Shown here: piece by piece, positions 1-64,000 of the stretch
Numbering within the stretch: position 1 is the first letter of the stretch
How the letters are laid out: the number at the start of each line of letters is the position of its first letter
Assembly: GCF_017654605.1 (NCBI RefSeq)
Contig: NZ_CP072113.1
Coordinates: forward strand, 2,666,001 to 2,730,000
Direction of reading: 5' to 3'
DNA: 64,000 nt
Source of the DNA: Yimella sp. cx-51
GTDB taxonomy: Bacteria; Actinomycetota; Actinomycetes; Actinomycetales; Dermatophilaceae
Program-made: the position numbers and the translations under genes
Notes under the pieces: model-generated
Told to the model about the DNA's origin: nothing
Seen by the model: only the letters and a program-made list of their open reading frames with translations
The model's database searches: none

Positions 1-1
1 T

Positions 2-265
2 CGCCAGTCGATCGACAACATCGATGCGGCGCTGATCCACCTGTTGGCCGAGCGATTCAAGATCACCCAGGCGGTCGGCAAGTACAAAGCCGAACACGAC
101 CTGCCGCCCGCCGACCCGGCGCGCGAAGAGCGTCAGCTGACCCGGCTGCGGGCCTTGGCATCCGATTCGCAACTCGATCCGGAGTTCGGGGAGAAGTTTT
201 TGAGGTTCGTGATTGACGAAGTAATCCACCACCACGAGCGCGAACGCTCCGCCGAACGCGACTGA
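2..265 (+). CDS. Chorismate mutase (AroQ class), 3' part
   Basis: The gene is cut by the left window edge; 87 C-terminal residues are visible. Chorismate mutase converts chorismate to prephenate for phenylalanine and tyrosine synthesis. The visible part has the helical AroQ pattern: IDNIDAALIHLLAERF followed by a K-x-x-A segment, a PPADPAREERQ turn and a C-terminal helix ending in FLRFVIDEVIHHH. This matches the stand-alone, about 90-residue actinobacterial chorismate mutases, so probably only a few residues are missing. The last ten residues, HERERSAERD, lie inside the first copy of a tandem repeat that follows the gene. Family assignment rests on overall pattern rather than on a visible complete active site. 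Confidence 0.75.
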   Translation, partial: RQSIDNIDAALIHLLAERFKITQAVGKYKAEHDLPPADPAREERQLTRLRALASDSQLDPEFGEKFLRFVIDEVIHHHERERSAERD

Positions 266-720
266 TCACCTCAACAACCCACCGACGATCGCGAACACAA
301 CCGACCCATCAAGTCGGGCACCGCGGAGCGAGAGCGCGACCAATCACACGAGCGCGAACGCTCCGCCGAACGCGACTGAACCACCCGCCGACCCAACGAC
401 CGCTACCAACGTAGCCGTCGACCAAGTGGGGCACGGCGGAGCGAGAGCGCGACCAATCACACGAGCGCGAACGCTCCGCCGAACGCGACTGAACCACCCG
501 CCGACCCAACGACCGCTACCAACGTAGCCGTCGACCAAGTGGGGCACGGCGGAGCGAGAGCGCGACCAATCACACGAGCGCGAACGCTCCGCCGAACGCG
601 ACTGAACCACCCGCCGACCCAACGACCGCTACCAACGTAGCCGTCGACCAAGTGGGGCACGGCGGAGCGAGAGCGCGACCAATCACACGAGCGCGAACGC
701 TCCGCCGAACGCGACTGAGC
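233..720. repeat. 113-bp tandem repeat with internal hairpins, about 4.3 copies
   Basis: A unit starting CACGAGCGCGAACGCTCC recurs at 233, 347, 460, 573 and 686. The spacing is 114 bp and then exactly 113 bp three times. Copies 2 to 5 are essentially identical; the spacer after copy 1 has diverged. Each unit holds the last ten codons and stop of the chorismate mutase gene, so the gene end has been copied downstream. Each unit also holds the inverted arms GGCGGAGCG and CGCTCCGCC about 30 bp apart, which can fold into a hairpin. No gene is credible inside; the ORFs seen here are repeat artefacts. The stretch may act as a serial terminator between this gene and the convergent lysS. Confidence 0.93.
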
Positions 721-723
721 AAC

Positions 724-2496
724 TCAGCCGGCGGGGGTGAGCAGTTCCCGCACCTTCTCCGGACCGACGGCCAGGAGCAGCGTGGGCAGACGCGGACCGG
801 TGTCCTTACCGATGAGCAGGTTGTAGACCTGCTTGAAGAACTCGCGCTGAGCAGCGCCGAGTGACGCAGCCAGCTCAGGTTCGGCCTTCCGGTCGGGACG
901 GAAGTCGGCGCTCTTGCCCTGCATCACCTTCGGCACGCCGTAGATCTGGTGGGTCAGACCGTCCAAGGTCCAGACGTCCTCGATCTTGGCGAGGTCAGCA
1001 CCGTTGCCGTCCACCAGCATTCGCAACGCGTCCTGGTCAGCAGCTGCCAAGCCGGCGGCGTCCGGAATCTCGCGGACGATGGTCTTGTCCTCGTCCGCCA
1101 TGCGCGTCGCCACCCAGTGTTCGACGCAGGTGAGCCGCGGACGCAGCGTATCAAGCGACGCGGGCGGGTTGTCGGGGTCGAGCTGGCCGACGATCCGCAG
1201 GGTCTGGTCTTCGTCGCCGGTGGTGATGTCAACGATGGATGCCAGGGTGCGATAGGCCACCGGGTATGGGGTGGACGGCAGTTCGCCAGCGGCGGTGCTC
1301 GACGCACGGGTGTAGGAGGCGATGTCGCCTGCCTGGCCCTTGCCGTCGGCGACCTTGCGGCTCAACGCATCCCACTCGTCGTACATGCGCTGGATCTCGG
1401 CGTCGAAGGCGACGTCGAAGGCCTGGTTGGGCTTGCGGCGGGCGTAGAGCCAACGCAGCAACGCCGGCTCCATGATCTGCAGGGCGTCTTCGGCCACCGG
1501 CACGCCACCCTTGGATGAGCTCATCTTGGCCATGCCCTTGATGCCGACGAAGGCGTACATCGGCCCGATCGGACGCTCCCACCCGAACAGCGGGGCGAGC
1601 TCCTTACCGACGACGTAGGACGAGCCGGGCGACTGGTGATCGACGCCGGAGGGCTCGAAGAGCACCTTTTCGTAGGCCCAACGCATCGGCCAGTCGACCT
1701 TCCACACCAGCTTGCCGTGGTTGAAGGTGCGCAACTCAACGGTCTCGGTGTGACCGCAGGCACCGCAGTCGTACGAAAGCTGCGTCGTCTCCGGGTCGTA
1801 GGCAGTGACGGTCGTGAAGTCCTTGTTGCACACCGTGCAGAAGGGCTTGTACGGGTAGTACTCCTTCCCCGCCGAACCGTCGTCCTCGGAGGCTGCGCCC
1901 GAACCCTCGGCCGCCTCGGCTGCAGCGGCGGCTTGGTCTTCGTCGAGCTTCTGCTGACCCTTGGGCTGCTGCTGATCTGCGGCGGGCAGGGTGCGGTACT
2001 GGTCGAGCACCTTGTCGATCTGGTCGCGGTGCTCCATCGCGAACAGGATCTGGTCGACGTACGCGCCGGCGGTGTACTGATCCGTCTGGCTGATGCTGCG
2101 GTAGGTGACCCCGAGTTGAGCCAACGAGCGCTCGCATTGCTCGCGGAAGTGCGCGGCCCACGACTCGGAGGTGGATCCGGGCGGAGCAGGGACGGCAGTC
2201 AGCGGCTTGCCGATGTGCTCAGCCCACGAGCTGTCTACTCCCGCAATGCCGTTGGGCACCTTGCGGAAACGGTCGTAGTCGTCCCAACTGATGAGGTGTT
2301 CGCATTCGATGCCGCGGCGGCGCACCTCGTCGGCAACGAGGTGCGGGGTCATGACTTCGCGCAGGTTGCCCAGATGGATGGGCCCGGAGGGCGAGATTCC
2401 GGAGGCGCAGACCACCTTGGTGTCGCGCTTTCGCGCGTCCTCGATCACTTCGTCGGCGAGTCGGGACACCCAGTCGTCAAGCTGCTGCTCAGTCAC
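724..2496 (-). CDS. lysS: Lysyl-tRNA synthetase, class I
   Basis: Charges tRNA-Lys with lysine in the cytoplasm. This is the archaeal-type class I enzyme, not the usual bacterial class II form. Visible signatures are the HIGH-like HLGN at residues 41-44 (after PSGPI) and KMSSS near residue 324, which bind ATP. A zinc-ribbon-like pair, CTVC at 220-223 and CGAC at 244-247, interrupts the catalytic fold. Just before it, residues 171-211 form a low-complexity insert rich in Gln, Ala and acidic residues. Length is 590 residues from the GTG at 2496. I prefer that start because TAAACT lies 8 bp upstream, as in a leaderless transcript; a TTG at 2523 is in frame but sits directly against its GGAGG. 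Confidence 0.92.
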   Translation of the reverse strand: MTEQQLDDWVSRLADEVIEDARKRDTKVVCASGISPSGPIHLGNLREVMTPHLVADEVRRRGIECEHLISWDDYDRFRKVPNGIAGVDSSWAEHIGKPLTAVPAPPGSTSESWAAHFREQCERSLAQLGVTYRSISQTDQYTAGAYVDQILFAMEHRDQIDKVLDQYRTLPAADQQQPKGQQKLDEDQAAAAAEAAEGSGAASEDDGSAGKEYYPYKPFCTVCNKDFTTVTAYDPETTQLSYDCGACGHTETVELRTFNHGKLVWKVDWPMRWAYEKVLFEPSGVDHQSPGSSYVVGKELAPLFGWERPIGPMYAFVGIKGMAKMSSSKGGVPVAEDALQIMEPALLRWLYARRKPNQAFDVAFDAEIQRMYDEWDALSRKVADGKGQAGDIASYTRASSTAAGELPSTPYPVAYRTLASIVDITTGDEDQTLRIVGQLDPDNPPASLDTLRPRLTCVEHWVATRMADEDKTIVREIPDAAGLAAADQDALRMLVDGNGADLAKIEDVWTLDGLTHQIYGVPKVMQGKSADFRPDRKAEPELAASLGAAQREFFKQVYNLLIGKDTGPRLPTLLLAVGPEKVRELLTPAG

Positions 2497-2504
2497 GAGA
2501 AGCA

Positions 2505-2510
2505 AGTTTA
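2505..2510 (-). promoter_or_regulatory. Candidate -10 box of leaderless lysS
   Basis: TAAACT on the minus strand, with 8 bp to the GTG start and no Shine-Dalgarno at the right distance. The -35 region is not clear. Confidence 0.5.
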
Positions 2511-2606
2511 TGGGCGGACGCAAATCCTCCGCCGGTGACTACTTCCTGTCGGTGTCTTGCGTCACCGATTCGTCCAGGCATCCGACCCAGCTGTCGACAC
2601 GACAGA

Positions 2607-2837
2607 TCAGCTGATGCCGATGGCCCACGACAGGAAGAACAGACCCATCAAGAGCGTGGGGACGGCGAAGACCGCCAGACAACTCGCTTGCGCGCGACGG
2701 CCTTCGGTGGGGTGTTCGTGGCGCCGCCGCCAGGCCGCGAGCAGCGCCCAGCCCGCAGCCCCGAGCGTGGTGAGGCTCAGCGTCCATATCAGGACGACGA
2801 ACCACCCAGGAGTGTTGCGGGCGGTCTCGGCCAACAC
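2607..2837 (-). CDS. Small membrane protein, two TM segments
   Basis: 76 residues. Two hydrophobic segments are clear: about residues 12-34 (WFVVLIWTLSL to LLAAW) and 53-74 (LAVFAVPTLLMGLFFLSW). They are joined by a basic loop, WRRRHEHPTEGRRAQ, that probably faces the cytoplasm. It starts 1 bp after the stop codon of purA on the same strand, so it is almost certainly cotranscribed with purA. I do not recognise a family; a role in purine metabolism is not implied by sequence. Confidence 0.7.
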   Translation of the reverse strand: MLAETARNTPGWFVVLIWTLSLTTLGAAGWALLAAWRRRHEHPTEGRRAQASCLAVFAVPTLLMGLFFLSWAIGIS

Positions 2838-2838
2838 C

Positions 2839-4143
2839 TCAGTCGCTCAGCAGGTCGTGCCGGACGATGACCTCGTCACGGCCCGGGCCGACGCCGATCA
2901 CCGAGATGCGGGCGCCGACCTGCTGCTCGACGAATTCCACGTAATCGCGGCAGTTCTGCGGCAGTTCTTCCCAGGTGCGGCAGCCGGAGATGTCCTCGAA
3001 CCACCCGGGCAGCTCTTGGTAGATGGGCTGCGCGTGGTGGAAGTCGGACTGGCTCATGGGCATCTCGTCGAAGCGCTCGCCGTCGACGTCGTAGGCGACA
3101 CACACCGGCACGGTCTCCAGGCCGGTGAGCACGTCGAGCTTGGTGAGCACGAAGTCGGTCACGCCGTTGATGCGGGTGGCGTAGCGGCCGATGACGGTGT
3201 CGACCCAGCCGCAGCGGCGCGGACGTCCGGTGGTGGTGCCGAACTCCGCACCCTGCTTGCGCAGGAACTCACCCTTGTCGTCCAGCAGTTCGGTCGGGAA
3301 CGGGCCCTCACCGACGCGGGTCGTGTAGGCCTTGAGGATCGCGATGACGCGGTCGATCCGGGTGGGCGGGATGCCGGCGCCGGTGCATGCGCCCGCGGAG
3401 ATGGCATTGGAGGAAGTGACATAGGGGTAGGTGCCGTGGTCGACGTCCAGCAGAGTCGCCTGACCCGCTTCACAGAGCACGACGTCGCCGCGGTCGAGGG
3501 CCTTGCACAGTTCCAGCGATGAGTCGACCACCATCGGACGCAGACGGTCGCGGTACTGCACGAGGTCGTCCATCACTTCGTCGACGCTGATCGCGCGGCG
3601 GTTGTAACGCTTGACGAGCATCTCGTTCTTGACCTCGAGCGCCGCTTCGACCTTCTGCCGCAGGATCGAGTCGTCGAAGAGGTCTTGGACGCGGATACCG
3701 ATGCGGTTCATCTTGTCGGCGTAGGTCGGGCCGATGCCGCGACCGGTGGTGCCGATCTTGCGCGAACCAAGGAACCGCTCGGTGACCTTGTCGAGCACCT
3801 TGTTGTAGCTGGGGATCACGTGAGCGTTGCCGCTGATCTGCAGCCGGGAGGTGTCGATGCCCCGCTCGTTCAGGCCGTCGATCTCCTGGAAGAGCACCCC
3901 GAGGTCGACGACGACGCCGTTGGCGATCACCGGGGTGACGCCCTCGGTGAGGATGCCGCTGGGCAGAAGGTGGAGCGCGTACTTCTCGCGGCTTCCGTCG
4001 GGCTGCTCGATGACGACGGTGTGCCCGGCGTTGTTACCGCCGTTGAACTTCACCACGTAGTCGATGCGGCTGCCCAAGAGGTCGGTTGCTTTGCCCTTGC
4101 CTTCATCGCCCCACTGGGCCCCGACGAGCACGATCGCTGGCAT
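2839..4143 (-). CDS. purA: Adenylosuccinate synthetase
   Basis: Joins IMP and aspartate using GTP, the first step from IMP to AMP. The 434-residue length is normal. The N-terminal GDEGKGK phosphate loop (residues 12-18), [17 protein letters not shown] and RPRRCGW motifs are all present. The start is ATG at 4143 because homologues begin [15 protein letters not shown] and an AGGAG lies about 11 bp upstream; the longer open frame to 4353 has no homologous sequence. A small membrane protein gene follows directly downstream. Confidence 0.97.
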
Positions 4144-4225
4144 GACTGGTCTGACTCCTGATGTCGCGGACGAGGCCGACCAGAGCGACCGACCCGCAAG
4201 CATCAACGATACCGGCGAGCGTTCG

Positions 4226-5251
4226 TCACTCGACCACGACGGCGAACGGAACGTTCGAACCCTCCGCGAACACCCGCTTGCCGCTGGCGTCCCGCGGCTC
4301 GTACTCAGCGCTGCACTCCCCTGGATGATCGGGCGCAGTGAAAGTGAGGGCAAGGGTGTACGTGCCGCCGGGCTTCACGGTGCCGAGTATCGGCGCGACC
4401 CGGTCGCCGTCCTGTAGGCAATTACCCGTCGAGCGCACGAGGTGCAACTTCCACCCGGCCATGACGTGACTGCCGGTGTTCTTGAGGGCGAACTCCATCC
4501 GCACGTTGCTCCTCGCAGCCACCGTGCTGCACAGTCGCCGAGGCTCAGCGTCCTGGTACTTCAACCCGTGCCCGGCAGCTGAGCTGAATTCGCGGACGGA
4601 CGGCTCACCCTCCTTCGCACAGTGCACCGAGCCCACCGTGCGCTCCTGCGAACGCGAAACCTGGGCAGGTGCACCGCCCTTCGCGACACCCTCCACCTCG
4701 GCCGCCATCGGAGCCTCCGAATTCTGCGGGGCGGTTGGCGTCGCCGCCGAAGTGTTCGGACGGGTCCACAACGCGAGCGCATATCCCGTGGCGAGCAGCA
4801 GGACGGCAGCAAGCACCGCGGAGAGCACAGCCTTCGTCGAGCCGGGACGCTGGGCGACATGACGCATGCGGACGCCGACCGGCATCGGTTCGGTGCTGCG
4901 CTGCGCAGAGTCCAGCTGCTCGTTGGATGTAGTCGGATCCGGCTCGGCACGCTTCACCGGCACCGCAGCGACACGGCGGTTGATCAATCGGTCGGCCCGC
5001 TGCCATTCGTCACGCCAGGAAACGGGGTCAGCGGAGCATGCGATGAGGAACTGCTCGGTGGTCTCCCAGGTCGGCAGGCGCTTGCCTCGAGTGGCTTCGT
5101 GCAGCGTTGCGTGGGAAATACAGCCTGACGCCTGGGCCATCTGACGGAACGAAGGCTGCCCGGCTGCCTGACGGATGTCGGACAGCGTCTGTGCGAAGGC
5201 CTCGACCACGGACCGCCGATCTGGCTGTGGCTGGGGGCGGGTGTTCGTCAC
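4226..5251 (-). CDS. HTH-TM-extracellular domain protein, probable membrane-anchored regulator
   Basis: 341 residues from a GTG at 5251 with GAGGAAAG 9 bp upstream. Residues about 10-75 look like the N-terminal DNA-binding region common in actinobacterial XRE/pleiotropic regulators ([27 protein letters not shown], then [15 protein letters not shown]). A linker leads to one TM helix near residue 155 ([22 protein letters not shown]). The rest, after a Pro/Ala/Ser stretch, is a probable extracellular beta domain with paired cysteines and the pattern [14 protein letters not shown] ... [13 protein letters not shown], similar to Ig-like domains of the NBR1 type. The gene is divergent from the SH3b pair at 5495, so it may sense the envelope and control them. 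Ligand and targets are unknown. Confidence 0.6.
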
Positions 5252-5339
5252 TGTTCTGTCACTTTCCTCACGTCTGCTCGCATCTGGCAACGGTCGTATG
5301 ACGTCAGGAGCCCGTATTCCGCTCCCTCTGACGTGGTGT

Positions 5340-5360
5340 CTGACAGTGCCTGACAGCGGT
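5340..5360. promoter_or_regulatory. Direct repeat CTGACAGTGC / CTGACAGCGG, possible operator
   Basis: Two 7-bp CTGACAG copies start 10 bp apart, one helical turn. They lie between the divergent HTH-TM gene and the SH3b pair. A further TGACGTCA palindrome lies about 45 bp to the left. Operator function is inferred from position only. Confidence 0.3.
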
Positions 5361-5494
5361 CGTAGCTGGTGTTCGTGGCTGACGACCTGAGCCTTCAGGA
5401 GCCGAAGCCAGCGGGTCGCCCACCTGGTCGTGGTCGACCCGACACAGACCCGATGCGCACCGGATGCGTCGGTCATCACTCAAGGAGAAGCACG

Positions 5495-6280
5495 ATGAAG
5501 AAGCAGACTCGCAACATCGCACTGTCGGTCTCGGCACTCGCCGTCGTCGCAGGAGGAGCCGTCGGCGTCGGCGCCAGCCAGAGTGACGCCGCACCCGGCA
5601 AGGTCAACACCGCCTCCTCACCACTGACCGTCCGCTCCGGCCCTGGCACCCACTACTCCTCCGTCGGCAAGCTCGCCAAGGGCACCAAGGTCGACATCAA
5701 GTGCCAGACCCGCGGCCCGGCCGTCAAGGGCACCTACGGCACCTCCACCTGGTGGAACAAGATCGACAACGGCCGCTGGGTCTCCGACGCCTACATCTAC
5801 ACCGGCTCCGACGGACGCGTGGCTCCGCTGTGTGACAAGCCGAAGCCGCCGAGCAACGGGATGCCCGATGCACCGCGCACCAACCCGCACCCCGGCCAGA
5901 TGACTCGCGCACCGAAGCTGACCGCTCGCGCCAAGTTCGTCCGCGCCGAGATGCAGAAGGCCTTCCCCGGCATCCGCTGCGACGCCAGCGCCTACCGCCC
6001 GGGCCAGGTGAGCGACCACAACAGCGGTAACGCTCTCGACTGCTTCCCCGGCAAGTTCGGTGTCTACGCCTCCGGTGCAGACCTGCGCGAGGGCAACACC
6101 GCTGCTGCCTGGCTGAAGAAGTACGCCGGCAAGCTCGATGTCCAGTACGTCATCTGGCAGAACAAGATCTGGAACATCGACCGGGCCAGCGAGGGATGGC
6201 GCTACCAGGGCAAGTCGGGCGCCACCTACGGCCACTACGACCACCTCCACATCTCCGTCAAGGCTCCGCAGCAGCACTGA
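5495..6280 (+). CDS. Secreted SH3b-domain protein with ARB_07466-like C-terminal domain
   Basis: 261 residues. A signal peptide covers residues 1 to about 33 (MKKQTRNIALSVSALAVVAGG, with cleavage probably near SDA-AP). A bacterial SH3 domain follows at 36-113 (LTVRSGPGTHYSSVGKLAKGT) and probably binds the wall. The C-terminal part, about 135-261, has SDHNSGNALDCFP and YGHYDHLHISV motifs, the pattern of the ARB_07466/peptidase-like domain, whose D-H-D-H layout resembles metal sites of LAS-type peptidases. Activity is not proven by sequence. The start is ATG at 5495, after AAGGAGAAG. The first 113 residues are identical to those of the next gene. Confidence 0.8.
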   Translation: MKKQTRNIALSVSALAVVAGGAVGVGASQSDAAPGKVNTASSPLTVRSGPGTHYSSVGKLAKGTKVDIKCQTRGPAVKGTYGTSTWWNKIDNGRWVSDAYIYTGSDGRVAPLCDKPKPPSNGMPDAPRTNPHPGQMTRAPKLTARAKFVRAEMQKAFPGIRCDASAYRPGQVSDHNSGNALDCFPGKFGVYASGADLREGNTAAAWLKKYAGKLDVQYVIWQNKIWNIDRASEGWRYQGKSGATYGHYDHLHISVKAPQQH

Positions 6281-6653
6281 GCGGCGATCCACCGATTCGA
6301 AAGGCAGGAACAGTCATGAAGAAGCAGACTCGCAACATCGCACTGTCGGTCTCGGCACTCGCCGTCGTCGCCGGAGGAGCCGTCGGCGTCGGCGCCAGCC
6401 AAAGTGACGCCGCACCCGGCAAGGTCAACACCGCCTCCTCACCACTGACCGTCCGCTCCGGCCCCGGCACCCACTACTCCTCCGTCGGCAAGCTCGCCAA
6501 GGGCACCAAGGTCGACATCAAGTGCCAGACCCGCGGCCCGGCCGTCAAGGGCACCTACGGCACCTCCACCTGGTGGAACAAGATCGACAACGGCCGCTGG
6601 GTCTCCGACGCCTACATCTACACCGGCTCCGACGGACGCGTCGCACCACTGTG
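5495..6653 (+). repeat. Duplicated 338-bp 5' module (5495-5832 and 6316-6653)
   Basis: The first 338 bp of two adjacent genes are nearly identical: only a handful of silent changes are visible and the first 113 amino acids are the same. The downstream domains and the intergenic DNA are unrelated. The copies lie 821 bp apart in direct orientation. Confidence 0.95.
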
Positions 6654-7137
6654 CGGTGACGGCAAACCGTCCAATCCGGGCAACGCCACGCCGGTGAAGG
6701 GCGCCTTCCAGATGCCCTTCCCGTGTGGCCAGGTCTGGAGCAGTTGGACCCGCAGCAACCACAGCCCGCGCTACGCCACCGATCTGAACCGTCCTGGGGA
6801 TCTGGGCGACAAAGTGATCACGTCCAAGCCGGGCAAGGTCATCACCTCGCACTACTCCACAACGTCTGGATACGGGCACTACGTCGTGGTCGACCACGGT
6901 GGCGGCTGGACCACGCTGTACGCCCACCTGCAGACACGATCGGTCAAGGTCGGGGACCGCGTCGGTTGGGGATCCAAGATCGGCACGGTCGGAGGCACGA
7001 GCGTCCGGGGTGCACTGAGTCCGCACCTGCACTTCGAGCAGAAGCTGAACGGCAAGAACCAGCGCATCCGGTTCAACGGCAAGCTCGTGCCGCAGGACGA
7101 GGTGCAACACAACATGAAGAGCCGCAACAGCTGCTGA
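6316..7137 (+). CDS. Secreted SH3b and M23 peptidase, probable cell-wall endopeptidase
   Basis: 273 residues. Signal peptide and SH3b domain are identical to those of the preceding protein. Residues about 130-260 form an M23 (LytM/beta-lytic type) zinc peptidase: candidate ligands are His149 and Asp156 (HSPRYATDLN), His204 (LYAHL) and His239 in the HLHFE motif. The longer H-to-D spacing fits the beta-lytic M23A pattern rather than HxxxD. The expected role is cleavage of peptidoglycan cross-links outside the membrane. The start at 6316 follows GGCAGGAA. It lies 35 bp after the first paralogue, probably in the same transcript. Confidence 0.88.
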   Translation: MKKQTRNIALSVSALAVVAGGAVGVGASQSDAAPGKVNTASSPLTVRSGPGTHYSSVGKLAKGTKVDIKCQTRGPAVKGTYGTSTWWNKIDNGRWVSDAYIYTGSDGRVAPLCGDGKPSNPGNATPVKGAFQMPFPCGQVWSSWTRSNHSPRYATDLNRPGDLGDKVITSKPGKVITSHYSTTSGYGHYVVVDHGGGWTTLYAHLQTRSVKVGDRVGWGSKIGTVGGTSVRGALSPHLHFEQKLNGKNQRIRFNGKLVPQDEVQHNMKSRNSC

Positions 7138-7207
7138 CGCGGCGATCGATCAACCAGTGAAGGAAGTGATCACTCCCACCCGCATGTGAACCCTGTGTGA
7201 ACCGTGA

Positions 7208-7242
7208 TTCGCCCCGGACGCCGACCAGGCGCCCGGGGCGAA
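7208..7242. terminator. Hairpin terminator between convergent genes
   Basis: Arms TTCGCCCCGG (7208-7217) and CCGGGGCGAA (7233-7242) pair perfectly across a 15-base loop. It lies between the M23 gene and the convergent regulator. No long T run follows. Confidence 0.7.
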
Positions 7243-7258
7243 CCGCGTCTGCGGGCGT

Positions 7259-8260
7259 TCAGCGCTCGTGGAGTTCGCGGTCGGGGCCGTCCGACAGTTT
7301 GAGCGCCAACTGGAAACGGGTCTCGACGCCGTAGCCCTCCATGAGAGCAGCGATCCGCCGGCGGACCGTTCGCAGTGACACCCCGAGCACGCGGGCGATG
7401 GCTTCATCCTTCAGGCCCTGCCGCATCAACCCGAGCAGGTCGTCGGTGTCCGAGCCCTCCGGAGCAGGAGCAGCGGTCGACCACAGCCGGTCGAAGAGTT
7501 CGATGAACGCAGCGACCACCATCGGATCACGCAGCACCACCCAGTCACCGTCGTCCCGCCCCCATTGCGTGGTGGCGAGAGCGGCGTCCTGCCCGAAACA
7601 CACGAAGTCGGACGGCACGCTCTGGACGACGCGCTGCACCTCGCCCAGGTCGCGCCACTCCTGCAGCACCTCGATCGCGGCGTCGACACCGGCTGCGACG
7701 TACAGACTCCGCACCTCGCGGCCAGCCTCGAGTTGTGCTGTGGTGGTTGGGAATTCGCGGGGAGCTGTGCTGAGTGCCGAGGTGCGAGCCCGCCGGATCA
7801 GCCCCATGCTCGAGGCAGCCAGTTGCTCGTGCATCGAGGTGAGCACCGTCGGGTCGACGCGCTCGCGCGGCGGTGGCGTGCTCGACGAGAGTTCTTGTCC
7901 GACGCGGTAATCGGTGGCGAACTGGTCGATCGAGTCGCGCAGTCGCGCGAGATCCTGGCGGCGGGTGGCCACGCGGGCCTCCTCAATGCTCACCACTCGT
8001 TCCAGCGCTGCTCGCGGATGATCGGCCGTCACCCGACCGTCGTCCGACACCCGCACCAACCGGTGTGCACGCAGTTGGCGGATGGCTGCCTCACCTTCGG
8101 TGTCGGCCAGGGCGAGTTCGGCGATGTAGGTGCCGATGGCCTGACCGGGCGAACGCAGCACGTGGCGATAGAGCAGTTCACCCGGCGATTCGACGCCGAG
8201 CACGGCCAGTCGTCCGTCCATGGGTTCGATCCAATCACGTGGGTGCGCGGTGATAGACAT
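7259..8260 (-). CDS. LuxR-type HTH regulator with TrmB-like N-terminus
   Basis: 333 residues from ATG at 8260 (a GTG at 8272 is also possible; neither has a strong ribosome site). The C-terminus carries a LuxR-type helix-turn-helix (LLGLMRQGLKDEAIARVLGVSLRTVRRRIAALM). The N-terminus has a winged-helix-like stretch (LYRHVLRSPGQAIGTYIAELA...EGEAAIRQLRAHRLVRV), as in actinobacterial regulators related to TrmB. The middle part, which includes WVVLRDPMVVAAF, resembles the phospholipase-D-like region of that group. It is divergent from the phosphatase operon at 8302, 41 bp away, which it may control. Effector unknown. Confidence 0.75.
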   Translation of the reverse strand: MSITAHPRDWIEPMDGRLAVLGVESPGELLYRHVLRSPGQAIGTYIAELALADTEGEAAIRQLRAHRLVRVSDDGRVTADHPRAALERVVSIEEARVATRRQDLARLRDSIDQFATDYRVGQELSSSTPPPRERVDPTVLTSMHEQLAASSMGLIRRARTSALSTAPREFPTTTAQLEAGREVRSLYVAAGVDAAIEVLQEWRDLGEVQRVVQSVPSDFVCFGQDAALATTQWGRDDGDWVVLRDPMVVAAFIELFDRLWSTAAPAPEGSDTDDLLGLMRQGLKDEAIARVLGVSLRTVRRRIAALMEGYGVETRFQLALKLSDGPDRELHER

Positions 8261-8301
8261 GACGGCAGCCACGTCGCCACCGCTCAGGAGGTCTGCCGCC
8301 C

Positions 8302-9006
8302 ATGGGTCTGCTCATCGTGGTGCGCCACGGCCAGGCGTCCATCACCGGTGCCGATTACGACCAGTTGTCCGACCTCGGCGAGCGTCAGTCGACAATCACC
8401 GGAGCGGCACTCGGCACCCGCATCGCACCGCCCGATCTCATCGTGCAAGGCGGTATGCGTAGACACGCGCAGACCACCGACGCCATCCTGCGCGGCAGCC
8501 GGTGGACAAGCTCGGTCGAGACGGATGCACGGTGGAACGAGTTCGACCACGATCACATGCTCCTCGCGGCCCATCCCGACTATGCCGACCGCCCGGCGAT
8601 GTTGGAAAAGCTTGCGGCACAGCCGAATCCGGCCAAGACCTTCCAGGAACTGTTCCTCGTCGCAGTGCAACGCTGGATCGACGGCCAGCACGACGACGAA
8701 TACCCGGAGTCCTTCCCGGCCTTCGTCGCAAGGGTGCAGCAAGCCGCGGTCGAACTAGCGGAGCGCCCGGGCACCACGTTGGTTTCAACCTCGGGCGGCG
8801 CGGTTGCCGTGCTGGCGGCGCTGTCAACCCTCGGCACGTCCGAGGTGACACCTGAACTGGCGAGCGCTTGGAGCAGGCTCAATGAAGTCTGTGTGAACAC
8901 CGGCATCAGCAAGTTCTTGCCCGGACGCCGCCCCTCCCCGACCATGCTGAGCTACAACGATCACAGCCATCTCGAGATCGACCGATCCTTGATCACCTAT
9001 CGCTGA
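8302..9006 (+). CDS. Histidine phosphatase superfamily protein
   Basis: 234 residues. The RHG motif lies near the N-terminus (LLIVVRHGQASI), with Arg-His as the phospho-acceptor site, then a second arginine in GGMRRHAQT, an acidic WNEFDHD segment and a final STSGGAVAVL region equivalent to the second catalytic histidine area of the family. In that last region a Gly-Gly replaces the usual GH, so the second His is not obvious. A GGAGGT ribosome site precedes the ATG. First gene of a probable three-gene operon with the oxidoreductase and the DUF2332 gene. Substrate unknown. Confidence 0.82.
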   Translation: MGLLIVVRHGQASITGADYDQLSDLGERQSTITGAALGTRIAPPDLIVQGGMRRHAQTTDAILRGSRWTSSVETDARWNEFDHDHMLLAAHPDYADRPAMLEKLAAQPNPAKTFQELFLVAVQRWIDGQHDDEYPESFPAFVARVQQAAVELAERPGTTLVSTSGGAVAVLAALSTLGTSEVTPELASAWSRLNEVCVNTGISKFLPGRRPSPTMLSYNDHSHLEIDRSLITYR

Positions 9007-9021
9007 CCAGGAGAACACACC

Positions 9022-9993
9022 GTGCGCGCAATCCACTTCACCTCCACCGCCGGCCCCGATGACGCGGCGGTCGTCGAGATCGATGCGCCCGCGCACGGCG
9101 CGGACAACGTGCTGATCGATGTCCACTACGCCGGGGTCTCCTTCCCCGACGTGCTGCAGAGCAAGGGCGAGTACCAGATCCAGCCGCCGACGCCGTACGT
9201 GCCCGGAGCCGAGATCAGCGGTGTCGTGGTGTCGGCTCCGGAGGGTTCCGAGTTCACCGCTGGGCAACGCGTCGCAGCCTTCCCCGGCTTCGGCGGTTTC
9301 GCCGAACAGGTCAGTGTGCCAACGGCATTCACCCTCCCGTTGCCTGATTCGATCAGCCTGCCCGATGCCGCGGCCATCCCGATGAACTACCTCACGTGCT
9401 TGTTCGCGCTCCTGCACCGTGGTGGTTTGAAGGCCGGCGAAACGGTGCTGGTGCACGGGGCTGCGGGAGGCATCGGCACAGCCGCCGTGCAGATCGCCCA
9501 GGCTGCCGGCGCGCGCGCCATCGCGGTCGTCTCCACCGACGAAAAGGCGCAGGTCGCCCGCGCGGCCGGCGCCCAGGACGTCGTACTGGCCGACGGCTTC
9601 AAGGACGCCGTCAAAGAACTCACCTCCGGCAAGGGGGTCGACGTCGTGCTCGACCCGGTGGGCGGCGACCGCTTCACCGATTCCCTCCGCAGCCTCGCCA
9701 CGCTCGGTCGCCTGCTGGTGATCGGGTTCACCGGCGGCGAGATCCCGACCGTGAAGGTCAACCGGCTGCTGTTGAACAACGTCGACGTGCGCGGTGTGGG
9801 CTGGGGCGCCTTCTGGATGCCACGCCCGCAAGTGGTGCGCCCGCAGTGGGACGAACTCATGGAGCTCTTCCCCGCCGGCATCAAGCCGCCGGTCGGCGTC
9901 GTCCGGCCGCTGGAGGAGATCACCGAAGCGTTGCGCGACATCGAGGAGCGCCGGGCGACCGGCAAGGTGCTGCTCGAACTGCGCCCTGAATAG
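9022..9993 (+). CDS. Zinc-independent NADPH:quinone oxidoreductase (MDR family)
   Basis: 323 residues. The quinone oxidoreductase pattern is complete: GVSFPDVLQSKGEYQ near residue 40, PGAEISGVVV, and the NADPH-binding VHGAAGGIGTAAVQIAQAAGA near residue 150. No structural or catalytic zinc cysteines are present. Expected to reduce quinones or similar enones with NADPH. The start is GTG at 9022 after AGGAGA. It lies 15 bp after the phosphatase gene and 10 bp before the next, so the three are probably cotranscribed. Confidence 0.9.
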   Translation: MRAIHFTSTAGPDDAAVVEIDAPAHGADNVLIDVHYAGVSFPDVLQSKGEYQIQPPTPYVPGAEISGVVVSAPEGSEFTAGQRVAAFPGFGGFAEQVSVPTAFTLPLPDSISLPDAAAIPMNYLTCLFALLHRGGLKAGETVLVHGAAGGIGTAAVQIAQAAGARAIAVVSTDEKAQVARAAGAQDVVLADGFKDAVKELTSGKGVDVVLDPVGGDRFTDSLRSLATLGRLLVIGFTGGEIPTVKVNRLLLNNVDVRGVGWGAFWMPRPQVVRPQWDELMELFPAGIKPPVGVVRPLEEITEALRDIEERRATGKVLLELRPE

Positions 9994-10003
9994 GAGCACC
10001 CTT

Positions 10004-11113
10004 ATGCAGCAACCGAACTCAGCTGTGCCCGGACGGGAAGAGCCCGACTCCACCGACGTGATTCAGCGACGATTCCGCGAATTCGCCGCCGCTCACCCGG
10101 AGGTGCCGACCTACGCCTCGTTGGCTACTCGAATGGCGGACGACGAACGAGCGGTGTCGATCCTGCGCCATGCCGCTCCGGGTCAGGCAAGGCCGGTGCT
10201 GTTGCTGAGCGCACTGCACCTGTTGTCGATGAAGCACCCTGACCTGCCGGCTGCCCGATGGTTCGCCAACCACCCCGCGGATCGCCCGGTCGAGGATGCC
10301 TGGCCGGAAATCAGCGCTGCACTCGACGAACACCGCGACGAACTGACCGAGACCGTGTCGTCACGCACCACCCAGACCAACGAGGTCAACCGCGCAACCT
10401 ACGTCCGGGCAATGGTGGCCGCCGCCTGCGCAGACCTCCCGGACACCCCGATCACCCTCGTCGAACTCGGTGCCAGCGCGGGCTTCCTGCTCGGTATCGA
10501 TCACTATTCGGTGAGCGTGGGCGATCAGCAGGCCGGGCTGGTCGACGCGATCGTGCGATGCACTGCTGACAATCACGGCGCCCCGATCCAGCTCGACCTC
10601 CCGCCGATCATGGGGCGCATCGGATTGGACGCCAACCCGATCGGGCCTGAAGACGTCGCCGACCTGGAGTGGCTGCGAGCCTGCTTGTGGCCTGAAGTTC
10701 CGGGCCGCATCGACCGTTTCGACGCCGCCGTGGCTCATCTGCGCACCGACCCGCCGACCCTCATCGCGGGCGACATGGTCGACGATCTCCCGCGCGCGAT
10801 CGACCAGTGGCGAGGGTCGCAGACGCACCTGGTCGTCTTCTCCTCGTGGGCGCTCACCTACGTCCCCCGGGAACGCCGCTCGGCGATTGCGGAGACCTTG
10901 GCGTCACGGCCCGGCGCGGTCAGTTGGGTGACGGCAGAGCCACCCGGCTGTATGCCTGGGCTCCCGACGTCGACTGCGACTGGCGATGACCAGCTGACCG
11001 GCACCGAGGTCGGCCTGCTGCGCTGGCGCGATGGGGTGGAGTTGGATCCGCAACTGCTCGGACGCGTCCACCCACACGGCAACTGGGTGGAGTTCACGAG
11101 CCGGCTGGCATAG
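10004..11113 (+). CDS. DUF2332 family protein
   Basis: 369 residues. The start is ATG at 10004, preceded by TAGGAGCACCCTT, where the stop codon of the previous gene overlaps the ribosome site; the longer open frame to 9794 lies inside that gene. VELGASAGFLLGID (about residue 155) and the closing pattern HPHGNWVEF fit DUF2332, whose glycine-rich segment resembles an S-adenosylmethionine-binding loop. No experimentally known function. Last gene of the three-gene operon. Confidence 0.8.
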   Translation: MQQPNSAVPGREEPDSTDVIQRRFREFAAAHPEVPTYASLATRMADDERAVSILRHAAPGQARPVLLLSALHLLSMKHPDLPAARWFANHPADRPVEDAWPEISAALDEHRDELTETVSSRTTQTNEVNRATYVRAMVAAACADLPDTPITLVELGASAGFLLGIDHYSVSVGDQQAGLVDAIVRCTADNHGAPIQLDLPPIMGRIGLDANPIGPEDVADLEWLRACLWPEVPGRIDRFDAAVAHLRTDPPTLIAGDMVDDLPRAIDQWRGSQTHLVVFSSWALTYVPRERRSAIAETLASRPGAVSWVTAEPPGCMPGLPTSTATGDDQLTGTEVGLLRWRDGVELDPQLLGRVHPHGNWVEFTSRLA

Positions 11114-11125
11114 CTGCACGCACAA

Positions 11126-11185
11126 ACGCGCGGGGTTTCGAGAACGCCTGGCCATGATGCCGAGCATTCCCGAGACCCCGCGCGT
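11126..11185. terminator. Long hairpin between convergent genes
   Basis: Arms ACGCGCGGGGTTTCG (11126-11140) and CGAGACCCCGCGCGT (11171-11185) pair with one mismatch around a 30-base loop. It sits between the DUF2332 gene and DUF3151 and could serve both strands. Confidence 0.65.
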
Positions 11186-11204
11186 CGTGCGCGGCGGACG
11201 AGGC

Positions 11205-11612
11205 TTACAAGCCGAGTTCGCGAGCCCCCGTCGCCGAGGAGTCACGCAGGAAGTCGGCGCAGCGGCGATGTTCTTCGTCCTCGCCGATCTCGCCGGCGGC
11301 CTTGGCCAGCACAGCCAGGGCGCGCAGGAAGCCACGGTTGGGCTCGTGTTCCCACGGCACCGGGCCCTGACCCCGCCAGCCGGAGCGGCGCAGCGAGTCG
11401 AGGCCACGGTGGTACCCGGTGCGTGCATAGGCGTACGCCTGGATCACCTCGCCATCGGCCAGCGCGTCCTCGGCGAGCGTGGCCCACACCAGGGACGATG
11501 CCGGGTAGCCGCGGGCGACGTCCCGAGCATCGACGCCTTGTGCCAGTTTCTCCGCCGCGGGATCGACCGGCAGCAGGGTCTCGGGGATGCCGAGCAGATT
11601 TTCGCCTGTCAT
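11205..11612 (-). CDS. DUF3151 family protein
   Basis: 135 residues. The pattern NLLGIPETLLPVDPAA ... GYPASSLVWATLAEDAL ... RGLDSLRRSGWRG is that of DUF3151, a family found next to class II aldolase in many actinobacteria. The helical, repeat-like composition suggests a TPR-like fold. It starts 16 bp after fbaA with a GAGG ribosome site. Function unknown; the conserved linkage suggests a link to glycolysis or gluconeogenesis. Confidence 0.85.
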   Translation of the reverse strand: MTGENLLGIPETLLPVDPAAEKLAQGVDARDVARGYPASSLVWATLAEDALADGEVIQAYAYARTGYHRGLDSLRRSGWRGQGPVPWEHEPNRGFLRALAVLAKAAGEIGEDEEHRRCADFLRDSSATGARELGL

Positions 11613-11628
11613 CCGAGCCTCCTCGCGA

Positions 11629-12654
<1,026 letters not shown>

Positions 12655-12840
12655 GTTCACTCCCTGTCCTCACGGGCGAGCGCGGCGTCTCGCCCTGCTG
12701 CCCCGAGTCTGGCACGATCACCGCGATCGTGGCCTTCGGGTCCGCCCAGCGGGCCGCCCGGTCCGCTGAGCGGACCAACCGTGCCGCCACCCGGGGCGTC
12801 CCGTGATCGAGTCCTCCCGCCCAACCCGAATTGGAGCCCG

Positions 12841-14400
12841 ATGTCCCGCCGCTTCGTTGCCTCGATCACCGCCGCCGTTCTTGGCATGACGATGGCGCCG
12901 GCTGTCGCTTCGGCCTCGCCGGCCCAGGCTGCGGCTGCGGCTCCGGCCATCTCCTGGACGACCTGCACCGACAACAAGGCTCACCAGTGCGCGACGGTGC
13001 GCGTGCCGCTCGACTGGAAGCGACCCAACGGGCCGACCACCACCGTTGCGGTCGAACGCCGCCGAGCCTCGTTGCCGTCCAAGCGAATTGGCGCGATCTT
13101 CGTCAACCCGGGCGGCCCGGGCGAGTCGGCCACCGCCAAGGCGGCCTCGTTCGCGACCCTGCTCGGACGCAGCGTCACCGACCGCTTCGACATCATCGCG
13201 GTCGACCCACGCGGCGTCGGTCGGTCGAACCCGCTGGTGTGCACCACACCGGCAGGTGTCTCACTTCCTCCTACGCTCGACCCAACCTTCCCGGCGACGG
13301 TGGGCGAAGCCAGTCGTCAGCTGAAGTACGACAACGCGGTGCGCCTCGCCTGCAAGAAGACCGGCGGCCCATTGCTCGATCACATGACGACCGCCGATGT
13401 CGCCCGCGACATGGACGCCGTGCGCGGCCTGATCGGCGACCCGCACCTGACCTACGTCGGATTCTCGTACGGCACGGTGCTCGGCCAGACCTACGCGGCA
13501 ATGTTCCCCGGCCGAGTGCGCGCGATGGTGCTCGACGGCGTACTGGACGCCGGCGAGTGGACGGCCGGACCAGCCGCGAGAGCTATTCCGGTCGGCGGGC
13601 GCATCCACAGCGGCGAGGGTGCATGGGCTGCCGTCAAGGAGGCCTACCGGCAGTGCAGCAAGGCCGGAAAGGCCAAGTGCCGCAGCGCAGTCGGCGGCGT
13701 CAACGAGTGGCACACGGTCTGGCAGCGGATGATCAACCGCGGTCCGGTGACCATGATGGGCCGCAAGTACCAGTGGACCGACCTGGTGACCGGCACGCTG
13801 TATGCGCTGTACGACCCATCGACGGTGCCGGAAGCCCTGGACGAGGTGCACAACCTCTATCTGACAGTCACCGGCAAGCCGCTGCCGCCGGACGCCGGTC
13901 TCGCCCCTCGCCGCACCCCGCCCACGCGACCGGGTTTCGGCTGGTCAGCTGCTGCCGCACCCGGTGATTCGGTGCCCGCCGCCAAGAGCGCCGTCATATG
14001 CTCCGACTCGGTCAATCCCACCGACCCCATGGCCACCTGGCGTGCCGCGATCGGCACCCGCTCTGCCACCTTGGGTTTCAACTCCGCCTGGACGTGGAAC
14101 ACCTCGCAGTGCACGCTCTGGCCCGCCAGTGGCAACTCGGCCTATCGCGGCTCGTTCAAGGTGCGCCCGGCTACTCCGATCCTGTTCATGAACCCGCTCT
14201 ATGACCCGGCCACCTCGGTGACGGCGGCCCGGATCGCACACGCGAATGCCCCCGGCTCACGGCTGGTGACCGGCAATCGGATCGGACACCTCCTGCTGAA
14301 CGACAGCGCGTGCGCGGTGAAGATCCGCACCCACTACCTGCTGACCAAGCAGTTGCCGGCGCGCGATGTGGCATGCACCGACGTGAAGTCGATCTACTGA
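12841..14400 (+). CDS. Secreted S33 alpha/beta hydrolase, tripeptidyl aminopeptidase-like
   Basis: 519 residues. An N-terminal signal peptide (about 1-34) ends near ASPAQAAAA. The alpha/beta hydrolase fold has an oxyanion segment NPGGPGES, nucleophile serine in GFSYGTVLG (about residue 210), acid in NPLYDPATS and histidine in GNRIGHLLL near the C-terminus, followed by a C-terminal cap ending in VKSIY. This layout is that of Streptomyces Tap/SlpD-type aminopeptidases, which remove tripeptides from secreted proteins. The start at 12841 follows TTGGAGCCCG. Transcribed away from fbaA. Confidence 0.88.
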   Translation: MSRRFVASITAAVLGMTMAPAVASASPAQAAAAAPAISWTTCTDNKAHQCATVRVPLDWKRPNGPTTTVAVERRRASLPSKRIGAIFVNPGGPGESATAKAASFATLLGRSVTDRFDIIAVDPRGVGRSNPLVCTTPAGVSLPPTLDPTFPATVGEASRQLKYDNAVRLACKKTGGPLLDHMTTADVARDMDAVRGLIGDPHLTYVGFSYGTVLGQTYAAMFPGRVRAMVLDGVLDAGEWTAGPAARAIPVGGRIHSGEGAWAAVKEAYRQCSKAGKAKCRSAVGGVNEWHTVWQRMINRGPVTMMGRKYQWTDLVTGTLYALYDPSTVPEALDEVHNLYLTVTGKPLPPDAGLAPRRTPPTRPGFGWSAAAAPGDSVPAAKSAVICSDSVNPTDPMATWRAAIGTRSATLGFNSAWTWNTSQCTLWPASGNSAYRGSFKVRPATPILFMNPLYDPATSVTAARIAHANAPGSRLVTGNRIGHLLLNDSACAVKIRTHYLLTKQLPARDVACTDVKSIY

Positions 14401-14414
14401 CGCATGATCAACCC

Positions 14415-15182
14415 ATGAAGACTCGCGAAGACCTGCCGATCAGCGTCCATCTCAATGGGCTTCGTGTGGCCATGCTGGCTTTCGCGGATGTCGTCGACCG
14501 GCTCGGTCCCGACACCCCGGTGCCGACGTGTCCTGACTGGAAGTTGGTCAACCTGATCGCCCACCAGGGCATGGTGCACCGCTGGGCGACGATGAATCTG
14601 CGCGGCGGGACGCTCGATCCGGAAGCGACCGAACGCGAAGGCCGCCGGGCAGCCGACCGCGGTGAATGGCTGCGCGACGGCGCCATCGAGTTCGTCACCA
14701 CCCTCACCTCAGCAGCGGACGACGTCGACGCCCTGGTCTTCCTGCGCGATGCCCCTCCGGCGAAGCAGTTCTGGGCGCGACGGCAGTGTCACGAGACGAC
14801 GGTGCACGCCATCGATGCGGTGAGCACCGAGCTCGGACGCCGGCCCACCACCGACGACCTGCCCTGGCTCACTTCACAGATCGCCGCCGACGGCATCGAC
14901 GAACTGCTCACCGGTTTCCTGCCTCGCAGCCGCTCGACCATGCGGCTGGAAGCGCCGCTGCGGCTGGCGGTCACTCCGGTCGACAGCGAGCTGGCCTGGC
15001 TGGTCGAACTCGGCACCGAACCCGCGAAAGTCAGCCGGATGGCAGCCGCCGAGGTGCCGGCGTCCGATGTCGTCGTGGCCGGCGACCTGCGCGCGAGCTT
15101 CCTCACGCTGTGGAACCGCAGCGACGAGGCCGCGCCGGACGAGTGGGACTTCTGGCGCAGCGGCAGCACCGTCACCTGGTGA
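14415..15182 (+). CDS. Maleylpyruvate isomerase / DinB-like family protein
   Basis: 255 residues. The N-terminal half has the helical-bundle pattern of the mycothiol-dependent isomerase family (LDRLGPDTPVPTCPDWKLVNLIAHQGMVHRW, then FWARRQCHETTVHAID), where the His residues in HQGMVHRW and CHETTVHAID would bind a metal. The C-terminal part matches the MDMPI_C-type domain ending near the DLRASFLTLWNR segment. Substrate unknown; many members are annotated only by fold. Its 3' end overlaps the convergent sigma factor gene by 11 bp. Confidence 0.8.
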   Translation: MKTREDLPISVHLNGLRVAMLAFADVVDRLGPDTPVPTCPDWKLVNLIAHQGMVHRWATMNLRGGTLDPEATEREGRRAADRGEWLRDGAIEFVTTLTSAADDVDALVFLRDAPPAKQFWARRQCHETTVHAIDAVSTELGRRPTTDDLPWLTSQIAADGIDELLTGFLPRSRSTMRLEAPLRLAVTPVDSELAWLVELGTEPAKVSRMAAAEVPASDVVVAGDLRASFLTLWNRSDEAAPDEWDFWRSGSTVTW

Positions 15183-16419
15183 GGTCGAGCCCTTCCTGGC
15201 GCTCACGTAGATAGACGGCCTCGACCTCGTTGTCACACAACGAGATCGCCTGCAGGAGCTGCTGCCGGGCTTCCTCGACGCGGCCGGCACGGAGCAACAG
15301 ATCGGCCGCCACCGCAGGCACCCGGTGATTGCGCGGCAAGGCTTCGTCCAGCCCCGCGAGCAGATCCAGCGCGGCACCGGGGTCACCGGCTTCCGCGACC
15401 GCCACCGCACGGTTGAGGCGCACCACCGGTGATCCGGTGAGTTCTTCGAGTTGCCGGTAGAGATCGGCGATCGCCCCCCAGTCTGTGTCGTCGGCGCGTT
15501 CGACTCGGGCGTGCTCTGCGGCGATCAACGCCTGCAACACGTAGGACGCCGACAGCGCCCCCGACACCCGCGCGACTCCCCCGGGCGCCATCGCGTCGAT
15601 GAGGGCAAAGGCTTCGGCCATCTCGTCACGTCGCCAGAGGGCTCGGTCCTGCTCGGGCAGGCGCACCAGGGTGCCGTCGTCCGCAGATCGTGCGTCGCGC
15701 CGGGAATGCTGCAACAGCATGAGTGCCAGCAGTGCGGTGAGTGCCGAATGTTGTTTAGCTGCAAGGCTGCTCGATCGCACCAGACGCACGAGCCGGATCG
15801 CCGCGCCGGCCAGTTCGACCCGCACCAGGTCTGGGCCACTTCCTGGCGCGTACCCAGAGGTGAACGCGAGATAGGCCACCTCCGCGACCGTGTCGAGGCG
15901 CTGCGGGAGCACTTGTGCGTCAGGAATCGCGAACGGGATGCCTGCGGCGACAACCTTCTTGCGGGCGCGCGTGAGCCGTGCGGCCATTGTCGTCTCGCTG
16001 ACCAGAAAGAGTTTGGCGATGTCGGCGGTCGACACACCCATGACGAGACGCAAGGTCAACGCGGCGCCTGCCTCTGGCGAGAGAGCCGGGTGCGCAGCAA
16101 GAAGGACCAGCCGCAGGAGCGCGTCCGGCTCTGCGACATCAGCCGTCGGGTCGGACGTCGCCTCCACATCGGCTGCCAACAGCGGTGCCTTCCGCGCGGC
16201 CACCGCCTCGGCGCGCTGGCGGTCGATGATGCGCCGCTTGGCAGTGGCCATCAGCCAGCCCTGCGGATTGTCGGGTTCACCGTCGGCGGGCCAGGTGCGC
16301 GCGGCGGCCTCGAAGGCTTCGGCGAGAGCATCCTCGGCGAGGTCGAGGCGCTGGGTGCGCGCAACGAGCAGGGCCAGCAACCGGCCCCACTCGTCGCGCA
16401 GCAGTTGCTCCAGCAGCAT
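15172..16419 (-). CDS. ECF42-type RNA polymerase sigma factor with C-terminal TPR-like extension
   Basis: 415 residues. Sigma2 region: about 10-80 (LALLVARTQRLDLAEDALAEAFEAA ... PQGWLMATAKRRIID). Sigma4 region: about 125-170 (LTLRLVMGVSTADIAKLFLVSETTMAARLTRARKK). The remaining 230 residues are the helical extension typical of group ECF42 (YLAFTSGYAPGSG, then NRAVAVAEAGDPGAALDLLAGL), reported to be needed for activity. There is no anti-sigma gene; instead two DGPF proteins precede it in the same operon, the defining context of ECF42. It begins 1 bp after the preceding stop. Confidence 0.93.
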   Translation of the reverse strand: MLLEQLLRDEWGRLLALLVARTQRLDLAEDALAEAFEAAARTWPADGEPDNPQGWLMATAKRRIIDRQRAEAVAARKAPLLAADVEATSDPTADVAEPDALLRLVLLAAHPALSPEAGAALTLRLVMGVSTADIAKLFLVSETTMAARLTRARKKVVAAGIPFAIPDAQVLPQRLDTVAEVAYLAFTSGYAPGSGPDLVRVELAGAAIRLVRLVRSSSLAAKQHSALTALLALMLLQHSRRDARSADDGTLVRLPEQDRALWRRDEMAEAFALIDAMAPGGVARVSGALSASYVLQALIAAEHARVERADDTDWGAIADLYRQLEELTGSPVVRLNRAVAVAEAGDPGAALDLLAGLDEALPRNHRVPAVAADLLLRAGRVEEARQQLLQAISLCDNEVEAVYLRERQEGLDLTR

Positions 16420-16803
16420 CTAGACCGGCACATCGATCTCGATGCATGGCCGGATCTCCAGCGAGTAGCAGTCCGGCAACAGCGCACACCACCCGCTCAC
16501 CTGGTCGAGATCGGCGGCCTGCACGACGTAGAAGCCGCCGATCGTCTCCACCGTCTCGGCAAACGGCCCGTCGGTGAGCATCACTTCACCACCCTCGTGC
16601 CGCAACGTGGTTGCCGTCTCGGGACCATCGAGCGCCTCGCCGTAGAGCAAGTGCTCTCCCACCGTCCGGTGGAACACTGAGTGGTCTTCGTGCCATGCAG
16701 AGCGCTGCTCGTCGGTCGCAGCCGCCCACGCCTCCACGTCGTAGGCGATGAGCACGAAGTACTTCTTCACGACGGCCGATCCGGCACTTGTGCCCTCAGC
16801 CAT
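16420..16803 (-). CDS. DGPF (YCII-related) family protein, second copy
   Basis: 127 residues. YFVLIAYD at the start, TDGPFAETVETIGGFYVV in the middle: this is the DGPF signature of YCII-related proteins that accompany ECF42 sigma factors. The start overlaps the stop of the upstream DGPF gene, and its stop abuts the sigma factor start, so translation is probably coupled. The C-terminal IEIRPCIEID resembles the usual end of the family. Biochemical role unknown; these proteins are known ECF42 targets rather than anti-sigma factors. Confidence 0.88.
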   Translation of the reverse strand: MAEGTSAGSAVVKKYFVLIAYDVEAWAAATDEQRSAWHEDHSVFHRTVGEHLLYGEALDGPETATTLRHEGGEVMLTDGPFAETVETIGGFYVVQAADLDQVSGWCALLPDCYSLEIRPCIEIDVPV

Positions 16804-17159
16804 CAGTGACCTCCCAGCTCACGCAGCTCGATGAGATCACCGGTGCTGGACAGCTGCTTGCAGCAGGCGATCAGGCCGTCCTTGTCGTCGGTCTCGATCA
16901 GGTAGAACCCGACGATCTGCTCGACCGACTCGGTGAAGGGTCCGTCGGTGACCAGCGTGCCGCCCGAGCCGTCAGGACGCATCGACAACGCCTCCGCGGA
17001 GGGTCGCAGCGGGCTGGAGAGCACCTCCTTGTGGCCACCCTCGGCCAACTGATCACTGAACAGTCGGTGGGCCCGCATGCCCTTCTCGTGTTCTTCGGGG
17101 GGCAACTTGTCCCACTCCGCTTCCGGGGCGGGCAACAGGACGAGATAGCGCTTGCTCAT
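16803..17159 (-). CDS. DGPF (YCII-related) family protein, first copy
   Basis: 118 residues. RYLVLLPAPEAEW at the start and VTDGPFTESVEQIVGFYLIE in the middle identify the DGPF family. First gene of the operon leading to the ECF42 sigma gene. A GGAGAGG ribosome site lies 7 bp before the ATG. A sequence matching the ECF42 promoter lies 42-68 bp upstream of the start. Confidence 0.88.
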   Translation of the reverse strand: MSKRYLVLLPAPEAEWDKLPPEEHEKGMRAHRLFSDQLAEGGHKEVLSSPLRPSAEALSMRPDGSGGTLVTDGPFTESVEQIVGFYLIETDDKDGLIACCKQLSSTGDLIELRELGGH

Positions 17160-17200
17160 GGGTGGTCCTCTCCATCGAGTGTCGAACCTGACACCACCAT

Positions 17201-17227
17201 GTCGAACGGGAAACGCTCAGATCGACA
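17201..17227 (-). promoter_or_regulatory. Candidate ECF42 autoregulatory promoter
   Basis: On the minus strand TGTCGA (17222-17227) is followed after 17 bp by CGAC (17201-17204). As I recall, ECF42 promoters have TGTCGA at -35 and CG(A/T)C at -10. The site lies 42 bp before the first DGPF start. A direct repeat GTTCGACA with 20-bp period (17200-17207 and 17180-17187) overlaps the -10. Confidence 0.65.
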
Positions 17228-17262
17228 GATCGGCCAAACTTTTTTCACCGCGTTCGCTGCAG

Positions 17263-17352
17263 GCAAACGCGGCAGTTCCAGCGACAGCTGCGGCGGTTGC
17301 CTGCATCCGCGGTAGCTGCAACCGGCGCGGATGCGGACAACCGCCGCGTTTG
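17263..17352. repeat. 90-bp dispersed palindromic element, copy A
   Basis: Bounded by the inverted ends GCAAACGCGGC and GCCGCGTTTG. Aligns without gaps to 50563-50652 at roughly 80 % identity by eye. It occupies the gap between the ECF42 operon promoter and the next gene, and codes for nothing credible. Confidence 0.85.
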
Positions 17353-17397
17353 TGTGTGGAAGGCGACCCGGGAGAACACCGGGGTCGGTGCAGGAAC

Positions 17398-17730
17398 TCA
17401 GCGCCGGTCGGAGGCGACGAAGGCGGCACCGGCCGCGAGCGCCGTCACCGCAGCGACCGACGGCCAGGCGCCGATCTTCTTGGCCAGCGGGTGGGACGCC
17501 CCGAATCCGCCGAGGTAGAGCGCGGCGAGCGGTGCCACGACCGCCGGGCCGCCCTTGGCCAGCCAACTGCGTCCGGCCAGCGCGCCGCATCCGGCCAGCA
17601 ACACTCCGCCGAGCGGGCGGATACCGCTCTCGCGGGCCACCAGGTAGCCACCGACCAGGCCCAGCGCGACCACCGGGGCGGTGTTGACCTCGGACGCGGG
17701 CAACAAGCTCATTCCGTCACGTTCACTCAT
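17398..17730 (-). CDS. Small hydrophobic membrane protein
   Basis: 110 residues from ATG at 17730. At least three hydrophobic stretches are visible (APVVALGLVGGYLVA; GGVLLAGCGALAG; AVVAPLAALYLGGFGAS) and a fourth near the C-terminus (VAAVTALAAGAAFVA). Rich in Gly and Ala. I do not recognise a characterised family; several actinobacterial hypothetical proteins look similar. The ribosome site is weak. It lies 38 bp downstream of the methyltransferase gene on the same strand. Confidence 0.6.
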   Translation of the reverse strand: MSERDGMSLLPASEVNTAPVVALGLVGGYLVARESGIRPLGGVLLAGCGALAGRSWLAKGGPAVVAPLAALYLGGFGASHPLAKKIGAWPSVAAVTALAAGAAFVASDRR

Positions 17731-17768
17731 GCCCAGCAACCTACGTCCCCGGTCTGGGCGCCGCGCCA

Positions 17769-18407
17769 TCAGGACGGCTGCTGCTGCCAGACATGGCGGC
17801 GCACCCAGGCGTGCATGGCGATCGCGGCGGCCGCACCGGCATTGATGGAGCGGGTGGAGCCGTACTGCTCGATGTGCAGGATGACCTCGCACGCCGCACG
17901 CATCGGCTCCGACAAACCCGGCCCTTCCTGACCGAAGACCAGGACGCAGTCGCGCGGCAGGTCGAACGGCTCGATGGGCACCGAACCAGGCACATTGTCG
18001 ATGCCGATCAACGTGAGGCCCTCAGCCTGTGCCCAGGTCGCGAGGTCGGCGACGGTCGGGTGATGGAACTCGTGCTGATAGCGATCGGTCACCATCGCGC
18101 CGCGGCGATTCCAGCGACGCTTGCCGACGATGTGGAAAGCCTTGGCGTTGAAGGCGTTCGCGGTGCGGATCACCGAGCCGATGTTGAAGTCGTGCTCCCA
18201 GTTCTCCACCGCCACGTGGAAGGCGTGGCGGCTGGTGTCGAGGTCGGCGACGACGGCTTCGAGCGTCCAGTAGCGGTACTTGTCGGCGACATTCCGCCGG
18301 TCTCCCTCCCGCAGCAGCATCTCGTCGTACGGCGGGAGCACCTCGCCGTCCGAACCGACCGGCCAGTCGCCCTGCCACGGCCCGACACCCACTTCTTGCT
18401 CGCTCAC
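17769..18407 (-). CDS. TrmH/SpoU-family RNA methyltransferase
   Basis: 212 residues. All three SPOUT motifs are present: NIGSVIRTANAF (motif 1), VFGQEGPGLS (motif 2) and GSTRSINAGAAAAIAMHAW (motif 3), which form the trefoil knot binding S-adenosylmethionine. Expected to 2'-O-methylate a tRNA or rRNA ribose. The N-terminal 60 residues are not the usual L30e-like substrate domain, so the target cannot be told. The start is GTG at 18407. Confidence 0.9.
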   Translation of the reverse strand: MSEQEVGVGPWQGDWPVGSDGEVLPPYDEMLLREGDRRNVADKYRYWTLEAVVADLDTSRHAFHVAVENWEHDFNIGSVIRTANAFNAKAFHIVGKRRWNRRGAMVTDRYQHEFHHPTVADLATWAQAEGLTLIGIDNVPGSVPIEPFDLPRDCVLVFGQEGPGLSEPMRAACEVILHIEQYGSTRSINAGAAAAIAMHAWVRRHVWQQQPS

Positions 18408-18504
18408 GATCGTTCAGCCTGCCAGTGCCGGGGTGCCGCCGCAGTAGAGGCCGCCCCGATCAAGCGTCCGGCGCCCGGTCTCAACTGACGTACCCTTGGT
18501 GCCC

Positions 18505-19206
18505 GTGATGCATGCGCTTGCCCCTGTCGTGACCCTTGGCCCGAGCTGGATGGACCCGCAGTGGCTCCTCGACCAGTACGGCGGCGCCTTCTTCTGGATC
18601 TCCCTGGCGATCATCTTCATCGAGTGCGGGCTGTTCTTCCCGATTCTTCCCGGCGACTCGCTGCTGTTCGCCATCGGGATGTTCTCGGTCAACGCCAAGG
18701 CCAACTTCGACATCCCCCTGTACGTCTCGATCCCGGCACTCATGGCCGCGGCCTTTGCCGGCAACGTGGTGGGTTACGAGATAGGACGGGCTATCGGCAC
18801 GCCGCTCTACGAGCGGGACGGCCGCATCATCAAGAAGAAATACTTCGACCAGACGAACGCCTTCTTCGACAAGCACGGCAACAAGGCTTTGGTCATCGGT
18901 CGATTCGTGCCGATCGTGCGCACCTTCATCACCGTGGTCGCTGGCGTCAGCAAGATGGACCGCAAGCGCTTCTTCACCTGGTCCGCGGTCGGTGCCGTCT
19001 TCTGGGTGGGGCTGATCGTCAGCCTCGGTGTGATGCTGGGCAATGTCGCGTTCGTGCGCGACAACCTCGAGACCGCCATCCTGCTGATCGTCGCGCTGTC
19101 GGTGCTGCCGATGGTCATCGAGTACATCCGTCACAAGCGCCAGGCGGATGCGATCGTCGCCGAGACCGCCGAGGCGGCCAAGGACATCGTCACCGACGAA
19201 CGCTGA
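18505..19206 (+). CDS. DedA-family membrane protein
   Basis: About 233 residues; several start codons lie within 12 bp (GTG 18505, ATG 18508). DedA signatures are clear: ECGLFFPILPGDSLLF near residue 40, and FVPIVRTFITVVAGVSKM near 135, with the conserved Arg of the reentrant helix. Four to five TM segments. DedA/VTT proteins move lipids such as undecaprenyl phosphate across the membrane; this family assignment does not fix the substrate here. TACCCT lies 8 bp before GTG 18505, so the transcript may be leaderless. Confidence 0.92.
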   Translation: MMHALAPVVTLGPSWMDPQWLLDQYGGAFFWISLAIIFIECGLFFPILPGDSLLFAIGMFSVNAKANFDIPLYVSIPALMAAAFAGNVVGYEIGRAIGTPLYERDGRIIKKKYFDQTNAFFDKHGNKALVIGRFVPIVRTFITVVAGVSKMDRKRFFTWSAVGAVFWVGLIVSLGVMLGNVAFVRDNLETAILLIVALSVLPMVIEYIRHKRQADAIVAETAEAAKDIVTDER

Positions 19207-19225
19207 TTGATCGACTGCACCCGAC

Positions 19226-19264
19226 AAACCTGCGGACACTCACGACTCGAGTGTCCGCAGGTTT
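19226..19264 (+). terminator. Rho-independent terminator after the DedA gene
   Basis: Perfect 16-bp arms AAACCTGCGGACACTC (19226-19241) and GAGTGTCCGCAGGTTT (19249-19264) around a 7-base loop, followed by TTCTTCT. The symmetry lets it serve the convergent gene as well. Confidence 0.92.
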
Positions 19265-19300
19265 CTTCTGTCAGGCCGCCGGTTCGGCCGACTCTTGCAG

Positions 19301-20989
19301 TCAGCGCCGCGGCAACGGGTAGTGCCGCGCCTGCGGCTGCTGGACCGGCTGCTGCTGTGCAGGCTGGGGCTGCTGCACCGGACGGCGGGCGGCTGCCCGC
19401 TTGGCGAATGCCTGGGCGTAGCCGGCGCCGGCCGACAGGAGCAGGAGTCCGACGACGATGAACGCTCCGGCCCGGACAATTCCGCTGAGGGCGGCGAGGT
19501 CGTGCAGGAAGAGCTTGGCCAGGGCCGACGCGGCGACGACGAGTCCGGTCACGACCAGACCGGTGTTCTTGCCGTCACCTCGCAGGCTCAGGGCCAGCAG
19601 AGCGGAGGCCAGCAGCATCCAGCAGACCGTGACTGAGAAGTGGCCGAGGCCCTGGCCGCTGTCGCCGAGAGTGACAACGCAGAGGCTGAGCAGGGTGATG
19701 GTGGAGCTCACCATCAGAGCAAGCGCCCCGAACACCGCCACACCTTCCCGGTCGGCGTTGTAACGACGGATCCCGATGACCACAGCGATCAGGATGTCCG
19801 CGGTGAGCAGCAGACCGCCGACGAAGTCGGCCATCGTCCAGGCATCGGCAACGACGGTGAGGCTCGCCCTGGTGACCAGATCGAAGGCACCGAGGCCGAT
19901 GAAGGCCAGGGACAAGCCCGCGGTGAAGTGGTTCTTCACCTGGTAGACCGAGGCTGCGAGCACGGTGCCGATGCCCAGCAGGATCGCGGACAGGAAGTCG
20001 CCGGTGGTGACGGTCATCGCTGCTGCGAGCAGCGCAGCACCGGTCACGAGCGTGGCGGCGGCAGTCGTGGCGAGTCCGACCGGGCGAGCCAGGACGAGCG
20101 AGCCGAAGGTCATGGCCGCGACCGCAGCACCCGCGACGGCCGCGACCGGGCCGGTGAGAGCGGTGATCGCGATGATCATCGGCACGCTCGCCAGGCCGTA
20201 CATGACTGCAGTGACTTCTTCGTGACGGCTTCGCGAGGCGGCCAGCGCCGAGGTCAGCGCGATGGTGGCGACCAGGTAGCTGGCGATCTGCTCACTGGTG
20301 CCGGTGCGCTCTGCGGCGATGGCGTAGGTCGTGGCGAAAGCCACCGGAAGCGAACGGGCGGCGGCGATCGCCGGCCACGACTTGGTGAACTCGGGGATGC
20401 AGCCGGCTGCCTGCAGCAGCACCAGGAAAGCGATGAGCGGCACAGTGACACCTTCGGTGAGCACGGGTGCCAGACCTGCGACCGATGCAGTCATCAGCAC
20501 GGCGAGTGCCTGGGAGTTCCACCTCATCGCCAGGGCGATCGCGCCGGCCGCAACGACAGCGGCGAGGACAAGACCTGCCACTCCCGGTATCCACTCGTAG
20601 TAGTTCGTGGCAGCGACGATGCAGAGGAACAGTCCGGCTGTGCCGGTCGAAGCCAGCGCGACTGCGCCGATCTGTCCGCCGAGTCGAAGATGCAGACGGG
20701 TGGACGCCGCAAGCAGCATTGCGGACAGCAGCGCTCCGCCGCCCACCCGGATCTCCGGACGGAGCAGTCCGGCACGGGCGGCGATGACGAGCAACATGAC
20801 GACACCGATGAGGGTGACGAAGACGCCGGCTGCGGCGAAGACCTTGGCAACCATGCCGTCCCGCTCCCACCACGGTTGCTTGGTGGCCGGCGGTGCGTAT
20901 TGGTAGGCCGGACGGGGTCCGGCCGCGGTCTGGAATTGAGCGCCGTTCGGGTACTGGTTCTGGCTCTGGGGCCCTTGTGTCGTGTTCAT
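19301..20989 (-). CDS. DUF2339 polytopic membrane protein
   Basis: 562 residues. A Gln/Pro/Tyr-rich cytoplasmic N-terminus of about 45 residues is followed by roughly 15 hydrophobic segments up to residue 535, then a Gln/Pro-rich tail (QQPQPAQQQPVQQPQA). This is the DUF2339 pattern. Function unknown; related proteins are linked to the cell envelope. The gene stands alone with a 16-bp MacR-type palindrome 35 bp before its start and the macR gene behind that, so it is a likely MacR target. Confidence 0.8.
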   Translation of the reverse strand: MNTTQGPQSQNQYPNGAQFQTAAGPRPAYQYAPPATKQPWWERDGMVAKVFAAAGVFVTLIGVVMLLVIAARAGLLRPEIRVGGGALLSAMLLAASTRLHLRLGGQIGAVALASTGTAGLFLCIVAATNYYEWIPGVAGLVLAAVVAAGAIALAMRWNSQALAVLMTASVAGLAPVLTEGVTVPLIAFLVLLQAAGCIPEFTKSWPAIAAARSLPVAFATTYAIAAERTGTSEQIASYLVATIALTSALAASRSRHEEVTAVMYGLASVPMIIAITALTGPVAAVAGAAVAAMTFGSLVLARPVGLATTAAATLVTGAALLAAAMTVTTGDFLSAILLGIGTVLAASVYQVKNHFTAGLSLAFIGLGAFDLVTRASLTVVADAWTMADFVGGLLLTADILIAVVIGIRRYNADREGVAVFGALALMVSSTITLLSLCVVTLGDSGQGLGHFSVTVCWMLLASALLALSLRGDGKNTGLVVTGLVVAASALAKLFLHDLAALSGIVRAGAFIVVGLLLLSAGAGYAQAFAKRAAARRPVQQPQPAQQQPVQQPQARHYPLPRR

Positions 20990-21000
20990 GCTTCAAGCCT

Positions 21001-21019
21001 GGTTCGGCGGCGCCGAACC
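21001..21019. terminator. Short GC hairpin
   Basis: GGTTCGGC and GCCGAACC pair across 3 bases. It lies downstream of nothing on the plus strand and just upstream of the DUF2339 start on the minus strand, so it may be an element of that gene's leader. Confidence 0.45.
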
Positions 21020-21023
21020 GGCA

Positions 21024-21039
21024 TGAGTAGCACTACTCA
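21024..21039. promoter_or_regulatory. Candidate MacR operator (16-bp perfect palindrome)
   Basis: TGAGTAGCACTACTCA: arms TGAGTAG and CTACTCA around CA. As I recall, the Streptomyces MacR consensus is TGAGTAC-NN-GTACTCA, differing only at the innermost arm base. It lies 35 bp before the DUF2339 start and next to the macR gene. Confidence 0.65.
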
Positions 21040-21109
21040 ACCGGCGTAGGTACTTCCTGAACGCGAATCCACTGAGGCGTAGTTGGCCGCCGCCCTGTGG
21101 TTGGGCCGT

Positions 21110-21754
21110 TCAGTCGAGGCCGTGCTCCATCGCGTACCGGGCAAGTTCGACGCGATTGGAGAGGTGGAGCTTGCGCAGCGACGACTGCACGTGGTTCTCG
21201 ACGGTGCGATGCGAGACACCGAGCCGTGTGCCGATCTGCTTGGCGCTCAAGCCTTTTGCGACAAACCGAAGCACCTCGGTCTCACGTTCGGTCAGGCTGG
21301 GAAGGTCTGCGCCGCCTTTGGCGTCCGGCACGGTCGACATGCGCCGATACTCCCCCAGGACGAGTCCGGCCAGGCCCGGTGTGAAGACCGCCTGGCCGTC
21401 GGCGGTGGCGCGGACGGCGTCCAGGAGTTCGGCGGCGCTGGCCGACTTCACCAGGTAACCGCTGGCGCCGGCTTTGACCGCTTCCAGCACGTCTTCTCGT
21501 TCGGAGGACGCCGACAACACCAGGATCTTGGCTTCGCCGGAGACCTCGAGCACCGCCGCGGTGGCCGCGGCGCCGTTGCCGTCGGGAAGGTGCATGTCCA
21601 TGAGCACCACCTGCGGCTGGGTGGCAGCGGCACGTGCCGCCGCTTCGGCGACGGTGCCGGCCGTGGCGACCACTTCGAAGCCGGCGCCGGTGAGGTCTCG
21701 GCTGACACCGTCGCGCCACATCGGGTGGTCGTCGACCACCATCACCGTCGTCAT
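21110..21754 (-). CDS. macR: MacR-like NarL/LuxR response regulator
   Basis: 214 residues. Receiver domain 1-120 with acidic pocket DD at 8-9, phospho-acceptor Asp53 (VVLMDMHLPDG) and Lys near 103 (YLVKSAS). LuxR-type HTH at about 148-210 (LTERETEVLRFVAKGLSAKQIGTRLGVSHRTVENHVQSSLRKLHL). The ATG at 21754 overlaps the kinase stop as ATGA, and GGGAGGAACACG precedes it. Probably binds the palindrome at 21024. Confidence 0.92.
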   Translation of the reverse strand: MTTVMVVDDHPMWRDGVSRDLTGAGFEVVATAGTVAEAAARAAATQPQVVLMDMHLPDGNGAAATAAVLEVSGEAKILVLSASSEREDVLEAVKAGASGYLVKSASAAELLDAVRATADGQAVFTPGLAGLVLGEYRRMSTVPDAKGGADLPSLTERETEVLRFVAKGLSAKQIGTRLGVSHRTVENHVQSSLRKLHLSNRVELARYAMEHGLD

Positions 21755-22896
21755 CGTGTTCCTCCCACCGGCACGGTCAGTTCCCATTCGGTGCCTTCAC
21801 CCGGAGCGCTGTAGACCTGCGCCGAGCCACCGATGTCGGCCATCCTGCCTCGAATCGACTTGCTCACGCCCATCCGGCCTTCGGCGGCGGCTTCGTCGAG
21901 CCGCTCGAGTGCGAACCCGGCGCCGTCGTCCCGTACCGTCACCACGACCTCAGACCCAAGATCTTCGACCAGGACGAAAGACTTCGCGGCGGGTCCGGCG
22001 TGCTTGGCGGTGTTGTCGATCGCGGCCTGGATGGCGGCCACGAGTTCATCGAGTTGTGCGGCAGGAAGCACGAGCGAGTCGCCTGGCCCGGAAATGGTCA
22101 CCGGCTTCGGCAACTGCTTCTCCAACCGGGTGATCAGGTCGGTCGCATCGGATCTGGTGGTCGTGCGGGCCTGGCGTGACAGCAGCGTCCGCAGCGAAGC
22201 CTCCTGCTCAGCTGCCATTGTCGCCAGTTCGGTTGTGGGGCCGCCGATCTCGGTGCCACGGCGGCTGATGAAGGCAAGCACTTGCAAAGTGGTGTCGTGC
22301 ACCTCGCGGCTGAGCCGTTCGCGCTCGTGCGTGCTGGCTTCGAGCCGAATGGCCTCGTCGATCTGTGCTCGGGCCCGCCGCACGATCTGCGCACCCATGC
22401 CGACCACCAGGCCGACGGTGAGCAGGATCGGCAGGGTGGCATCGAAGCTGATGTTGTCGAGCTGACCACAAATGGTGAGCGCCGAGAGGCCGACGAGCGC
22501 GCCCGCACCCATGCCCCACCACGGACCGAGCAGGATCGCCACGGAGACAACGGCATTCGTTGCCCAGAAGGTGGTGGGCACGGTCTGGTGGCGCTCGAAG
22601 TACGACGCCGGTCCCACCAGGAGCGTGCTGGCCATGAGCAGAAGGGTCACGACGACATCTGCATAGACGATCTTGCGGCGCATCCGGTAACCGAAGGCCA
22701 GCAAGGTGCCCGCCACGCCCGACCAGACGAGCATCAGTGCCAGCACAGCCCAGCTGAGCAGTTTCCTGTCGTACTGCGACACCACCGTCCACTGCACAGC
22801 CGCGGCGTAGGCAAGCGATGCCAGCCGGAACACCTGAGCCGCTCGCCAGAGCGGAAGTTGGCCGGAGTTGTCCCGCCCGAGGGTGGCTGTGCTCAT
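21751..22896 (-). CDS. macS: MacS-type sensor histidine kinase
   Basis: 381 residues. About five TM helices in residues 20-170, without a large extracellular domain, as in the DUF5931 region of the MacS family. HisKA_3 dimerisation with phosphorylated His200 (REVHDTTLQVLAF), then an ATPase domain with N-box-like AIDNTAKHAG and G-boxes VRDDGAGFAL and GRMGVSKSIRGRMADIGG. It overlaps macR by 4 bp and lies 21 bp after lemA, so the three form an operon. Signal unknown. Confidence 0.92.
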   Translation of the reverse strand: MSTATLGRDNSGQLPLWRAAQVFRLASLAYAAAVQWTVVSQYDRKLLSWAVLALMLVWSGVAGTLLAFGYRMRRKIVYADVVVTLLLMASTLLVGPASYFERHQTVPTTFWATNAVVSVAILLGPWWGMGAGALVGLSALTICGQLDNISFDATLPILLTVGLVVGMGAQIVRRARAQIDEAIRLEASTHERERLSREVHDTTLQVLAFISRRGTEIGGPTTELATMAAEQEASLRTLLSRQARTTTRSDATDLITRLEKQLPKPVTISGPGDSLVLPAAQLDELVAAIQAAIDNTAKHAGPAAKSFVLVEDLGSEVVVTVRDDGAGFALERLDEAAAEGRMGVSKSIRGRMADIGGSAQVYSAPGEGTEWELTVPVGGTR

Positions 22897-22917
22897 GGCG
22901 TCCAGCTGCGCTGGTTT

Positions 22918-23688
22918 TTACTGCTGGTTCGGGTAACCCTGCGGGTAGCCCTCCGGCTGCTGGGCTTGCTGACCCTGGTGGCTCTGCTGGCCGTGTGGGT
23001 ACTGCTGACCTGGGAGCGGACTGGGCGCCTGGCCCTGCTGCTCGATCTGCGGGTAGCCCGCCGACTGCGACTGGCCCTGGGCCGGAATGTTGTAACCGCC
23101 GGGGCCGCCCGCGGTACCGCCGGGTCCGGTGCCGAAGTTGACATTCGGCACGGCGCGCTCGTTGCCCTGCGCCTCGAAGTACTCCGCGCGCGCAACGCCC
23201 GCCGGGCCGGCCATGAACTTTGTGGGGATCGACTCGATCGAAGTGTTGAGCTCGCGCACGATCGCGTTGTAGTAGCGGCGGCCGGAAGCGATGCGGTCTT
23301 CGGTCGAGGAGAGTTCCTGCTGGAGACCAAGGAAGTTGGCGTTCGACTTCAGGTCGGGGTAGGCCTCGGCAACAGCCATCAGGCGGCCGAGGGCCTGGGT
23401 CAGCTGACCCTCGTTGGCAGCAGCGGCGGACGGGTTGTCTCCTCCGTTGATCGCTGCGCTGCGTGCCCGCAGCACCTCGTCGAGGGTGGCGCGCTCGTGC
23501 TGGGCGTAACCCTTCACGGTTTCGATGAGGTTGGGGATGAGGTCGTGCCGGCGCTTGAGTTCGACGTCGATCTGGTGCCACGCCTCCTGCACCTGGTTGC
23601 GCTTCTTCACCAGCCCGTTGTACGACGCGATCGCCCAGACGATCAGCAGGACGACAATGATGGCGAGGGCGATCAGGACGTAGGTCAT
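22918..23688 (-). CDS. lemA: LemA family membrane protein
   Basis: 256 residues from ATG at 23688 with GGAAGAG upstream. N-terminal TM helix (VLIALAIIVVLLIVWAIASYN), then the LemA helical domain with the hallmarks LVKKRNQVQEAWHQIDVELKRRHDLIPNL (abridged in places), LMAVAEAYPDLKSN and YNAIVRELNT. The last 75 residues are a Gly/Gln/Pro-rich tail, longer than usual. Function not settled. It is cotranscribed with the MacSR two-component system, which suggests a role in envelope sensing. Confidence 0.9.
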   Translation of the reverse strand: MTYVLIALAIIVVLLIVWAIASYNGLVKKRNQVQEAWHQIDVELKRRHDLIPNLIETVKGYAQHERATLDEVLRARSAAINGGDNPSAAAANEGQLTQALGRLMAVAEAYPDLKSNANFLGLQQELSSTEDRIASGRRYYNAIVRELNTSIESIPTKFMAGPAGVARAEYFEAQGNERAVPNVNFGTGPGGTAGGPGGYNIPAQGQSQSAGYPQIEQQGQAPSPLPGQQYPHGQQSHQGQQAQQPEGYPQGYPNQQ

Positions 23689-23744
23689 CGAAACTCTTCC
23701 TTCGGGCACGGACGGCTCGTCCCAGCCTACGGGCCCGGCGCGGT

Positions 23745-24437
23745 TCAGCGGGTGCCGGACGCCTTCGATGCGCCTGCGAATCGCAACGCCACCAACTCGG
23801 CCAGTCGGGTGTCATCGCGCAACGGCTCACTCACCACGTCGGCACCGACGTGCCGGAGCCGGTCGTGGAAGAAGCCGGGCCCGATGAGATACGACGCCAC
23901 CGCCACCTGCTGCCGCTCGGTGCGCGCGGTCGTGACGGCGTCGGAGACCGACGGCTCACGGGCGGCCAGGTAGCCCAGGGACACCGGTGCGTGCCAATGG
24001 CTTCGCAGCAGATCGAGCATCACCTCTGCGTCCGCTGCGCCGGACGGCCTGCTCGAGCCGGCCACGGCAAGGACGACCGGATCGCCCGCGTCGGCCCCTG
24101 CTTCGTGCAGTCGATCGACGAGGACGTCCGCCAGTAGCTCGTGGGGGCCGAGGGCAGGCGCCGTGACCACTTGCGCGTGCGCTGCCACCACGTCGGCGAC
24201 ATCGACCTCGGTGTGGAATCCCGACGACAACAGCAACGGGACGATGACCACCGAATCGTGCTGCGCCACAAGGCCGTTGACCACGTCCGGCAACGCCGGT
24301 TCCTGGACGTCGACATATGCGTCGCGCACGGTGATCGAAGGCAGGAGCCGCCGCACCTGCTCGGTGATCGAGCGCACGACGTGCTGCCCTTCTGGGTTGT
24401 CGGTGCCGTGCGCGCAGACCACCAACGCGGTGGTCAC
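23745..24437 (-). CDS. Sirohydrochlorin chelatase (CbiX/SirB type)
   Basis: 230 residues in two repeats of the CbiX fold. The metal-binding His lies in ALVVCAHGTDNP (residue 10) and a second His in LLLSSGFHTEVDV (about 75). The second half keeps VVLAVAGSSRPSG but lacks the histidine, as in long CbiX/SirB proteins with one active site. It inserts Fe2+ into sirohydrochlorin to give siroheme. The GTG start overlaps the stop of cysG by 4 bp, coupling the two. Confidence 0.88.
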   Translation of the reverse strand: MTTALVVCAHGTDNPEGQHVVRSITEQVRRLLPSITVRDAYVDVQEPALPDVVNGLVAQHDSVVIVPLLLSSGFHTEVDVADVVAAHAQVVTAPALGPHELLADVLVDRLHEAGADAGDPVVLAVAGSSRPSGAADAEVMLDLLRSHWHAPVSLGYLAAREPSVSDAVTTARTERQQVAVASYLIGPGFFHDRLRHVGADVVSEPLRDDTRLAELVALRFAGASKASGTR

Positions 24438-25546
24438 GATGCCTGCTGCGGCTCGTCGAGTTGGTCGACGACCTCACCGATGACGATGACCGACGGATTG
24501 GCGAGCTTGCGCTCCAGCACTCGCTCGGTGATGTCGGCGAGGGTGCCGCGCACGGTCTGCTGCTGCGGGCTGTAGGCCTTGTGCACGACGGCGACCGGCG
24601 TCGAGGCGTCCTTGCCGGCTCGCACCAGCGCCGCGGTGAGTTCGGGCAGCCGCCCCATGCCCATGAGCACGACGATCGTGTGTGGCCAGGCTGCGAGCAG
24701 GTCGGCCGACACCTCGTCGTGACCCGAGATGGTCAGCACGCCACTCGCCACGCCTCGGTGCGTCACCGGCACGAGCCCGGCGAGTGGGGCCGCGAATGCC
24801 GAACTGACACCGGGCACGACCTCGACCTCGACGCCAGCCTCACGGCAGGCCAGCCACTCCTCCCCGCCGCGGCCGAGCACGAACGGGTCGCCGCCCTTGA
24901 GCCGGACGACGTACTGTCCGCGCCGGGCGCGCTCCACCAGGATCTGGTTGATCTCGTGCTGGGGCACCGGGTGCCGGTAGGGCGTCTTGCCGACGTCCAC
25001 GATCTCTGCGGTCGATCCCAAGCGCGCCAGGAGCCCGACGGGGGCCAGGCGATCGGTGACCACCACGTCGGCACGAGCGAGTTCGCGGCGACCACGAACG
25101 GTGATGAGGTCGTCCGAACCCGGACCGCCACCGACCAGCACCACCTTGCCTGTCGCGTCTGGCGCGCGAAGCGAGCGCAGGGACACATCAGCCTCGGTGA
25201 TTGCGGAATCGAGGGCCGAGCCGTCGATGGCGCGCACGTCGTCGTCAAGCATCCACGTCCGGGCCCCGCCGGCCCAGCGGCGGATGCGCTCGCGCTCGAC
25301 GGAGTCGGTGTCGTGCACGCTCACCAACCACACCTGAGCCACATCGGCGGAGGTGACTGGGCTTGCCGACCAGGCGACGCGCTCGTCGGTGTAGAGGTCA
25401 CGAAGCTCTTCGCACAGGCCCTCGGCGTGCACCCGGACGTGCGCGCCAGCGTCCAGCAACTGCTCGGCCCGGGCGGCAGCCTGTGGTCCCCCGCCCACGA
25501 CGAGCACGGGTTTGCCCTGCAGGTCCATCGCGAAAAGCCCGCTCAT
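24434..25546 (-). CDS. cysG: Siroheme synthase: uroporphyrinogen-III C-methyltransferase with shortened N-terminal domain
   Basis: 370 residues from ATG at 25546 with GGGAGGG upstream. Residues 135-370 are a complete SUMT domain (VVLVGGGPGSDDLITVRG, VRLKGGDPFVLGRGGEE, VPGVSSAFAAP, LVPVTHRGVAS), which methylates uroporphyrinogen III twice. The N-terminal 130 residues keep the NAD-binding Rossmann segment (LQGKPVLVVGGGPQAAAR) but are about 70 residues shorter than precorrin-2 dehydrogenase domains; the helical/dimerisation part between it and SUMT is missing. Ferrochelation is probably done by the CbiX-type protein encoded next. No sulfite or nitrite reductase gene is in the window. Confidence 0.88.
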   Translation of the reverse strand: MSGLFAMDLQGKPVLVVGGGPQAAARAEQLLDAGAHVRVHAEGLCEELRDLYTDERVAWSASPVTSADVAQVWLVSVHDTDSVERERIRRWAGGARTWMLDDDVRAIDGSALDSAITEADVSLRSLRAPDATGKVVLVGGGPGSDDLITVRGRRELARADVVVTDRLAPVGLLARLGSTAEIVDVGKTPYRHPVPQHEINQILVERARRGQYVVRLKGGDPFVLGRGGEEWLACREAGVEVEVVPGVSSAFAAPLAGLVPVTHRGVASGVLTISGHDEVSADLLAAWPHTIVVLMGMGRLPELTAALVRAGKDASTPVAVVHKAYSPQQQTVRGTLADITERVLERKLANPSVIVIGEVVDQLDEPQQAS

Positions 25547-25559
25547 ACACCCTCCCATC

Positions 25560-25571
25560 CAAAACGTTTGG
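25560..25571. promoter_or_regulatory. AT-rich palindrome upstream of cysG
   Basis: CCAAAACGTTTGG contains the 8-bp palindrome AAACGTTT 16 bp before the cysG start. It lies in an unusually AT-rich patch (25559-25592) that also holds CATAAC on the minus strand. Possibly an operator or promoter; the protein is unknown. Confidence 0.35.
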
Positions 25572-25643
25572 TTATGTTTACCCAAAGTCATGGGCCAGGG
25601 TTCGGGCGTTTCACCACCTGAACATCTGACGCCGTCCACTCAA

Positions 25644-25708
25644 AGAAATCGGCGCGAGTTTGTGGGGTTCGTGCGCCCGACGAACCCCACAAACTCACGC
25701 CGATTTCT
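25644..25708. terminator. Very long hairpin between pyrE and cysG
   Basis: Two 29-base arms (25644-25672 and 25680-25708) are complementary at all but one position around a 7-base loop. The outer bases are AGAAATCGG and CCGATTTCT. It follows pyrE on the minus strand and acts as its terminator; the length is far beyond what termination needs. Confidence 0.85.
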
Positions 25709-25716
25709 AGGGAATG

Positions 25717-26268
25717 TCAGAGGTCGAGCTCGTTGAGGGCGTAGGCCGACAGGTACGGGACGCCCTCGGCCTCGATCACTTCACGGGCGCCGGTGTCGCG
25801 GTCGAGGATCGTCGCCACGGCCACCACCTCGGCGCCGGCCTCGCGTGCAGCCTTCACTGCTTCGATCGGTGACGCACCGGTGGTGGTGGTGTCTTCCACG
25901 ACGACGACGCGGCGGCCCTTGATGGACGGTCCCTCGATGCGCTGCTGCAGGCCGTGGGCCTTGCCCTGCTTGCGCACGACGAACGCGTCCAGGCTCTCGC
26001 CGGCCGCAGCAGCCGCGTGCAGCATGGAGGTCGCCACCGGGTCGGCGCCCAGGGTGAGCCCGCCCGCGGCGACGAAGTCGAGCTCCTTGGTGAGATCGCG
26101 CATGATCCGTCCCACGAGCGGCGCGGCCTCGCCCGAGAGCGAGATCCGGCGCAGGTCCACGTAGTAGTCGGCCTCACGCCCCGAGGAGAGCGTGACCCTG
26201 CCGTGCACGACGGCGTGATCCTTGATGAGCTGGAGCAGACGGGCGCGGTCAGCGGCGAGATCAGTCAC
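25717..26268 (-). CDS. pyrE: Orotate phosphoribosyltransferase
   Basis: Makes OMP from orotate and PRPP in pyrimidine synthesis. 183 residues from GTG at 26268, usual for actinobacteria. Motifs: HGRVTLSSGREADYYVDLR near the N-terminus, FVVRKQGKAHG, and the PRPP loop VVVVEDTTTTGAS. The start is fixed by homology and by TAAACT 7 bp upstream; the long upstream open frame is not part of it. Confidence 0.96.
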   Translation of the reverse strand: MTDLAADRARLLQLIKDHAVVHGRVTLSSGREADYYVDLRRISLSGEAAPLVGRIMRDLTKELDFVAAGGLTLGADPVATSMLHAAAAAGESLDAFVVRKQGKAHGLQQRIEGPSIKGRRVVVVEDTTTTGASPIEAVKAAREAGAEVVAVATILDRDTGAREVIEAEGVPYLSAYALNELDL

Positions 26269-26275
26269 GACCCGC

Positions 26276-26281
26276 AGTTTA
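26276..26281 (-). promoter_or_regulatory. -10 box of leaderless pyrE
   Basis: TAAACT on the minus strand with 7 bp to the GTG start at 26268 and no Shine-Dalgarno. Confidence 0.55.
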
Positions 26282-26342
26282 GGACTTCGCCCACTCCTCG
26301 ACGTTGGCGCCCGGATCGCGCTCGGCTGACAACTGAGCCTCG

Positions 26343-27122
26343 TCAGTCCTCCTTGTTGGGCCGGTGTCGGCGTACCAATTTGGGCTTGCGCACGATCGAA
26401 CGCGGCGCCACGCGCAGCAGCGAGGTGATCACCTTGTACTGCGGTCCAGGCACCGAGACCACCTTGCCCTTGGCGACGTCGGCGAGGCAGTCGCGCACCA
26501 ACCGGTCGGCCGCCAGCCACATGAAGCCGGGCGCGGCCTGTTCGGCCTTGATGCCGGCTCGCTGGTGGAACTCGGTGCGGGTGAAACCGGGGCAGAGCGC
26601 GGTGACGGTGACGCCGGTGCCCTCGAGTTCGCTGGCCAGCGACTCGGAGAAGACGGTGACCCACGACTTCGCGGCCGAGTAGGTGCCGGACGCCAGAAAG
26701 CTCGCGACCGAGGAGACGTTGATAATCGCGCCGTTGCCACGTGCACGCATCGCGCCCGCAGCAGCGTGCGAGAGCACCAGCACCGCACGCACCAACACGT
26801 CCAGGTGGTTCTCCTCCTGCTCGATCGTGTTGTGGATGAACGACTTACGCAGCCCGAAGCCGGCGTTGTTGACCAACAGGTCGACCGGACGCTGCGGGTC
26901 AGCGATGCGGTCGGCAACCCGCTGCAGCGCCGCGCGATCAGCCAGATCGGCCGGCAGCACCTCCACCTGTACGCCGTGGGCGAGCTCGAGTTCGTTCTTC
27001 AGCGCCTCCAGGCGGGCGGCATCGCGGGCGACGACGATCAGGTCGTTGCCCTGCGCGGCCAGTTGTTCGCAGAAGGTCTTTCCGATGCCGGCGCTGGCAC
27101 CGGTGACGAGTGCTGTGGTCAT
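26343..27122 (-). CDS. Short-chain dehydrogenase/reductase
   Basis: 259 residues. NAD(P)-binding TGASAGIG (residues 7-14), NNAG (about 90), catalytic Ser in INVSSVAS and the pair YSAAK (about 150) make it a classical SDR with an intact catalytic tetrad. The C-terminus is basic (KPKLVRRHRPNKED). Residue Arg near 33 (VVARDAARL) suggests NADPH preference. Substrate unknown. It may share a divergent promoter region with xth, 73 bp apart. Confidence 0.9.
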   Translation of the reverse strand: MTTALVTGASAGIGKTFCEQLAAQGNDLIVVARDAARLEALKNELELAHGVQVEVLPADLADRAALQRVADRIADPQRPVDLLVNNAGFGLRKSFIHNTIEQEENHLDVLVRAVLVLSHAAAGAMRARGNGAIINVSSVASFLASGTYSAAKSWVTVFSESLASELEGTGVTVTALCPGFTRTEFHQRAGIKAEQAAPGFMWLAADRLVRDCLADVAKGKVVSVPGPQYKVITSLLRVAPRSIVRKPKLVRRHRPNKED

Positions 27123-27129
27123 GTGCGCG

Positions 27130-27135
27130 ATCGTA
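27130..27135 (-). promoter_or_regulatory. -10 box of leaderless SDR gene
   Basis: TACGAT on the minus strand with 7 bp to the ATG at 27122. Confidence 0.55.
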
Positions 27136-27183
27136 CGGAACCGCGCTGACGGGAGGGCTGATCGATCTGTCGGAGCTGCCGTC

Positions 27184-27189
27184 TAACCT
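27184..27189 (+). promoter_or_regulatory. -10 box of leaderless xth
   Basis: TAACCT with 6 bp to the GTG at 27196. No Shine-Dalgarno lies between. Confidence 0.55.
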
Positions 27190-27195
27190 CGAGTC

Positions 27196-27984
27196 GTGCG
27201 CATTGCTACTTGGAACGTCAACTCAGTCCGCTCCCGAATCGACCGTGTGCTCGGCGTGCTCGAGCGTCACGACCTCGACGTCCTGCTGTTGCAGGAGACC
27301 AAGTGCAAGGACGAACAGTTCCCCACGCTGGAACTGACCGCGATGGGTTACGAGCTGGCCCATCACGGCCTCAACCAGTGGAACGGCGTCGCCGTCATTT
27401 CCCGGGTGGGTCTGGACGATGTGCAGATCGGCTTCCAGGACATGCCTGGCTTCGGTGACCCGGTGGCCGCGGAGGCGCGCGCGATCGGCGCTTCCTGTGG
27501 CGGCGTACGGGTGTGGTCGTTGTACGTGCCCAACGGACGCGCGATCGACCATCCGCACTATCACTACAAGCTTGATTGGCTGAGCGTCCTGCGCGCCGAC
27601 GCGCAGCGCTGGTTGGCTGACGATCCGCAGGCGCAGATTCTGCTGGCTGGCGACTGGAACATCGCCCCGACCGACGAGGACGTCTGGGACGTCTCGTTCT
27701 TCGAGGGCAAGACGCACGTGACCCAGCCCGAACGCGACGCCTTCCAGGCGATCGTCGACGCAGGGTTCAGTGACGTCGTGCGTCCGTACGCTCCGGGACC
27801 GGGCACCTACACCTACTGGGACTACACCCAGCTGCGCTTTCCCAAGAAGCAGGGCATGCGCATCGACTTCGCGCTGGCCTCGCCTGCGCTCGCGGCCCGG
27901 GTGACCGACGCGATGATCGACCGCGAGGAGCGCAAGGGCAAGGGCGCCTCCGATCACGCGCCGGTCATCGTCACGCTCGACTGA
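27196..27984 (+). CDS. xth: Exodeoxyribonuclease III (AP endonuclease family)
   Basis: 262 residues. Base-excision repair enzyme cutting at abasic sites and removing 3' blocks. Motifs of the family: IATWNVNSVRSR, LLQETKCKDEQFP with catalytic Glu (about 35), GDWNIAPTDEDVWD with Asp-Asn, MRIDFALASP and the final SDHAPVIVTL histidine. The start is GTG at 27196. Confidence 0.96.
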   Translation: MRIATWNVNSVRSRIDRVLGVLERHDLDVLLLQETKCKDEQFPTLELTAMGYELAHHGLNQWNGVAVISRVGLDDVQIGFQDMPGFGDPVAAEARAIGASCGGVRVWSLYVPNGRAIDHPHYHYKLDWLSVLRADAQRWLADDPQAQILLAGDWNIAPTDEDVWDVSFFEGKTHVTQPERDAFQAIVDAGFSDVVRPYAPGPGTYTYWDYTQLRFPKKQGMRIDFALASPALAARVTDAMIDREERKGKGASDHAPVIVTLD

Positions 27985-28030
27985 GCCGCATACCCTGGGA
28001 GGTGCTGACCGTTTCGACCGAGAGCTGCTC

Positions 28031-28645
28031 ATGAGCCACCACGACCCAGATCATCCGTACTCCGAGGACGTCACCCGCGCCACGCCGCAGGTCGATCCGT
28101 GGTCGCTCAACAAGCCATCCACCCAGCCGATGGAGGGCGACCAGGGAACGGCGCAGATGCCGTACGGCAGCCCGCCGCCGTACGACGCCTACCACTCCGA
28201 CGGCTACGGGCAGAGCTACCACCCGTCCGCGCCGTATGAGGGATACGACCCGTACGGGCAGAACGACGGATACGGGTACGGCAGCCAGTACGGGCAGCCT
28301 TCTGGCAGTGGCCAGATGCCGGGCGGCTACAACTACCCGCCGCAGTACTCCGCGGGCGGGATGCCCGACTACAACTACGCCCCCTCCGGCGGCTTCGTCC
28401 AGCCCAAGGCCACCAACGGGATGGCCATCGCGTCCCTGGTCTGCGGTCTTTCGGGTTTGCTGTGTGGCCTCACGGCGATCCTGGCCATCGTCTTCGGTTT
28501 CATCGCGCTTCCGCAGGCGCGCACTGACGACGACGGCGCGGCCAAGGGCATGGCGATCGCGGGCATCGCCCTGGGCTTCGTGCTCGTCGCACTGGGGATC
28601 ATCTACGTCGTGGTCGTGATCACGATGGGGGTAGGGGCGCTGTGA
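28031..28645 (+). CDS. DUF4190 membrane protein with Tyr/Gly/Pro-rich N-terminus
   Basis: 204 residues. Residues 1 to about 125 are disordered and rich in Tyr, Gly, Pro and Gln (YEGYDPYGQNDGYGYGSQYGQ). The C-terminal 75 residues hold two TM helices with the DUF4190 pattern (NGMAIASLVCGLSGLL ... IALPQARTDDDGAAKGMAIAGIALG). Function unknown. It overlaps the next gene by 4 bp (GTGA), so the two are cotranscribed. Confidence 0.8.
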   Translation: MSHHDPDHPYSEDVTRATPQVDPWSLNKPSTQPMEGDQGTAQMPYGSPPPYDAYHSDGYGQSYHPSAPYEGYDPYGQNDGYGYGSQYGQPSGSGQMPGGYNYPPQYSAGGMPDYNYAPSGGFVQPKATNGMAIASLVCGLSGLLCGLTAILAIVFGFIALPQARTDDDGAAKGMAIAGIALGFVLVALGIIYVVVVITMGVGAL

Positions 28646-30117
28646 GCACGTCCGGGGTCGATCACGATCTCGTCGTCGTCGGTGCGGGCTTCTCCGGCAT
28701 CGCCATGACGATCGCGGCCCGCGCAGCCGGACGCGATGTGCTGGTGCTGGAGAAGGCCGATGAGATCGGCGGCACCTGGCGCGACAACCGCTATCCCGGC
28801 GTCGCCTGCGATGTCGAGAGTCACCTCTACTCCTACTCCTTCGAGCTCAACCCCGACTGGTCGCGCGCGTACGCACCCGGCGACGAGATCCAGGACTACC
28901 TGCTCTATGTGGTGGAGAAGTACGGCGTGCGGCCCCACGTCCGCTTCGGCACAACGGTGCAACAGGCATGGTGGGACGCCGACCACCAGCGTTGGGAGGT
29001 CGCGTTCGGCACGGGGAACACCCTCGAAACAGTCACCTGCCGCGACCTGGTGCTCGCGGTCGGCTCGCTGCACACGCCGGTCGCACCGCACATCGACGGT
29101 CTTGAGTTGTTCGCCGGTGAGGTGATGCACACCGCAACGTGGAGCCCCGGGACGTCCGTGCTGGGCAAGCGGGTGGGCGTGATCGGCACCGGCGCGAGCG
29201 CGGTGCAGGTGATCCCCGCGCTCGCCGAGGAAGCATCCACCCTCACCGTCTTCCAGCGCACACCCACCTGGGTGCTGCCCAAGAACGATCACGAGATTCC
29301 CGAATCGACCTCGGAGCGATACGAACGTCACCCTGCGCTGATGAAGGCACAGCGGGCCAAGATCCGCGCCGCCAACGAGACCCGCGCCCTGGGTTTCACC
29401 AAGCAGCCCGCACTGCTGAAGGCGGTCAGCCTGCGCGCCCGCGCGCACCTGCGGTCGGCTATCTCCGATCCGCAACTGCGGGCCGCACTCACGCCCGACT
29501 ACACGATGGGCTGCAAACGGATTCCGCTGTCGGACAACTATTTCCAGGCACTTGCTCGGCGCAATGTGCGCCTGCAAACGGCGCCGATCGCGTACGCCGA
29601 CGAGGCCGGCATCGTCACCCAGGACGGTTCGCACCACGGTCTCGACCTGCTGGTGCTGGCCACCGGCTTCGACCCGGTGCAGTCGTGGAAGGACACCAAT
29701 GTCTACGGGCTGGGTCACGCCTCGCTGAGCCAGCGCTTCGAGGACGGCGTCGACAGCTACTACGGCGTCACAGTGCCCGACTTCCCCAACCTCTTCCTCC
29801 TGCTCGGGCCCAACGCCGAACTCGGTCACACCTCAGTGCTGCTGATGATGGAGGCGCAGGTCGAGCTGATCATGAAGCTGCTGGCCGAGCGCGACCGGCG
29901 TGGTGCCTCGATGGTCGCCGTCCGACCGCAGGTCGTGCCCGCCTTCATGGCCGAGATCGACCGCCGCAGCGAACGCAGTGTGTGGCAGCAGGGCGGATGC
30001 CACAGCTGGTACCTCGATGCGCACGGCGCCAATCGCACGCTGTGGCCGGGCACGGTCGGCGAGTTCGAGCGTCGGGTGACCAACCCGGAATGGGTCGACT
30101 ACGAGTTCACCAGCTGA
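28642..30117 (+). CDS. Flavin-dependent monooxygenase, Baeyer-Villiger type
   Basis: 491 residues from GTG at 28642. FAD-binding GAGFSGIAM (residues 12-20) followed by EKADEIGGTWRDNRYPGVACD, the typical N-terminus of class B monooxygenases. NADPH-binding GTGASAVQ lies near 185. Between them, FAGEVMHTATWS matches the Baeyer-Villiger fingerprint FxGxxxHxxxW at about 155-165, with Ser where Pro or Asp is usual. ATGFD near 345 is the third family motif. It should oxidise ketones to esters or heteroatoms with NADPH and O2; substrate unknown. Confidence 0.9.
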   Translation: MSTSGVDHDLVVVGAGFSGIAMTIAARAAGRDVLVLEKADEIGGTWRDNRYPGVACDVESHLYSYSFELNPDWSRAYAPGDEIQDYLLYVVEKYGVRPHVRFGTTVQQAWWDADHQRWEVAFGTGNTLETVTCRDLVLAVGSLHTPVAPHIDGLELFAGEVMHTATWSPGTSVLGKRVGVIGTGASAVQVIPALAEEASTLTVFQRTPTWVLPKNDHEIPESTSERYERHPALMKAQRAKIRAANETRALGFTKQPALLKAVSLRARAHLRSAISDPQLRAALTPDYTMGCKRIPLSDNYFQALARRNVRLQTAPIAYADEAGIVTQDGSHHGLDLLVLATGFDPVQSWKDTNVYGLGHASLSQRFEDGVDSYYGVTVPDFPNLFLLLGPNAELGHTSVLLMMEAQVELIMKLLAERDRRGASMVAVRPQVVPAFMAEIDRRSERSVWQQGGCHSWYLDAHGANRTLWPGTVGEFERRVTNPEWVDYEFTS

Positions 30118-30129
30118 GGGGCGGGTTGG

Positions 30130-31818
30130 TCAGAGCGCGGTGGTAGGACGTTCGCCCTCGAGCTTGGCCAGCGGCCGACGTCCGAGCAGCCATGACAGTG
30201 CGGCGGCGACGGTGGCCGCGATGGCAGCGCCGAGGAAGACCGTGTTGACCTGGCGCACCCCGGCAGCCCGGTAGTCGGCCTCCGTCGGGGTGGCCAGTTC
30301 CGAGATCTCCGAGTAGTACTGGTGGAGCCCGATCGCAGTCAGCAACGCCAGGCCCACGACCATGCCGACCATCCGAGCAACGACGATGAGCGCCGAGGTG
30401 ACGCCGTGGTCGTCCGGCTTGGCGTCGTTCAGGGCTGCGTCGTTGACCGGCGCGATCGCGAGGCCGACGCCGAGACCCACCAGCACCAGAACGGCGGTGG
30501 CCTGGAAGGTGTCGAGCACGTTGCCGCTCCAGCGCGACATCGCAAAGAGTCCGACTGCGGCGAGGGCGAGTCCTCCACCGGCGACGATGCCCGGACCGAC
30601 GCGGCGCAACAGCCACCCGCCACCCAGCGCCCCGACGGGCACTGCGAGCAGGAAGCGCACCAGGATGACGGCTGCATCGGTCTGCGAGTCGGTCACGGTG
30701 AGACGGGCCAGGATCGGGATGTCGACGACGATCGCGACGATGGCCGTGCCGACCAGGAGTGAGACGGCGAGCGCCGGCAGCACGCGTCCGACGACAGCAC
30801 CGCGGGCGATGAGCGGCGCAGGTGCCCGCCGGTGCCACCACCAGTAGACGGCCATCGCCGCAGCTCCGAGCGGCAGCAGCCAGAAGCCCATCGGGCCGAC
30901 GACCTCGGTCTCTGGATTGGCCGAGGAGAAGGTGAGCACCAGAGCGCCGAGAGCCAGGGCGATCAACGCGGCACCGAACAGATCGGCACGTCGGAAGACC
31001 GGCCACCAGTAGCGCACCGACAGCGCGAACAGCACCGCCAACGCGCCCAGGCCCCACAGGCCGATGGGCGTCATCAACCGTGCGTCGTGGCCCTCGTAGG
31101 GGACGAACGGGTCGCCGTACTCGATCGAGGTGGTGAGCGCGGTGGGAGCGGTCAGCGCCAGGCCCAGCAGGACGGTGGCAGCCGTCGCGGCGAGCGCGGT
31201 CAGGGCGTGCCACCACCGCGGGATCGCGGACGTGCGCGCCTCCCCGGCTTCCGGTTTGCCGCTGGCTGCGCGGATCATCAGCGCGAGCAGCACCCCGCCG
31301 ATCCCGTTGATCCAGAAGATCATTCGCCAGTCCCACAGGTGCAGGATCAGTGCGCCGAAGAGCGGGCCGATCACACTGCCGACCTCCTGCACCGCGCCGA
31401 CGACGCCGAAGGCCGTGCCTCGTTCGCCGGGTGGCCACAGCGACGCGACGATCGCGAGGGTCGCCGGCACGAGCCCGCCGCCTCCCACGCCCTGGAGCAC
31501 ACGTCCGGCCACCAGCACGTTGAGATCGACGGCGACGCCGGTGATCACGGAGCCGACGACGAAGAGCGCGAGGCACCACAGCAGGATCCGTTGGCGATCG
31601 ACCAGGTCGGCCAGGCGCCCGATGAGCGGCAGCACCGCGATGTAGCCGAGCAGGAAGCCACTGACGATCGGGGTGGCCTTCTGCAGGGCGTCGATGCCGA
31701 GCCCGACGCCCTTCATCATGTCGGGCAGCGCGAGCACCACCACGTAGGTGTCGGCGGCGGCGAGCGCCACCGCCGTCGAGGCGGTGGCCAGCAGCGCCTT
31801 AGGGCGCTTGGATGTCAA
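30130..31818 (-). CDS. P55-like MFS exporter, 14 TM (DHA2 type)
   Basis: 562 residues. Fourteen hydrophobic segments; MFS motif A GRLADLVDRQRI after TM2, GRVLQGVGGGGLVPA (motif B-like) in TM4 and PLFGALILHLWDWR (motif C region) in TM5. The context fixes the likely role: the gene directly follows, and its TTG start overlaps the end of, an LprG-type lipoprotein gene. In mycobacteria LprG and P55 together move triacylglycerides and lipoglycans outward. No ATG lies near; the TTG has a weak ribosome site, which fits translational coupling. Confidence 0.87.
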   Translation of the reverse strand: MTSKRPKALLATASTAVALAAADTYVVVLALPDMMKGVGLGIDALQKATPIVSGFLLGYIAVLPLIGRLADLVDRQRILLWCLALFVVGSVITGVAVDLNVLVAGRVLQGVGGGGLVPATLAIVASLWPPGERGTAFGVVGAVQEVGSVIGPLFGALILHLWDWRMIFWINGIGGVLLALMIRAASGKPEAGEARTSAIPRWWHALTALAATAATVLLGLALTAPTALTTSIEYGDPFVPYEGHDARLMTPIGLWGLGALAVLFALSVRYWWPVFRRADLFGAALIALALGALVLTFSSANPETEVVGPMGFWLLPLGAAAMAVYWWWHRRAPAPLIARGAVVGRVLPALAVSLLVGTAIVAIVVDIPILARLTVTDSQTDAAVILVRFLLAVPVGALGGGWLLRRVGPGIVAGGGLALAAVGLFAMSRWSGNVLDTFQATAVLVLVGLGVGLAIAPVNDAALNDAKPDDHGVTSALIVVARMVGMVVGLALLTAIGLHQYYSEISELATPTEADYRAAGVRQVNTVFLGAAIAATVAAALSWLLGRRPLAKLEGERPTTAL

Positions 31819-32524
31819 CCGTCTTGCCGAAATCGGTGAGGGTGACGTTGTAGGTCGACTTGGTGCCGCCGGCGAAGAACGGCCCGACCATCTGTGCCGA
31901 GCGCAACTGGTTGTCCTCGGTGACGTTGTAGGTCACGTCGAAAGTGCCGGTGCCGTCGCCCATGTAGAGCACCGCCTTGATGGCGCTGCCGGGCAGTTTG
32001 CCTGTAACGCTCTGGACGACGTCCTTGCCTTCGCGCAATTTGCCGCCGAAGGTCGGGTTCTGGGTCTGCGGCAACAAGGTGCCCAGGCCCTTGTCCTTGC
32101 TGAACAGCAGGTTGGGGTCGGGCGCGCCGTAGCTGTTGGGGTTGATCGTGGTCATCTTCGAGGCGAAGGGCATCTTGGCGTAGGTCTTGCCGTCGATCGA
32201 GACCACGGGCACCGACGCCGCGAGCGAACCCGCTTGCACGTTGAGCGTGCCCTTGAAGGCCGGCTTGGCGATCACATCACCTTCGCCGGACAGCACCCCG
32301 GAACTCTGCTTCGGCACGTCCGTGCCCTGCAATTTGAAGTGGTAACCGGCCGCTCCGTCGAGCACCTTCTTCGCATCCGCCAAGCGCTGCTGTGCGGTCG
32401 GAGACGCGCCGCCGGAACCTGTCGGCGACGACTTCTTTCCGCTGGTGCTGCTGCAGCCGGTGACGGCGAGCGCGAGGGTCAGCCCGACGACGGCAGCGGA
32501 GGACGAGGTGGAACGGAGGCGCAT
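31799..32524 (-). CDS. lprG: LprG/LppX-type lipoprotein
   Basis: 241 residues from ATG at 32524. Signal peptide with lipobox VTGC at about 21-24, then a Ser/Gly linker and an LppX/LprG fold (LolA-like half-barrel): VLDGAAGYHFKLQG, GVLSGEGDVIAKP, FKGTLNVQ, VDGKTYAKMPF-type strands. The family binds lipids in a hydrophobic pocket on the outer face of the membrane. The gene overlaps the P55-like exporter by 20 bp. Confidence 0.87.
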   Translation of the reverse strand: MRLRSTSSSAAVVGLTLALAVTGCSSTSGKKSSPTGSGGASPTAQQRLADAKKVLDGAAGYHFKLQGTDVPKQSSGVLSGEGDVIAKPAFKGTLNVQAGSLAASVPVVSIDGKTYAKMPFASKMTTINPNSYGAPDPNLLFSKDKGLGTLLPQTQNPTFGGKLREGKDVVQSVTGKLPGSAIKAVLYMGDGTGTFDVTYNVTEDNQLRSAQMVGPFFAGGTKSTYNVTLTDFGKTVDIQAP

Positions 32525-32531
32525 GGACACC

Positions 32532-32537
32532 AACCTA
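32532..32537 (-). promoter_or_regulatory. -10 box of leaderless lprG
   Basis: TAGGTT on the minus strand with 7 bp to the ATG at 32524. Confidence 0.5.
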
Positions 32538-32613
32538 TCTGTGCCGGACGACGAGCGGTCGAAATTTCCGACGCGTGAGTAAACCTGGAAGTTCCCGGCG
32601 GCTGGAGCCGTGA

Positions 32614-33768
32614 TCAGCGGACGTCCGCGGGCGCGCCCGAATCGTGCACGTGATCGTGGCCAGCCTTCGGCTCTGAATCTCCCTCGGCGGCGAGCGCACC
32701 GGCTTCGGCTGATTCGTTCTCGTCCACGACCTCACCCGGGATGGGGACGCCGGCCTCGTTCAACTGCTCCTCGATGTCATCGACGAACTCGTTGATCTCG
32801 ATCATGCCGTGCACCGGCCCACCGGCCAGGTAACCATCGGCGCCGAGCAGGACGGCAGCGGGCGACTGCTGTACGCCGAGCGCGCGCCATGCCACGGCGG
32901 CGTGGTCCAGGAGCGGGCGCTCCGGCGGGTTCGACAGCGCCTCGGCGCGGTACTCCGTGGCGAAGACCATTCGGACGTCCAGCGCCTGGAGACGATCGGC
33001 CCATCCACCGAGGGCGTTCGCGGCCTCGTGAGTGGGACCGCAGTAACAGTTGACCAGGATCAGCAGCTGTGCCCGCTGCATCGACAACTCCCGCAGTGTC
33101 AGCGGGCCGGATTCGGGATCGATGAGGATGGCTTCGGGAGTGACGGAGCGCAGATACTCATCCTCTTCGCCTTCTTCGGCGATAACGGTCTCGGCCGGGT
33201 TCACGTCATGCGACGGGGTCGAAGCGGGCCGTGCCCACGGCATCGCGTTGGATCCGCCGAAGACCAGAGCAGTTACGACGCACGCCACTGCGGCGAGGCC
33301 GAGCCAGATCCAGTCGCCGGCGTCAGCCTTGCCCAGCAGCGTCCATACGGTTCGCCCCGAAGCAGCCAACGCGACGGCGGCGCCCGCGCAGCCGACCAGC
33401 AGCGTGTTACGCAGCAGGGTGCGGCCGGAGATGCGGTGATCGCCGGCATTGCCGAAGCAGCCACAGGAGGGTCGCGGTGTGATGGTCATGCCCTTGGCGA
33501 TCAGCAGCCAGTAGACGACGACCAGCACCAAGGTCGCGAGCGCGAACACCAGGAAGACCGGCGCCCAGGGAGCAAGCAGACCGACGCACAGAGCCAGCTC
33601 GATCGCGGGGATCACTTTGGCCAGCCAGGGCGGCAAGATCGAAAGGGGAAGACGCAGATTGGCGATGATCGAGCGCAGCGATTCGCCCTGCCCGAATTTC
33701 GCTGAGGCGCTGAAACCGAGAACTGCGATGAGCACCAAGGGTGCGACGATCCAAGCGACATGCTGCAT
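32614..33768 (-). CDS. MauE/DoxX-like membrane domain fused to thioredoxin-like domain
   Basis: 384 residues. Residues 1-165 have five hydrophobic segments and the MauE-type cysteine loop PSCGCFGNAGDH near 110, thought to relay electrons to a disulfide carrier. After an acidic linker (EEGEEDEY), residues 200-345 resemble a thioredoxin-like domain (LTLRELSMQRAQLLILVN, then CYCGPT at about 255). The usual CGPC reads CGPT here, with an extra Cys two residues upstream. A His/Glu-rich tail ends the protein. Expected role: thiol-disulfide exchange outside or at the membrane. The start is ATG at 33768; TACTAT lies 7 bp upstream. Confidence 0.78.
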   Translation of the reverse strand: MQHVAWIVAPLVLIAVLGFSASAKFGQGESLRSIIANLRLPLSILPPWLAKVIPAIELALCVGLLAPWAPVFLVFALATLVLVVVYWLLIAKGMTITPRPSCGCFGNAGDHRISGRTLLRNTLLVGCAGAAVALAASGRTVWTLLGKADAGDWIWLGLAAVACVVTALVFGGSNAMPWARPASTPSHDVNPAETVIAEEGEEDEYLRSVTPEAILIDPESGPLTLRELSMQRAQLLILVNCYCGPTHEAANALGGWADRLQALDVRMVFATEYRAEALSNPPERPLLDHAAVAWRALGVQQSPAAVLLGADGYLAGGPVHGMIEINEFVDDIEEQLNEAGVPIPGEVVDENESAEAGALAAEGDSEPKAGHDHVHDSGAPADVR

Positions 33769-33775
33769 GGCGCCC

Positions 33776-33781
33776 ATAGTA
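33776..33781 (-). promoter_or_regulatory. -10 box of leaderless MauE-like gene
   Basis: TACTAT on the minus strand with 7 bp to the ATG at 33768. Confidence 0.55.
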
Positions 33782-33811
33782 GGCGCGCCCGCCAGTGTTC
33801 CCGGACAGCCG

Positions 33812-33843
33812 AAACCCCCGCGCACGAGGTGGCGGGGGTCTCG
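33812..33843 (-). terminator. Hairpin terminator after clpB
   Basis: ACCCCCGC (33814-33821) and GCGGGGGT (33832-33839) pair across about 10 bases, directly after clpB and before the MauE-like gene promoter. Confidence 0.75.
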
Positions 33844-33861
33844 GGACGTCGGCGAAAGTGA

Positions 33862-36429
33862 TCAGCGCAGCACGAGCTCCGGCTGGTCGTCGGCCTTGTC
33901 GACCGTGACGGTCTGGCCGTCACGGACGTTTCCGGCGAGCAACTCGCGGGCGAGCTTGTCGCCGATCTCCTTCTGCACCAGGCGGCGCAGCGGACGCGCA
34001 CCGTACGCCGGGTCGTAACCCTCGTCCGCGAGCCACTGGCGGGCGGCCTCGGTGACCTGCAAGGTGATCCGCCGGTCGGCCAGGCGCTGCCCGAAGGCGT
34101 CGACCTGCAGATCGACGATGTGCTCGAGGTCGTCCTTGGAGAGCGGGTCGAAGATGACCGTCTCGTCCAACCGGTTCAGGAATTCCGGCTTGAAGGCCGA
34201 GCGCACCGCCGTCATGACCGACGCCTGCTTCTGCTCCGGGGTGAGCGAGGGATCGATCAGGAACTGCGATCCGAGGTTGCTGGTGAGCACCAGGATCACG
34301 TTGCGGAAATCGATCGTGCGGCCTTGGCCGTCGGTGAGACGCCCGTCGTCCAACACCTGCAACAGGATGTCGAAGGTCTCGGGGTGAGCCTTCTCCACCT
34401 CGTCCAGCAGCACAACGCTGTACGGACGACGCCGCACCGCCTCAGTGAGCTGACCACCCTCTTCGTAGCCGACATAGCCCGGAGGGGCACCGATCAGCCG
34501 AGCGACCGAGTGACGCTCGGAGTATTCGGACATGTCGATGCGCACCATCGCGCGCTCGTCGTCGAAGAGGAAGTCGGCCAGCGACTTCGCCAGTTCGGTC
34601 TTGCCGACACCCGTGGGGCCGAGGAAGAGGAACGAGCCGGTCGGACGGTTGGGGTCAGCGATACCGGCCCGCGAGCGGCGGACGGCGTCGGACACCGCAG
34701 CAACGGCTGCCTTCTGACCGATGAGTCGCTTGCCGAGGAACTCCTCCATCTTCAGCAGCTTCTCGGTCTCGCCCTCCAGCAGGCGTCCGGCCGGGATGCC
34801 GGTCCAGGCGCTGATGACATCGGCGATGTCGTCCGGACCGACCTCCTCCTTCACCATCGGGCCCTCGCCCCCGGCGCGGGAGGCGGTCGCCTCGGCCGCC
34901 TGGGCTTCTGCGAGGTGTTGCTCGAGGGCAGGCAGGTCGCCGTAGCGGATCTTGGCGGCGCCACCGAGATCACCTTCACGTTCGAGACGGTCGGCCTGGG
35001 TGCGCAGTTCGTCGATCTCCGCCTTGAGGTCACCCACCTTGTTCAGCGACGACTTCTCGGCTTCCCAGCGAGCGTTCAGCGCAGCGAGTTGCTCCTGCTT
35101 GTCAGCGAGATCGGTGCGCAACTTGGCCAATCGATCCTTGGATGCGTCGTCGGTCTCGTTCTCCAGGTGGAGTTCTTCCATCTTGAGTCGGTCGACGCCA
35201 CGGCGCAGCTCGTCGATCTCGACCGGCGAGGAGTCGATCTCCATGCGCAGCCGGGACGCCGCTTCGTCGACGAGGTCGATCGCCTTGTCGGGCAGCTGAC
35301 GGCTGGTGATGTAGCGGTCGGAAAGGGCCGCGGCCGCGACGAGCGCAGAGTCGGCGATGGCCACCTTGTGGTGTGCTTCGTACCGCTCCTTCAGCCCGCG
35401 CAGGATCGCGATGGTGTCTTCGACGGAGGGCTCACCGACGAAGACCTGCTGGAATCGTCGCTCCAGGGCGGGGTCCTTCTCGATGTGCTCGCGGTATTCA
35501 TCCAGGGTGGTCGCTCCGACCAGGCGCAGCTCACCGCGGGCGAGCATCGGCTTGAGCATGTTGCCGGCGTCCATGGCGCTGTCGCCGGAGGCTCCGGCAC
35601 CCACGACGGTGTGCAGCTCGTCGATGAAGGTGATGACCTGACCGCCGGAGTTCTTGATCTCCTCCAGCACGGCCTTGAGGCGCTCCTCGAACTCACCGCG
35701 GAACTTCGCACCGGCGACCATTGCGCCGAGGTCGAGGCTGATCAGCCGCTTGTCGCGCAATGACTCCGGGACGTCGCCGGCCACGATGCGCTGCGCCAAG
35801 CCCTCGACGACGGCGGTCTTGCCGACGCCGGGCTCACCGATGAGCACCGGGTTGTTCTTGGTGCGCCGCGAGAGCACCTGCACCACGCGCCGGATCTCGG
35901 AGTCGCGGCCGATCACCGGATCGAGCTTGCCCTCGCGGGCAACGGCGGTGAGATCGGTGCCGTACTTCTCCAGCGCATCGAACTGGCCCTCGGGCTCAGC
36001 GGAATTGACCTTCGCACCACCGCGGGTGGCCGGGATCGCCTGGGCGATCGCCTCGGCGTCGAGGTTGAACTGGCCGGTCCTGGCCAGTGCCAGCAAGAGG
36101 TGGTCGGTCGACACGAAGGTGTCGCCCATCGCCGACATCGCCTGGCGCGCCTGCTCCAGCACGTTGACCAGCGAACGCGACATCGAGGGCTGACCGACCG
36201 ACGACCCGGCGGCAGCGGGCAGTGACTTCAAGGCCTGTTGCGCGGTAGCGCGCACGGCTGCTGCGCTGGTGCCGACGGCCTCCAGCAACGGCGCGGTGGT
36301 GGTGTCGGTCTGGTCGGTGAGCGCCGCCAACAGATGGGCGGGCTCGATCTGGGGGTTTCCGGCCGTGATGGCCGCCCGAGTCGCTGCGGAGAGCGCTTCC
36401 TGCGCCTTCGTGGTCAGCTGAAGATCCAC
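33862..36429 (-). CDS. clpB: ClpB disaggregase
   Basis: AAA+ chaperone that pulls proteins out of aggregates with DnaK-DnaJ-GrpE. 855 residues from GTG at 36429, with AAGGAG 8 bp upstream. N-domain 1-145; first ATPase with GEPGVGKT and HTVVGAGAS; coiled-coil middle domain about 400-520 (LHLENETDD ... LEREGDLGG), the ClpB hallmark; second ATPase with GPTGVGKT and the Walker [19 protein letters not shown] element lies about 80 bp upstream, so control by the HspR encoded at 43754 is likely. Confidence 0.97.
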
Positions 36430-36508
36430 TCGTGATGCTCCTTGATTCGTCGAAACTTTTCGGGGTGACGCCACGTGGGCGTCTGCTGATCAGTTCAACG
36501 CCCGCAAA

Positions 36509-36529
36509 GTTGAGTGCATTCCGCTCAAC
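36509..36529. promoter_or_regulatory. HAIR element (HspR operator) upstream of clpB
   Basis: GTTGAGT (36509-36515), 7-bp spacer, GCTCAAC (36523-36529). The known HAIR consensus is CTTGAGT-N7-ACTCAAG; twelve of fourteen arm positions fit or are symmetric substitutes. It lies 80-100 bp before the clpB start. Confidence 0.78.
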
Positions 36530-36580
36530 CTTGGATTTTTCAGCCGATTCCGCGAGCGGTCCGGTCGGGTGCCGGAAGTG

Positions 36581-36856
36581 TCAGCGCCCAAAGTCGCTGG
36601 CGTCCTCGTCGAGCCAGCCGTCCCGGTCAGCGGTGATGCCCTCGAAGCGTTCGACCAAGGCCCGCGCCACGGCGGATGTCGGGTCGTCGATGGTGTCGAG
36701 GCGCACGTACACCGCCCAGTCGTGGTCTTCGGAGTCGTCCTCGCCGGCGAGCGCCTCGCGCACCACGCGCACCTCGTCGAACTCCTCCTCGCGTAGTTCA
36801 TCGGCAACTTCTTCGGCGTCATCGCGCTCGGCGAACACCAACAAGTACTCGGTCAC
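36581..36856 (-). CDS. Small acidic protein, possibly RraB-like
   Basis: 91 residues from GTG at 36856. Begins TEYLLVFAERDDAEEVADEL and continues with acidic helices (REEEFDEVRVV, EDDSEDHDWAVYVRLDTID). The ADEL ... WAVYV layout recalls RNase E inhibitor RraB, but similarity is weak and unverified. CAGGGT lies 7 bp upstream, an imperfect -10. It stands alone between the clpB promoter and the divergent TerD genes. Confidence 0.6.
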   Translation of the reverse strand: MTEYLLVFAERDDAEEVADELREEEFDEVRVVREALAGEDDSEDHDWAVYVRLDTIDDPTSAVARALVERFEGITADRDGWLDEDASDFGR

Positions 36857-36981
36857 GGTGCCAACCCTGCCATGTCGGCACACTCCTGACAGCCGACTCG
36901 CCGCCCGAGGGGGTGGGCTCCGTATTCTGGCCGCACGGCAGTCGTGGGAGGAGCGACTGAACCCCCGACGAGGAGACCCCG

Positions 36982-38406
36982 TTGAACGCTGTGAACCTGA
37001 CCCGCGGCCAGAACGCGCCCTTGCCCACGCGGAAGTTGGTCGCCCAGGTGCAGGTGTCTGCTGCGGCCGACCTGTCCGCACTGCTGCTCACCGCCGACGG
37101 GAAGGTGCGCGGTGACCAGGACATCGTCTTCTTCAACCAACAGCAGGGTCCTGGTGTGCGCTGCGTGCCGCCGTCCGGCGGGTCGCCGTGGAAGCTGGAG
37201 CTCGACCTCGACCAGGTGCCCACCCAGATCGAGAAGGTGCGGGTGGTGACCTCGTTGGACGAGGCCGGTCGCACCTTCGGCTCACTCCCGGGTGCGCCGG
37301 TCGCGCAGGTGACCGATGCCGGCGGTGCGCCGGTTGCGACCGCTGAACTGTCAGGCCTGTCGACGGAGTCGATCGTCATCGCATTGGAGTTCTACCGCCG
37401 CGGCGGCGACTGGAAGATTCGTTCGGTCGGCCAGGGCTACAGCGGCGGCCTCGCCGACCTGCTGCGCGACCACGGTGTCGATGTCGCCGACGAACCTGCA
37501 TCCGCTGCTCCCGCGCAGCCCGCGGCGCCTCCGGTTCAACCGCCCGCCCCTCCGGCAACGCCAGCACAGCAGCAGCGTCCGCCGCAGCATGATCCCTACT
37601 CGAACGCGCCTTATCCGGGTGCGCCCACCCAGCCGCCGGCGCAGCACAACGCACCGACGATGGCCACCCCGGTGCAGGATCCGTACGCGACAGCACCCCC
37701 GCCGCCCGCCCAACCCAGCGCTGCGGCAAGCGCCCCTCCGGCGCACGATCCCTACGCGGCAGCCGCCCCACAGCACACCCCTGCTCCGGCCGCACCGCAG
37801 TCCAACGAGCCGGCGCTGACCCGCGGACGTCCGGTGAATCTTTCCAAGGGCCAATCGGTCAACCTGCGCAAGGACGACGGCCAGTCGCTGACCGGAGTCC
37901 GTATGGGGCTGGGCTGGGACCCCGTCAGCCGGGGCGGACTGCTCTCACGTCGCACTGCCGAGATCGACCTGGACGCCTCCGCGATCATGCTCGCCGGATC
38001 CGACATCGTCGATGTCGTCTTCTACAACCGTCTGGCATCGGCCGACGGCTCCGTGCAACACAGCGGCGACAACCGCACCGGCGAAGGTGACGGCGATGAC
38101 GAGTCGGTGCGCATCGACCTGTCACGGGTGCCGGTGCACGTCACCTCGATCGTGCTGGTGGTCACCTCGTACGAAGGGCACACCTTCCAGATGGTGCAGA
38201 ACGCGTTCTGCCGGTTGATCGACGAGGCCGGCCGCGGTGGCGAACTGGTGCGCTATCAACTCGCCGGGGGCGCAGCCTCGACCGGCATGGCCATGGCCGC
38301 GTTGCGCCGCACTCCGGGTGGCTGGCGGATGCAGGCGATCGGGGAGCCGCTGCAGGCCAGGACGCCGCACGAGACCTTCGGCCAGATGCCCCGTTTCGCC
38401 CAATGA
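36982..38406 (+). CDS. Protein with two TerD domains joined by a Pro-rich linker
   Basis: 474 residues from TTG at 36982 with GAGGAG upstream. TerD domain 1 at about 1-172 (NLTRGQNAPLP, LSALLLTADGKVRGDQDIVFFNQ, IALEFYRRGGDWKIRSVGQGYSGGLADLL). Linker 175-280 rich in Pro, Ala, Gln and PYA/PYS repeats. TerD domain 2 at about 285-474 (VNLSKGQSVNLRK, ASAIMLAGSDIVDVVFYNR, GGWRMQAIGEPLQ). TerD domains bind calcium; the acidic loops DADLSAL-type and DLDA are partly kept. Belongs to the tellurite-resistance-type stress proteins. Overlaps the next gene by 4 bp. Confidence 0.9.
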   Translation: MNAVNLTRGQNAPLPTRKLVAQVQVSAAADLSALLLTADGKVRGDQDIVFFNQQQGPGVRCVPPSGGSPWKLELDLDQVPTQIEKVRVVTSLDEAGRTFGSLPGAPVAQVTDAGGAPVATAELSGLSTESIVIALEFYRRGGDWKIRSVGQGYSGGLADLLRDHGVDVADEPASAAPAQPAAPPVQPPAPPATPAQQQRPPQHDPYSNAPYPGAPTQPPAQHNAPTMATPVQDPYATAPPPPAQPSAAASAPPAHDPYAAAAPQHTPAPAAPQSNEPALTRGRPVNLSKGQSVNLRKDDGQSLTGVRMGLGWDPVSRGGLLSRRTAEIDLDASAIMLAGSDIVDVVFYNRLASADGSVQHSGDNRTGEGDGDDESVRIDLSRVPVHVTSIVLVVTSYEGHTFQMVQNAFCRLIDEAGRGGELVRYQLAGGAASTGMAMAALRRTPGGWRMQAIGEPLQARTPHETFGQMPRFAQ

Positions 38407-40076
38407 CCGACCTGATCGCCGGTCAGAACGCCCCGTGGTCGGGCGCGACCGCACGCGTGCGCCTTCGCGGGGTGGCTGACCTGTCGGCGCTGCTGCTCGG
38501 CGCCGACGGCCGGGTGCGGGACGAGGGCGATCTGGTCTTCTACAACGCTCCGGGCGTTGGCTGCCTCACCTGGCAAGCAGTGGACGCACAAACCCAGGAA
38601 CTGAATCTGGTTCTGCCACAGATAGATCCGCAGATCATGATCGTTCGCTGCATCGCCAGCGTCGACCCCGACCAGCCGGCTCTCACCGACGGTGCGATTT
38701 CGATCGAGATCGACGACGCGCACAGCTACCGCCCGGCCCGGCTCAACGGCGAACGTGCGCTGATCACGGTGGAGTTCTACCGCCGCGGCGACGCCTGGAA
38801 GGTCCGCGCCGTCGGCCAGGGCTGGGTGGAGGGCCTGGCCGCGGCGCTGGTCGCGCACGGCATCGAGGTGGAGCAGGAGTCCGCTCCCCCGCCCTCGCCG
38901 TTCCCGGTCACCACGGCACCTGCGCCTCAACAGTCGCCGTCGGGCGCGCCGGGGTGGCACGACAGCGCACCCACGATGCCCGGCCCCGACGACGACACCG
39001 TCGCCGGCGCACTGCGCGCGATGAACAGCATCCGATCAGATGTCAGCCAGGCCTGCCGGGCGTACACCGCGGCGCTCGACTACGCCGAGAGCAAGATGCT
39101 TGCTGCACAGGAGAACTCACGCACCCTCGGCGGTCAGGCCGAAGCTGCCCTCGCGCAGGTCGAGGCCGAGCACAACGACATCGTGATGCGAGCGAGCGAC
39201 CGGTTCGATCAGGAGTGCGCCGGCCTGCGAGAAGAACTCGTGGCCGAGGAACTCTCCATGCCGCTGCCGCTGGCCCGCCTCGACTCCTTCGACTGGGAGT
39301 CGGTGCTCGCCGCACGAGTGGGCCACACCCCCGGCGCCCCGATCGACACCCACGACGAGCGCGCATCACTGTTCCGCCTCGGCGGGCTCTACCCGCCGGC
39401 CAACGACAGCCTCCGCGTGCCCATGCCGCACCGCTGGGCCGGACGTCCGTTGATGTGGGCCGACGGTGCCGACCGGCCACCCACTGCCATCGCCTGGACC
39501 CGCGGCATCCTGGCCCGATCGATGGCGCTCACCCGGCCGGGCGCGCTCGATGTGCAGGTGGTCGATCTGGACGGTTCGATCACGGCGCGATGGGGACGCC
39601 TCGCGCCCGCCGTCGACGCCGACATCACGATGATGCGCACTCCGGCAGAGCTGGCCGGTTTCATCGATGCCTTCGTGCACCAGTGCGAGCTGGCGAAGAT
39701 GGCTTTCGAGTCACGCATCCCCGAAGCCCTGGACGACGTTCGCGACGGTGCGCGCCATCTGGTGGTGCTCGGTCACTTCCCACACGGCTACGACCAGCGG
39801 TCGATCCAGCGGCTGGCTGATGCCTTGCCGTGGGCCGTCCTGCTCGACGTCCAGGTCATCGTCGTGACCGACGAGCAGACGGTGCTGTCGACGCTCGACG
39901 GCGACGAGAACGACCCGCTGGTGCGGCTGGTGCGGCAGTCGCTGTGGCTGCAGGACGGCACCGAGCCCCAGTTGGTCGACGGCGCCGGCGTGCCGTGGTG
40001 CTTCGACTCCGAGCTGACCACCAGCGCGATGCGCACCATCGACCGCATCCTCAGCGAGGGCCATCGAGCGCGCTGA
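38403..40076 (+). CDS. TerD domain fused to a coiled coil and an FtsK-like domain without Walker A
   Basis: 557 residues. TerD domain at 1-165 (LIAGQNAPWSG, LSALLLGADGRVRDEGDLVFYN, VEFYRRGDAWKVRAVGQGWVEGL). Pro-rich linker to 200, then helices 200-290 with coiled-coil character (AYTAALDYAESKMLAAQENSR). Residues 310-557 resemble the FtsK/HerA-like module of ter stress proteins: FRLGGLYPP, a strand DVQVVDLDG in the Walker B place, and HLVVLGHFPHGY. No GxxxxGK(S/T) is present, and the active second ATPase module common in relatives is absent. The FtsK relation is my reading of motif order and needs a profile search. Confidence 0.65.
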   Translation: MTDLIAGQNAPWSGATARVRLRGVADLSALLLGADGRVRDEGDLVFYNAPGVGCLTWQAVDAQTQELNLVLPQIDPQIMIVRCIASVDPDQPALTDGAISIEIDDAHSYRPARLNGERALITVEFYRRGDAWKVRAVGQGWVEGLAAALVAHGIEVEQESAPPPSPFPVTTAPAPQQSPSGAPGWHDSAPTMPGPDDDTVAGALRAMNSIRSDVSQACRAYTAALDYAESKMLAAQENSRTLGGQAEAALAQVEAEHNDIVMRASDRFDQECAGLREELVAEELSMPLPLARLDSFDWESVLAARVGHTPGAPIDTHDERASLFRLGGLYPPANDSLRVPMPHRWAGRPLMWADGADRPPTAIAWTRGILARSMALTRPGALDVQVVDLDGSITARWGRLAPAVDADITMMRTPAELAGFIDAFVHQCELAKMAFESRIPEALDDVRDGARHLVVLGHFPHGYDQRSIQRLADALPWAVLLDVQVIVVTDEQTVLSTLDGDENDPLVRLVRQSLWLQDGTEPQLVDGAGVPWCFDSELTTSAMRTIDRILSEGHRAR

Positions 40077-40135
40077 GTCGCCCCGAGTTGGCCGGGTGGT
40101 CACCTGGGCGATGCCACGACGTCGCTCCTGCCACC

Positions 40136-40141
40136 TACCCT
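40136..40141 (+). promoter_or_regulatory. -10 box of leaderless SGNH hydrolase gene
   Basis: TACCCT with 7 bp to the ATG at 40149. It separates this gene from the TerD operon. Confidence 0.5.
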
Positions 40142-40148
40142 CACGCCG

Positions 40149-40985
40149 ATGAGACGGCGATTCGTGGCGATCGGGGATTCCTTCACCGAATGCGTGGGCG
40201 ACCCGAACCTGTTGTACCCCAATGGAGTACGCGGCTGGGCCGACCGGATGGCGCGCCAGCTGGGACGAGACGACGAACGCTGGGAATACGCCAACCTCGC
40301 GATCCGGAGCAAGTATCTCGGCGAAGTGATCGAGGAGCAGTTGTCAGACGCTCTCGCCCTGCGTCCGACGCTTGCGTCCTTCTACGCCGGAGGCAACGAC
40401 ATCCTGTCGATCCGTGTCGACATGGATTCGGTGATGAGACGTTACGAAGGCGCTCTGGCCCAATTGACGAGCGCCGTGCCGGACGTGGTCGTCTTCACCA
40501 CCTTCGACTCCACGACAACTCCAGTGCTCGAACCCGTCCGCCGACGGATCACGTTCTACAACAATGCCGTTCGTGAGCTGGCTCGTTCGTACAACGCGAT
40601 TCTTGTCGACCACACCTTGCTCAACCAGTTCCGTGACCGGCGCATGTGGGCACCCGATCGCATCCACATGGCGCGGCCAGGGCACAAGGTGCTCGCCGCC
40701 GAGGTACTGAAGACCCTCGGCATCCCCCACACCCTCAAACTTCCCGAGCTGCCGCCGTTCGAGCACCGTCCCTGGCGCGACGTCCTCAAGACCGAGGGCG
40801 CGTGGGTGCGGCACGAGGTCATCCCACTCTTCCGGCGCCGCATGAACGGTGTGCGGGAAGGTGATTCGCTCACCCCCAAGTGGCCTGACCCGGTACATCC
40901 GTCCTACGGCATGAAGCGACTGGCCCGCGCTCGCTCCGGTGATGCGATCTGGGCACGCGAGCACCACGACCGCGCCACCGGTTGA
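40149..40985 (+). CDS. SGNH/GDSL-family hydrolase
   Basis: 278 residues. Block I GDSFTE with the nucleophile Ser (residues 9-14), block III AGGND (about 82), block V DRIHMARPGH with catalytic Asp and His (about 175). No signal peptide, so probably cytoplasmic. The C-terminal 80 residues are basic and not part of the usual fold. Substrate, an ester or acetyl group, unknown. Confidence 0.9.
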   Translation: MRRRFVAIGDSFTECVGDPNLLYPNGVRGWADRMARQLGRDDERWEYANLAIRSKYLGEVIEEQLSDALALRPTLASFYAGGNDILSIRVDMDSVMRRYEGALAQLTSAVPDVVVFTTFDSTTTPVLEPVRRRITFYNNAVRELARSYNAILVDHTLLNQFRDRRMWAPDRIHMARPGHKVLAAEVLKTLGIPHTLKLPELPPFEHRPWRDVLKTEGAWVRHEVIPLFRRRMNGVREGDSLTPKWPDPVHPSYGMKRLARARSGDAIWAREHHDRATG

Positions 40986-41068
40986 GCAGGAGTCCCTGGG
41001 TGGAGGGTGGCGAAGCAGACAGCCCCGAAAACCCCATCGACCGCGTCGACAGGCGTTGACTGTTCACC

Positions 41069-42811
41069 ATGACCACAGTTGCAGACCAACTCGTTGCCCA
41101 GTTGCAAGAAGCAGGCGTCCGACGCATCTACGGCATCGTCGGAGACAGCCTCAACCCCGTCGTCGACGCAGTGCGCCGCACCGGCGGTTCAGCCAAGGGC
41201 GGGATCGACTGGATCCACGTGCGCCATGAAGAGGCTGCAGCCTTCGCCGCGGGTGCCGATGCACAGATCACGGGCGAACTCGTGGCGTGTGCTGGGTCGT
41301 GTGGACCGGGCAACCTCCACCTGATCAACGGCCTGTACGACGCGAACCGCTCAGGTGCTCCCGTCATTGCGATCGCCAGCCATATCCCGAGCGCCCAGAT
41401 CGGACAGTCCTACTTCCAGGAGACGCATCCCGACCGGCTGTTCACCGAGTGCTCGGTCTACTCCGAGCTGATCTCCACCCCGACCCAGTCACCGCGCGTG
41501 GTGAATGCCGCGATCCGGCACGCCGTGAGTGCTCCCGGCGTTGCTGTCATCACGCTGCCCGGCGATATCGCTGATGAGGACGCAGCGGGTGAGGCGCCCA
41601 AGTACGTACCGGTCGTCCGAGGAAGCCTCGTGCCCCAGGAGCAGGACGTGCGGCGGCTCGCCGATGCGATCAACTCCGTCGAGCGGGTCGCGCTCTTCGT
41701 CGGCGCTGGAATCGCCGGTGAACACGACGCGGTCGTCGAACTCGCCGAACTCATCGGCGCGCCGATCGGCCACTCGCTGCGCGGCAAGGAGCACATCCAG
41801 TTCGACAATCCCTTCGACGTCGGCATGACCGGACTGCTCGGCTACGGGGCCGCGGCCGAAGGCATGGACGATGCACAGCTGTTGATCATGCTGGGCACCG
41901 ATTTCCCCTACGACCAGTTCTTGCCTGATGTCACCACGGCACAGGTCGACCGCAATGCCGAGGTGATCGGTCGGCGTACCTCCGTCGACCTTCCGATCCA
42001 CGGCGATGTCGGCGCCACGGTGCGCGCACTGCTGCCGCTGGTGGAGCGCAAGAAGAGCCGCAAGTTCCTCGACAAGACCCTCAAGCGCCACGACAACCTG
42101 ATGAACAAGGCGGTCGGTGCGTACACGCGCAAGGTCGAGAAGATCAAGCCGATCCACCCCGAGTACGCCGCATCCGTGCTCGACCAAGTGGCCGCGTCGG
42201 ATGCGATCTTCACTGCCGACACCGGCATGTGCAACGTGTGGAGTGCGCGCTACATCAACCCGCTCGGCACCCGACGACTGATCGGATCATTCCTGCACGG
42301 CTCGATGGCCAATGCGCTCCCGCAGGCCATCGGTGCGCAGCTGGCGGCCCGCAACCGTCAGGTGATCTCGATGTCCGGTGACGGCGGGCTCGGCATGCTG
42401 CTGGGCGAGATGCTCACCGCAGCGGCGTGCGACCTACCCATCAACGTCGTGGTGTTCAACAACTCCACGCTCGGCATGGTGAAGCTGGAAATGCTGGTCG
42501 ACAAGCTGCCCGACTTCGGCGTCGACGTGACCGAGGTCAACTACGCAGCGATCGCAGCAGCCATGGGCTGGAAGGCGATTCGGGTCGAAGACCCCAAGGA
42601 CCTCGAGAAGGCCTACCGCGAAGCGCTGGCCCATGACGGTCCCGCCCTGGTCGACGTCGTCACTGACCCCAATGCCTTGTCGATCCCGCCGAAGATCACC
42701 ACCGGACAGGTCTTCGGCTTCGCCACCGCGATGAGCAAGATCGTGTTCAACGGGGGCGCGGGTGAAGCGGTGTCGATGGCTCGCTCGAACCTGCGCAATC
42801 TGCCCCGCTGA
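41069..42811 (+). CDS. poxB: Thiamine-diphosphate enzyme, pyruvate:quinone oxidoreductase (PoxB) type
   Basis: 580 residues. N-terminal pyrimidine-binding domain with catalytic Glu in VRHEEAAAFAAGADAQ (about 52), a middle FAD-type domain, and the C-terminal GDGGLGMLLGEM ... NN thiamine-diphosphate motif (about 433-465). FGASCGPGNLHL-like segment GSCGPGNLHLINGLYDA and QSYFQETHPD are close to PoxB. The expected reaction is oxidation of pyruvate to acetate and CO2 with electrons to quinone. Other members of this superfamily cannot be excluded. The ribosome site is weak. Confidence 0.85.
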   Translation: MTTVADQLVAQLQEAGVRRIYGIVGDSLNPVVDAVRRTGGSAKGGIDWIHVRHEEAAAFAAGADAQITGELVACAGSCGPGNLHLINGLYDANRSGAPVIAIASHIPSAQIGQSYFQETHPDRLFTECSVYSELISTPTQSPRVVNAAIRHAVSAPGVAVITLPGDIADEDAAGEAPKYVPVVRGSLVPQEQDVRRLADAINSVERVALFVGAGIAGEHDAVVELAELIGAPIGHSLRGKEHIQFDNPFDVGMTGLLGYGAAAEGMDDAQLLIMLGTDFPYDQFLPDVTTAQVDRNAEVIGRRTSVDLPIHGDVGATVRALLPLVERKKSRKFLDKTLKRHDNLMNKAVGAYTRKVEKIKPIHPEYAASVLDQVAASDAIFTADTGMCNVWSARYINPLGTRRLIGSFLHGSMANALPQAIGAQLAARNRQVISMSGDGGLGMLLGEMLTAAACDLPINVVVFNNSTLGMVKLEMLVDKLPDFGVDVTEVNYAAIAAAMGWKAIRVEDPKDLEKAYREALAHDGPALVDVVTDPNALSIPPKITTGQVFGFATAMSKIVFNGGAGEAVSMARSNLRNLPR

Positions 42812-42845
42812 GCTCCCATAGCCAAAGCACCCTGAGGAACCAACC

Positions 42846-42870
42846 GGCTGCTCGACCACCTCGAGCAGCC
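42846..42870 (+). terminator. Perfect hairpin after poxB
   Basis: GGCTGCTCGA (42846-42855) and TCGAGCAGCC (42861-42870) pair across 5 bases, 20 bp before the next start codon. No T run; may act as a terminator or leader structure. Confidence 0.6.
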
Positions 42871-42890
42871 GCCGAAGAGAGGACGGATCC

Positions 42891-43361
42891 ATGAACCACC
42901 ACAAGTCCGACGACCAGAAGATCGTCGTGCACCGCACCATCGAGGCGTCCGCGGACGCCATCTTCGACGTCGTCACCAACCCGCGTCGTCACAAGGAACT
43001 CGACGGCTCTGGCTTCATCCGCAGCGAGGAGCACGGCGACCGGATCACCGCCACCGGCCAGGTGTTCACCATGAACATGGAAGGCGATCACATGGGTGGT
43101 GAGTACAAGACCGACAATCACGTCACCGGTTACGCGCATGACCGCTTGGTCGCCTGGCAGACGGCACCGGCGGGCACCGAGCCGAAAGGCTGGGAGTGGG
43201 TCTGGGAGCTTGAGCCGCAGGGTCAGCACCAGACCGAGGTGACGCTCACTTACGACTGGAGCAAGGTGACCGACAAGGAGTTGCTGCGCAAGGTGACCTT
43301 CCCGCTCATCAAGAAGGAAGAGCTGGAGCACAGTCTGCAGCGGTTGGCCGAGACGGTCTGA
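42891..43361 (+). CDS. SRPBCC (START-like) family protein
   Basis: 156 residues. Begins VHRTIEASADAIFDVVTNPRRHKELD, the usual first helix-strand of polyketide cyclase/AHSA1-like SRPBCC proteins, with a hydrophobic cavity fold implied by DRLVAWQTA and EVTLTYDWSKV. Rich in His and charged residues. Ligand unknown. Ribosome site GAGAGGACGG upstream. Lies 79 bp after poxB in the same direction. Confidence 0.82.
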   Translation: MNHHKSDDQKIVVHRTIEASADAIFDVVTNPRRHKELDGSGFIRSEEHGDRITATGQVFTMNMEGDHMGGEYKTDNHVTGYAHDRLVAWQTAPAGTEPKGWEWVWELEPQGQHQTEVTLTYDWSKVTDKELLRKVTFPLIKKEELEHSLQRLAETV

Positions 43362-43390
43362 TCGGCCGACCGGCTCAACCAAAGCAACGG

Positions 43391-43419
43391 GGCTCCCTCC
43401 TGCCGGGCAGGAGGGAGCC
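43391..43419. terminator. Bidirectional terminator between convergent genes
   Basis: GGCTCCCTCCTGCC and GGCAGGAGGGAGCC are perfect inverted arms with at most a few bases in the loop; a T-rich CGTCGTTT follows on the plus strand. Confidence 0.9.
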
Positions 43420-43427
43420 TCGTCGTT

Positions 43428-43688
43428 TCACTGCTGCTGCGCGATCTCCTCGACCAACTGGACGTAGTCGGCGCGGGCGTCCTGCGCCGACACGCCTTCC
43501 AGGGATGCCCAGGCCTCCCACTTGGCGCGATCGGCCACCTTCAGCACACCGGGCTTCTTACCGGTGACATCACCGACAGTTGCCTGCTTGTAGAGGCCGT
43601 AGAGCGCCAACTTCTTCACATTGCCCGGGTCTTTGGTGAAGGTCTTGACCTTGGCCACGGCGGCTTCGAATTCTTCGGTGGTTGCCAT
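43428..43688 (-). CDS. Acyl-CoA-binding protein
   Basis: 86 residues, the length of the classical ACBP domain. The pattern is clear: FEAAVAKVKTFTKDP, then KLALYGLYKQATVGDV, KPGVLKVADRAKWEAW, then ARADYVQLVEEI. The Tyr/Lys residues that grip the CoA phosphates (YGLYKQAT, AKWEAW) are kept. It binds long-chain acyl-CoA esters in the cytosol. The family is mostly eukaryotic and occurs in scattered bacteria. TAGGGT lies 6 bp upstream of the ATG. Confidence 0.92.
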   Translation of the reverse strand: MATTEEFEAAVAKVKTFTKDPGNVKKLALYGLYKQATVGDVTGKKPGVLKVADRAKWEAWASLEGVSAQDARADYVQLVEEIAQQQ

Positions 43689-43694
43689 GCCGTC

Positions 43695-43700
43695 ACCCTA
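43695..43700 (-). promoter_or_regulatory. -10 box of leaderless ACBP gene
   Basis: TAGGGT on the minus strand with 6 bp to the ATG at 43688. Confidence 0.5.
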
Positions 43701-43753
43701 TTTCGTTCCGGTTGTGGCCCACCCGGAATCACTGCTCACGGCCGAAGTGGACC

Positions 43754-44209
43754 TCAACTGCTGCGGGACTGCCGCGGCGGACGCCAGACCACCAACGACC
43801 TGCCCGGTGCCTGCCGTCGGGCTCGCTCCCCCGGGCGGAGCGCGACGATCTGACCGTCCGGCCCGGCGGCGAAAACCCTTGGCTGGTGGGGTGATTGCTG
43901 CACCTGATGCTGCAGATCGGCGACCCGACTGCGCAAGCGATCGACCTGGTTCTGCAACTCGATGATGCGGCTGATGCCCGCGAGGCTCACGCCCTCTTCC
44001 TGAGAGAGTCGTTGCACCTCGCGCAGGCGCTGGATGTCGCGGTAGCTGTAACGACGGCCACCTCCACGCGTTCGCGAGGGCGTGACGATGCCCAGCCGGT
44101 CGTACTGACGCAAGGTCTGCGCGTGCATGCCGGCCAGTTCGGCCGCCACCGAGATGACGTAGACCGGGGAGTCCGGATCGGGCATCACGGCATCCATCCG
44201 AGCGTCCAT
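43754..44209 (-). CDS. hspR: HspR, MerR-family heat-shock repressor
   Basis: 151 residues from ATG at 44209, overlapping the dnaJ stop; start codons 15 and 24 bp further in are also possible. The N-terminal MerR HTH is VYVISVAAELAGMHAQTLRQYDRLGIVTPSRT, followed by RRYSYRDIQRLREVQRLSQEEGVSLAGI and a coiled coil (QNQVDRLRSRVADLQHQV). It is the last gene of the dnaK operon, the standard actinobacterial position. HspR binds HAIR repeats, here seen before dnaK and clpB, and needs DnaK as co-repressor in known cases. Confidence 0.94.
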   Translation of the reverse strand: MDARMDAVMPDPDSPVYVISVAAELAGMHAQTLRQYDRLGIVTPSRTRGGGRRYSYRDIQRLREVQRLSQEEGVSLAGISRIIELQNQVDRLRSRVADLQHQVQQSPHQPRVFAAGPDGQIVALRPGERARRQAPGRSLVVWRPPRQSRSS

Positions 44210-45198
44210 CACTGCCGCGCCTTGGCCATCAGGTCGGCGCGGGGGTCACCGCCCCGCGCGCTCGCGATCTTCGCCAACGTCTCCTTGTCCTCTTCGGACA
44301 GGTCGGTCGGCACGACGACGTGCACCTTGGCGAGCAGATTGCCGGTGCCCGTCTTCGCCTTGATGCCGCGGCCCTTGACCCGCAACACCTGACCCGACTG
44401 GGTGCCGGGGGCGATCTTCACCTTGACGGTCGATCCGTCGAGGGTCGGCACCGCCACCGTTGCGCCGAGCACTGCTTCGGCGAAGGTCACCGGCAGGTCG
44501 ACCGTGAGGTCATTGCCGTCGCGTCCGAAGACTGGGTGCTTGGCCACACTCACCTGGAGCATGAGGTCGCCGTTGCCGCCCGGGCCCGGCTCGCCCTTGC
44601 CGGAGAGCCGGATCGTCTGACCGTCCTTGACCCCCGCCGGGATGCGAGTCTTGACTGTGCTGCCGTCACCGGAGGTGAGGCTGAGCGTGTCGCCCTCCGC
44701 GGCCTGCCGGAAGGTGATCGAGGTGCGGGCCTGGATGTCGCGGCCCTTGGGAGCAGCACCGCCGAACCCTCCGCCACCGAAGCCGCCTCCGCCGTAACCG
44801 GCCTGACCGAACTGACCGAGGATGTCGTCCAGGTTGAAGGTCTGGCCGCCCCCGGTGGAGTAACCGCCGCGCGGCTGACCGGCGCCTTGACCGAACATCG
44901 AGCCGAAGAGATCTTCGAACCCGCCGTTGCCGCCCGTGCCCCCACCGAAGCGGGGACCGCCGCCGACCATCGCGCGGATCTGGTCGTACTCCTGGCGCGA
45001 CTCGGGGTTCGAGAGCACCTGGTTGGCCTCGCCGACGTCCTTGAACTTCTGTTCAGCGGTGGCGTCGCCGGGGTTCTTGTCGGGGTGATACTGACGAGCC
45101 AGCTTGCGGTAGGCCTTCTTGATGTCGGCCTCGCTCGCGTCGGCCGGTACGCCGAGAATCGCGTAGAAGTCCTTCTCGAGCCAGTCCTGACTCGCCAT
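44209..45198 (-). CDS. dnaJ: DnaJ-type co-chaperone lacking the zinc domain
   Basis: 329 residues. J-domain 1-75 with HPD at 38-40, Gly/Phe-rich stretch about 80-150 ([12 protein letters not shown]), then the two C-terminal substrate domains. The four CxxCxGxG zinc motifs are absent, so this is the type II (CbpA/DnaJ1) form usual for the dnaK operon-encoded copy in some actinobacteria. It stimulates the DnaK ATPase. AAGGAG precedes the ATG. It overlaps hspR. Confidence 0.95.
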
Positions 45199-45223
45199 GT
45201 TGTCTCCTTGCTTCCATCAAACG

Positions 45224-45264
45224 GGCCACGTCGTACTTGATCGGTTCATCCGCACGACGTGGCC
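45224..45264 (-). other. Intercistronic hairpin between grpE and dnaJ
   Basis: GGCCACGTCGT (45224-45234) and ACGACGTGGCC (45254-45264) pair perfectly around a 19-base loop. It sits in the only real gap (83 bp) of the operon and could be a partial terminator or an mRNA-processing or stability element. Confidence 0.75.
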
Positions 45265-45281
45265 TCGTTCGAATGATGGAA

Positions 45282-46030
45282 CTACTGCGGATCTGCGACT
45301 GCGACGCGGGCGGCGCGCACCACGCGATCGCCGACCTTGTAACCCGGCTGCATCACCTGCACGACCGTGGTGCCTTCGCTGCCCTCGGGCAGTTCGGCCT
45401 GGATGTGCATGAGCGCTTCGTGGTGCATCGGGTCGAAGGCGTCGCCGACCTCGCCGAAGCTGGCCAGTCCGTACTTGCCCAAGATGCCGTCGAGCTTGGC
45501 GGCGATCTTGGCGAACGGCGTGCCCTCCTCGAGGTCACCGTGCTGACGGGCGAGCTGGATCTCGTCCAGCACCGGCAGCAACGACTCCACGAAGCCGAAC
45601 AATGCCGCGCCGTGAGCCAGCTCGCGATCGCGATCGACCCGGCGCTTGTAGTTGACGTACTCCGCCTGCAGTCGCTGCAGATCTGCCAACCGTTCCTGTG
45701 CCAGGGCGGTGTCGGGGTGCACCGGCGCTTGCGCGCCTTCGCCACCTTCACCGCTGGCGCTGTCTGCCGGCTGCTGTGCGTCGTCGTTCACGGCCTCGGT
45801 GGTGGGCAGGTCATCGCCGACCTCTCCACCGAACGCGGCGTCACCGCCCTCAGCCTCCACGATCTTGTCGAACGCCTCGTTTCTGGCTGAATCGTCGTTG
45901 CTCACGAGGTCCTCCTTCTGCTTCGTCGGCTCCGCGCCGCGCAACTCCCCTGTCTGCGGGTCGATGCGGCGCTTGTCACGGATGACCGGCCCGGTGGGCT
46001 CCTCCTGCGAGGAGCCCACCTGGTCGTCGG

Positions 46031-46034
<4 letters not shown>
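45282..46034 (-). CDS. grpE: GrpE nucleotide exchange factor
   Basis: 250 residues, with a long acidic disordered N-terminus (about 1-105) and the conserved coiled-coil and beta domain after it ([56 protein letters not shown]). It releases ADP from DnaK. The GTG start overlaps the dnaK stop by 4 bp. Confidence 0.96.
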
Positions 46035-47905
<1,871 letters not shown>

Positions 47906-48036
47906 GGTGGGGTTCTCCTTCGTTGAGGACTATGTGATGTCTGTTGCTCGTTGCGCCTGTGGCACATCGAGCACGCCCTGACTGCGTCCGACTCAACTCC
48001 TCCGGGTCGCAACCCGTCAAACCGAGGCTCAGCAAT

Positions 48037-48057
48037 CTTGCGTCTATCTCACTCAAC
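48037..48057. promoter_or_regulatory. HAIR element (HspR operator) upstream of dnaK
   Basis: CTTGCGT (48037-48043), 7-bp spacer, ACTCAAC (48051-48057); consensus CTTGAGT-N7-ACTCAAG. Twelve of fourteen arm bases match. It lies in the 342-bp gap between the divergent dnaK and lipoprotein genes. Confidence 0.82.
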
Positions 48058-48113
48058 TTTGGTCATCGTGGAATCATTCCCGCCGTCGCAAGAATTTTTT
48101 CGGACGTTTTCTT

Positions 48114-48129
48114 GCCCCCAGTTGGGGGC
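48114..48129. other. GCCCCC-AGTT-GGGGGC hairpin
   Basis: Six-bp perfect arms around AGTT, preceded by an AT-rich patch (48091-48111). It lies in the dnaK-lipoprotein gap; the rest of this gap (47906-48247) shows only the HAIR element. Confidence 0.4.
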
Positions 48130-48247
48130 TGGACATCGCTAACGTCGATGACCGTTCTGATCGCGGGTTCGCACGACCACACGACCCGAGAAGCCTCCGG
48201 CCCGGGGGCGCTCCCGCGTCAAGCGTTCGACCACAGGAGAGATTTCC

Positions 48248-48802
48248 ATGCCCAAGCACGCCCACGCGCTGACCATGTCCGCCGCCGTCGTGATGGCGCT
48301 GACCGCCTGCGGCTCCTCCGGCGGAGCCACGGTGAACGAGCAGAGCCCGACGACTTCGACCTCTACTTCGTCACCGGCCGCGACGAGCTCGACCACATCG
48401 CCGACCAGTTCGTCCAGCACCACCGAGTCGACCTCGACCGCAGCGAAGGCTCCCGACAACGCCAAGTTGGTGCTGGCGCTGAAGAAGGCCGGCTGCAAGC
48501 AGGTGCCGCTGCGCCAGGCGAATGCAGAACTCGCTGCCAAGGGCATCGGCTCCCTCGGGGAGTGCAAGGGCGACGGCACCATCCAGCTGCGTGGTTTCAG
48601 CGTCGGCTCCAACGACCTCATCGAGCCCACGTTCAAGGACATGACCAAGAACCAGACGGGCGAGACGATCTACTACATCGAGGGCGACGGCTGGGGCATC
48701 GCCGCCTCGCCCGACGGCTCCTCCAACCCCACCAAGGTGGGCACCGAAGCCATCAGGGCCAAGATCGGTGAGGGCACGGTCAAGTCGTACGAAACCGACT
48801 GA
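48248..48802 (+). CDS. Ser/Thr-rich lipoprotein
   Basis: 184 residues. Signal peptide with lipobox LTAC at about 18-21 (MSAAVVMALTACGSSGG). A 45-residue Thr/Ser linker (STSTSSPAATSSTTSPTSS) leads to a globular C-terminal domain of about 110 residues with two cysteines (KKAGCKQV, LGECKG) that may pair. I do not recognise the domain. Ribosome site AGGAGAG upstream. Exported and membrane-anchored; role unknown. Confidence 0.78.
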   Translation: MPKHAHALTMSAAVVMALTACGSSGGATVNEQSPTTSTSTSSPAATSSTTSPTSSSSTTESTSTAAKAPDNAKLVLALKKAGCKQVPLRQANAELAAKGIGSLGECKGDGTIQLRGFSVGSNDLIEPTFKDMTKNQTGETIYYIEGDGWGIAASPDGSSNPTKVGTEAIRAKIGEGTVKSYETD

Positions 48803-48846
48803 CCACGGGTGACTGCTGGTCCTTCTGATAGCCCGCATGTCATCAG

Positions 48847-48852
48847 TAGGCT
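48847..48852 (+). promoter_or_regulatory. -10 box of leaderless deaminase gene
   Basis: TAGGCT with 6 bp to the ATG at 48859. Confidence 0.5.
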
Positions 48853-48858
48853 CGGCGG

Positions 48859-49341
48859 ATGGCGATCGATGACACGGACCGGCGCTACCTCGCCCGCACG
48901 GTTGATCTTGCGGAAGCAGCGGTGGAGGCAGGCGACGAACCCTTCGGCTCGGTGCTTGTGTCGGCCGAGGGCGAGGTGCTCTTCGAGGACCACAACCACG
49001 TCTCGGGTGGCGACCGCCGCCAGCACCCGGAATTCGCGATCACCGCGTGGGCGGTGCAGCACCTCTCCCCCGAGCAGCGTTCCGCCGCAACGGTTTACAC
49101 CTCGGGAGAGCACTGCGCGATGTGTGCTGCGGCGCACGGCTGGGTGGGGCTCGGACGCATCGTTTACGCCACCTCGACGCAGCAGCTGATCGGCTGGCTC
49201 GGCGAACTCGATGCGCCGGAGTCGCCGCTCGCGCCCTTGCCGATCCAAGCCGTCGTTCCGTCCGCGATCGTCGACGGGCCGGAGCCGTCGCTGGCCGAGC
49301 GCGTCCGACAACTGCACGCGCGCAGTCTCGGCAAGGCCTGA
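48859..49341 (+). CDS. Nucleoside/cytidine deaminase-superfamily protein
   Basis: 160 residues. Zinc-binding signature: HPE (about residue 56) in place of the common HAE, then SGEHCAMC (about 84) with the two cysteines. The rest fits the guanine/tRNA-adenosine deaminase branch (RTVDLAEAAVEAGDEPFGSVLV at the N-terminus). Substrate cannot be told; it is shorter at the C-terminus than a typical guanine deaminase. Leaderless-type promoter. Confidence 0.85.
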   Translation: MAIDDTDRRYLARTVDLAEAAVEAGDEPFGSVLVSAEGEVLFEDHNHVSGGDRRQHPEFAITAWAVQHLSPEQRSAATVYTSGEHCAMCAAAHGWVGLGRIVYATSTQQLIGWLGELDAPESPLAPLPIQAVVPSAIVDGPEPSLAERVRQLHARSLGKA

Positions 49342-49410
49342 GAGAAGCTCACAGAATTCGCACAGCTCACGCTGGGCGGTTGCTTGGGGCGCAGCGGTCA
49401 ACTGGATGGC

Positions 49411-50556
49411 ATGAACCGCCTCCTCGCCTCAGTCGCCGCCGTCACTGCTCTTGCCGTTACCCCGGCAGCCGTCGCGCTCGATCGCGTGACGCCGAACTAC
49501 AGCGTGAGCGTGTCGGCCGCACCCTCGGCCAGCACCACGCAGCCCGAGTCGTCCGCACCTGACAACTCCTCCGGTGGTTCGACGCCGACACCGGGCATGT
49601 GGGGCGGCTCGGGCCAGAGCCAGGCCTCGGACGGTGGTACCTCAGGGACGCAGGTCGCCTCGGCACCCGGAGTAGTCATGATCGACACCGTGGTCTCCGG
49701 TGGTGAAGGCGCAGGTACGGGAATCGTGTTGCGCTCCAACGGGATCATCCTCACCAACTACCACGTCGTCGAAGGCTCGACCCAGATCCGTGTGGTCGAC
49801 AGCAACAATGAGAGCCACACCGCGACCGTCATCGGTTACGACTCCGAGCACGACATCGCCGTCCTGAAACTCACTGACGGGGCGAATCTCACCACCGCCA
49901 AGCTCGACACTGCTCAAGCGATCGTCGGCGACAAGGTGACGGCGATCGGCCAGGGTGGCGGCAAGGGCGTGCTCTACACGACCTCCGGCACCATCACCGC
50001 CGTCGATCAGCAGATCACCGCCGGCGCGAGCGGCACAGCGTCCACCGACACCGAGACGCTCGAAGGACTGGTCGAAACCGACGCGCAGATCATCTCCGGC
50101 TACTCCGGCGGGCCGCTCTTCGACTCCGACGGAGAGGTGATCGGGGTCAATACCGCCGCTTCGAGCCGGGCACCGATCACCGGCTATGCGATCCCGATCG
50201 CGGACGCCGCCTCCATCGCCGACCAGATCCAGAGCGGCAAGGAGTCGGGCACCGTCCGGGTCGGCCCGCGGGCTGCCATCGGCGTCCAGATCTCCTCCGG
50301 CACAGTGCAGTACGGCTCCGGCACCAGTGGTGCCACGATCATGGATGTGGTCGAAGGTGGCGCTGCGGAGAGGGCCGGCATCACGGCTGGCTCGACGATC
50401 ACGTCGATCGCCGGCAACAGCATCAGTTCGGTGACCGACCTGACCGACACTCTTGAACGTCACAACCCCGGCGATGCGGTGAGCATCTCGTGGACGGACG
50501 CCTCCGGGGAGGCGCACACCGCCACCATCACGCTCGGCACCGCGACGACCAACTGA
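49411..50556 (+). CDS. HtrA/DegP-type serine protease with PDZ domain
   Basis: 381 residues from ATG at 49411. Signal peptide (about 1-22), Ser/Gly/Thr-rich linker to about 85, then a trypsin-like domain with His in LTNYHVVEG, Asp in YDSEHDIAVLKL and Ser in GYSGGPLF (most relatives have GNSGGP). PDZ domain at about 285-381 (ATIMDVVEGGAAERAGITAGSTITSIAG). Exported envelope protease expected to degrade damaged proteins. The gene ends 7 bp before a dispersed 90-bp repeat. Confidence 0.92.
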   Translation: MNRLLASVAAVTALAVTPAAVALDRVTPNYSVSVSAAPSASTTQPESSAPDNSSGGSTPTPGMWGGSGQSQASDGGTSGTQVASAPGVVMIDTVVSGGEGAGTGIVLRSNGIILTNYHVVEGSTQIRVVDSNNESHTATVIGYDSEHDIAVLKLTDGANLTTAKLDTAQAIVGDKVTAIGQGGGKGVLYTTSGTITAVDQQITAGASGTASTDTETLEGLVETDAQIISGYSGGPLFDSDGEVIGVNTAASSRAPITGYAIPIADAASIADQIQSGKESGTVRVGPRAAIGVQISSGTVQYGSGTSGATIMDVVEGGAAERAGITAGSTITSIAGNSISSVTDLTDTLERHNPGDAVSISWTDASGEAHTATITLGTATTN

Positions 50557-50562
50557 GCAGAC

Positions 50563-50652
50563 GCAAACGCGGCCCTTCCAGCGACAAACGCGGCGGTTCT
50601 TCGCAGACGCGCTAGCTGCAACTGCCGCGGCTGTGAACAACCGCCGCGTTTG
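50563..50652. repeat. 90-bp dispersed palindromic element, copy B
   Basis: Same ends and length as the element at 17263-17352. In this copy an inner pair AAACGCGGCGGTT and AACCGCCGCGTTT is a perfect 13-bp inverted repeat. It fills the gap between the convergent htrA and MFS genes and could terminate both. Confidence 0.87.
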
Positions 50653-50691
50653 GGCTGTCCGGTTGGGCGCCTGAGCCGAACGGTCCGAGGC

Positions 50692-51948
50692 TCAGCGGGT
50701 CACCCGGTAGCGGATAAAGACCGGCGCCATGAGCGCCGCCACCATCACCAGGACGACGACGAGCAGCCCACCACCGGCAGCGGTCCAAGCGGTGCCCAGC
50801 GTGACCGCCACCCCGCCATGCGCGACATCGGCGACTCGAGGACCACCCGCCACAACGACGGTGAAGACACCTTGCAGGCGTCCGCGGACGTCGTCGGTCG
50901 CCACTTCCTGCAGCATCGTGGTGCGGAATGCCGCCGAGGCCATGTCGGCAGCGCCGCCGATCATGAGTGCGATCACGGCGAGCGCCAACGGCCATCCGGC
51001 GGCACCGCGGCCGAACGCGACGCTGATACCGAAGGCGATCATCGCCACACCCCACACGATGATCGAGACCACGACGGCCAAGCCCTGCCGCTCGACGCGG
51101 GAGACCCATCCGGAGAGCACACCGCCGAGCACTGCACCGGCCGGGATGGCTGCGAAGAGCAGCGCGAACGCCAGGCCGCCCTCGCTCGGGCCACCGAAGT
51201 CGAGATGCGCGATCTGCGGGAACAACGCCCGCGGCATGCCGAAGACCATCGCGATGATGTCGACGACGAACGACATCAGCAGCACGTGATGCGATCGCAG
51301 GTAGGCGAATCCCTCGATCACCGAACGGAATCCGGCCTTCGTCACCTCGCCGATCGGCGGCATGGCGGGCAGCCCGACCACGGCCCAGAGGGTGGCAAAG
51401 AGGGTGAGGGCGTCGGCGAAGTAGAGCCAGGAGAAGCCGAGCACCGGAATCAGCAGGCCACCGACGAGGGGCCCGGCGATCGCGCCGAACTGCATCACCG
51501 TCATGTTGAGGGAGTTCGCGGCCGGCAATTGCGACAGGGGCACGAGCCGTGGGTAGATGGCCGATCTGGTGGGTTGGTTGACCGCGAAGAAGGCCTGCTG
51601 CACGGCGAAGAGCACCAACAGCAACCACACATTTCGCATCCCGAGCGCGGCTTGCACGAAGAACAGCGCACTGGTGACGATCAACCCACCGGTGGTGATC
51701 GTCAGGAGTCGACGCCGGTCCATGGCGTCGGCGAGCGCGCCGCCGTACAGGCCGAAGACCACGAGCGGAACGAGCCCGAACAGACCGGTCAGACCGACAT
51801 ATGCCGAGCTGCCCGTCATCTGGTAGATCTGCGCCGGCACCGCCACCACCGTCAGCTGCGCACCGATCACCGTGACGATGTTCGTCCACCACAGCCTGCG
51901 GAACGTTGGCACTTGCAGCGGACGAGTATCGGCCAGCAGACCTCGCAT
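50692..51948 (-). CDS. MFS exporter (EntS-like, 12 TM)
   Basis: About 418 residues from ATG at 51948; an in-frame start at 52026 would add 26 residues without family support. Twelve hydrophobic segments, motif A GGALADAMDRRRLL after TM2 and NQPTRSAIYPRLVP after TM4, typical of MFS_3/enterobactin exporter-like proteins. Likely drug or siderophore export. Divergent from the MMPL gene, 147 bp apart, with no clear operator in between. Confidence 0.87.
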   Translation of the reverse strand: MRGLLADTRPLQVPTFRRLWWTNIVTVIGAQLTVVAVPAQIYQMTGSSAYVGLTGLFGLVPLVVFGLYGGALADAMDRRRLLTITTGGLIVTSALFFVQAALGMRNVWLLLVLFAVQQAFFAVNQPTRSAIYPRLVPLSQLPAANSLNMTVMQFGAIAGPLVGGLLIPVLGFSWLYFADALTLFATLWAVVGLPAMPPIGEVTKAGFRSVIEGFAYLRSHHVLLMSFVVDIIAMVFGMPRALFPQIAHLDFGGPSEGGLAFALLFAAIPAGAVLGGVLSGWVSRVERQGLAVVVSIIVWGVAMIAFGISVAFGRGAAGWPLALAVIALMIGGAADMASAAFRTTMLQEVATDDVRGRLQGVFTVVVAGGPRVADVAHGGVAVTLGTAWTAAGGGLLVVVLVMVAALMAPVFIRYRVTR

Positions 51949-52095
51949 GCGGGACAGGACTACCTCCGTGGAGACTCGCGGCTGAACCGGCACATCGTCG
52001 CATCCGTGTCCGGCAAGCTTGGACACCCATTGGACGAAACTTCGTCGACATGAATTACTGACCCGACGGGGTGTGGACGCGGGTGTCCAGCGCCC

Positions 52096-54138
52096 ATGAC
52101 GGGGAGCTCAGTCTTGGCACAACGCATCACCTCTTTTCTGACCGGGGCCCGCACGGCCTGGCTGGCCATCGTGGCGGCGCTGCTGCTCTCCGGCGCAGCC
52201 TTCTCCCTCGGAGCCGCCGAACGCGTTGCCGGTCCGACCGACTCGTTGCCAGTGGGTGCCGACAGCACGATCGCCACTGAGTGGGCCGAGCAGTTGCCGC
52301 AGAACGACGACTCGACGGCCGTGGTGCTCTTCCAGGCGAAGACCGGCACGCTCGACCAGGCCAAGCTGGGTCAGCTGCGGACGCTCGCCGCCCAGTTGCC
52401 GGGGTCGTCGGCCAAGGTGCCGCTGGTGCCAAGCGAGGACAAGCGCGCCGCGGTCGCGATCATCCCGGTGCAGGGTTCTGACGCCACGGCCGCGAGCAAC
52501 GCGGTCAAGGCCATCCGCGATCGCCTGGCCTCCTCCACACCCGACGGCGTCCAGTCCGGCGTCACAGGGCCGGCCGCGATCAAAGCCGACCTGGCTGCTG
52601 TTTTCGAGGGCGCCGACTTCCGCCTGCTGGCCGCGACGGCGGCGATCGTCGCCCTCCTGCTCGTGCTCACCTACCGTTCGCCGATCCTGTGGATCTTCCC
52701 TCTCGTGGTCATCGGCATCGGTGACCGACTGGCCACCGTGGTGGCCACGCACGTTCTCGATGTCACCGGCACCTCCTGGGACGAGTCGACCACCGGCATC
52801 CTGTCGGTGCTGGTCTTCGGAGCCGGCACCAACTACGCCCTGCTGCTCATCTCCCGCTACCGCGACGAGCTACGCCATCACGACGACCGCCGCGAAGCGC
52901 TCGGCCTGGCGTTGCGCCGCACTTCCCACGCCGTGCTCGCCAGCGCCACGACCGTCGTCTTCGGCGTGCTGACGCTGCTGTTGTCGGCCTTCCCGACCAC
53001 GCGGGGCCTCGGCCTGGCGTGTGCGGTTGGCATCGTGATCGCCGTCATCTTCGCCCTCGTCGTCCTGCCCGCAGTGCTGTCCTCCCTGGGCCGATGGGTG
53101 TTCTGGCCGCGCGTGCCGCAGGTCGGTGAGACGACTCTCGATGAGGGCCACAGCCTCTGGCGCCGGGTGGGCGATTCTGTTGCCAAGCGTCCGATGGCCT
53201 ACGTGGCCGGCACGCTGGTGGCGCTGGCACTGGCTGCGGGCGGACTGTCGCAGGTGAAGCTCGGCCTTCCCGATGCCGAGCAGTTCCTGGAGACCCCCGA
53301 TTCCATCAGCACCGCCCAGCGCCTCGGCGAAAGCTTCCCGGCCGGTTCGGCCGACCCGGCCACGGTGCTCACCCGGGCCGACGCGTCCGCGGTGCAGAAG
53401 GCAGTCGAGCAGGTCGAGGGAGTGGCCTCGGTGCGTCCGGGCGGACGATCCACCGACGGCAAGCTGACCTCGCTGCAGGTGGTGCTGGCCAATGCACCCG
53501 ACAGCGACGCCGCCGAGCAGACCGTCCGCGACATCCGTGCCGCCGTCAAACCGCTGGGTCAGACCCACGTGGGCGGCAGCACCGCCAAGGCGCTGGACGA
53601 GGGCACCGGCCACGCGGACGACCGGATGAAGATCATGCCGTTGGCGCTCGTGCTGGTGCTCGGCGCATTGATGCTCCTGCTGCGCTCTCTGTTGGCCCCG
53701 GCGATCCTGGTGGCCACCGTGATCGCGACCTTCCTGGCCAGCTTGGGCGTCTCGTGGTGGATCTTCACCGGCCTGCTCGACTTCACCGCCGTCGGGTCGA
53801 ACGTCCCGTTGCTGGCCTTCCTTTTCCTGGTGGCGCTCGGCGTCGACTACAACATCTTCCTGGTCACCCGGGCCCGCGAGGAAAGTGCGGCGCACGGATC
53901 GCGCGAGGGCATGTTGCGTGCCTTGGCCGCGACCGGTGGCGTGATCACCAGCGCGGGCATCCTGCTCGCAGCGGTCTTCGCGGTGCTGGGCGTCCTGCCG
54001 TTGGTGGTGCTGGCTCAGCTGGGCACGATCATCTGCGTCGGCGTGCTGCTCGACACCCTCGTGGTGCGCACCGTGCTGGTGCCGGCGATCGCGCTGACGC
54101 TCGGCGACCGATTCTGGTGGCCGCGTAAGGCTGCGTGA
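52096..54138 (+). CDS. MMPL/RND-family exporter
   Basis: 680 residues, about 12 TM helices in two halves, each with an extracytoplasmic loop domain. Conserved stretches are GAGTNYALLLISRYRDELR in the first half and ALGVDYNIFLVTRAREE in the second, with Asp-Tyr pairs that form the proton path of MmpL proteins. It begins at TM1 (TAWLAIVAALLLSG). The family exports lipids or drugs; there is no lipid synthesis gene nearby to tell which. Closed by a strong terminator. Confidence 0.92.
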   Translation: MTGSSVLAQRITSFLTGARTAWLAIVAALLLSGAAFSLGAAERVAGPTDSLPVGADSTIATEWAEQLPQNDDSTAVVLFQAKTGTLDQAKLGQLRTLAAQLPGSSAKVPLVPSEDKRAAVAIIPVQGSDATAASNAVKAIRDRLASSTPDGVQSGVTGPAAIKADLAAVFEGADFRLLAATAAIVALLLVLTYRSPILWIFPLVVIGIGDRLATVVATHVLDVTGTSWDESTTGILSVLVFGAGTNYALLLISRYRDELRHHDDRREALGLALRRTSHAVLASATTVVFGVLTLLLSAFPTTRGLGLACAVGIVIAVIFALVVLPAVLSSLGRWVFWPRVPQVGETTLDEGHSLWRRVGDSVAKRPMAYVAGTLVALALAAGGLSQVKLGLPDAEQFLETPDSISTAQRLGESFPAGSADPATVLTRADASAVQKAVEQVEGVASVRPGGRSTDGKLTSLQVVLANAPDSDAAEQTVRDIRAAVKPLGQTHVGGSTAKALDEGTGHADDRMKIMPLALVLVLGALMLLLRSLLAPAILVATVIATFLASLGVSWWIFTGLLDFTAVGSNVPLLAFLFLVALGVDYNIFLVTRAREESAAHGSREGMLRALAATGGVITSAGILLAAVFAVLGVLPLVVLAQLGTIICVGVLLDTLVVRTVLVPAIALTLGDRFWWPRKAA

Positions 54139-54165
54139 TCAGCACAGCCGCTGCTCAGCGACGAC

Positions 54166-54205
54166 GTGGAAGATCGACCCCGCTCTGGCAGGGTCGATCT
54201 TCCAC
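54166..54205 (+). terminator. Rho-independent terminator after MMPL gene
   Basis: Perfect 15-bp arms GTGGAAGATCGACCC (54166-54180) and GGGTCGATCTTCCAC (54191-54205) around 10 bases, followed by TTTGTTTTGTTTG. Confidence 0.95.
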
Positions 54206-54235
54206 TTTGTTTTGTTTGTTGTAGGCGTTGAGCCC

Positions 54236-55549
54236 TCAGAGCGGCTGCACGGTCACCGGGTCGTCGTCCCGTGCCTCCAGCGAGCCATCGCGGGCGAAAT
54301 CGCCGATGACAGTGCGCAATTGGCGGCCCTGCTCTTCGGTCACCGACCACGCCACACCCGAGACGCCGGCGATGGCGTCCCACGCCGGGCCCGGGAAGAG
54401 CAGCGGCAGATCGGTGGTGTGCGAGCCGACGAGTGGGTGGTCGAGTCCGCGCCCGGACGTGACGACGTACGTGCCGCCTCGCCCTCCCGCTTCGGCGTGG
54501 CGCTGGGCGAATCGCGCGGCCGGATCGGAGTAGATGCGCCGGGTCAGTCGGCCCACGAGAGCCTCACGAACTCGTGGACGCAGATCGACCCGGCCGAGGG
54601 GTCCGGGCACGAAGAGTGCTGCTTCGCGGTGGGTCCAGCCGATGAGCAGGTCGATGTTCGGAGCGACGGCACTCCAGGCGTCGTCCAGGCTGTCTTCCGG
54701 CGGCAGTGGGTCGAGTCCGAACTGTGGGCCGAAGGGCATCCCGGCGCGCAATCCGTAGCGAATCGACATGCGTTCCAGGGCTTTTGTGCGCTCCAAGATC
54801 TCGTCGACGGCGGCATCGGAATCGAGGTCGGTGAGTTGCTGTGCCATCGCCGAATACATCCGGTCACGGCCGGGCATGAGGCCCAGCGGCGCACTCATGA
54901 CGATCGCCCGACGCATCAGACCGTGCGCGCCTTCGGCAATCATCAGGTTGGCCACGGAGTCGCCACCGGCTGACTCGCCGAAGGCTGTGACATTGGCGGG
55001 GTCGCCACCGAAGGCTGGGATGTGGCGCTGCACCCAGCGCAATGCTTCGCGCTGGTCCAGCAGACCCAGATTGCCCGGGACGCCGGGACGCGAGAGATAA
55101 CCGAAGAGCCCGAGCCGGTAGGTGACGGTGACCACCACCACCTGCTGTTCGGTGACCAACGCGGACGGGTCGTAGACCGGCAGATCGCCGCCTCCGGTGA
55201 GGTACGACCCACCGTGGATCCAGACCAGCACCGGCAGCTTCGCATCGGGGGCGGTGCCCTCCGGCACGGTGATCGACAGGCGCAGGCAGTCCTCGTCGTA
55301 GCCGGCCTCAGAGCCGATGGCGTCCAGCACCTCGTCGAACAGAGCGAAACGCACCTGTGGGCACGCCGGGCCGGCCTGGCGGGCGTCGATCTTGTTGTCG
55401 GGCAACGGAACCGGGCGAGGTGTTTCGTACCGACCAGCGTCGGCATAACGGATGCCGCGAGCCCGCCAGACGTGCCCGTCCGCGCTTCCGATGACAGTGG
55501 TCTCCCCCAGGTGCCAGCGTGGCTGCGTCGAAGTCGTCACGCTCGCCAT
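54236..55549 (-). CDS. Type B carboxylesterase
   Basis: 437 residues, shorter than the usual 500. ESTHER-type motifs: EDCLRLSI, PVLVWIHGGSYLTGG (oxyanion hole), nucleophile Ser in FGESAGGDS (about 195), His in GSHTTDLPLLF (about 385). Hydrolyses carboxylic esters; substrate unknown. It starts 19 bp after the NmrA-like gene on the same strand, so the two are probably one operon. No signal peptide. Confidence 0.9.
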   Translation of the reverse strand: MASVTTSTQPRWHLGETTVIGSADGHVWRARGIRYADAGRYETPRPVPLPDNKIDARQAGPACPQVRFALFDEVLDAIGSEAGYDEDCLRLSITVPEGTAPDAKLPVLVWIHGGSYLTGGGDLPVYDPSALVTEQQVVVVTVTYRLGLFGYLSRPGVPGNLGLLDQREALRWVQRHIPAFGGDPANVTAFGESAGGDSVANLMIAEGAHGLMRRAIVMSAPLGLMPGRDRMYSAMAQQLTDLDSDAAVDEILERTKALERMSIRYGLRAGMPFGPQFGLDPLPPEDSLDDAWSAVAPNIDLLIGWTHREAALFVPGPLGRVDLRPRVREALVGRLTRRIYSDPAARFAQRHAEAGGRGGTYVVTSGRGLDHPLVGSHTTDLPLLFPGPAWDAIAGVSGVAWSVTEEQGRQLRTVIGDFARDGSLEARDDDPVTVQPL

Positions 55550-55568
55550 GTTTGCACGCGCGTGGTGC

Positions 55569-56222
55569 TCATCGTGCGGCGAGCGCCTCCGCGATCGGCA
55601 CCTCGCCGTCGGTGAACGGGAGGTCTCGATCTGCCACGAGCGCCGGGTCTGCGTCGACGACGGCGCAGATCACGTCGGCCACCAGTTCGCGGGAGGTCTT
55701 GGTGTTCCTGTCGCCGGACGGATCGAGCGTGCCGCGGGATGGGTCGAGGGTGAGCGAACTCGGCATGAGGATCGTCCACTCCAAGCCGGACGCGCGTAGG
55801 TGTTCGTCGGCAGCCGCCTTCGCTTCGGCATAGGCGAAGAACGAATTGTCCTGCGGCACACCATGATCACGGGATGCGCCCAGGTAGGAGACCATCACGT
55901 ACCGCGGGACGCCTGCCTGCCGGGCAGCGTCCATCGACCTGGTCGCGGCGTCCCGGTCGACGGCGTAGGTGCGGTCGGGGTTGCCTCCGCCGGCGCCGGC
56001 CGACCAGATGATCACCTGGTGGCCGGTGAGCAGGTTGGCCAGCGCGTCGGTGTCGAGGGTTTCGACATCGGCGACCACTGGTTGCACACCGGTTTCGGCG
56101 ACATCACCCGCGTGGTCGGGGTTGCGGATGACCGACGTCACCTCGTGCCCGGCGACCACCATTTTGTGGGCGGCCATGAGCGCGATCTTGCCGTGTCCCC
56201 CGATGAGTGCGATGCGGGTCAT
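55569..56222 (-). CDS. NmrA-like atypical SDR, NAD(P)-binding
   Basis: 217 residues from ATG at 56222 with AGGAGAACGAC upstream. GGHGKIALMAAHKM near the N-terminus binds the dinucleotide, then VVADVETLDTDALANLL and IIWSAGAGG. The family (SDR_a5 type) covers sugar epimerases, flavin reductases and redox sensors; the tyrosine of the catalytic YxxxK reads YAEAKAAAD. Function cannot be narrowed. The longer open frame to 56894 overlaps fruR and is not real. Confidence 0.85.
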   Translation of the reverse strand: MTRIALIGGHGKIALMAAHKMVVAGHEVTSVIRNPDHAGDVAETGVQPVVADVETLDTDALANLLTGHQVIIWSAGAGGGNPDRTYAVDRDAATRSMDAARQAGVPRYVMVSYLGASRDHGVPQDNSFFAYAEAKAAADEHLRASGLEWTILMPSSLTLDPSRGTLDPSGDRNTKTSRELVADVICAVVDADPALVADRDLPFTDGEVPIAEALAAR

Positions 56223-56321
56223 GTCGTTCTCCTGCCGTTGATCGAAGACGTCGTTCTCCACGGTACGCAGCGCGTCTCCGGGACCGGGCTCTGGCCTGCC
56301 GTCGCATCCACTTCGGACAAA

Positions 56322-56377
56322 GCAAACAAAAACAAATGTTGCTTTCTGTTGACCTACTTGCGAGTGTGTGGTTCTCT
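56322..56377 (+). promoter_or_regulatory. fru promoter with AT-rich operator-like stretch
   Basis: TTGACC (56349-56354) and TTCTCT (56372-56377) with 17-bp spacing give a promoter for the fru operon. Just upstream, AAACAAAAACAAATG (56325-56339) is an AT-rich run rare in this DNA and close to TGTTTG-rich sites of DeoR-type sugar regulators; autoregulation by FruR is inferred. Confidence 0.5.
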
Positions 56378-56427
56378 GGTGTGACACCGCCCACGTGGGC
56401 CAGCTCACATCCGAAGGAGGCACGCCC

Positions 56428-57183
56428 GTGTACGCAGCCGAACGGCACCAGAAGATCGTCGCCGAAGCGCGCCGCAACGGTCGCGTCGTGGTGGCGGAGC
56501 TGGCTGACGACCTGGGCGTCACCACCGAGACCGTCCGCCGCGACCTGACGGTGCTGGAGGAGCGCGGCGCGTTGCAGCGCGTGCACGGCGGAGCCATCCC
56601 CGCCGAGCGCCTCGAGCCGACCCTGGCCGCCCGCAACACTCGCTCCACCTCACAGAAGCGACGCATCGCCGCACGCGCGCTGGACGAACTGCGCGCCGAC
56701 TCCGCGATCCTGCTCGATGCCGGCTCCACGACGCTCGCGATCGCCGAGTCGATCCCGGCCGAGATGCCGCTGACCGTCATCACCAACTCGGTGCAGGCCG
56801 CGGCGCTGCTTGCCGAGCACAGCAACGTGACGCTGCTCGTGCTGGGCGGTCGAGTGCGCGGAGTCACCGGGGCGGCGGTCGGCTCGTGGGCCACCGATCA
56901 ACTGGCCACCCTCAGCGTCGACATCGCCTTCGTCGGCACCAACGGGCTCACCACCCGCCGCGGGCTTTCGACGCCGGACGAGGCCGAAGCCGCCGTGAAG
57001 CGAGCGCTCATCGAAGCAGCGGCACGCACCGTGGTGGTGACCGACTCCAGCAAGGTCGGCGAAGACCATCTGCACAGTTTCGCCAGGCTCGACCAGATCG
57101 ACCTGGTGATCACCGACGACTCTCTCGACGACGAATCCGTCGCCGCTCTCGAAGCGGCCGGCCCGAAGGTGGCACGCGCATGA
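56428..57183 (+). CDS. fruR: DeoR-family repressor of the fructose operon
   Basis: 251 residues from GTG at 56428 with GAAGGAGG 8 bp upstream. DeoR HTH at 1-57 (RHQKIVAEARRNGRVVVAELADDLGVTTETVRRDLTVLE, abridged), then the sugar-phosphate-sensor domain with LLDAGSTTLAIAE and DIAFVGTNGL. It overlaps fruK by 4 bp (ATGA). Fructose 1-phosphate is the likely inducer, by analogy with other fru repressors. Confidence 0.92.
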   Translation: MYAAERHQKIVAEARRNGRVVVAELADDLGVTTETVRRDLTVLEERGALQRVHGGAIPAERLEPTLAARNTRSTSQKRRIAARALDELRADSAILLDAGSTTLAIAESIPAEMPLTVITNSVQAAALLAEHSNVTLLVLGGRVRGVTGAAVGSWATDQLATLSVDIAFVGTNGLTTRRGLSTPDEAEAAVKRALIEAAARTVVVTDSSKVGEDHLHSFARLDQIDLVITDDSLDDESVAALEAAGPKVARA

Positions 57184-58124
57184 TCATCACGCTCACTCCC
57201 AACCCCAGCATCGACCGCACGATCGCCTTCGACACCTTGCGCCTCGGCGAGGTGCAGCGTGCGACGTCCAGTCGGATCGACCCGGGGGGCAAGGGAATCA
57301 ACGTCTCTCGCGCCCTTGCGGCCAACGACACCGACACCCTCGCGGTGCTCCCCGCGGGCGGCCCGGAAGGACACCTGCTCACCGAACTCCTCACTGCCGC
57401 ACACGTGCCGTATCGCGCGGTCGAGATCGCCGGCGCTGCCCGCATGAACATCGCGGCCGTGGAGCCGGACGGCACCACCACCAAGCTCAACGAGGCCGGC
57501 CCGCGGCTGAGCGATGGTGAGGTGAGCGCGCTCTTCGGTGCCGCCGCCGAGGCAGCGGGCGGTGCGCAGTGGGTCGTCGGCTGCGGCTCCCTCCCGCCCG
57601 GCGCACCGATCGACCTCTACGCCGAACTCATCCGCCGGGTCGGCCCGCAGGGTGCCCGCGTGGCGATCGACTCCTCCGGTGAGCCCTTCACCCGCGCGGT
57701 CGCGGCCCACCCCCACCTCATCAAGCCCAACCACGAAGAGCTCGCCGAACTCGTCGGACGCGAGCTGGTCACGCTCGGCGATGTGGTCGACGCAGCGCGC
57801 TCCCTCGTCGCAGAAGGCATCGAGACCGTCGTAGTCAGCCTTGGCGCCGACGGTGCCATCGCGGTGACGGCGGACGACCTGGTCTGGGCCGGTGCGAAGG
57901 TCACCGACCCGCTCTCCACTGTCGGCGCGGGTGACTGCCTGCTCGCCGGATTCCTGCACGGACTCGTTCGCGGCGGTGACCTCGAGGCCGCGCTCATCAG
58001 TGGAGTCCGCTGGGGTGCTGCCGCCGTCCGCCTTCCCGGAAGTCAGGTGCCTGGCCCCGCCGACCTCGAAGGCATCGACGTCCGATCACACCGTTCGCCC
58101 GACCTCCAACTCGTCATTTCCTGA
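57180..58124 (+). CDS. fruK: 1-phosphofructokinase
   Basis: 314 residues of the PfkB family. LTPNPSIDRTI at the start is typical of FruK/LacC; PGGKGINVSRAL (residues 37-48) binds sugar phosphate, and STVGAGDCLLAGFLHG (about 255) holds the catalytic Asp. It phosphorylates fructose 1-phosphate to fructose 1,6-bisphosphate. Placed between fruR and fruA. Confidence 0.95.
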   Translation: MIITLTPNPSIDRTIAFDTLRLGEVQRATSSRIDPGGKGINVSRALAANDTDTLAVLPAGGPEGHLLTELLTAAHVPYRAVEIAGAARMNIAAVEPDGTTTKLNEAGPRLSDGEVSALFGAAAEAAGGAQWVVGCGSLPPGAPIDLYAELIRRVGPQGARVAIDSSGEPFTRAVAAHPHLIKPNHEELAELVGRELVTLGDVVDAARSLVAEGIETVVVSLGADGAIAVTADDLVWAGAKVTDPLSTVGAGDCLLAGFLHGLVRGGDLEAALISGVRWGAAAVRLPGSQVPGPADLEGIDVRSHRSPDLQLVIS

Positions 58125-58153
58125 CGCTTCACCCCCTCCCGAAAGGACACGCC

Positions 58154-60262
58154 GTGTCTCTCATCAACAACGAACAGGTCATCCTCGACCTGCGCGGCGA
58201 GGACCGTCACGAGGCCACCCGCCTCCTGGCTGAGCGCCTCGTGGCCAGCGGTCGCTGCACCGACCTCGACGGCTTCCTGGCCGACGTCCGCGCCCGTGAG
58301 GAGAAGATGGCCACCGGCCTGCCCGGCGGCATCGGCATCCCGCACGCCCGAAGCGCCGCCATCACCGAGCCTTCGCTGGTCTTCGGCCGCACCACCGATG
58401 GCATCGACTGGGGCGCCAAGGACGGCCCAGCGAAGCTGATCTTCCTGATCGCCGCCCCGGAATCCGGCGGGGATGCCCACATGCAGATGCTGCCCAAGCT
58501 CGCGAAGGCCTTGATGGACAAGGGTTTCCGCGCTCAGCTCGCAGCCGCGACGACCGAGGACGAGGTCACCGACCTGGTGAACTCCCGCGTCTCGCTCGAC
58601 CCGGCTCCCGCTGCCCCGGCCAAGGAGGCCCCAGCACCGGCAGCTGCCCCCGCGGCCACTGCTGATGCGGGAGCTACCGCTGCTACTGCGCCTGCTGAAA
58701 CCCCCGCCGTTGCATCACCCGCGGCTGCGGCTGAGCCGGCCGCGACCGGCCGTCGCTTCGTTGCGGTGACCTCCTGCCCCACCGGGATCGCACACACCTA
58801 CATGGCAGCCGAGGCTCTGCAGAATGCAGCCGCCGAGGCCGGCCACACGATCGTGGTCGAGACCCAGGGTTCGGCCGGTTCGACCCCGCTGACCGCCCGG
58901 CAGATCGCCGAGGCCGACGCGGTGATCTTCGCCCACGACGTGGAGGTGCGCGACAAGCAGCGCTTCGCTGGTAAGCCCACGGTGGACGTCGGCGTGAAGA
59001 AGGCGATCAGCGATGGCCCGGCGCTCCTTGAGCGCGCTGGTCGTCTCGCCGACGAGTGGAAGAACGACCCGTCGCGCGCCCAGCAGACAGCAACCGTCGC
59101 CGACGAGGAGCCGCAGAGCGAGGGAGTCGGCACCCGGCTGCGTAAGTGGCTGATGACCGGTGTGTCGTACATGATCCCGTTCGTCGCAGCGGGCGGAATT
59201 CTCATCGCGCTCGGCTTCATGCTCGCGCAGATCTTCGGCGGCGAGAACGGCGCGATCGACGTCACCAAGCAGTTCACGCTCAACCCCGCCGGCGGCGAGG
59301 GCCTCACGGTGTTGCAGAACGACTTCAACCCGCTGGACGGTATGCACTGGGCCGCGCTGCTCTTCCTCATCGGTGGCGCTGCGTTCGGCTTCCTGGTGCC
59401 GATCCTCTCCGGCTACATCGCCTACGCGATCGCCGACCGGCCCGGCCTCGTGCCCGGCATCGTCGGTGGCGCCGTTGCGGTCACCATGCAGGCCGGCTTC
59501 CTCGGCGGGATTGCCACCGGTCTGATCGGCGGTCTCATCGCCAAGTGGATCTCCGGCTGGAACGTGCACAAGAACGTCCGCGGCGTGATGCCCGTCGTCG
59601 TCATCCCGCTGCTGTCGACCTTGCTCACCGTCGGTCTGCTCATCACCGTCGTCGGCCGCCCCATCAAGTGGCTGTCCGACCAGCTCGCTGAAGGCCTGAA
59701 CAGCATGTCGGGCACCAGCGCGATCCTGCTCGGCCTCGTGCTCGGCGCGATGATGGGCTTCGACCTCGGCGGCCCGGTCAACAAGGTCGCTTATGCCTTC
59801 GCGACCACGGGCCTGGCCACCGCTGGCACCGCCACCGATGCCCCGCAGCTGAAGATCATGGCCGCTGTCATGGCAGCCGGCATGGTCGCGCCGCTCGGAC
59901 TGGCCCTGGCCACTACCGTGCGCCCCAAGCTCTTCACCGAGCCGGAGCGCGAGAACGGCAAGGCTGCCTGGCTGCTCGGAGCCTCGTTCATCTCCGAAGG
60001 CGCCATCCCCTTCGCCGCCGCCGACCCGTGGCGCGTGATGCTCTCCTCGCTCGTGGGCTCCGGTGTCACCGGTGCACTGACGATGGCCTTCGGCGCCACC
60101 CTGCGCGCCCCGCACGGCGGAATCTGGGTGCTGCCCCTCATCGGCAACTTTCTGCTCTTCCTCGTCGCACTGGTCGCCGGTGTGCTCGTGATGGCCGCCA
60201 TGGTGGTCGTCCTGAAGCAGTCCGCTGCGAACCGCACACAGGCAACCGTCCCCGCAGTCTGA
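58154..60262 (+). CDS. fruA: Fructose PTS permease EIIABC
   Basis: 702 residues, domain order IIA-IIB-IIC. IIA 1-150 with phospho-His64 (GIGIPHARSA); an Ala/Pro/Thr linker 150-198; IIB 200-295 with phospho-Cys208 (AVTSCPTGIAHTYMAA); IIC about 325-690 with eight or more TM helices (GVSYMIPFVAAGGILIALGFML, FISEGAIPFAAADPWR). It imports fructose as fructose 1-phosphate. Starts at GTG 58154, 29 bp after fruK, with AAAGGA upstream. Confidence 0.97.
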   Translation: MSLINNEQVILDLRGEDRHEATRLLAERLVASGRCTDLDGFLADVRAREEKMATGLPGGIGIPHARSAAITEPSLVFGRTTDGIDWGAKDGPAKLIFLIAAPESGGDAHMQMLPKLAKALMDKGFRAQLAAATTEDEVTDLVNSRVSLDPAPAAPAKEAPAPAAAPAATADAGATAATAPAETPAVASPAAAAEPAATGRRFVAVTSCPTGIAHTYMAAEALQNAAAEAGHTIVVETQGSAGSTPLTARQIAEADAVIFAHDVEVRDKQRFAGKPTVDVGVKKAISDGPALLERAGRLADEWKNDPSRAQQTATVADEEPQSEGVGTRLRKWLMTGVSYMIPFVAAGGILIALGFMLAQIFGGENGAIDVTKQFTLNPAGGEGLTVLQNDFNPLDGMHWAALLFLIGGAAFGFLVPILSGYIAYAIADRPGLVPGIVGGAVAVTMQAGFLGGIATGLIGGLIAKWISGWNVHKNVRGVMPVVVIPLLSTLLTVGLLITVVGRPIKWLSDQLAEGLNSMSGTSAILLGLVLGAMMGFDLGGPVNKVAYAFATTGLATAGTATDAPQLKIMAAVMAAGMVAPLGLALATTVRPKLFTEPERENGKAAWLLGASFISEGAIPFAAADPWRVMLSSLVGSGVTGALTMAFGATLRAPHGGIWVLPLIGNFLLFLVALVAGVLVMAAMVVVLKQSAANRTQATVPAV

Positions 60263-60309
60263 TCCTGCGGCAAACTCAAACCGAAACAACCTGACAAAGG
60301 AGTCATTCA

Positions 60310-60579
60310 ATGGCACAGCGCACCGCAACCATCGCCTCGTCCGTGGGCTTGCACGCCCGCCCGGCCTCGATGTTCGTCCAGGCAGCGGCCGAGACCGGCC
60401 TCGACATCGAGATCGCCCGCCCCGGCGAAGACCCGGTGGACGCCACGAGCATCCTCGGTGTGATGGCACTCGGCGCCAAGCACGGCGAAGAGGTCGTGCT
60501 CACCGCTGAAGGCGAAGGCGCCGACGAAGCTCTCGACTCGCTGGTCGAGCTGCTCTCCCGCGACCTCGACGCAGAGTGA
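60310..60579 (+). CDS. ptsH: HPr phosphocarrier
   Basis: 89 residues. Phospho-acceptor His15 in SVGLHARPAS and the SILGVMALGAKHGEEV segment around position 47. No Gram-positive HPr kinase serine signature is clear beyond the Ser of SILG. AAAGGAG precedes the ATG. It carries phosphate from EI to FruA. Confidence 0.96.
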   Translation: MAQRTATIASSVGLHARPASMFVQAAAETGLDIEIARPGEDPVDATSILGVMALGAKHGEEVVLTAEGEGADEALDSLVELLSRDLDAE

Positions 60580-62273
60580 TGGGGAGCGCGGTGGACCAGC
60601 AGAATCTGCACGGCATCGGCGTCAGCGCCGGCGCGGCATACGGCCCGGCCGTCATCGTCGCACCGGCGGTGCGCGCACCGGCTGACGAACAGCCGGCAGC
60701 CGACCCCGACGTTGCACTCGTGGAGGTGAAGGCTGCCTTCGAGAAGGTGGCCGTCGACCTCGAACAGCGGGCGGCGCGCGCGGACGACACGGCCCAACAG
60801 ATTCTGAAGGCCACCGCGCTCATCGCTCGGGACAAGGGTCTGCACAAGGCGACGGGCAAGCAGCTCGCCTCAGGTAAGGGCCCGGCCACCTCAGTGCACC
60901 TCGCAGTCGAGGAGTACGCCGCCCAGTTCGAGGCACTCGGCGGCTACTTCGCCGAGCGGGTCACCGACCTGCGCGATGTCGGATCACGCACGATCGCAGC
61001 GGTGCTCGGCGTCCCTGCGCCCGGAGTGCCCAACCTCGCCGAGCCCAGCATCATCGTCGCCGATGACCTGGCACCAGCCGAGACCGCGACGCTCGACAAG
61101 GCGCTGGTCGCCGGCATCGTCACCCAGGAGGGCGGACGCACCAGCCACACCGCGATCCTCGCCGCGCAGATGGGCATTCCGGCCGTCGTGCACTGCGAAG
61201 GCGCTCTCGACATCGCGGCCGGCACGCCGGTTGCGATCGACGGAGGCACCGGCGAAGTACTGGTGTCTCCGTCACCGGAAAACGTTGCGACACTTCGCGA
61301 TCGAGGTGCCAGACGGGAGGCTGCCCTGGCCGGAAGCGCAGGCCCGGGCGTCACCTCCGACGGTCACCCCGTCTCGTTGCTGGCCAACATCGGCGGCGTC
61401 GAGGACGCCGTCGAGGCGGGAGCCGCCGACTGCGAAGGCGTGGGTCTGTTCCGCACCGAGTTCGTCTTCCTCTCCTCTTCCACGGCGCCGACGTTGGAGG
61501 AGCAGACGCAGATCTACACCAAGGTCTTCGAGCCCTTCGGCAGCGACCGTCGTGTGATCGTGCGGACGCTCGACGCGGGAGCCGACAAGCCGCTGGCTTT
61601 CGCCGATCTCGGCCCGGAGGAAAACCCCGCCCTCGGACGACGCGGACTGCGTCTCTCGCAAGCACGCGAAGACCTGCTCGACACCCAGCTGGAGGCGCTC
61701 GCTGCCGCGGCGTCGGCCACGGGCGCGGATGTCCGGGTCATGGCCCCGATGGTCGCCACCGCTGACGAAGCCGACTGGTTCGCGCAGCGCGTTTCAGCCG
61801 CTGGACTGGCGAAGTCGGGAGTCATGATCGAGGTGCCGGCCGCGGCGCTGCGCGCCCGCGACGTCCTGGCGAACGTCGACTTCGGCAGCCTCGGCACCAA
61901 TGACCTCGCGCAGTACACGATGGCCGCCGACCGTATGGCCGGTGCGCTCTCCGCGCTGCTCGACCCGTGGCAGCCCGCAGTGCTCGCCGTGATCGACGCC
62001 GCCTGCAAGGGTGCCGCCGAACTCGGCAAACCGATGGGCGTCTGCGGCGAGTCCGGCGGCGACGCGCTGCTGGCGCTCGTGCTCACCGGTCTGGGCGTGC
62101 ACTCCCTGTCGATGGCGCCCTCGAAGGTGCCGATGGTGCGCTACGCCTTGTCACTGCACTCCCTGGACGACTGCCGCCGCCTGGCTCAGCTCGCCCTGGG
62201 AGCGCGGACCGCAGCCGATGCTCTGGCGGCCGTCCGCGAGGCGTGCAACCCCGACCTGGCTGCGCTGGTCTGA
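60579..62273 (+). CDS. ptsI: PTS enzyme I
   Basis: 564 residues from ATG at 60579; a GTG at 60591 with GGGGAG upstream is an equal candidate. Begins LHGIGVSAGAAYGPAV. Phospho-His lies in GGRTSHTAILA near residue 190. The C-terminal PEP domain has GVGLFRTEFVFL, and LRLSQAREDL and SLGTNDLAQY. It moves phosphate from PEP to HPr. Overlaps ptsH by 1 bp, so the two are coupled. Confidence 0.96.
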   Translation: MGSAVDQQNLHGIGVSAGAAYGPAVIVAPAVRAPADEQPAADPDVALVEVKAAFEKVAVDLEQRAARADDTAQQILKATALIARDKGLHKATGKQLASGKGPATSVHLAVEEYAAQFEALGGYFAERVTDLRDVGSRTIAAVLGVPAPGVPNLAEPSIIVADDLAPAETATLDKALVAGIVTQEGGRTSHTAILAAQMGIPAVVHCEGALDIAAGTPVAIDGGTGEVLVSPSPENVATLRDRGARREAALAGSAGPGVTSDGHPVSLLANIGGVEDAVEAGAADCEGVGLFRTEFVFLSSSTAPTLEEQTQIYTKVFEPFGSDRRVIVRTLDAGADKPLAFADLGPEENPALGRRGLRLSQAREDLLDTQLEALAAAASATGADVRVMAPMVATADEADWFAQRVSAAGLAKSGVMIEVPAAALRARDVLANVDFGSLGTNDLAQYTMAADRMAGALSALLDPWQPAVLAVIDAACKGAAELGKPMGVCGESGGDALLALVLTGLGVHSLSMAPSKVPMVRYALSLHSLDDCRRLAQLALGARTAADALAAVREACNPDLAALV

Positions 62274-62300
62274 TTCGCTGACCTGCGAGTTTGCAGCCAC

Positions 62301-62999
62301 CTAGCGGCTTGGGGCTTGGGCGGAGGTGGTCGAGGCGCGTTCCTCGACCACCTTCCGCCACCGCAGACCCGGGTTGAGGTCGTGATACTTGGCGGCAAGT
62401 GGGTCCGGCCTCGCGACAGACAGAGTGCGGGTCAACTCCGCGGGCGTCTTGAAGGCCAGCGCGGCGAGCGCCGGAGTTGCTGCAGTCCATTTCTCGCCGG
62501 AACCGAACACGGCGGTACGACTGACCGGAACGATCGAATCCACTGACGGAATCGCCAGACTGCCGTCCTCATATCGGGACAGCGGAATCACGTACTGCTG
62601 TCCCTTCTCGTACCAGATCACGTCCGTGAGCAGCCGCCGCTTCTTGGCCCCACCCTTGCGCTGATCCCACCCGAAGGTGGTCAACTCGAAATCGGCTCCA
62701 GGTTGCGGAGCGCCCTTCGCGGACCACACCCGATAATCCACTCGGAAGGTCAGCACCCGGCCGACGTACCGGTTGCCATCACCCGGATCAACGTCACTGG
62801 AGCCTTCGCGTTCTGCTGTGACCGTGGCGACGACCACGACGTCGGCGTAGGAAACCAGGTCAGACACCGTCTCATTCGGGAAGGACGGCATGCCGTTGCT
62901 TGCACCCATACGGTGCTCGCTCTCCGTCGTGCCACAGGCAGAGGTGACAACCACCAGGAGCGTGATCAATGCACTGTTGACGACGCGGGTACTGGCCAT
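62301..62999 (-). CDS. Lipoprotein of unknown function
   Basis: 232 residues from ATG at 62999 with GGAGG upstream. Signal peptide with lipobox-like VTSAC at about 18-22. The mature part is a single globular domain with VSYADVVVVATVTAER (about 50), a WSAKGAPQPGADFELTTFG stretch and KGQQYVIPLSRYEDGS, a pattern seen in small exported beta-rich domains. I do not recognise the family. Divergent from the kinase gene. Confidence 0.75.
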   Translation of the reverse strand: MASTRVVNSALITLLVVVTSACGTTESEHRMGASNGMPSFPNETVSDLVSYADVVVVATVTAEREGSSDVDPGDGNRYVGRVLTFRVDYRVWSAKGAPQPGADFELTTFGWDQRKGGAKKRRLLTDVIWYEKGQQYVIPLSRYEDGSLAIPSVDSIVPVSRTAVFGSGEKWTAATPALAALAFKTPAELTRTLSVARPDPLAAKYHDLNPGLRWRKVVEERASTTSAQAPSR

Positions 63000-63169
63000 G
63001 ACAACCTCCGGCTGGCGTGACTGCAATACCAAAAGGACGCCCATGCTCGCGGCAGGTTGCACCCGCCACCGAACACGCTGGGCCCCGCTTGCCTTACGGA
63101 CGTCACTTCTCGTACCCGAACCGGCACTTCATACTGAACCCCGCAGAGCGGCACGGCGACAGGAATCCC

Positions 63170-64000
63170 ATGCAACAACCCCAGCCCCAGTTCATCGGCG
63201 GCTTCCGCCTGATCCGATTGATCGGCGAGGGTGGAATGGGCCAGGTCTGGCTCGCCGAACATCCTCGACTTCCCCGGCAAGTGGCTGTCAAGGTGCTGCG
63301 TCCTGGACTGGCGTCGGGCGCAGACGAGCAGAAGCGATTTCTCCGTGAGGCCGAGACCGCGGCCCGCCTCGAACACCCGGGAATCGTCGACGTCCTGGAT
63401 CGCGGCGAGGACGAGGGGCGGCTGTGGATTGCGATGCGCTACGTCGACGGCGAAGACCTGGGCGATCGCCTTCAACGCCTGGGCCGCCTACCCGAGTCCG
63501 AGGTGATCACCATCGCGTCCGTCGTTGCTAGTGCGCTCGACCATGCGCATGGTCGCGGAGTCGTGCACCGTGACATCAAGCCTGCCAACATCTTGCTTCC
63601 ACGGTCAGGGCAACCGGCCGCGGTGGTCACCGACTTCGGAATCGCCCGAGCTCTCGACGACGGGCAGGCGATGACTGGTACGGGCATGGTGATTGGTTCG
63701 ATGCCGTACATCTCGCCCGAACAGATCGACGGCGCGTTCTCGACTCCGGCGAGTGATCTCTACAGCTTTGCGTGCGCGGTCTACGAGATGCTGACCGGTC
63801 AGCGCGCCTTTTCCGGACCGACGACATCGGCCGTGATCGGTTCGCACTTGGCCGTGAATCGACCGTCTGTGCGCACCAGCCGGCCCGACCTCGCGCCGGC
63901 CGTGGATGGCGTACTGCAAAGAGGACTCGCCATCGATCCTGCCCAGCGCTGGAGCTCCGCCGGAGCATTCGTCACGGCACTCGACGAGGCGCTGAACGAC
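63170..64000 (+). CDS. Ser/Thr protein kinase (PknB-like), 5' part
   Basis: 277 residues before the window edge. The kinase domain is complete in its core: glycine loop GEGGMG (20-25), VAVKVLR lysine (about 42), catalytic HRDIKPAN (about 138), DFG (about 163) and APE-like SPEQI (about 186). It begins ATG at 63170 with AGGAAT upstream. Members of this family usually continue with a TM helix and a sensor domain, which would lie beyond the window. Confidence 0.93.
   Translation, partial: MQQPQPQFIGGFRLIRLIGEGGMGQVWLAEHPRLPRQVAVKVLRPGLASGADEQKRFLREAETAARLEHPGIVDVLDRGEDEGRLWIAMRYVDGEDLGDRLQRLGRLPESEVITIASVVASALDHAHGRGVVHRDIKPANILLPRSGQPAAVVTDFGIARALDDGQAMTGTGMVIGSMPYISPEQIDGAFSTPASDLYSFACAVYEMLTGQRAFSGPTTSAVIGSHLAVNRPSVRTSRPDLAPAVDGVLQRGLAIDPAQRWSSAGAFVTALDEALND

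What the first reader, a model, noticed from the sequence alone, without database searches (positions are those of the whole stretch)
19301..23688. MacR-type operator links the lemA-macS-macR operon to a DUF2339 gene
The perfect 16-bp palindrome TGAGTAGCACTACTCA lies before the DUF2339 gene and fits the MacR consensus recalled from Streptomyces (TGAGTAC-NN-GTACTCA). lemA is in the kinase operon. Together this suggests an envelope-stress module: sensor kinase, LemA, and a large membrane protein as output. The target assignment is new to me.
Basis: partly seen in the sequence, partly recalled or inferred. Interest (0 to 1): 0.6.

Follow-up and report, generated by a model that had tools for sequence, protein, structure and literature searches.

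The report
Conserved MacR switch for DUF2339 gene
A short DNA palindrome in front of a large bacterial membrane-protein gene looks like the on-switch used by the neighbouring MacS/MacR sensor pair, and it is kept at the same distance from that gene in many relatives even when the sensor genes lie elsewhere, which points to what controls a protein family known in Pseudomonas to protect membranes from phospholipase attack.

Summary
The palindrome is real (21024-21039, TGAGTAG-CA-CTACTCA, 7-2-7). It is the only exact TGAGTA-N4-TACTCA in the 3.21-Mb genome. The neighbours are MacS (427 bits, cut-off 300), a NarL-type MacR, LemA and a DUF2339 protein.

The operator link is strongly supported by comparison. 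In the family, >=11/12 operators precede 16 of 21 DUF2339 genes next to macRS, and >=10/12 operators precede 38 of 46 DUF2339 genes located elsewhere. 80 macRS loci without DUF2339 (698 kb) hold none. Of five DUF2339 genomes without detectable MacS, one keeps the operator.

The layout is rigid: operator, 22 bp, nAnnnT, 6-7 bp, ATG (59 of 63 promoters), and it recurs in Streptomyces. This reads as a MacR-activated class II, leaderless promoter. MacR splits into two clades; the DUF2339-linked clade spans two families. In the window's genome DUF2339 is the only predicted target.

DUF2339 (PF10101) is the Arc3A family, which protects Pseudomonas from phospholipase toxins. Its regulator outside Gac/Rsm bacteria was left open by its discoverers, and MacRS is a candidate.

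LemA is an optional neighbour (8 of 21 clade-A loci). Binding, activation, signal and lipid function are untested. Counter-examples exist: genus g13, G797 and G807 lack a clear operator.

The parts
21024..21039 (.). MacR-type operator TGAGTAG-CA-CTACTCA (7-2-7), centred at about -42.5 of the predicted start of transcription of the DUF2339 gene
   Evidence: conserved in relatives
20996..21001 (-). -10-like hexamer CAGGCT (nAnnnT), 22 bp after the operator and 6 bp before the ATG
   Evidence: conserved A and T at these two positions (about 1.1 bits each) in 60 aligned promoters; function inferred
21047..21062 (-). possible secondary degenerate MacR site, right half GTACCTA, 23 bp upstream of the operator
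   Evidence: similar half-site at this phase in many clade-A promoters, read by eye; weak
19301..20989 (-). DUF2339 (PF10101, Arc3A-family) membrane protein gene, 562 aa; predicted target
   Evidence: 83.2 bits, cut-off 33.6; AlphaFold model all-helical, pLDDT 85
21110..21754 (-). macR-like response regulator (receiver + GerE), likely start ATG 21754 overlapping the macS stop
   Evidence: clade A of the MacR tree
21751..22896 (-). macS sensor histidine kinase
   Evidence: NF047322, 427.5 bits, cut-off 300
22918..23688 (-). lemA, first gene of the lemA-macS-macR run (ATG 23688; the mechanical ORF starts at GTG 23709)
   Evidence: PF04011 188.8 bits; 21-bp gap to macS

Best explanation
The palindrome is the operator of MacR, the response regulator encoded next door. 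Phosphorylated MacR (signal sensed by membrane kinase MacS) binds it as a dimer at about -42.5 and recruits RNA polymerase to a weak nAnnnT -10 element, switching on a leaderless mRNA for the DUF2339 (Arc3A-family) membrane protein. In the window's genome this is the only predicted MacR target, so MacRS here looks like a one-output switch. The Arc3A-like protein probably protects or remodels the membrane, for example against lysophospholipids. Shown by sequence: the site, its conservation, fixed spacing, co-occurrence with MacS and clade structure. Inferred: MacR binding, activation rather than repression, leaderless start, signal, and function of the DUF2339 protein.
For: Exact site unique in the genome. 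Profile of 40 such promoters: own genome gives only this site (E 6.4e-5; next 0.10); E<0.01 hits in 14 of 20 MacS+ genomes and 0 of 10 MacS-negative ones (best 0.087); most of the 14 are training sites, G095 and G045 are not. Linked loci: >=11/12 in 15 of 20 fetched plus the window, all before DUF2339; 0 matches >=10/12 in 80 macRS loci without DUF2339, 698,000 bp. In L063 and L078, where extra sequence separates macR and DUF2339, the site stays with DUF2339. Unlinked family DUF2339 genes: >=10/12 in 38 of 46. Spacing: ATG 34-36 nt after the site in 59 of 63. Same spacing in Streptomyces-type genomes: 48 of 53 high-GC loci at spacer 23-24 to AGGCT; MacS over cut-off in 16 of 16 such named genomes checked. 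MacR tree: DUF2339-linked rows lie in one clade (100/99), 2 changes against 21.8 shuffled. All five class-mates outside the family with DUF2339 have MacS, and macR lies next to DUF2339 in all five. G113: no MacS found, operator decayed to 9/12 while congeners with MacS keep 11/12.
Against: No binding or expression data. Genus g13 (G075, G103, G123) and G116 have MacS but no >=10/12 operator; f22 genomes G797 and G807 have none found. G102 has the operator but no MacS was found (89% complete assembly). Five linked loci have only half-sites, judged after the fact. Genomes are related, so the counts are not independent. Low-GC genomes also peak at spacer 23 (11 of 27), unexplained.
Confidence: 0.78

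Rival explanations
1. MacR binds the site but represses the DUF2339 gene, so that loss of signal turns it on.
For: MacR has been described as a negative regulator of differentiation in Streptomyces (review PMC9739842, passage seen). The operator overlaps the -35 region, where repressors can also sit.
Against: No -35-like element shows in the aligned promoters, the -10 is weak and the fixed -42.5 phase is typical of class II activation (general knowledge). PMC9739823 says MacR positively controls membrane-protein genes (passage).
Confidence: 0.13
2. Another regulator with a similar palindrome, not MacR, uses the site.
For: A TGAGTAACACTACTCA site lies before a 4-hydroxyphenylpyruvate dioxygenase-like gene beside an Lrp/AsnC-like gene in G102 and G122 (gene names are my reading of the translations), so the core alone is not specific. 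G102 keeps the DUF2339 operator although no MacS was found.
Against: The site is missing or decayed in 4 of 5 DUF2339 genomes without MacS and present in 53 of 62 with MacS (Fisher p 0.004, relatedness ignored). It adjoins macR in two families.
Confidence: 0.08
3. The regulatory link is right, but the DUF2339 protein is a morphogenesis or wall-assembly factor like the membrane proteins reported under MacR in Streptomyces, unrelated to lysophospholipid defence.
For: Reviews describe Streptomyces MacR targets as membrane proteins and lipoproteins in morphogenesis. The window protein has 562 aa and an estimated 15 transmembrane segments, against 35 predicted for Pseudomonas Arc3A (PMC8926400), so function may differ.
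Against: Four highly diverged DUF2339 proteins from other bacteria restored phospholipase resistance in Pseudomonas (PMC8926400, passage), suggesting a family-wide role; no actinobacterial member was named in the passages I saw.
Confidence: 0.4
4. The palindrome is an RNA or terminator feature after macR, or a chance match.
For: It lies in the macR-DUF2339 gap, beside a GC-rich inverted repeat at 21001-21019.
Against: No T-run follows. The site stays with DUF2339 when other DNA intervenes (L063, L078) and when DUF2339 is far from macR (38 of 46). Background is 0 matches >=10/12 in 698 kb.
Confidence: 0.02

Closest known systems
MacRS of Streptomyces coelicolor (SCO2120/SCO2121)
   Same: MacS equivalog model met; near-identical recognition helix SHRTV(E/Q)NHVQ; 7-2-7 TGAGTA..TACTCA operator and identical promoter spacing
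   Different: The window's MacR is in a sister clade. Streptomyces genomes in the phylum sample have MacS but no DUF2339; there the layout precedes other small membrane proteins and lipoproteins, by my reading. Here one predicted target.
Arc3A (PA5114) of Pseudomonas aeruginosa, under Gac/Rsm
   Same: Same Pfam family PF10101, as used by its authors (PMC8926400); polytopic membrane protein
   Different: Regulator differs (MacRS instead of Gac/Rsm); 562 aa and about 15 segments by a simple hydropathy count against 35 predicted; Arc3B homologues are reported only in Gram-negative phyla; function untested here
NarL/FixJ-type class II activation (FixJ, DevR/DosR; recalled)
   Same: 7-2-7 site centred near -42.5 with a possible second site 23 bp upstream
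   Different: Comparison rests on memory; no footprint or start-site data here

Membership tests
MacS sensor kinase (NF047322) | equivalog score over 300 bits | tested here: met
   427.5 bits over positions 4-367 of 367
MacR response regulator | receiver + GerE (LuxR-type) domains, gene next to macS | tested here: met
   PF00072 and PF00196 over cut-off; macR overlaps the macS stop
MacR response regulator | groups with Streptomyces MacR | tested here: inconclusive
   Sister clade to the Streptomyces-containing clade (100/99), not inside it; 61-63% identity to most Streptomyces MacR
MacR operator | TGAGTAC-NN-GTACTCA (recalled consensus) | tested here: met
   12 of 14 positions, the two changes symmetric (C to G, G to C); consensus not read in print, but C-NN-G is the commonest centre in 53 high-GC loci
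MacR operator | bound by MacR | not testable with these tools
   needs gel shift or footprint
DUF2339 / PF10101 | score over Pfam gathering cut-off | tested here: met
   83.2 bits, cut-off 33.6
Arc3A functional family | protects against phospholipase toxins and limits lysophospholipids | not testable with these tools
   shown for Pseudomonas members only, in the passages read
Arc3A functional family | neighbouring Arc3B (in Gram-negatives) | not tested
   paper restricts Arc3B to Gram-negative phyla
Known fold for the DUF2339 protein | match to a solved structure | tested here: inconclusive
   Foldseek: 0 matches with E<=0.001; VIA-align best rows are designed helical repeats and toroids

The most novel reading that the evidence does not exclude
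Clade-A MacRS is an actinobacterial counterpart of Gac/Rsm for Arc3A: a dedicated two-component switch that senses membrane damage such as phospholipase or lysophospholipid attack and has essentially one output, the Arc3A-like DUF2339 protein, through one class II leaderless promoter kept since before the two families split.
Probability: 0.27. Interest if true: 0.85.

Novelty: new variant of a known kind. Interest (0 to 1): 0.62.

Why it matters
PMC8926400 showed that Arc3A (DUF2339) defends Pseudomonas against phospholipase toxins under Gac/Rsm, noted that arc genes are far more widespread than Gac/Rsm, and called for identifying other signalling systems (Discussion). This work names a candidate: MacRS, with an operator, a promoter layout and a single predicted target in the window's genome. 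It also gives a compact promoter rule (TGAGTA-N4-TACTCA, 22-23 bp, nAnnnT, 6-7 bp, start) that can be used to read MacR regulons across Actinomycetes, and a natural contrast (G113 against its congeners) for testing co-decay of regulator and site. I found no paper linking MacR to DUF2339 in the searches; that library lacks most subscription papers, including the primary MacR paper.

Tried and rejected
Rejected: a chance match (0 matches >=10/12 in 698 kb of macRS loci without DUF2339); a terminator (no T-run; the site moves with DUF2339); a macR-end element; autoregulation of lemA-macS-macR (no second site with <=2 mismatches in the window).

Led nowhere or weak: exact full layout pattern in 396 order genomes hit only G000 and G001, because it is too strict and samples few family genomes; the 3-mismatch layout search in the own genome gave one extra poor site, control 2. 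Solved-structure search by sequence gave nothing useful (best E 0.072, a designed repeat). Fold searches gave no trusted relative; absence is not proof of a new fold. Other candidate targets from the profile were weak; of four loci whose hit context was printed, L432 and L434 showed no plausible start at the expected distance. Rows left out: 9 of the 109 other MacS-positive family genomes were not fetched as macRS loci (100 fetched). The family PF10101 tally lists 65 genomes, while G084 and G011 were found only by tblastn. L349-L351 repeat genomes already counted and were not counted twice. Some pieces (for example MacR in L107) are partial tblastn hits. The logo used 60 of 63 promoters, L062, L065 and L075 (operator 23 bp further upstream) being left out. 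A first orientation of the DUF2339 loci by longest reading frame was wrong for several and was replaced.
Full report
The observation. The window holds lemA (22918-23688), macS (21751-22896), macR (21110-21754) and a DUF2339 gene (19301-20989), all on the minus strand. In the 120-bp gap before the DUF2339 gene lies TGAGTAGCACTACTCA (21024-21039). It is a 7-2-7 inverted repeat with a non-palindromic centre. It is the only exact TGAGTA-N4-TACTCA in the 3.21-Mb genome; nothing has one mismatch and 11 places have two, against 22 places with <=2 for the reversed control. In 149 genomes of the family the exact pattern occurs in 19 genomes and the reversed control in 1.

The kinase and regulator. The kinase exceeds the curated MacS equivalog cut-off (427.5 against 300 bits). 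The regulator has receiver and GerE domains. Its recognition helix SHRTVENHVQ is nearly that of Streptomyces MacR, SHRTVQNHVQ. MacS was found (E<=1e-60) in 110 of 149 family genomes.

The site belongs to DUF2339. I fetched 100 macRS loci. DUF2339 lies in 20 of them. A >=11/12 match lies before DUF2339 in 15 of these 20, and in the window, 16 of 21 in all. In L063 and L078 over 1 kb of other sequence lies between macR and DUF2339, and the site stays with DUF2339. Of the other five, L061, L077, L104 and L064 have a right half-site and L130 a left half-site, judged by eye. The 80 loci without DUF2339 hold no match >=10/12 in 698,000 bp.

The decisive test was DUF2339 genes that are not near macRS. 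PF10101 is found in 65 of 149 family genomes. All 46 unlinked ones were read: 21 of 24 plus 17 of 22 have a >=10/12 operator at the promoter, 38 of 46. With a composition model and a 900-bp window the chance per gene is 0.0036; relatedness makes the joint probability meaningless as a number, but the excess is plain. The eight misses: three in genus g22 and G113, which have no detectable MacS; G116 (9/12, in place); and three of genus g13 (G075, G103, G123), which do have MacS and count against the model. G113 is informative: its congeners G052 and G088 have MacS and 11/12 sites, while G113 has no MacS match and CGAGTAGCCAGATTCA (9/12) in an otherwise preserved promoter. G102 counts the other way: operator present, no MacS found, assembly 89% complete. 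Over all, 53 of 62 DUF2339 genes in MacS+ genomes and 1 of 5 in MacS-negative genomes have the operator (Fisher p 0.004, relatedness ignored).

Promoter anatomy. Aligned on the operator without gaps, 63 DUF2339 promoters put the first ATG 34-36 nt after the site in 59. The exceptions are L319 (30, with another ATG at 36) and genus g62 (L062, L065 at 57-58; L075, true start 57), where the strong site has moved 23 bp upstream and a degenerate copy sits at the usual place. Besides the operator, the standing columns are A and T at 23 and 27 nt after the site: a hexamer nAnnnT (CAGGCT in the window) that starts 22 nt after the site. If it is the -10 element, the operator spans -50 to -35, centre -42.5, the place of a class II activator, and transcription would begin at or just before the ATG. 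That the ATG is the true start is supported by conserved N-terminal residues in the unlinked orthologues (M..RDDVxxLExEFADAM). A weaker half-site one 23-bp phase upstream is visible in many clade-A promoters (GTACCTA at 21047-21053 in the window); I hold this as tentative.

The same layout in Streptomyces. In 53 high-GC loci the spacer was 23 or 24 in 48, usually followed within a few bases by a start codon and, by my reading, often by small membrane proteins or lipoproteins. The 27 low-GC loci were more spread (23 in 11), which I cannot explain. MacS exceeds the cut-off in 16 of 16 named genomes checked from this set. L231, Flexivirga caeni, shows the DUF2339 promoter with its contig length equal to that of G110, so the family includes Flexivirga.

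Two MacR clades. A tree of 70 MacR proteins splits with 100/99 support into clade A, which holds all 27 DUF2339-linked rows plus L067, and clade B with Streptomyces, Actinoplanes and the rest of the family; the label needs 2 changes against 21.8 in shuffles. Clade A spans two families. In the phylum sample of 296 genomes, the class-mates outside the family with DUF2339 are five genomes of family f22, and all five have MacS; the f22 genomes G563, G619 and G672 have neither. macR lies next to DUF2339 in all five; a clear operator is present in G598 and G575, a half-site in the right frame in G756, none found in G797 and G807. So the gene link is older than either family, and the operator is retained by DUF2339 genes even in family genomes whose MacR is of clade B.

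One target. A sequence profile of 40 such promoters finds in the own genome only the window site (E 6.4e-5; next 0.10). In 30 genomes, hits below E 0.01 occur in 14 of 20 with MacS and 0 of 10 without (best 0.087); most of the 14 were training sites, G095 and G045 were not. G045, which has no DUF2339 match, carries the layout before a CDP-alcohol phosphatidyltransferase-like gene (Pfam 21.3 bits, just under the cut-off of 22). G115 has a second site 34 nt before a small membrane protein. So MacR has other targets in some genomes.

What the target does. PF10101 is the family that PMC8926400 uses to define Arc3A (methods passage). There Arc3A protects Pseudomonas aeruginosa from a phospholipase toxin and prevents lysophospholipid build-up; four diverged family members complemented. 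PMC12663445 supports a role against lipase effectors (passages). The Discussion of PMC8926400, read in full, says Gac/Rsm is restricted to gamma-proteobacteria and calls for finding other signalling systems. MacRS is such a candidate for part of the Actinomycetes. The window protein is predicted all-helical with good confidence (pLDDT 85), about 15 membrane segments by a simple count, with no trusted relative among solved structures. Whether it shares Arc3A's activity is unknown.

LemA. LemA is in the fetched locus in 8 of 21 clade-A loci and none of 79 others; in five of the eight it lies directly upstream of macS, in three 1.7 kb away. It is a clade-A companion, not a fixed part.

Verdict. 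The envelope-stress reading and LemA's role remain guesses. MacR binding, the direction of control and the signal need experiments.

Noticed in passing
L058 and L059, 1501-1516: TGAGTAACACTACTCA lies between an Lrp/AsnC-like gene and a 4-hydroxyphenylpyruvate dioxygenase-like gene (names read from translations), probably an operator of that other regulator; the TGAGTA core alone is not specific to MacR.
   Followed up: partly
L053/L431 (G045) and L041 (G022): MacR-type sites near a CDP-alcohol phosphatidyltransferase-like gene (same promoter layout) and near a DUF4126 gene in genomes with clade-B MacR and no DUF2339 match.
   Followed up: partly
L433 (G115), about 1501-1550: 10/12 operator 34 nt before a 111-aa predicted membrane protein, a possible second target in a clade-A genome.
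   Followed up: no
L062, L065, L075 (genus g62): The strong operator sits 23 bp further upstream and a degenerate copy occupies the usual place, suggesting two MacR sites in fixed phase.
   Followed up: partly
L299, L300, L306, L307, L311, L316, L321, L330 (genus g17): A second, overlapping inverted copy of the operator (GGAGTCGGGGTACTC) follows directly after the first.
   Followed up: no
window 20900-20989 and orthologues: Clade-A family DUF2339 proteins mostly have a proline/glutamine-rich N-terminus, whereas unlinked orthologues begin with a conserved charged segment (LExEFADAM).
   Followed up: no
model of window 19301-20989: The AlphaFold model resembles helical-repeat or toroid designs in VIA-align (best Z 16.4, 227 residues), hinting at a membrane-embedded helical repeat; such matches are common for helical models.
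   Followed up: partly
window 18496-19206: A VTT/DedA-type membrane protein gene lies convergent to DUF2339 and is also in 13 of 100 fetched macRS loci, most of them with DUF2339.
   Followed up: no
window 21001-21019: GC-rich inverted repeat GGTTCGGCGGCGCCGAACC between operator and ATG; partly similar only in the same genus by eye.
   Followed up: no

Follow-up and report, generated by a model that had tools for sequence, protein, structure and literature searches.

Ter proteins, related members of which are reportedly covered by the 2012 survey of Anantharaman, are widespread, and their function is unsettled. The arrangement closest to the one considered here is the Streptomyces locus uvrB–terD–X–terC, in which X denotes the homolog of gene 2 below; judged by gene order, with the numbering extrapolated, this locus is probably SCO1965–SCO1963 of S. 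coelicolor. SCO1965 appears in proteomes, and SCO1963 is a binding target of sigmaE under ethanol stress. Klebsiella TerD binds Ca2+, as cited in PMC8779313, which also quotes the list of side-chain ligand residues, and PMC10550928 and PMC12096827 describe a role for Bacillus TerC proteins in metalation at the secretion translocon. In type VII secretion, ATPases 2 and 3 of EccC are present in the PDB with a bound signal peptide (4n1a). With these systems we compared a gene pair in a 64,000-nucleotide stretch of Yimella sp. cx-51 DNA (hereafter the window; contig NZ_CP072113.1, positions 2,666,001 to 2,730,000 of the forward strand).

Both genes of the pair lie on the plus strand. Gene 1 (36982..38406) encodes a double-TerD protein of 474 residues and is preceded by a GAGGAG ribosome-binding site (36970..36975, plus strand); when it is aligned with its ortholog from a second genome of the genus (L055), the TTG start at 36982 falls opposite an ATG start. 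Gene 2 (38403..40076) encodes 557 residues laid out as a TerD domain, a linker, a coiled coil and a pseudo-FtsK domain. The two genes share 4 bp as an ATGA start-stop overlap (38403..38406, plus strand), as the initial annotation had noted, and in L055 both genes are joined by the same overlap and again stand beside clpB. Because third-position GC is 82% in gene 1 and 86% in gene 2, and orthologs with the same overlap exist in the second genome of the genus, both open reading frames are taken to be coding. Identity to the L055 orthologs is 82% for the second half of gene 1 and 50–53% over the length of gene 2 (53% over residues 2–556). A sigma-70-type promoter was sought for the pair and not found. 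The TerD family (PF02342, curated cut-off 25.3 bits) is matched above cut-off by both proteins, in two stretches of gene 1 (244.6 bits, E = 6.6e-73) and in gene 2 (49.7 bits, E = 4.1e-13). The C-terminal 400 residues of gene 2 have no Pfam match, and its C-terminus is left unnamed by Pfam, NCBIfam and PADLOC.

Of the three TerD domains in the pair, only the second one of gene 1 retains the residues of the Ca2+ site (DLD and GDN..GDDE). This C-terminal domain (37831..38391, plus strand) is canonical, the whole protein matching PDB entry 2kxt at E = 5.7e-39, and it shares 52% identity with the TerD that adjoins uvrB in Streptomyces. Its acidic loop, GDNRTGEGDGDDE (38065..38103, plus strand), keeps the side-chain Ca2+ ligands of K. 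pneumoniae TerD when aligned with the ligand list quoted in PMC8779313. The site is lost in the N-terminal TerD domain of gene 1 (36994..37491, plus strand) and in the TerD domain of gene 2 (38403..38882, plus strand), two degenerate domains that are 38–39% identical to each other and both lack the acidic GDN..GDDE loop. In the single TerD of Streptomyces, the GDN..GDDE loop carries a two-residue insertion. The two TerD domains of gene 1 are separated by a Pro/Ala/Gln-rich linker of ~109 residues (37489..37815, plus strand; 31% Pro) with HDPY-type repeats, and the TerD domain of gene 2 is followed by a Pro-rich linker of 38 residues (38883..38996, plus strand; 32% Pro). The linkers of both proteins had been described as long and Pro-rich; the composition holds for both, but the length holds for gene 1 only, since the linker of gene 2 spans just ~38 residues. 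Similar motifs occur in the linkers of the two proteins, namely NAPTMATPVQDPY (window 37639–37680) and DSAPTMPGPDDD (window 38940–38996).

Beyond its linker, gene 2 continues with a long helix, taken to be a coiled coil (residues 205–285; 39015..39257, plus strand; H2-82 of the AlphaFold model, block pLDDT ~79–94) and ends with a predicted FtsK/EccC-type ATPase domain (39369..40073, plus strand). The AlphaFold model of residues 204–557 has a pLDDT of 72.5 and a pTM of 0.65, and its top ten PDB matches in Foldseek are EccC, EssC, EccCb1 and FtsK (E = 4e-6 to 8e-4), with 6j18 labelled only as an ATPase. A separately modelled Streptomyces relative (pLDDT 78.6) gave EssC and EccC as its seven best PDB matches (best E = 9e-7). 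The TM-scores to the PDB matches are moderate (0.34–0.47 over the query), so the structural matches indicate the class of fold and not its detail. When compared by hhalign, the family profile aligned with the Walker-A-less module 1 of tandem FtsK-like proteins at E = 3.3e-18 and with their Walker-A-bearing module 2 at only E = 0.012; phmmer of the PDB returned TerD structures only, plus a weak FMN reductase match.

On the strength of the predicted models and the profile alignments, we assign the C-terminus of gene 2 to the FtsK/EccC-type fold, as a homolog of the inactive first module of tandem FtsK-like ATPases. This agrees with the initial annotation, which had read here a Walker-A-less FtsK/HerA module, and the structure prediction it had proposed as a check did return similarity to such folds, with EccC, EssC and FtsK structures on top. 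The Walker A motif GxxxxGK[ST] is missing from the window protein, where its approximate expected place is occupied by GRPLMWADGADRPPT (39441..39485, plus strand), and from 79/79 relatives checked. The acidic residue of the Walker-B-like strand, HLVVLGHFPHG (39756..39788, plus strand), is lost as well; the Streptomyces counterpart reads LIVNDFPHG. The active ATPase module that usually follows is absent, again as first described: gene 2 ends at 557 residues and the next gene encodes a GDSL hydrolase. Identity of the C-terminal domain between lineages is low (~25–29%).

Within the genus, the pair adjoins clpB in two of three genomes. An apparent absence from the third was dropped, as its contig breaks off inside clpB, at the very point where the pair would be expected, and sequence on the far side of the break resumes only past that place. 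The family's other genera yielded no homolog, and the pair is missing from the six clpB loci read in them; a sample of 149 genomes of the order contained the C-terminal domain only in the window's genome, and a sample of 296 genomes of the phylum gave 12 matches, one of them a tandem protein. A single-sequence scan of genome contigs with the gene 2 C-terminus gave no match, but an alignment-based search of a named genome collection succeeded, yielding 529 candidate stretches that encode relatives. The 80 loci kept from these (Streptomyces plus one Kitasatospora) have the gene order uvrB–terD–X–terC, with terD present in 71/80, terC in 76/80 and uvrB in 69/80 and the exceptions mostly at contig ends; the nine loci without the upstream single TerD start at a contig end. 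In two genomes of another family (L081 and L085), a double TerD is followed by X, at a distance of 17 bp in L085, beside three AIM24-type genes (one confirmed by Pfam, the others read from sequence). Further genes near the L081 unit, for StiP/PRTase_2/PELOTA, C-C_Bond_Lyase, TerD and TerC, place it with a full ter biosynthetic cluster. The neighbourhood survey suggested at the outset finds the two-gene unit conserved in several groups of actinobacteria, most of the sampled Streptomyces among them. A stand-alone pseudoATPase is how this protein family normally occurs and does not reflect a loss peculiar to the window.

Matches in other families of the order were rejected as examples of the gene 2 architecture, being TerD–vWA-like or TerD–nuclease-like where read, and a weak match in L071/L086, which adjoins an FtsZ-like gene, was treated as chance. 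Four loci from another family of the order (L022, L023, L025 and L028) encode TerD fused to a putative vWA (TerY-like) domain.

Upstream of the pair in the window are clpB and a small RraB-like gene, both on the minus strand, and downstream are genes for a GDSL hydrolase and a TPP enzyme, followed by hspR, dnaJ, grpE and dnaK on the minus strand. The RraB-like gene (window 36581–36856; PF06877 at E = 8.5e-4, below cut-off) keeps its place close to clpB in several of the family's genomes. Elsewhere in the window, adjacent genes at 5495–6280 and 6316–7137 encode proteins with a common first 40 residues, probably the product of a recent tandem duplication. Outside the pair, the window holds no further TerD, TerC or AIM24 gene, and the sole TelA gene seen lies at 3.12 Mb, in line with the earlier remark that terC and telA are not nearby; with TerC and TelA at 3.07–3.13 Mb, the pair lacks the adjacent terC and telA of a canonical ter operon. 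The accompanying suggestion of a reduced ter system is unsupported, because a full ter cluster stands at 3.109–3.127 Mb of this genome, ~0.4 Mb from the pair (TerD genes, TerC/DUF475, two PRTase_3, HAD, TelA and three AIM24 genes), and because the unit adjoins terC or a full ter cluster in relatives. A second TerC gene of the genome is at 3.073 Mb. The genome carries other TerD fusions, including a Ser/Thr kinase with a C-terminal TerD domain (L013:7299–8756, ~2.759 Mb of the genome; PF00069 and PF02342 by Pfam) and a 672-residue protein joining TerD to a PD-(D/E)XK-nuclease-like region (L010:7532–9550, ~1.1095 Mb), in which the nuclease was read by eye and Pfam finds only TerD. A protein similar to the latter fusion is encoded in L031.

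The reading we prefer, with a probability of about 45%, is that the pair is a conserved actinobacterial Ter sub-module, composed of a Ca2+-competent TerD protein and a TerD-pseudoATPase that acts as a non-motor scaffold. Of the two TerD domains that gene 1 contributes, one has an intact Ca2+ site and the other is degenerate; gene 2 adds a further degenerate TerD domain, related to the first and borne on a coiled coil, along with an FtsK/EccC-type domain that would be catalytically dead. The two proteins may form a complex in which the linkers and the related degenerate TerD domains make the contacts; the dead ATPase domain could be a non-motor docking scaffold, as the signal-peptide-binding ATPase domains of EccC suggest by analogy. 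Ca2+ binding by the intact TerD domain might switch this complex, which would serve the TerC/TerD membrane metal-stress machinery, a link to TerC and the membrane that is suggested by gene neighbourhood in relatives. Since the unit is conserved across several actinobacterial groups, the pair probably serves as a functional docking or sensing complex and is unlikely to be a degraded relic. Counting against the sub-module reading, the pair is not near terC here and sits in the dnaK–clpB chaperone region, the C-terminal domain is weakly conserved, and its model is of moderate confidence (pLDDT 72.5, TM-scores of 0.34–0.44 to its matches over the query). It is also conceivable, though doubtful, that the motor-less FtsK/EccC domain is a peptide- or protein-docking adaptor coupling Ca2+-loaded TerD to TerC and the export machinery; if so, the Ter system would gain a Ca2+-gated membrane scaffold across Streptomyces and relatives.

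The position of the pair between clpB and the dnaK–grpE–dnaJ–hspR operon raises the alternative that it belongs to the chaperone or heat-shock response. The clpB/dnaK-region neighbourhood recurs in L055, and in another genome (L203, G324) a tandem FtsK-like gene adjoins chaperone genes in the order DnaK–DnaJ/TPR–tandem FtsK-like. However, HAIR-like (HspR) sites lie before dnaK and clpB (window 47977–47997, 48037–48057 and 36509–36529; 3 found vs 1.3 expected) and a search before the pair found none, a comparison with weak statistics; several genomes of the family have the chaperone region without the pair, and relatives have the pair located elsewhere, leaving a chaperone role improbable. Gene 2 could instead be a dominant-negative or adaptor partner of an active FtsK-family motor, its dead domain joining rings or stacks of FtsK or FHA/EccC-like ATPases and regulating DNA or protein transport under stress. 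Candidate motors are at hand in this genome, which encodes a housekeeping FtsK and two FHA/EccC-like proteins, and the fold is nearest that of EccC/EssC; yet by sequence the dead domain is closer to module 1 of tandem proteins than to EccC, and the loci read showed neither an FtsK nor an EccC gene next to the unit. The initial annotation had recommended looking for an active FtsK partner elsewhere in the genome, and this search found no tandem-type partner, only the FtsK and FHA/EccC-like ATPases just named. Nor did a tandem-type partner turn up in the eight tested genomes with the stand-alone module, where the best score against the active-module profile was 1e-34, vs 1e-146 or better in three genomes with tandem proteins (the sample is small, and the profile was built from those three). 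We therefore regard a motor partnership as unlikely.

Homology to module 1 of the tandem proteins and the loss of both Walker A and Walker B motifs would also suit a non-functional remnant of a tandem FtsK-like ATPase minus its active half. This explanation is disfavoured as highly improbable, given that the open frame, the overlap, the partner and the gene order are retained across several actinobacterial groups and that the genome collection holds 529 candidate stretches encoding relatives. Ter genes are linked to phage resistance in PMC8779313 and PMC8123226, and an anti-phage or other conflict system using Ter proteins was considered on that account; the pair has no PADLOC match, however, and its Streptomyces location is conserved beside uvrB and not in variable islands, so that we hold such a role to be quite improbable. 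We return to the sub-module reading, in which the unit is a compact conserved pair combining one intact and two degenerate TerD domains with a dead motor domain outside Pfam models. Its occurrence in laboratory-tractable Streptomyces makes the roles of TerD and the pseudoATPase in metal or envelope stress directly testable.

Like the Streptomyces uvrB–terD–X–terC locus, the window has a TerD protein followed co-directionally by a TerD–coiled coil–pseudo-FtsK protein. The upstream TerD of Streptomyces is a single-domain protein of 192 residues, whereas that of the window is a double TerD; TerC comes directly after X in Streptomyces but is not near the window pair, and the linker of X is longer than that of gene 2. 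Tandem FtsK-like ATPases (L202, L203 and L204) have an inactive module 1 that aligns with the C-terminal domain of gene 2, but they have a second FtsK module and no TerD domain, and no TerD gene was found near them within the stretches examined; the tandem protein of L189 has no second Walker A either. EccC and EssC of type VII secretion are the best structural matches of this domain, yet gene 2 has a single dead domain, with neither FHA nor repeated ATPase domains, and the pair has ClpB, RraB-like, GDSL and TPP enzyme genes as neighbours, with no WXG100 genes nearby. The Ca2+-site residues of Klebsiella TerD (2kxt/2kxv) survive in the second TerD domain of gene 1, whereas the acidic loop is gone from both remaining TerD domains of the pair. 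TerD domains and FtsK-type pseudoATPases are known kinds of part, and the stand-alone TerD–coiled coil–pseudo-FtsK protein with a TerD partner is a conserved variant unnamed in Pfam, NCBIfam and PADLOC.
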